Origin: Candidatus Rokuibacteriota bacterium
Lineage (GTDB): Bacteria > Methylomirabilota > Methylomirabilia > Rokubacteriales > JACPHL01
Direction of reading: 5' to 3'
DNA: 7,542 bases
NCBI GenBank assembly: GCA_016188625.1
Contig: JACPHL010000297.1
Span: 1-7,542 of the forward strand
The notes under the pieces are model-generated. The model had not been told where the DNA came from. It worked only from the letters and a program-made list of their open reading frames with translations, and ran no database searches. How positions within the stretch are numbered: the first letter of the stretch is position 1; every line of letters starts with the position of its first letter. Below, piece by piece: positions 1 to 7,542 of this stretch. The position numbers and the translations under genes were made by a program.

Positions 1-967
1 ACTTCTGAACGACGACCGCCGACGCGCGCTGGAAGGCGCCGACTTCGAGGTTGCCGACCCCGTTCAGGTTCGAGAGGAGATGGACGTCGAAATCCTCGCC
101 GGCCCGACGAGCGGTGCGCTCGAAGTAGGACCAGCCTTCGGGATCGTCCGACGCCATCGACGCGACCATGACGAGCTGGAGCTCAGGAATCTGCCGCTTG
201 ACGATCCGGTAGGCGTCGACGACGCCGAGCGGGTCCTTCCAGGGATCGAACCGGGAGACCTGGGCCAGGAGGGGCCGCGTGAGGTCGATCCCCGCGTCCG
301 CGATCCCCGTTTGCAGAGGTCGAGCGAGAGGTCCATGTTCTTGGTCGCCAGCGGATCGATGGCGGGGGGGATGAAGGCCACGCGCGGGATCTCCAGGTGG
401 GGCAGGAGGAACTCCGGCATGGTGAAGACCAGCGCGTCGTACTCGGCGATGAAGGGGGCGAGGAAGTCGCGCACCTTCAGACTGGGCGCCGAGCTGTCGA
501 TGTGGCAGCCAGATCCACCGGGCGTCCCGCGGGCCGGCGAAGTGGCGGAGTGCCGCGGGCTGGGGATCGTGTACGACGAAGATGTCGTAGGCCGTCTCCA
601 GCAGCTCGGCCGCTTTTCCATTCATCTCGAGGTAGAGAGCCCGCGCGCGCTCGTCGGGCTCGTACTCCGCGCCCTGGAGCGCGTTGTGGAACGCCTTGGT
701 GACGGTGAAGAACTCCGGCTCGCCGTGGATCAGGCGCCACTCCACGGAGAGCCCGAGAGCCTGGAGCAGCGGGAGGTGCCGGGAGAGCAGCTCGGCCACG
801 CCGCCGCCGAAGGCGGTGGCGTTGACGTGGCAGATCCGGACTCCCTTGAGGTCCCCGGCCAGGGAGCGGATCTCGTCGATCAGCTCATCGCCGACCAGAC
901 GGCGGTGGTTCTCGAGGTTGACGGAGGCCGCGCAGCAGTGGCGGCCGATGGAGACCCTGGGCAGCAT
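1..967 (-). CDS. treT: Trehalose synthase-like GT4 glycosyltransferase (TreT type), C-terminus off window, internally frame-disrupted
   Basis: Likely a cytoplasmic retaining glycosyltransferase (GT4, GT-B fold) of the TreT type, which joins an NDP-glucose and glucose to make trehalose. Reading from ATG 967, the frame stays open to the window edge (322 codons). Residues 1-153 match the family N-terminus: LVGDELIDEI near 24-33, HVNATAFGGGVAEL at 47-60 and VVHDPQPAALRHF at 131-143. From about 154 to 220 this frame reads as nonsense. The expected segment (CHIDSSAPSLKVRDFLAPF, then FTMPEFLLPHLEIPRVAFIPP) is found instead in another minus-strand frame between about 507 and 316. From about residue 221 the original frame becomes family-like again: AGIDLTRPLLAQVSRFDPWK, then the NLNGVGNLEVGAFQRAS region. 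About 90 C-terminal residues, including the acidic nucleotide-sugar motif, would lie beyond the edge. The start fits a promoter 44 bases upstream. The trehalose specificity is inferred; another GT4 activity is possible. As written, the protein would probably be non-functional. Confidence 0.82.
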   Translation of the reverse strand, partial: MLPRVSIGRHCCAASVNLENHRRLVGDELIDEIRSLAGDLKGVRICHVNATAFGGGVAELLSRHLPLLQALGLSVEWRLIHGEPEFFTVTKAFHNALQGAEYEPDERARALYLEMNGKAAELLETAYDIFVVHDPQPAALRHFAGPRDARWIWLPHRQLGAQSEGARLPRPLHRRVRRAGLHHAGVPPAPPGDPARGLHPPRHRSAGDQEHGPLARPLQTGIADAGIDLTRPLLAQVSRFDPWKDPLGVVDAYRIVKRQIPELQLVMVASMASDDPEGWSYFERTARRAGEDFDVHLLSNLNGVGNLEVGAFQRASAVVVQK

Positions 968-1010
968 CAGACCCTTGCCGGCGCTCGCGGGGCGGCGTGT
1001 CGGCGACGAG

Positions 1011-1040
1011 ATTGTAGGCAGGATCTGGTTGAGCTGTCAA
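1011..1040 (-). promoter_or_regulatory. Sigma-70-type promoter for the glycosyltransferase gene
   Basis: On the minus strand a perfect -35 hexamer TTGACA (1040-1035) is followed by an 18-base spacer and the -10 hexamer TACAAT (1016-1011), one mismatch from TATAAT. Transcription would start near 1004, giving a leader of about 37 bases before ATG 967. This supports that start codon and an independent transcript rather than read-through from the AAA fragment upstream. Such a good match is unlikely by chance in DNA this GC-rich. No operator is evident. Confidence 0.7.
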
Positions 1041-1073
1041 GCCGAGACGTCGGATCGAACTCCTGACCCCAGA

Positions 1074-1334
1074 TCATGCGGGGCGAAAGGGGCGAAAGCC
1101 GATACGCATCGCCTCCTGCTTCATCGTCTGGACGATCTTTTCGTAATCACGCTCCATCTCCTCCGTGACGGATGGGGTCGTGTCCTTGGTGGCCCGGAGG
1201 AGGTGTTCCATCGTAATCTGGCGCGCTTTGGAGTCCTCGCGCAGGGCGAGGATACCCGCCTTGATGCACACGCTGGAGATGTCCGCGCCCGTGAACCGCT
1301 CGGTGATCTCCGCGAGCCTCTCCAGGCCGGGACG
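1074..1334 (-). pseudogene. C-terminal remnant of a CDC48/VAT-like AAA+ ATPase
   Basis: The open frame gives 86 codons after an in-frame TAA at 1337-1335. It begins as GLERLAEITERFTGADISS and ends in a TGA at 1076-1074. This is the small helical lid subdomain of an AAA+ module, containing the conserved FTGADI (sensor 2 region) and an LALRED helix. It is followed by the C-terminal tail typical of CDC48/p97-like or proteasome-activating ATPases. The Walker A, Walker B and pore-loop portions are absent; upstream lies the NfeD-like gene, whose stop is only about 15 bases away. The 5' end is therefore truncated by deletion or a misjoin. An internal ATG at 1271 would allow a 65-residue peptide, but it could have no ATPase activity. 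The bases just after the NfeD stop read APNV in a different frame, reminiscent of the family's P-(D/N)-V-D-L, so homology may extend to about 1345 with one further frame slip. Confidence 0.75.
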
Positions 1335-1351
1335 TTAGGCGCGCGCTGCCG

Positions 1352-1717
1352 CTACTTGCCACGAACCGGACGCACGGTCAGCGTGAGGCCGTCCACCCGC
1401 TCGACCACGACCCGCTCCCCGGGGCTGAGCGGCTCTTCCGCCACAGCGTTCCAGAGCTCCCTGTCCATGCGGACGGTAAGCCGTGGCCCCTCGACCGCCT
1501 CCACCCGGCCCACGCGCCCGCGCATCGCTTCGCACCCGCTCACCGCCGGCCGCTGCATGGCCTGGACGGTGGCAATACCCGCGCCCACGGAGAGCGCCGC
1601 CAGCGGCGCGTAGAGGGCCAGGGCGATGGGCAGGGGGAGCCACCAGAAGAGGGCCAGCCCCAGGAGCGGGAAGCCGAAGAAGAGGACGTGACACCACATG
1701 TCTGGGCCGGTTCTCAC
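1352..1717 (-). CDS. NfeD-like membrane protein (two TM segments plus C-terminal OB-fold)
   Basis: This is a 121-residue protein. Hydrophobic segments at about 10-28 and 30-50 are followed by a soluble domain from about 64. That domain has the NfeD C-terminal pattern: MRGRVGRVEAVEG, then a DRELWNAVAEEPLSPGERV stretch and a VDGLTLTVRP ending. Family knowledge: such OB-fold domains sit at the membrane with SPFH/slipin partners and are implicated in membrane quality control. No slipin gene is visible here. The start chosen is GTG 1717, 27 bases after the SHOCT stop. It lacks a well-spaced ribosome binding site, and ATG 1699 (residue 7) is an alternative that still precedes the first TM segment. 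The gene is probably the last of a three-gene unit with the SHOCT and YHS genes. Its C-terminus looks complete, so the break with the AAA remnant lies just after its stop. Confidence 0.75.
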   Translation of the reverse strand: MRTGPDMWCHVLFFGFPLLGLALFWWLPLPIALALYAPLAALSVGAGIATVQAMQRPAVSGCEAMRGRVGRVEAVEGPRLTVRMDRELWNAVAEEPLSPGERVVVERVDGLTLTVRPVRGK

Positions 1718-1744
1718 CCTCGAGGGGCCGCGGGGGCATCTCGC

Positions 1745-2071
1745 CTAGCCGAGGTCCCGCTTCTTCGCCTCGAACTCCTCCCGGTTGATCTCCCCGCGCG
1801 CGTAGCGCTGGCGCAGGATCTCGAGGGCCGCGTCAGGCCGAGACTCCTTCCCCTGGCTCACGAGCCACCGGATGCCGAGCACGATCGCCGCGATCACCAG
1901 GCCCCAGAAGACCAGCATGAACAGCATCATCCCGATCCCCCAGGTCCCCCACATCCACCACATGGGATGGGTTTCCCACCCCGACCAGTCCGAGCGTCCT
2001 TGAGCCGCCGCGACGCCTGGCACCAGCCAGCCGGCCGCCGCGGCCATCAACCCTCGCCCGAGTCGTCGCAT
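1745..2071 (-). CDS. SHOCT-domain membrane protein
   Basis: The 108-residue protein has a signal-peptide-like N-terminus (residues 1-23, ending VAAAQ). A Trp/Met/His-rich stretch, THPMWWMWGTWGIGMM, lies at about 35-49, followed by a TM segment at about 46-70. A C-terminal SHOCT motif lies at about 80-107: DAALEILRQRYARGEINREE, then F and K residues typical of the motif. SHOCT is a short oligomerisation motif usually appended to membrane or heat-shock-type proteins. Small W/M/H-rich SHOCT proteins are often found near copper or other metal-handling genes, which fits the YHS gene directly upstream. GGAGG at 2081-2077, five bases before ATG 2071, decides the start. The gap to the YHS stop is 13 bases, so the two are very likely co-transcribed. 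No enzymatic function can be assigned. Confidence 0.85.
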   Translation of the reverse strand: MRRLGRGLMAAAAGWLVPGVAAAQGRSDWSGWETHPMWWMWGTWGIGMMLFMLVFWGLVIAAIVLGIRWLVSQGKESRPDAALEILRQRYARGEINREEFEAKKRDLG

Positions 2072-2084
2072 GATGACCTCCAGT

Positions 2085-2180
2085 TCAGCTCCCCGCGTAC
2101 TTGTCCGGCGACTTCTCGAAGGTCGCCTTGCAGCCCGCGGAGCAGAAGTAATAGGTGCCGCAGACCGGATCCTTCGCCAT
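2085..2180 (-). CDS. Minimal YHS-domain metal-binding peptide (31 residues)
   Basis: A 31-residue ORF starts with MAKDPVCGTYYFCSAGCK and ends PDKYAGS. The DPVCG start, the YYFCSAGC core and the FEKSPDKY ending are all YHS hallmarks. YHS domains bind metals such as copper and occur alone or appended to P-type ATPases and reductases. A normal domain has about 17 residues between VCG and TYYFC (a beta hairpin with a YKGK-type end); here that segment is missing in frame. The three Cys remain at 7, 13 and 17 (C-x5-C-x3-C). A strong GGAGG (2190-2186), five bases before ATG 2180, supports translation. It is the first gene of the YHS-SHOCT-NfeD unit. It could be a genuine mini-protein or a domain shortened by an internal deletion of about 51 bases. 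Confidence 0.7.
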   Translation of the reverse strand: MAKDPVCGTYYFCSAGCKATFEKSPDKYAGS

Positions 2181-2533
2181 CACCGCCTCCCTCGTGGGTC
2201 TTGGCGTGAGTTCACCCCCGCGCGATGAACGCGACGGTTCCTACTATAGTGAGCAATTCGGGTGCCAGCTTCGCCAATCGGGATTTCTTCGGCTTTTCCG
2301 GGGGTTGGCGCGATGTGTGGGGCGGCCCGTCCCTTTGCTGGGGCCTCGGGCTGGGGCACTCATGCCTCACCCCGTCACCGTCGCGGCGGGTCCGGAAGCT
2401 CGCCGAGCCTGATGGCCAGCCAGGGGCGGGGACTCGCGAGTTTTTAGGGAGAAAACCTCATCATCACTTTTATCACTTCTCGGGATAGCCAGCTCCGGGC
2501 GGGGAGGCTACGCTGGCAGCGGAGGGACGGAGC
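2181..2533. other. Divergent intergenic region between the YHS unit and the redox operon
   Basis: No convincing gene is seen on either strand; the open frames here lack family resemblance and usable ribosome binding sites. The region must hold the promoters for both divergent units. The only markedly AT-rich tract is at about 2438-2490 (GTTTTTAGGGAGAAAACC, then CATCATCACTTTTATCAC), about 45-95 bases upstream of the Fe-S gene, and is the best place for the plus-strand promoter. A TATAGT hexamer at 2248-2243 on the minus strand, inside the palindrome ACTATAGT (2243-2250), could be a -10 for the YHS unit, but no matching -35 lies 16-18 bases upstream. A short imperfect hairpin, GGCActcaTGCC, lies at about 2355-2366. 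Confidence 0.4.
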
Positions 2534-3413
2534 ATGGCACGCAGAGACGCGCCGGACCATCCGGGCGATTCCGAGAGGCCCGCGCGGGTATCCCGGCGTC
2601 GCTTCCTCGGGCTTGTTGGGGCGACCGCGGGGGAGCCGGGCCGAGGGCAAGGCGGCGCAAGCGGCCCCGCGGCGGCTCCGGCGGTGGGCCATGGTCATCG
2701 ACCTCCGCGCCTGCGACGGCTGCCAGGATGAGCAGGCCCCGCCCCGGTGCACGGCGGCGTGCATCCAGAGCCGCTACGTGCCGGAGCCCATGGAGTGGAT
2801 CGAGTGCTACGAGAAGGAGCTGCCCGGCGGAGGCACCCAGTTCATCCCCACGCCCTGCCAGCAGTGCCAGAACGCCCCCTGCGTCAACGTCTGCCCGGTG
2901 GGCGCGACCTGGCACACGCCGGAAGGAACCGTCCTCATCGACCAGGAGCGCTGCATCGGGTGCCGCCTCTGCATGGCCGCGTGCCCCTACGACCGGCGCT
3001 TCTTCAACTGGGGCGACCCGCCGCGACCGCCGGAGACCGCCTTCGTGCGCTACAGCCCGGAGAACCAGGTCGGGGCCCCGCGGGGCACGGTGATGAAGTG
3101 CGACTTCTGCCCGGAGCTGGCACGCGCGGGCTGGATCCCCTACTGCATCCAGGCCTGCCCCCACGGCGCGCTCTACTGGGGCGACCTGGAGGAGGACCTC
3201 GCCACCAACGGGAAGGAGGTCGTGGTGCTCTCCCGCTTCCTTTCCGAGCACCACGCCTACCGGTTGAAGGAGGAGCTGGGCACGCGGCCGAGGGTCTACT
3301 ACGTCCCCGGCCACGGCCAGAACGCCGGGCGCGACCCCCAGCGGCGGGGGCGCCACCCCACCCGGTGGCCCTGGAAGGGGAAGGCCAGGAGATGGGCGCG
3401 ATCGGGCCGGTAG
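2534..3413 (+). CDS. Tat-exported four-cluster [4Fe-4S] ferredoxin-like subunit (DmsB/PsrB/NrfC family), frameshifted near the N-terminus
   Basis: Electron-transfer subunit expected on the outer face of the membrane, bound to the NrfD partner encoded next. ATG 2534 has GGAGG (2521-2525) eight bases upstream. It begins with a twin-arginine motif, SRRRFLGLVGATAG (about residues 20-33). The frame then fails: a run of five G at 2629-2633 carries one base too many. Skipping one G gives a 292-residue protein. In corrected numbering the 16 cluster cysteines are complete: C60/63/72/76, C108/111/116/120, C140/143/146/150 and C189/192/204/208, in the usual DmsB/PsrB order. An internal ATG at 2691 (MVIDLRACDGC) has only a weak GGTGGG before it and would give an unexported protein. 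The predicted Tat hydrophobic region is short. The end overlaps the NrfD gene by 22 bases. The frameshift may be a sequencing error or true inactivation. Confidence 0.88.
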
Positions 3414-4834
3414 AGGCGTTCCGCAGGCGGCTGGAGGAGCGGGCCCTGGCGCCCCTGACCCGGACGGGCAGGGGCTACTACCTCCTCGTCGGCGGCCTGC
3501 TCCTGGTCGTGGCCTGGGGGCTCTACGCGTACACCTCCCAGCTTAGGGAGGGCCTCGTCGTCACCGGGATGCGCGACCGGATCATGTGGGGGCTCTACAT
3601 CACGCTGTTCGTCCTTTTCATCGGCATCAGCCATGCCGGGACGCTGATCTCGGCCATCCTGCGGGTCACCAACGCCGGCTGGCGCGCGCCCATCACCCGC
3701 ATGGCCGAGTTCATCACCGTCGTGGCCCTCATGGTCGGGGCCCTCATGCCGCTCGTGGATCTGGGGCGCCCGGACCGGATCCTCAACCTGCTGCTCTACG
3801 GGCGCTGGCAGTCGCCAGTCGTCTGGGACCTCCTCTCCATCACCACCTACCTCACCGGGAGCGTCATCTATCTCTATCTCCCCCTGATCCCCGACCTGGC
3901 CCTCTGCCGCGACCGGCTACTCCAAGGGGCGCCCCGCTGGAGGCGGCGCTTCTTCCGGGTGGCCTCCCTGGGCTGGCGCGGCACCCCACGCCAGCGCCGG
4001 CTGCTCGGCAGCGCCATCGGCATGATGATGGTGCTGATCATCCCCGTCGCCGTCTCGGTCCACACGGTCGTCTCCTGGATCTTCGCCATGACGCTCCGGG
4101 AACCGTGGGACAATCCCATGTTCGGCGCCTACTTCGTGGCCGGGGCCATCTTCTCCGGGATCGCCGGCATCATCCTCCTCATGGCCTTGCTGCGGAAGAT
4201 CTATCGCTTCGAGGAGTACATCACCGCCCGCCACTTCGTGAACCTGGGGTACATGCTGGGCGCCTTCGTCCTCATCATGATCTACTTCAACGTCTCCGAG
4301 TACCTGACCACCGGGTACAAGATGAACGAGGAGGTGGCCTTCCATTTCCGCCAGCTCTTCGCCGGGGAGCTGGCGCCGCTCTACTGGTTCTACCTGCTTG
4401 GTGGGCTTCTGGTCCCCGGGCTCCTCATCCTCCTGCCGGCCACCCGGAGCGTGGCAGGGATCGTCACGGCCGCGGTCCTGGTGACCCTGGGGATGTGGGC
4501 GGAGCGTTACTTCATCGTGGTGGGGGGGCTCCGGGTGCCGCTGATGCCGTACGAGGCGGCCAGCTACGCGCCCACCTGGGTCGAGTGGTCGATCATGGCG
4601 GGGGCCTTCGCGGGCTTCGGCCTGATCATCGCCCTCTTCTGCAAGCTCTTCCCGCTCATCGCGGTCTGGGAGGTGGCGGAGCACCACGAGGAGGAGGCGG
4701 TCCGCGTGCCCAGGCGGGTGGCCCTGGCCTGGGCGATGACCCGACCCGAGGGCCCGGAGCGGGCCGGAGCGGAGTGGCCGGAGCCGGTGGCGAACCTGGA
4801 GGACACTCCCGTCCTCGGCGGAGGGCGGCGGTGA
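3392..4834 (+). CDS. NrfD/PsrC/ActC-like integral membrane quinone-interacting subunit
   Basis: The 480-residue protein has about ten hydrophobic segments (near 28-48, 62-88, 100-122, 136-166, 205-235, 242-270, 278-306, 325-350, 353-378 and 396-428). NrfD-family proteins anchor Fe-S partners and exchange electrons with menaquinol or ubiquinol, without haem. The segments MWGLYITLFVLFIGISHAGT, LVDLGRPDRIL, VVWDLLSITTYLTGSVIYLY with LIPDLALCRD, SVHTVVSWIFAM and FVAGAIFSGIAG resemble ActC of alternative complex III more than short NrfD/DmsC types, and the length also fits ActC. ATG 3392 overlaps the Fe-S gene; GGGGAAGG lies about eight bases upstream, with AGGAG directly before the ATG. The stop overlaps the next GTG start (GTGA). 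The cytoplasmic tail after about 430 is charged and Pro/Glu-rich. ActC identity is inference; a PsrC/TtrC/SoeC-like role is the alternative. Confidence 0.88.
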   Translation: MGAIGPVEAFRRRLEERALAPLTRTGRGYYLLVGGLLLVVAWGLYAYTSQLREGLVVTGMRDRIMWGLYITLFVLFIGISHAGTLISAILRVTNAGWRAPITRMAEFITVVALMVGALMPLVDLGRPDRILNLLLYGRWQSPVVWDLLSITTYLTGSVIYLYLPLIPDLALCRDRLLQGAPRWRRRFFRVASLGWRGTPRQRRLLGSAIGMMMVLIIPVAVSVHTVVSWIFAMTLREPWDNPMFGAYFVAGAIFSGIAGIILLMALLRKIYRFEEYITARHFVNLGYMLGAFVLIMIYFNVSEYLTTGYKMNEEVAFHFRQLFAGELAPLYWFYLLGGLLVPGLLILLPATRSVAGIVTAAVLVTLGMWAERYFIVVGGLRVPLMPYEAASYAPTWVEWSIMAGAFAGFGLIIALFCKLFPLIAVWEVAEHHEEEAVRVPRRVALAWAMTRPEGPERAGAEWPEPVANLEDTPVLGGGRR

Positions 4835-5400
4835 GGCCCCTGGTCGCCGGATCGCGGATCGCCTCCCTACTAGCCCTGGCTACCCTCTCGGTAGCCGGCC
4901 TGGCTCCATCCGCGGGGGAGCGACCGGAGACCCTCCTCGATCTGCGGGTCCCCGCAGCGGCCAACGCGGGGGAGGAGCTGGAGCTTCGGGCGCGCCTCAC
5001 CGATGCCGGCGGCGCGCCCATCCCCGGCGTCCTGGTCGGGTTTTACAGCCTCGCCGAGTTCGCCGGGGTTTCGGGCGAGGTGATGCTGGGCGAGGGCGTC
5101 ACCGGCGCCGATGGCGTGACGACCTTGCGGTATGTCCCCCGGCGGGAGGGGGAGATCATGCTGGCCGCCCGCTTTCCGGGGAGCCCCGCGCACGGGCCCG
5201 GCCGGGCGATGGGGACCCTGTCGGTCGGGCCCGGGCCGCCGCTCTACCGGGAGACGCCCTGGATCCGCGTCCCGGGGATCGTCTGGGCTCTGGTCGCGTT
5301 GCTGAGCGCGGTGTGGGCCACCTACCTGAGCGTCATGGTTCTGCTGCTCCTGATCGCGCGGGACGGGCGGGTGGCCGCGCCGGAGGAGGTACGACGATGA
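4831..5400 (+). CDS. Membrane-anchored periplasmic Ig-like (beta-sandwich) protein of unknown function
   Basis: The 189-residue protein starts at GTG 4831, which overlaps the NrfD stop (GTGA) and has GGAGGG at 4820-4825. It has a signal sequence (about 1-28, with the LLALATLSVAGLAPSAG region). One Ig/transthyretin-like domain follows at about 36-132, with the typical pattern LRVPAAANAGEELELRARL, GAPIPGVLVGFYS, GADGVTTLRYVP and GEIMLAARFPG. A TM segment lies at about 148-175 with a short charged cytoplasmic tail. This architecture suggests a structural subunit or chaperone-like tether on the periplasmic side of the NrfD complex. I recognise no family beyond the fold-level resemblance to bacterial Ig-like or carboxypeptidase-regulatory domains. 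Its place between the NrfD and cytochrome genes, with coupled translation on both sides, argues that it belongs to the same complex. Confidence 0.75.
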   Translation: MRPLVAGSRIASLLALATLSVAGLAPSAGERPETLLDLRVPAAANAGEELELRARLTDAGGAPIPGVLVGFYSLAEFAGVSGEVMLGEGVTGADGVTTLRYVPRREGEIMLAARFPGSPAHGPGRAMGTLSVGPGPPLYRETPWIRVPGIVWALVALLSAVWATYLSVMVLLLLIARDGRVAAPEEVRR

Positions 5401-5702
5401 AGACGAAGGGGATGGTGGCGGCGATGACGCTCGCGGCCCTCCTGGTCGCGTGGCCCGGCGCCCCGCAGGCCGGGGAGAAGGACGGGTTCGTCGCGGTGGT
5501 GGGTGCCGCGCTGGAGGCCCTGAAGGCGGAGGCGAAGGCGGGAGACGCCCAGAAGGTGGTCGAGCTGATGCGGAAGGCGCGGGAGATGGCCCCGGACGCC
5601 CACGCGCGGGAGCACGCGGACATGGTGATCCAGCTCCTCGAGTACCGGCAGCTCGACAAGGCCCGGCGGGCGATGATGCACCTCGCCCGGGAGCGGCACT
5701 GA
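5397..5702 (+). CDS. Small exported helical protein of unknown function
   Basis: The 101-residue protein starts at ATG 5397, which overlaps the previous stop (ATGA) and has GGAGGAGG at 5382-5389. It has a clear signal peptide (MKTKGMVAAMTLAALLVAWP, cleavage expected after PQA near residue 25). The mature part of about 75 residues is rich in Ala, Lys, Glu and Arg and predicted almost wholly helical: helices near 30-47, 50-65, 68-83 and 85-100. There is no CxxCH, so it is not a c-type cytochrome. Met and His cluster in the second half (M58, H69, H73, M76, M93, M94, H95, H101), which could bind a metal or non-covalent haem as in small four-helix proteins, but this is speculation. I do not recognise the family. 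The co-directional, overlapping position makes it a likely accessory subunit of the redox complex. Confidence 0.72.
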   Translation: MKTKGMVAAMTLAALLVAWPGAPQAGEKDGFVAVVGAALEALKAEAKAGDAQKVVELMRKAREMAPDAHAREHADMVIQLLEYRQLDKARRAMMHLARERH

Positions 5703-5712
5703 AGGGGGCGCC

Positions 5713-6237
5713 GTGGATCGCGGCGGTCGATACCTCGTTCCTGTCGCCGGGGCGGTGGCCGTGGCCGGCCTCGCCGCGCTCCTCATCGTGCAGGTCGTCT
5801 GGCGACCGTGGAGCGACATCGACCGGAGCTGGCGGACCCACCTGAACCTGAGCGAGGCGGTGCCGCCAGGGTACAGTCGGTCGCCCGCCGCGTACGTCGG
5901 CGGTGAGGGGGGCCTCATGGCCGCCTGGCAGCCCGACCCGGCGACCGCCACGCTGGGGCCGGAGGGGCGACGCCCCTACGTCGCCAGGGGGTGCGCCAGC
6001 TGCCACGGTCTGGACGCCCAGGGCGGGCTCTTCGGCCGTCCGCTCGCCGGCCTCGCCGTCCGCGACGTGGTGGAGGAGGTGCGAGCCCCGTCGGGCCGGA
6101 TGCCGGCGTACTCGGCCCGGGACCTCGACGACAGGGAGCTGGAGCAGATCGCGGCCTACCTCCGCAGTCTGGGCAGCCTGGGCGATCGGACTCCGGAGCG
6201 GGGCGCGGAGACCGCCGCCCTTTCCGACCGCCAGTAA
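5713..6237 (+). CDS. Membrane-anchored monohaem cytochrome c
   Basis: The 174-residue protein starts at GTG 5713, with GGGGG (5704-5708) four bases upstream and 10 bases after the previous stop. An N-terminal TM anchor at about 7-30 (YLVPVAGAVAVAGLAALLIV) is followed by a linker, then a class I cytochrome c domain from about 85 to 155. The haem-binding CASCH is at C94/C97/H98 (YVARGCASCHGLDAQ). The likely axial Met is M130 in GRMPAYSARDL, and a C-terminal helix ELEQIAAYLRSL closes the fold. It would be periplasmic and carry electrons from or to the Fe-S/NrfD pair, comparable in role to ActE-type subunits. The residues WQPDPATATLGPEG before the domain are a flexible linker. It is the last gene of the operon. 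No recognisable terminator follows; the convergent regulator stop is only 30 bases away. Confidence 0.88.
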   Translation: MDRGGRYLVPVAGAVAVAGLAALLIVQVVWRPWSDIDRSWRTHLNLSEAVPPGYSRSPAAYVGGEGGLMAAWQPDPATATLGPEGRRPYVARGCASCHGLDAQGGLFGRPLAGLAVRDVVEEVRAPSGRMPAYSARDLDDRELEQIAAYLRSLGSLGDRTPERGAETAALSDRQ

Positions 6238-6267
6238 GACGCCACCGCCGGCGCCCCCTCCGAGTGT

Positions 6268-6918
6268 TTAGCGGCGGAGCCCCAGGAGGACGGCGTAGCG
6301 CATCAGCTCGGCGCGGCTGTGGAGCCCGAGCTTCTCGATGATGTGGGCCCGGTGGGAGTGGATGGTGTGGACGCTCCGGTGGAGCTCTGCGGCGATCTCC
6401 TCGCTGGTATAGCCCTGCGCGATGAGGGCCATGACCTCCTTCTCCCGCCCGGTGAGCCGCGCCACGCGGGCCGCTTCCTCGCCCCTCCCGGTGAGCTGGA
6501 GGAACGCCTTCACCAGGCGAGCCACCATGGAGGAGTGGAGGAAGATGCCGCCGCGGGCGACCTCCCGCAGGGCCGCCATCAAGTCGCTCGAGGCGCTCTC
6601 CTTGAGGACGTAGCCCCCGGCGCCCGCCTCCAGGGCCTGGAAGAAGTATTCGTCGCCGCCGTGCATGGTGAGGATGAGCACCCCGACGTCGGGCAGCCCC
6701 TTGCGGAGGCGTCGGGTGGCCTCCAGCCCGTTGCCCGGCATGGTGATGTCCAGGGCGATGACGTCCGGCTGGCACTGCCGCGCCTGCTCCAGGACCTCCT
6801 GGGCGGTGGCCGCTTCGCCCACCACCTGGAAGTCGCCCTGGGCCTCCAGGAGCTGCCGGACCCCCTCGCGGAACAGGGTGTGATCATCGGCCAGCAGGAC
6901 CCGGATCTTACCCTTCAT
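6268..6918 (-). CDS. NarL/FixJ-family response regulator (receiver plus LuxR-type HTH)
   Basis: The 216-residue protein has a receiver domain at residues 1-120: acidic pair D11/D12 in LLADDHTLFREG, phospho-acceptor D57 in IALDITMPGNGLEA, T84 in ILTMHGG and K106 in GYVLKES. A LuxR/GerE helix-turn-helix lies at about 150-212 (LTGREKEVMALIAQGYTSEE, then IAAELHRSVHTIHSH). It is a DNA-binding output regulator activated by the kinase encoded just upstream. ATG 6918 is set by GGAGG (6929-6925) six bases before it, inside the kinase 3' end; the two genes overlap by 11 bases, so translation is coupled. A longer frame to 7035 exists but is a shadow of the kinase. The loop after D57 reads MPGNGLEA, one residue shorter than the common MPGMNGLEA form. 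The targets are unknown; the facing redox operon is a candidate. Confidence 0.92.
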   Translation of the reverse strand: MKGKIRVLLADDHTLFREGVRQLLEAQGDFQVVGEAATAQEVLEQARQCQPDVIALDITMPGNGLEATRRLRKGLPDVGVLILTMHGGDEYFFQALEAGAGGYVLKESASSDLMAALREVARGGIFLHSSMVARLVKAFLQLTGRGEEAARVARLTGREKEVMALIAQGYTSEEIAAELHRSVHTIHSHRAHIIEKLGLHSRAELMRYAVLLGLRR

Positions 6919-7542
6919 CCCGCACCTCCAGGGGGACCTCGACGCGGACGCGGGTCCCACCCCCCAGGCGGGAGGCGATCTGAAGCCGCGCCCGGATGAG
7001 GTCCGCCCGCTCCTGCATGCCCTGCAACCCCACACCGGCCCGGGGGTCGCGGGGGCGGCCGGGCATCTCGAACCCCCGTCCGTCGTCCTCGACGACGCCG
7101 GTCAGGCTCGTCGGCGTGAAGTCGATCTGGACGCGCGCGGTGCGGGCCTTTGCGTGCCTGGCGACATTGGTGACCGCCTCCTGCAGGATGCGGAACAGCG
7201 CGGTCTCCGTGGGGGGGTGCAGCCGGCGGACCGCGCCCGTCACCAGGAAGTCGAGCTTGACGCCGGCCGGCGTCAGCCGCTCTTCCGCATAGGCCCGCAG
7301 GGCGGGGATCAGGCCCAGGTCGTCCAGCGCCGTGGGCCGCAGGTCGGCGATGACGCGCCGGATCTCGGCCAGGGTGCGCCCCCCCTGCGCCAGGGCGCGG
7401 TCCAGCAGCTCCCGCGCGCGTTCCTGGCCGGGGGGAAGGCTCTCCCGCAGAGCCGCCATCTGGACTAGCCTAACTTCCGCGCTTCCGGAAACGGAGTGCT
7501 GCCATTTCAACCACTTGCGCCCCTGTTGAGTGACTATCGTGA
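6908..7542 (-). CDS. NarX/DegS-type sensor histidine kinase, 5' end off window and H-box degenerate or missing
   Basis: The frame is open from the right edge to the TAA at 6910-6908 (211 codons). From about 7460 downward it is a good HisKA_3/HATPase_c kinase. A dimerisation helix reads MAALRESLPPGQERARELLD, then EIRRVIADLRPTALDDLGL. The N-box is FRILQEAVTNVARHAKA, the G1 box is EDDGRGFEMPGR, and the glycine-rich GVGLQGMQERADLI and GGGTRVRVEVPL follow. The partner is the NarL-type regulator, overlapping by 11 bases. Upstream of 7460 the family's (R)ELHD.(L/V).Q motif is not seen: the only His at the right place is in WQHSVSGSAEV (H codon 7498-7496), lacking the following Asp. Base composition and codons (TTG, AAA, GTT, CTA) also differ there from the rest of the gene. 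Sensor domains, if any, lie outside the window. The kinase as read may not autophosphorylate. Confidence 0.85.
   Translation of the reverse strand, partial: TIVTQQGRKWLKWQHSVSGSAEVRLVQMAALRESLPPGQERARELLDRALAQGGRTLAEIRRVIADLRPTALDDLGLIPALRAYAEERLTPAGVKLDFLVTGAVRRLHPPTETALFRILQEAVTNVARHAKARTARVQIDFTPTSLTGVVEDDGRGFEMPGRPRDPRAGVGLQGMQERADLIRARLQIASRLGGGTRVRVEVPLEVRDEG

Follow-up and report, generated by a model that had tools for sequence, protein, structure and literature searches.

A conserved FeS-NrfD-Ig gene set without a catalytic subunit: a candidate molybdenum-free redox module in Chloroflexota, Actinomycetota and a Rokubacterial contig

Which electron transfer can an iron-sulfur protein and a quinone-binding membrane protein carry out when no catalytic subunit is encoded beside them? 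The question is raised by five plus-strand genes, overlapping or separated by short gaps, at positions 2534–6237 of a 7,542-nt contig, here called the window (the whole stretch of DNA that was analysed). The window comes from an 84%-complete MAG whose order relatives include Rokubacteria. The features considered in this study are as follows.

2534..3413, plus strand: gene for a Tat-exported type of Fe-S protein (4x[4Fe-4S]) whose reading frame is broken in the assembly: the Tat motif is read in the frame of 2534, the Fe-S body in that of 2613
2590..2645, plus strand: site of the frame break in the Tat segment, 44 nt shorter than in locus L065
3392..4834, plus strand: predicted NrfD-type quinone-binding membrane protein with 10 TM helices
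4831..5400, plus strand: protein with a signal peptide, an Ig-like domain and a C-terminal TM helix, kept in 63 of 64 testable loci
5397..5702, plus strand: small exported helical protein, specific to the window locus
5713..6237, plus strand: membrane-anchored mono-haem cytochrome c (motifs CASCH and GRMPAY)
6271..7035, minus strand: LuxR/NarL-type response regulator, start probably further in; the same regulator type stands beside many related loci
6911..7540, minus strand: histidine kinase (HisKA_3/HATPase_c), truncated by the contig end

The compact co-directional layout described in the initial annotation is borne out by the junctions. The Fe-S gene stops at 3413 and the NrfD ATG is at 3392; the NrfD stop (4834) and the GTG of the Ig gene (4831) overlap likewise, as do the Ig stop (5400) and the ATG of the helical gene (5397), and the latter gene ends at 5702, before the cytochrome c GTG at 5713. 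The exception is the Fe-S gene, which is not a single open frame. The initial annotation also left out the minus-strand regulator pair (6271–7540), though it is part of the conserved neighbourhood. As had been stated, neither a molybdopterin gene nor genes for ActA, ActD or ActF are found in the window. Assignment of the Fe-S, NrfD and cytochrome proteins is supported by NCBIfam and by Pfam (Fer4_11, 1.2e-18; NrfD, 2.2e-36, 126.5 bits with a cut-off of 25.8; Cytochrome_CBB3, 2.4e-10), and the Big_1 match of the Ig protein is weak (8.4e-6, under the curated cut-off). The opposite strand encodes, upstream of the operon (1352–2071), proteins with NfeD and SHOCT domains.

Species genomes were scanned with the Fe-S alignment, and the best 80 of 351 confirmed candidate relatives were analysed. 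These 80 loci belong mainly to Chloroflexota and Actinomycetota, and the carriers of the gene set are uncultured soil and groundwater bacteria. NrfD adjoins the Fe-S gene in 79 of the 80. The Ig and haem-c genes were counted only in the 64 loci having at least 4 kb of right flank, where they were found in 63 and 49 cases, respectively. Recurrence of the FeS-NrfD-Ig arrangement in several phyla exceeds chance; this trio is the stable core, to which the cytochrome c is added in about three quarters of the loci. The 15 of 64 loci with no detectable cytochrome c fall mostly into a more distant subclade, so the electron acceptor may differ there. In several loci of this subclade a lipoprotein and a protein of about 530 aa with a TIG domain take the place of the cytochrome. 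A TIG-like lipoprotein of about 530 aa, together with a lipoprotein of 200–300 aa, follows the operon in about a dozen loci (L072:13575-15161, L126, L131, L135–L140).

The two envelope proteins that had gone unrecognised in the initial annotation thus fare differently. The Ig-like one is conserved. The helical one is local: no homologue of it was detectable in the 80 related loci, its Pfam matches are weak (HrpB1_HrpK, E 0.05), and it does not belong to the conserved set. For the Ig protein, a modelled family member supports the Ig-like sandwich fold, and the fold search with the model of an Ig-cytochrome c chain returned generic Ig folds only. Such chains, with the Ig protein and the cytochrome c fused, occur in several Actinomycetota (L101, L104, L107). 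At two other loci, L070 (7495–9792) and L077 (7435–9741), NrfD and the Fe-S protein are joined in a single chain across a Tat-like twin-arginine segment, so that the Tat signal comes after ten membrane helices. These natural NrfD-FeS and Ig-cytochrome c fusions provide direct evidence that the gene products act within a single assembly.

The NrfD protein was compared with characterised members of its superfamily. Its residues D120, S138 and D143, conserved in 97–100% of the family (S138 in 100%, D120 in 97%), align with the quinone-site positions given in PMC8076601. The positions aligned with ActC quinone-site residues Ser164 and Asp169 are retained, as are the half-channel residues. ActC His139 is replaced by Asp (D120) and ActC Asp253 by Ile (I227). 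DsrP, QrcD and others typically have Asp at the former position, and in QrcD an Asp and a Ser of the same type were found essential when tested by mutation. The features of an NrfD/PsrC module are present: an adjacent multi-cluster FeS subunit, the quinone-site Ser and a protonatable residue in TM2. The ActC-like protein with ten helices proposed in the initial annotation agrees with the model of a family NrfD, which has 10 long helices and matches ActC. The ActC chains are the nearest solved ones both by sequence and by fold (TM-score 0.81–0.83 of the target); the fold comparison uses the modelled L070 fusion, which is of middling confidence (pLDDT 67) and yields no reliable interface. PsrC was not matched among the solved chains (phmmer, E<=1).

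A quick NrfD tree was built with ActC, DsrP, sister loci and E. coli NrfD as references. The family forms a group of its own (49 of 50 rows, SH-aLRT 95), beside which lie a Mo-linked sister group (96), ActC (100) and DsrP (98); the window protein pairs with that of L065, and E. coli NrfD has a very long branch. The placement asked of the initial proposal was thus obtained in part: of the types listed there (ActC, DsrP, PsrC, TtrC, SoeC and QrcD) the tree covers the first two, and the family belongs neither to their clades nor to the Mo-linked sister clade.

FeS/NrfD pairs had been taken in the initial annotation as normally serving either a Mo enzyme or alternative complex III (ACIII). Against this premise stand NrfCD, QrcCD, MccCD and DsrOP, which serve neither. 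According to Duarte et al. 2018 (PMC6303296), the FeS/NrfD module may also function on its own, together with soluble proteins of the periplasm. In the fetched flanks a molybdopterin gene was found at 3 of 80 loci, 4 to 8 kb away and never inside the operon, and ActD was found at none of the 80 (tblastn). The expectation that the genes would stay together without a molybdopterin gene thus held, the helical gene excepted. A QrcA-like gene stands at 1 of the 80 loci, near a separate Mo gene, compared with 18 of 20 sister loci.

Comparison with the known systems was made on gene content, model cut-offs and clade, and membership in ACIII, Qrc, Dsr and CISM was rejected. ACIII (ActABCDEF) provides the nearest solved structure, and differs in that the operon has neither ActD nor a second unlike NrfD, carries the two substitutions relative to ActC and falls into a separate clade. 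QrcCD pairs the same two proteins and also has Asp and Ser at its quinone site, whereas the operon's NrfD scores 60.2 bits with the QrcD model (cut-off 570), and QrcA and QrcB are not beside the operon. DsrO and DsrP of DsrMKJOP are the best NCBIfam models for the Fe-S/NrfD pair, but their scores of 157.6 bits (cut-off 200) and 130.3 bits (cut-off 350) are below threshold and the DsrP clade is separate. In contrast to CISM molybdoenzymes of the Psr, Ttr, Arr and Soe type, the operon has no molybdopterin catalytic gene. NrfCD of NrfABCD is likewise a Mo-free FeS and NrfD pair passing quinol electrons to a c-type cytochrome; the operon lacks NrfA and NrfB and has the Ig-TM protein and the mono-haem cytochrome instead.

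The sister NrfD clade corresponds to Qrc/Arr-like Mo clusters (L034–L052), whose NrfD is about 50% identical and has the same quinone-site residues. They differ in having an 800-aa molybdopterin subunit (ArrA/PhsA/QrcB-like), a QrcA-like multihaem cytochrome and a 4-haem cytochrome, and their FeS protein is about 36% identical. Clusters of this type are present in many related genomes (L034–L052; L057, L058), with no named equivalog matched, and at least two partial copies occur in the window's own MAG. In clusters of Methanoperedenaceae an NrfD is encoded beside a 4Fe-4S protein and cytochromes, and a menaquinone to cytochrome c link was proposed (PMC7327174). By their description, rather than by sequence comparison, those clusters are set apart as multihaem, and an Ig protein is not mentioned.

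Given the conserved gene set, the fusions, the retained residues and the lack of Mo or ACIII genes nearby, we propose that the operon encodes a Mo-free membrane redox module connecting the quinone pool with periplasmic one-electron carriers; we assign this reading a probability of about 0.6. NrfCD is thought to work by passing electrons from quinol through an Fe-S chain to a cytochrome, and by analogy the module is best read as working like NrfCD or QrcCD. The minimal quinol:cytochrome c oxidoreductase put forward in the initial annotation thus agrees with the best reading, in view of genes kept together with no molybdopterin gene and of the separate NrfD clade. Quinol would bind at the P-side site of NrfD and be oxidised there. 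The exported Fe-S protein, with its four clusters, would then relay the electrons to the mono-haem cytochrome c anchored in the membrane, in some lineages with a cupredoxin or an EB_dh-type (haem b) protein as intermediate; from the cytochrome they would go on to terminal oxidases or periplasmic reductases. The probable role of the Ig-TM protein is to dock the cytochrome to the FeS/NrfD core. Complex formation, the direction in which electrons flow, the coupling to protons and the function of the Ig domain are inferences.

The direction could also be opposite, with a cytochrome c or an extracellular donor such as Fe(II) reducing quinone, and with cytoplasmic proton uptake as in QrcABCD. QrcCD, which acts as a cytochrome:menaquinone oxidoreductase and has an Asp where the operon's NrfD has one, offers a precedent, and multihaem genes stand near a few loci. 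Direction cannot be given by sequence, but haem-copper oxidases are present in most carriers, and with these the plain direction is from quinol to cytochrome c; we regard reverse flow as quite improbable.

Returning to the proposed quinol-oxidising module, the content of 46 carrier genomes was considered. Haem-copper oxidase is present in 44 of them, cytochrome b in 39 and ActD in 10. As carriers usually have cytochrome b or ACIII, the module is normally extra to complex III. Replacement of complex III as a rule was rejected, since 43 of the 46 carriers also have cytochrome b or ActD; the three having neither are G000, G157 and G160, at least one of which is incomplete. It is a long shot that the four proteins (FeS, NrfD, Ig-TM and cytochrome c) alone constitute an additional kind of complex III, a separate minimal quinol:cytochrome c oxidoreductase that conserves energy and would, in some lineages, be the sole link between quinol and cytochrome c.

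The FeS/NrfD module has a central place in respiration, anaerobic as well as aerobic, and there is debate over whether it conserves energy (PMC6303296, PMC13059093). The initial annotation regarded the operon as the best candidate for an undescribed system; as a new kind of system it does not stand, the module being already known. The gene set is instead a conserved, apparently undescribed variant of that module, the window copy of which is possibly broken. No published description of the FeS-NrfD-Ig-cytochrome c set was found in the literature searched, mostly non-subscription papers. A widespread version that lacks a catalytic subunit and occurs in abundant uncultured Chloroflexota and Actinomycetota would offer a stripped-down test system for quinol oxidation and proton coupling by NrfD, and would account for part of the electron transport in these carriers.

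Genes flanking the operon vary. A histidine kinase family and a NarL/LuxR regulator family are each present in 47 loci, and the window has the same pair; this adjacent two-component system probably controls expression of the operon. EB_dh (PF09459), the family to which the haem-binding gamma subunit of ethylbenzene dehydrogenase belongs, stands beside 17 of 80 loci, a cupredoxin beside 11, and either of them beside 28. The nearest solved chain to the EB_dh proteins is subunit C of nitrite oxidoreductase.

The EB_dh genes adjoining 17 operons bear on the possibility that the module is an adaptor giving quinol electrons to, or taking them from, a Mo enzyme encoded elsewhere (for example a periplasmic Nar/Nxr, or another type II enzyme with an EB_dh gamma subunit). 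In several carriers there are Mo enzymes that are Nar-like or of type II, in some cases with an EB_dh gene nearby, and in certain carrier genomes many type II enzymes are encoded elsewhere, which makes a partner in trans possible for those. Yet the Mo content varies widely, with plentiful type II enzymes in some carriers and weak matches or none in others, so the gene set is not explained by any one Mo partner. In the G179 genome the type II Mo profile finds nothing, and in the Acidimicrobiia genomes G172, G173, G174 and G178 the single EB_dh copy is apparently beside the operon and matches to that profile are weak. We consider an adaptor function unlikely. On one 370-kb contig of a Chloroflexota MAG (G149:C22, the contig of L066) about ten type II DMSO-reductase-like alpha genes were observed, and similar expansions are present in G163, G164, G170 and G189.

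The state of the window copy was considered separately. The expected Tat-type 4x[4Fe-4S] protein is recognisable, as the Tat motif SRRRFLG (from 2534) and all 16 cluster cysteines, present in every family member, are there, but the Fe-S body is read in another frame than the motif. Alignment with the nearest orthologue, L065, places the missing 44 nt in the Tat hydrophobic core; at related loci the frame is intact. Judging from the reading frames, the gene is either a degenerate copy or an assembly error, and because of the frame break the window copy may be non-functional. That the operon is a decaying or mis-assembled remnant with no function in its organism is a possibility we hold as doubtful. 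Both the deletion with its frame break and the rarity of the Ig gene in the phylum (2 of 95 genomes, namely the window's own and G018, in which the operon lies across two contigs) are in its favour. The downstream genes, however, are open, NrfD retains all key residues, and an error in the MAG assembly is equally possible.

The nearest relative of the window operon is that of Chloroflexota L065 (78%), so lateral transfer of the operon is likely. A plasmid search for NrfD returned distant NrfDs only. The response regulator and the kinase are 77% and 66% identical, respectively, to the pair beside the G018 operon; being G018-like while the operon is nearest to Chloroflexota, the regulators may predate the operon as residents. 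A mis-binned contig is not favoured, given this regulator and a neighbouring TreT whose nearest counterpart is in the order relative G053 (57%). Downstream of the L065 operon, a lipoprotein (L065:6670-7896) consists of three near-identical helical repeats.
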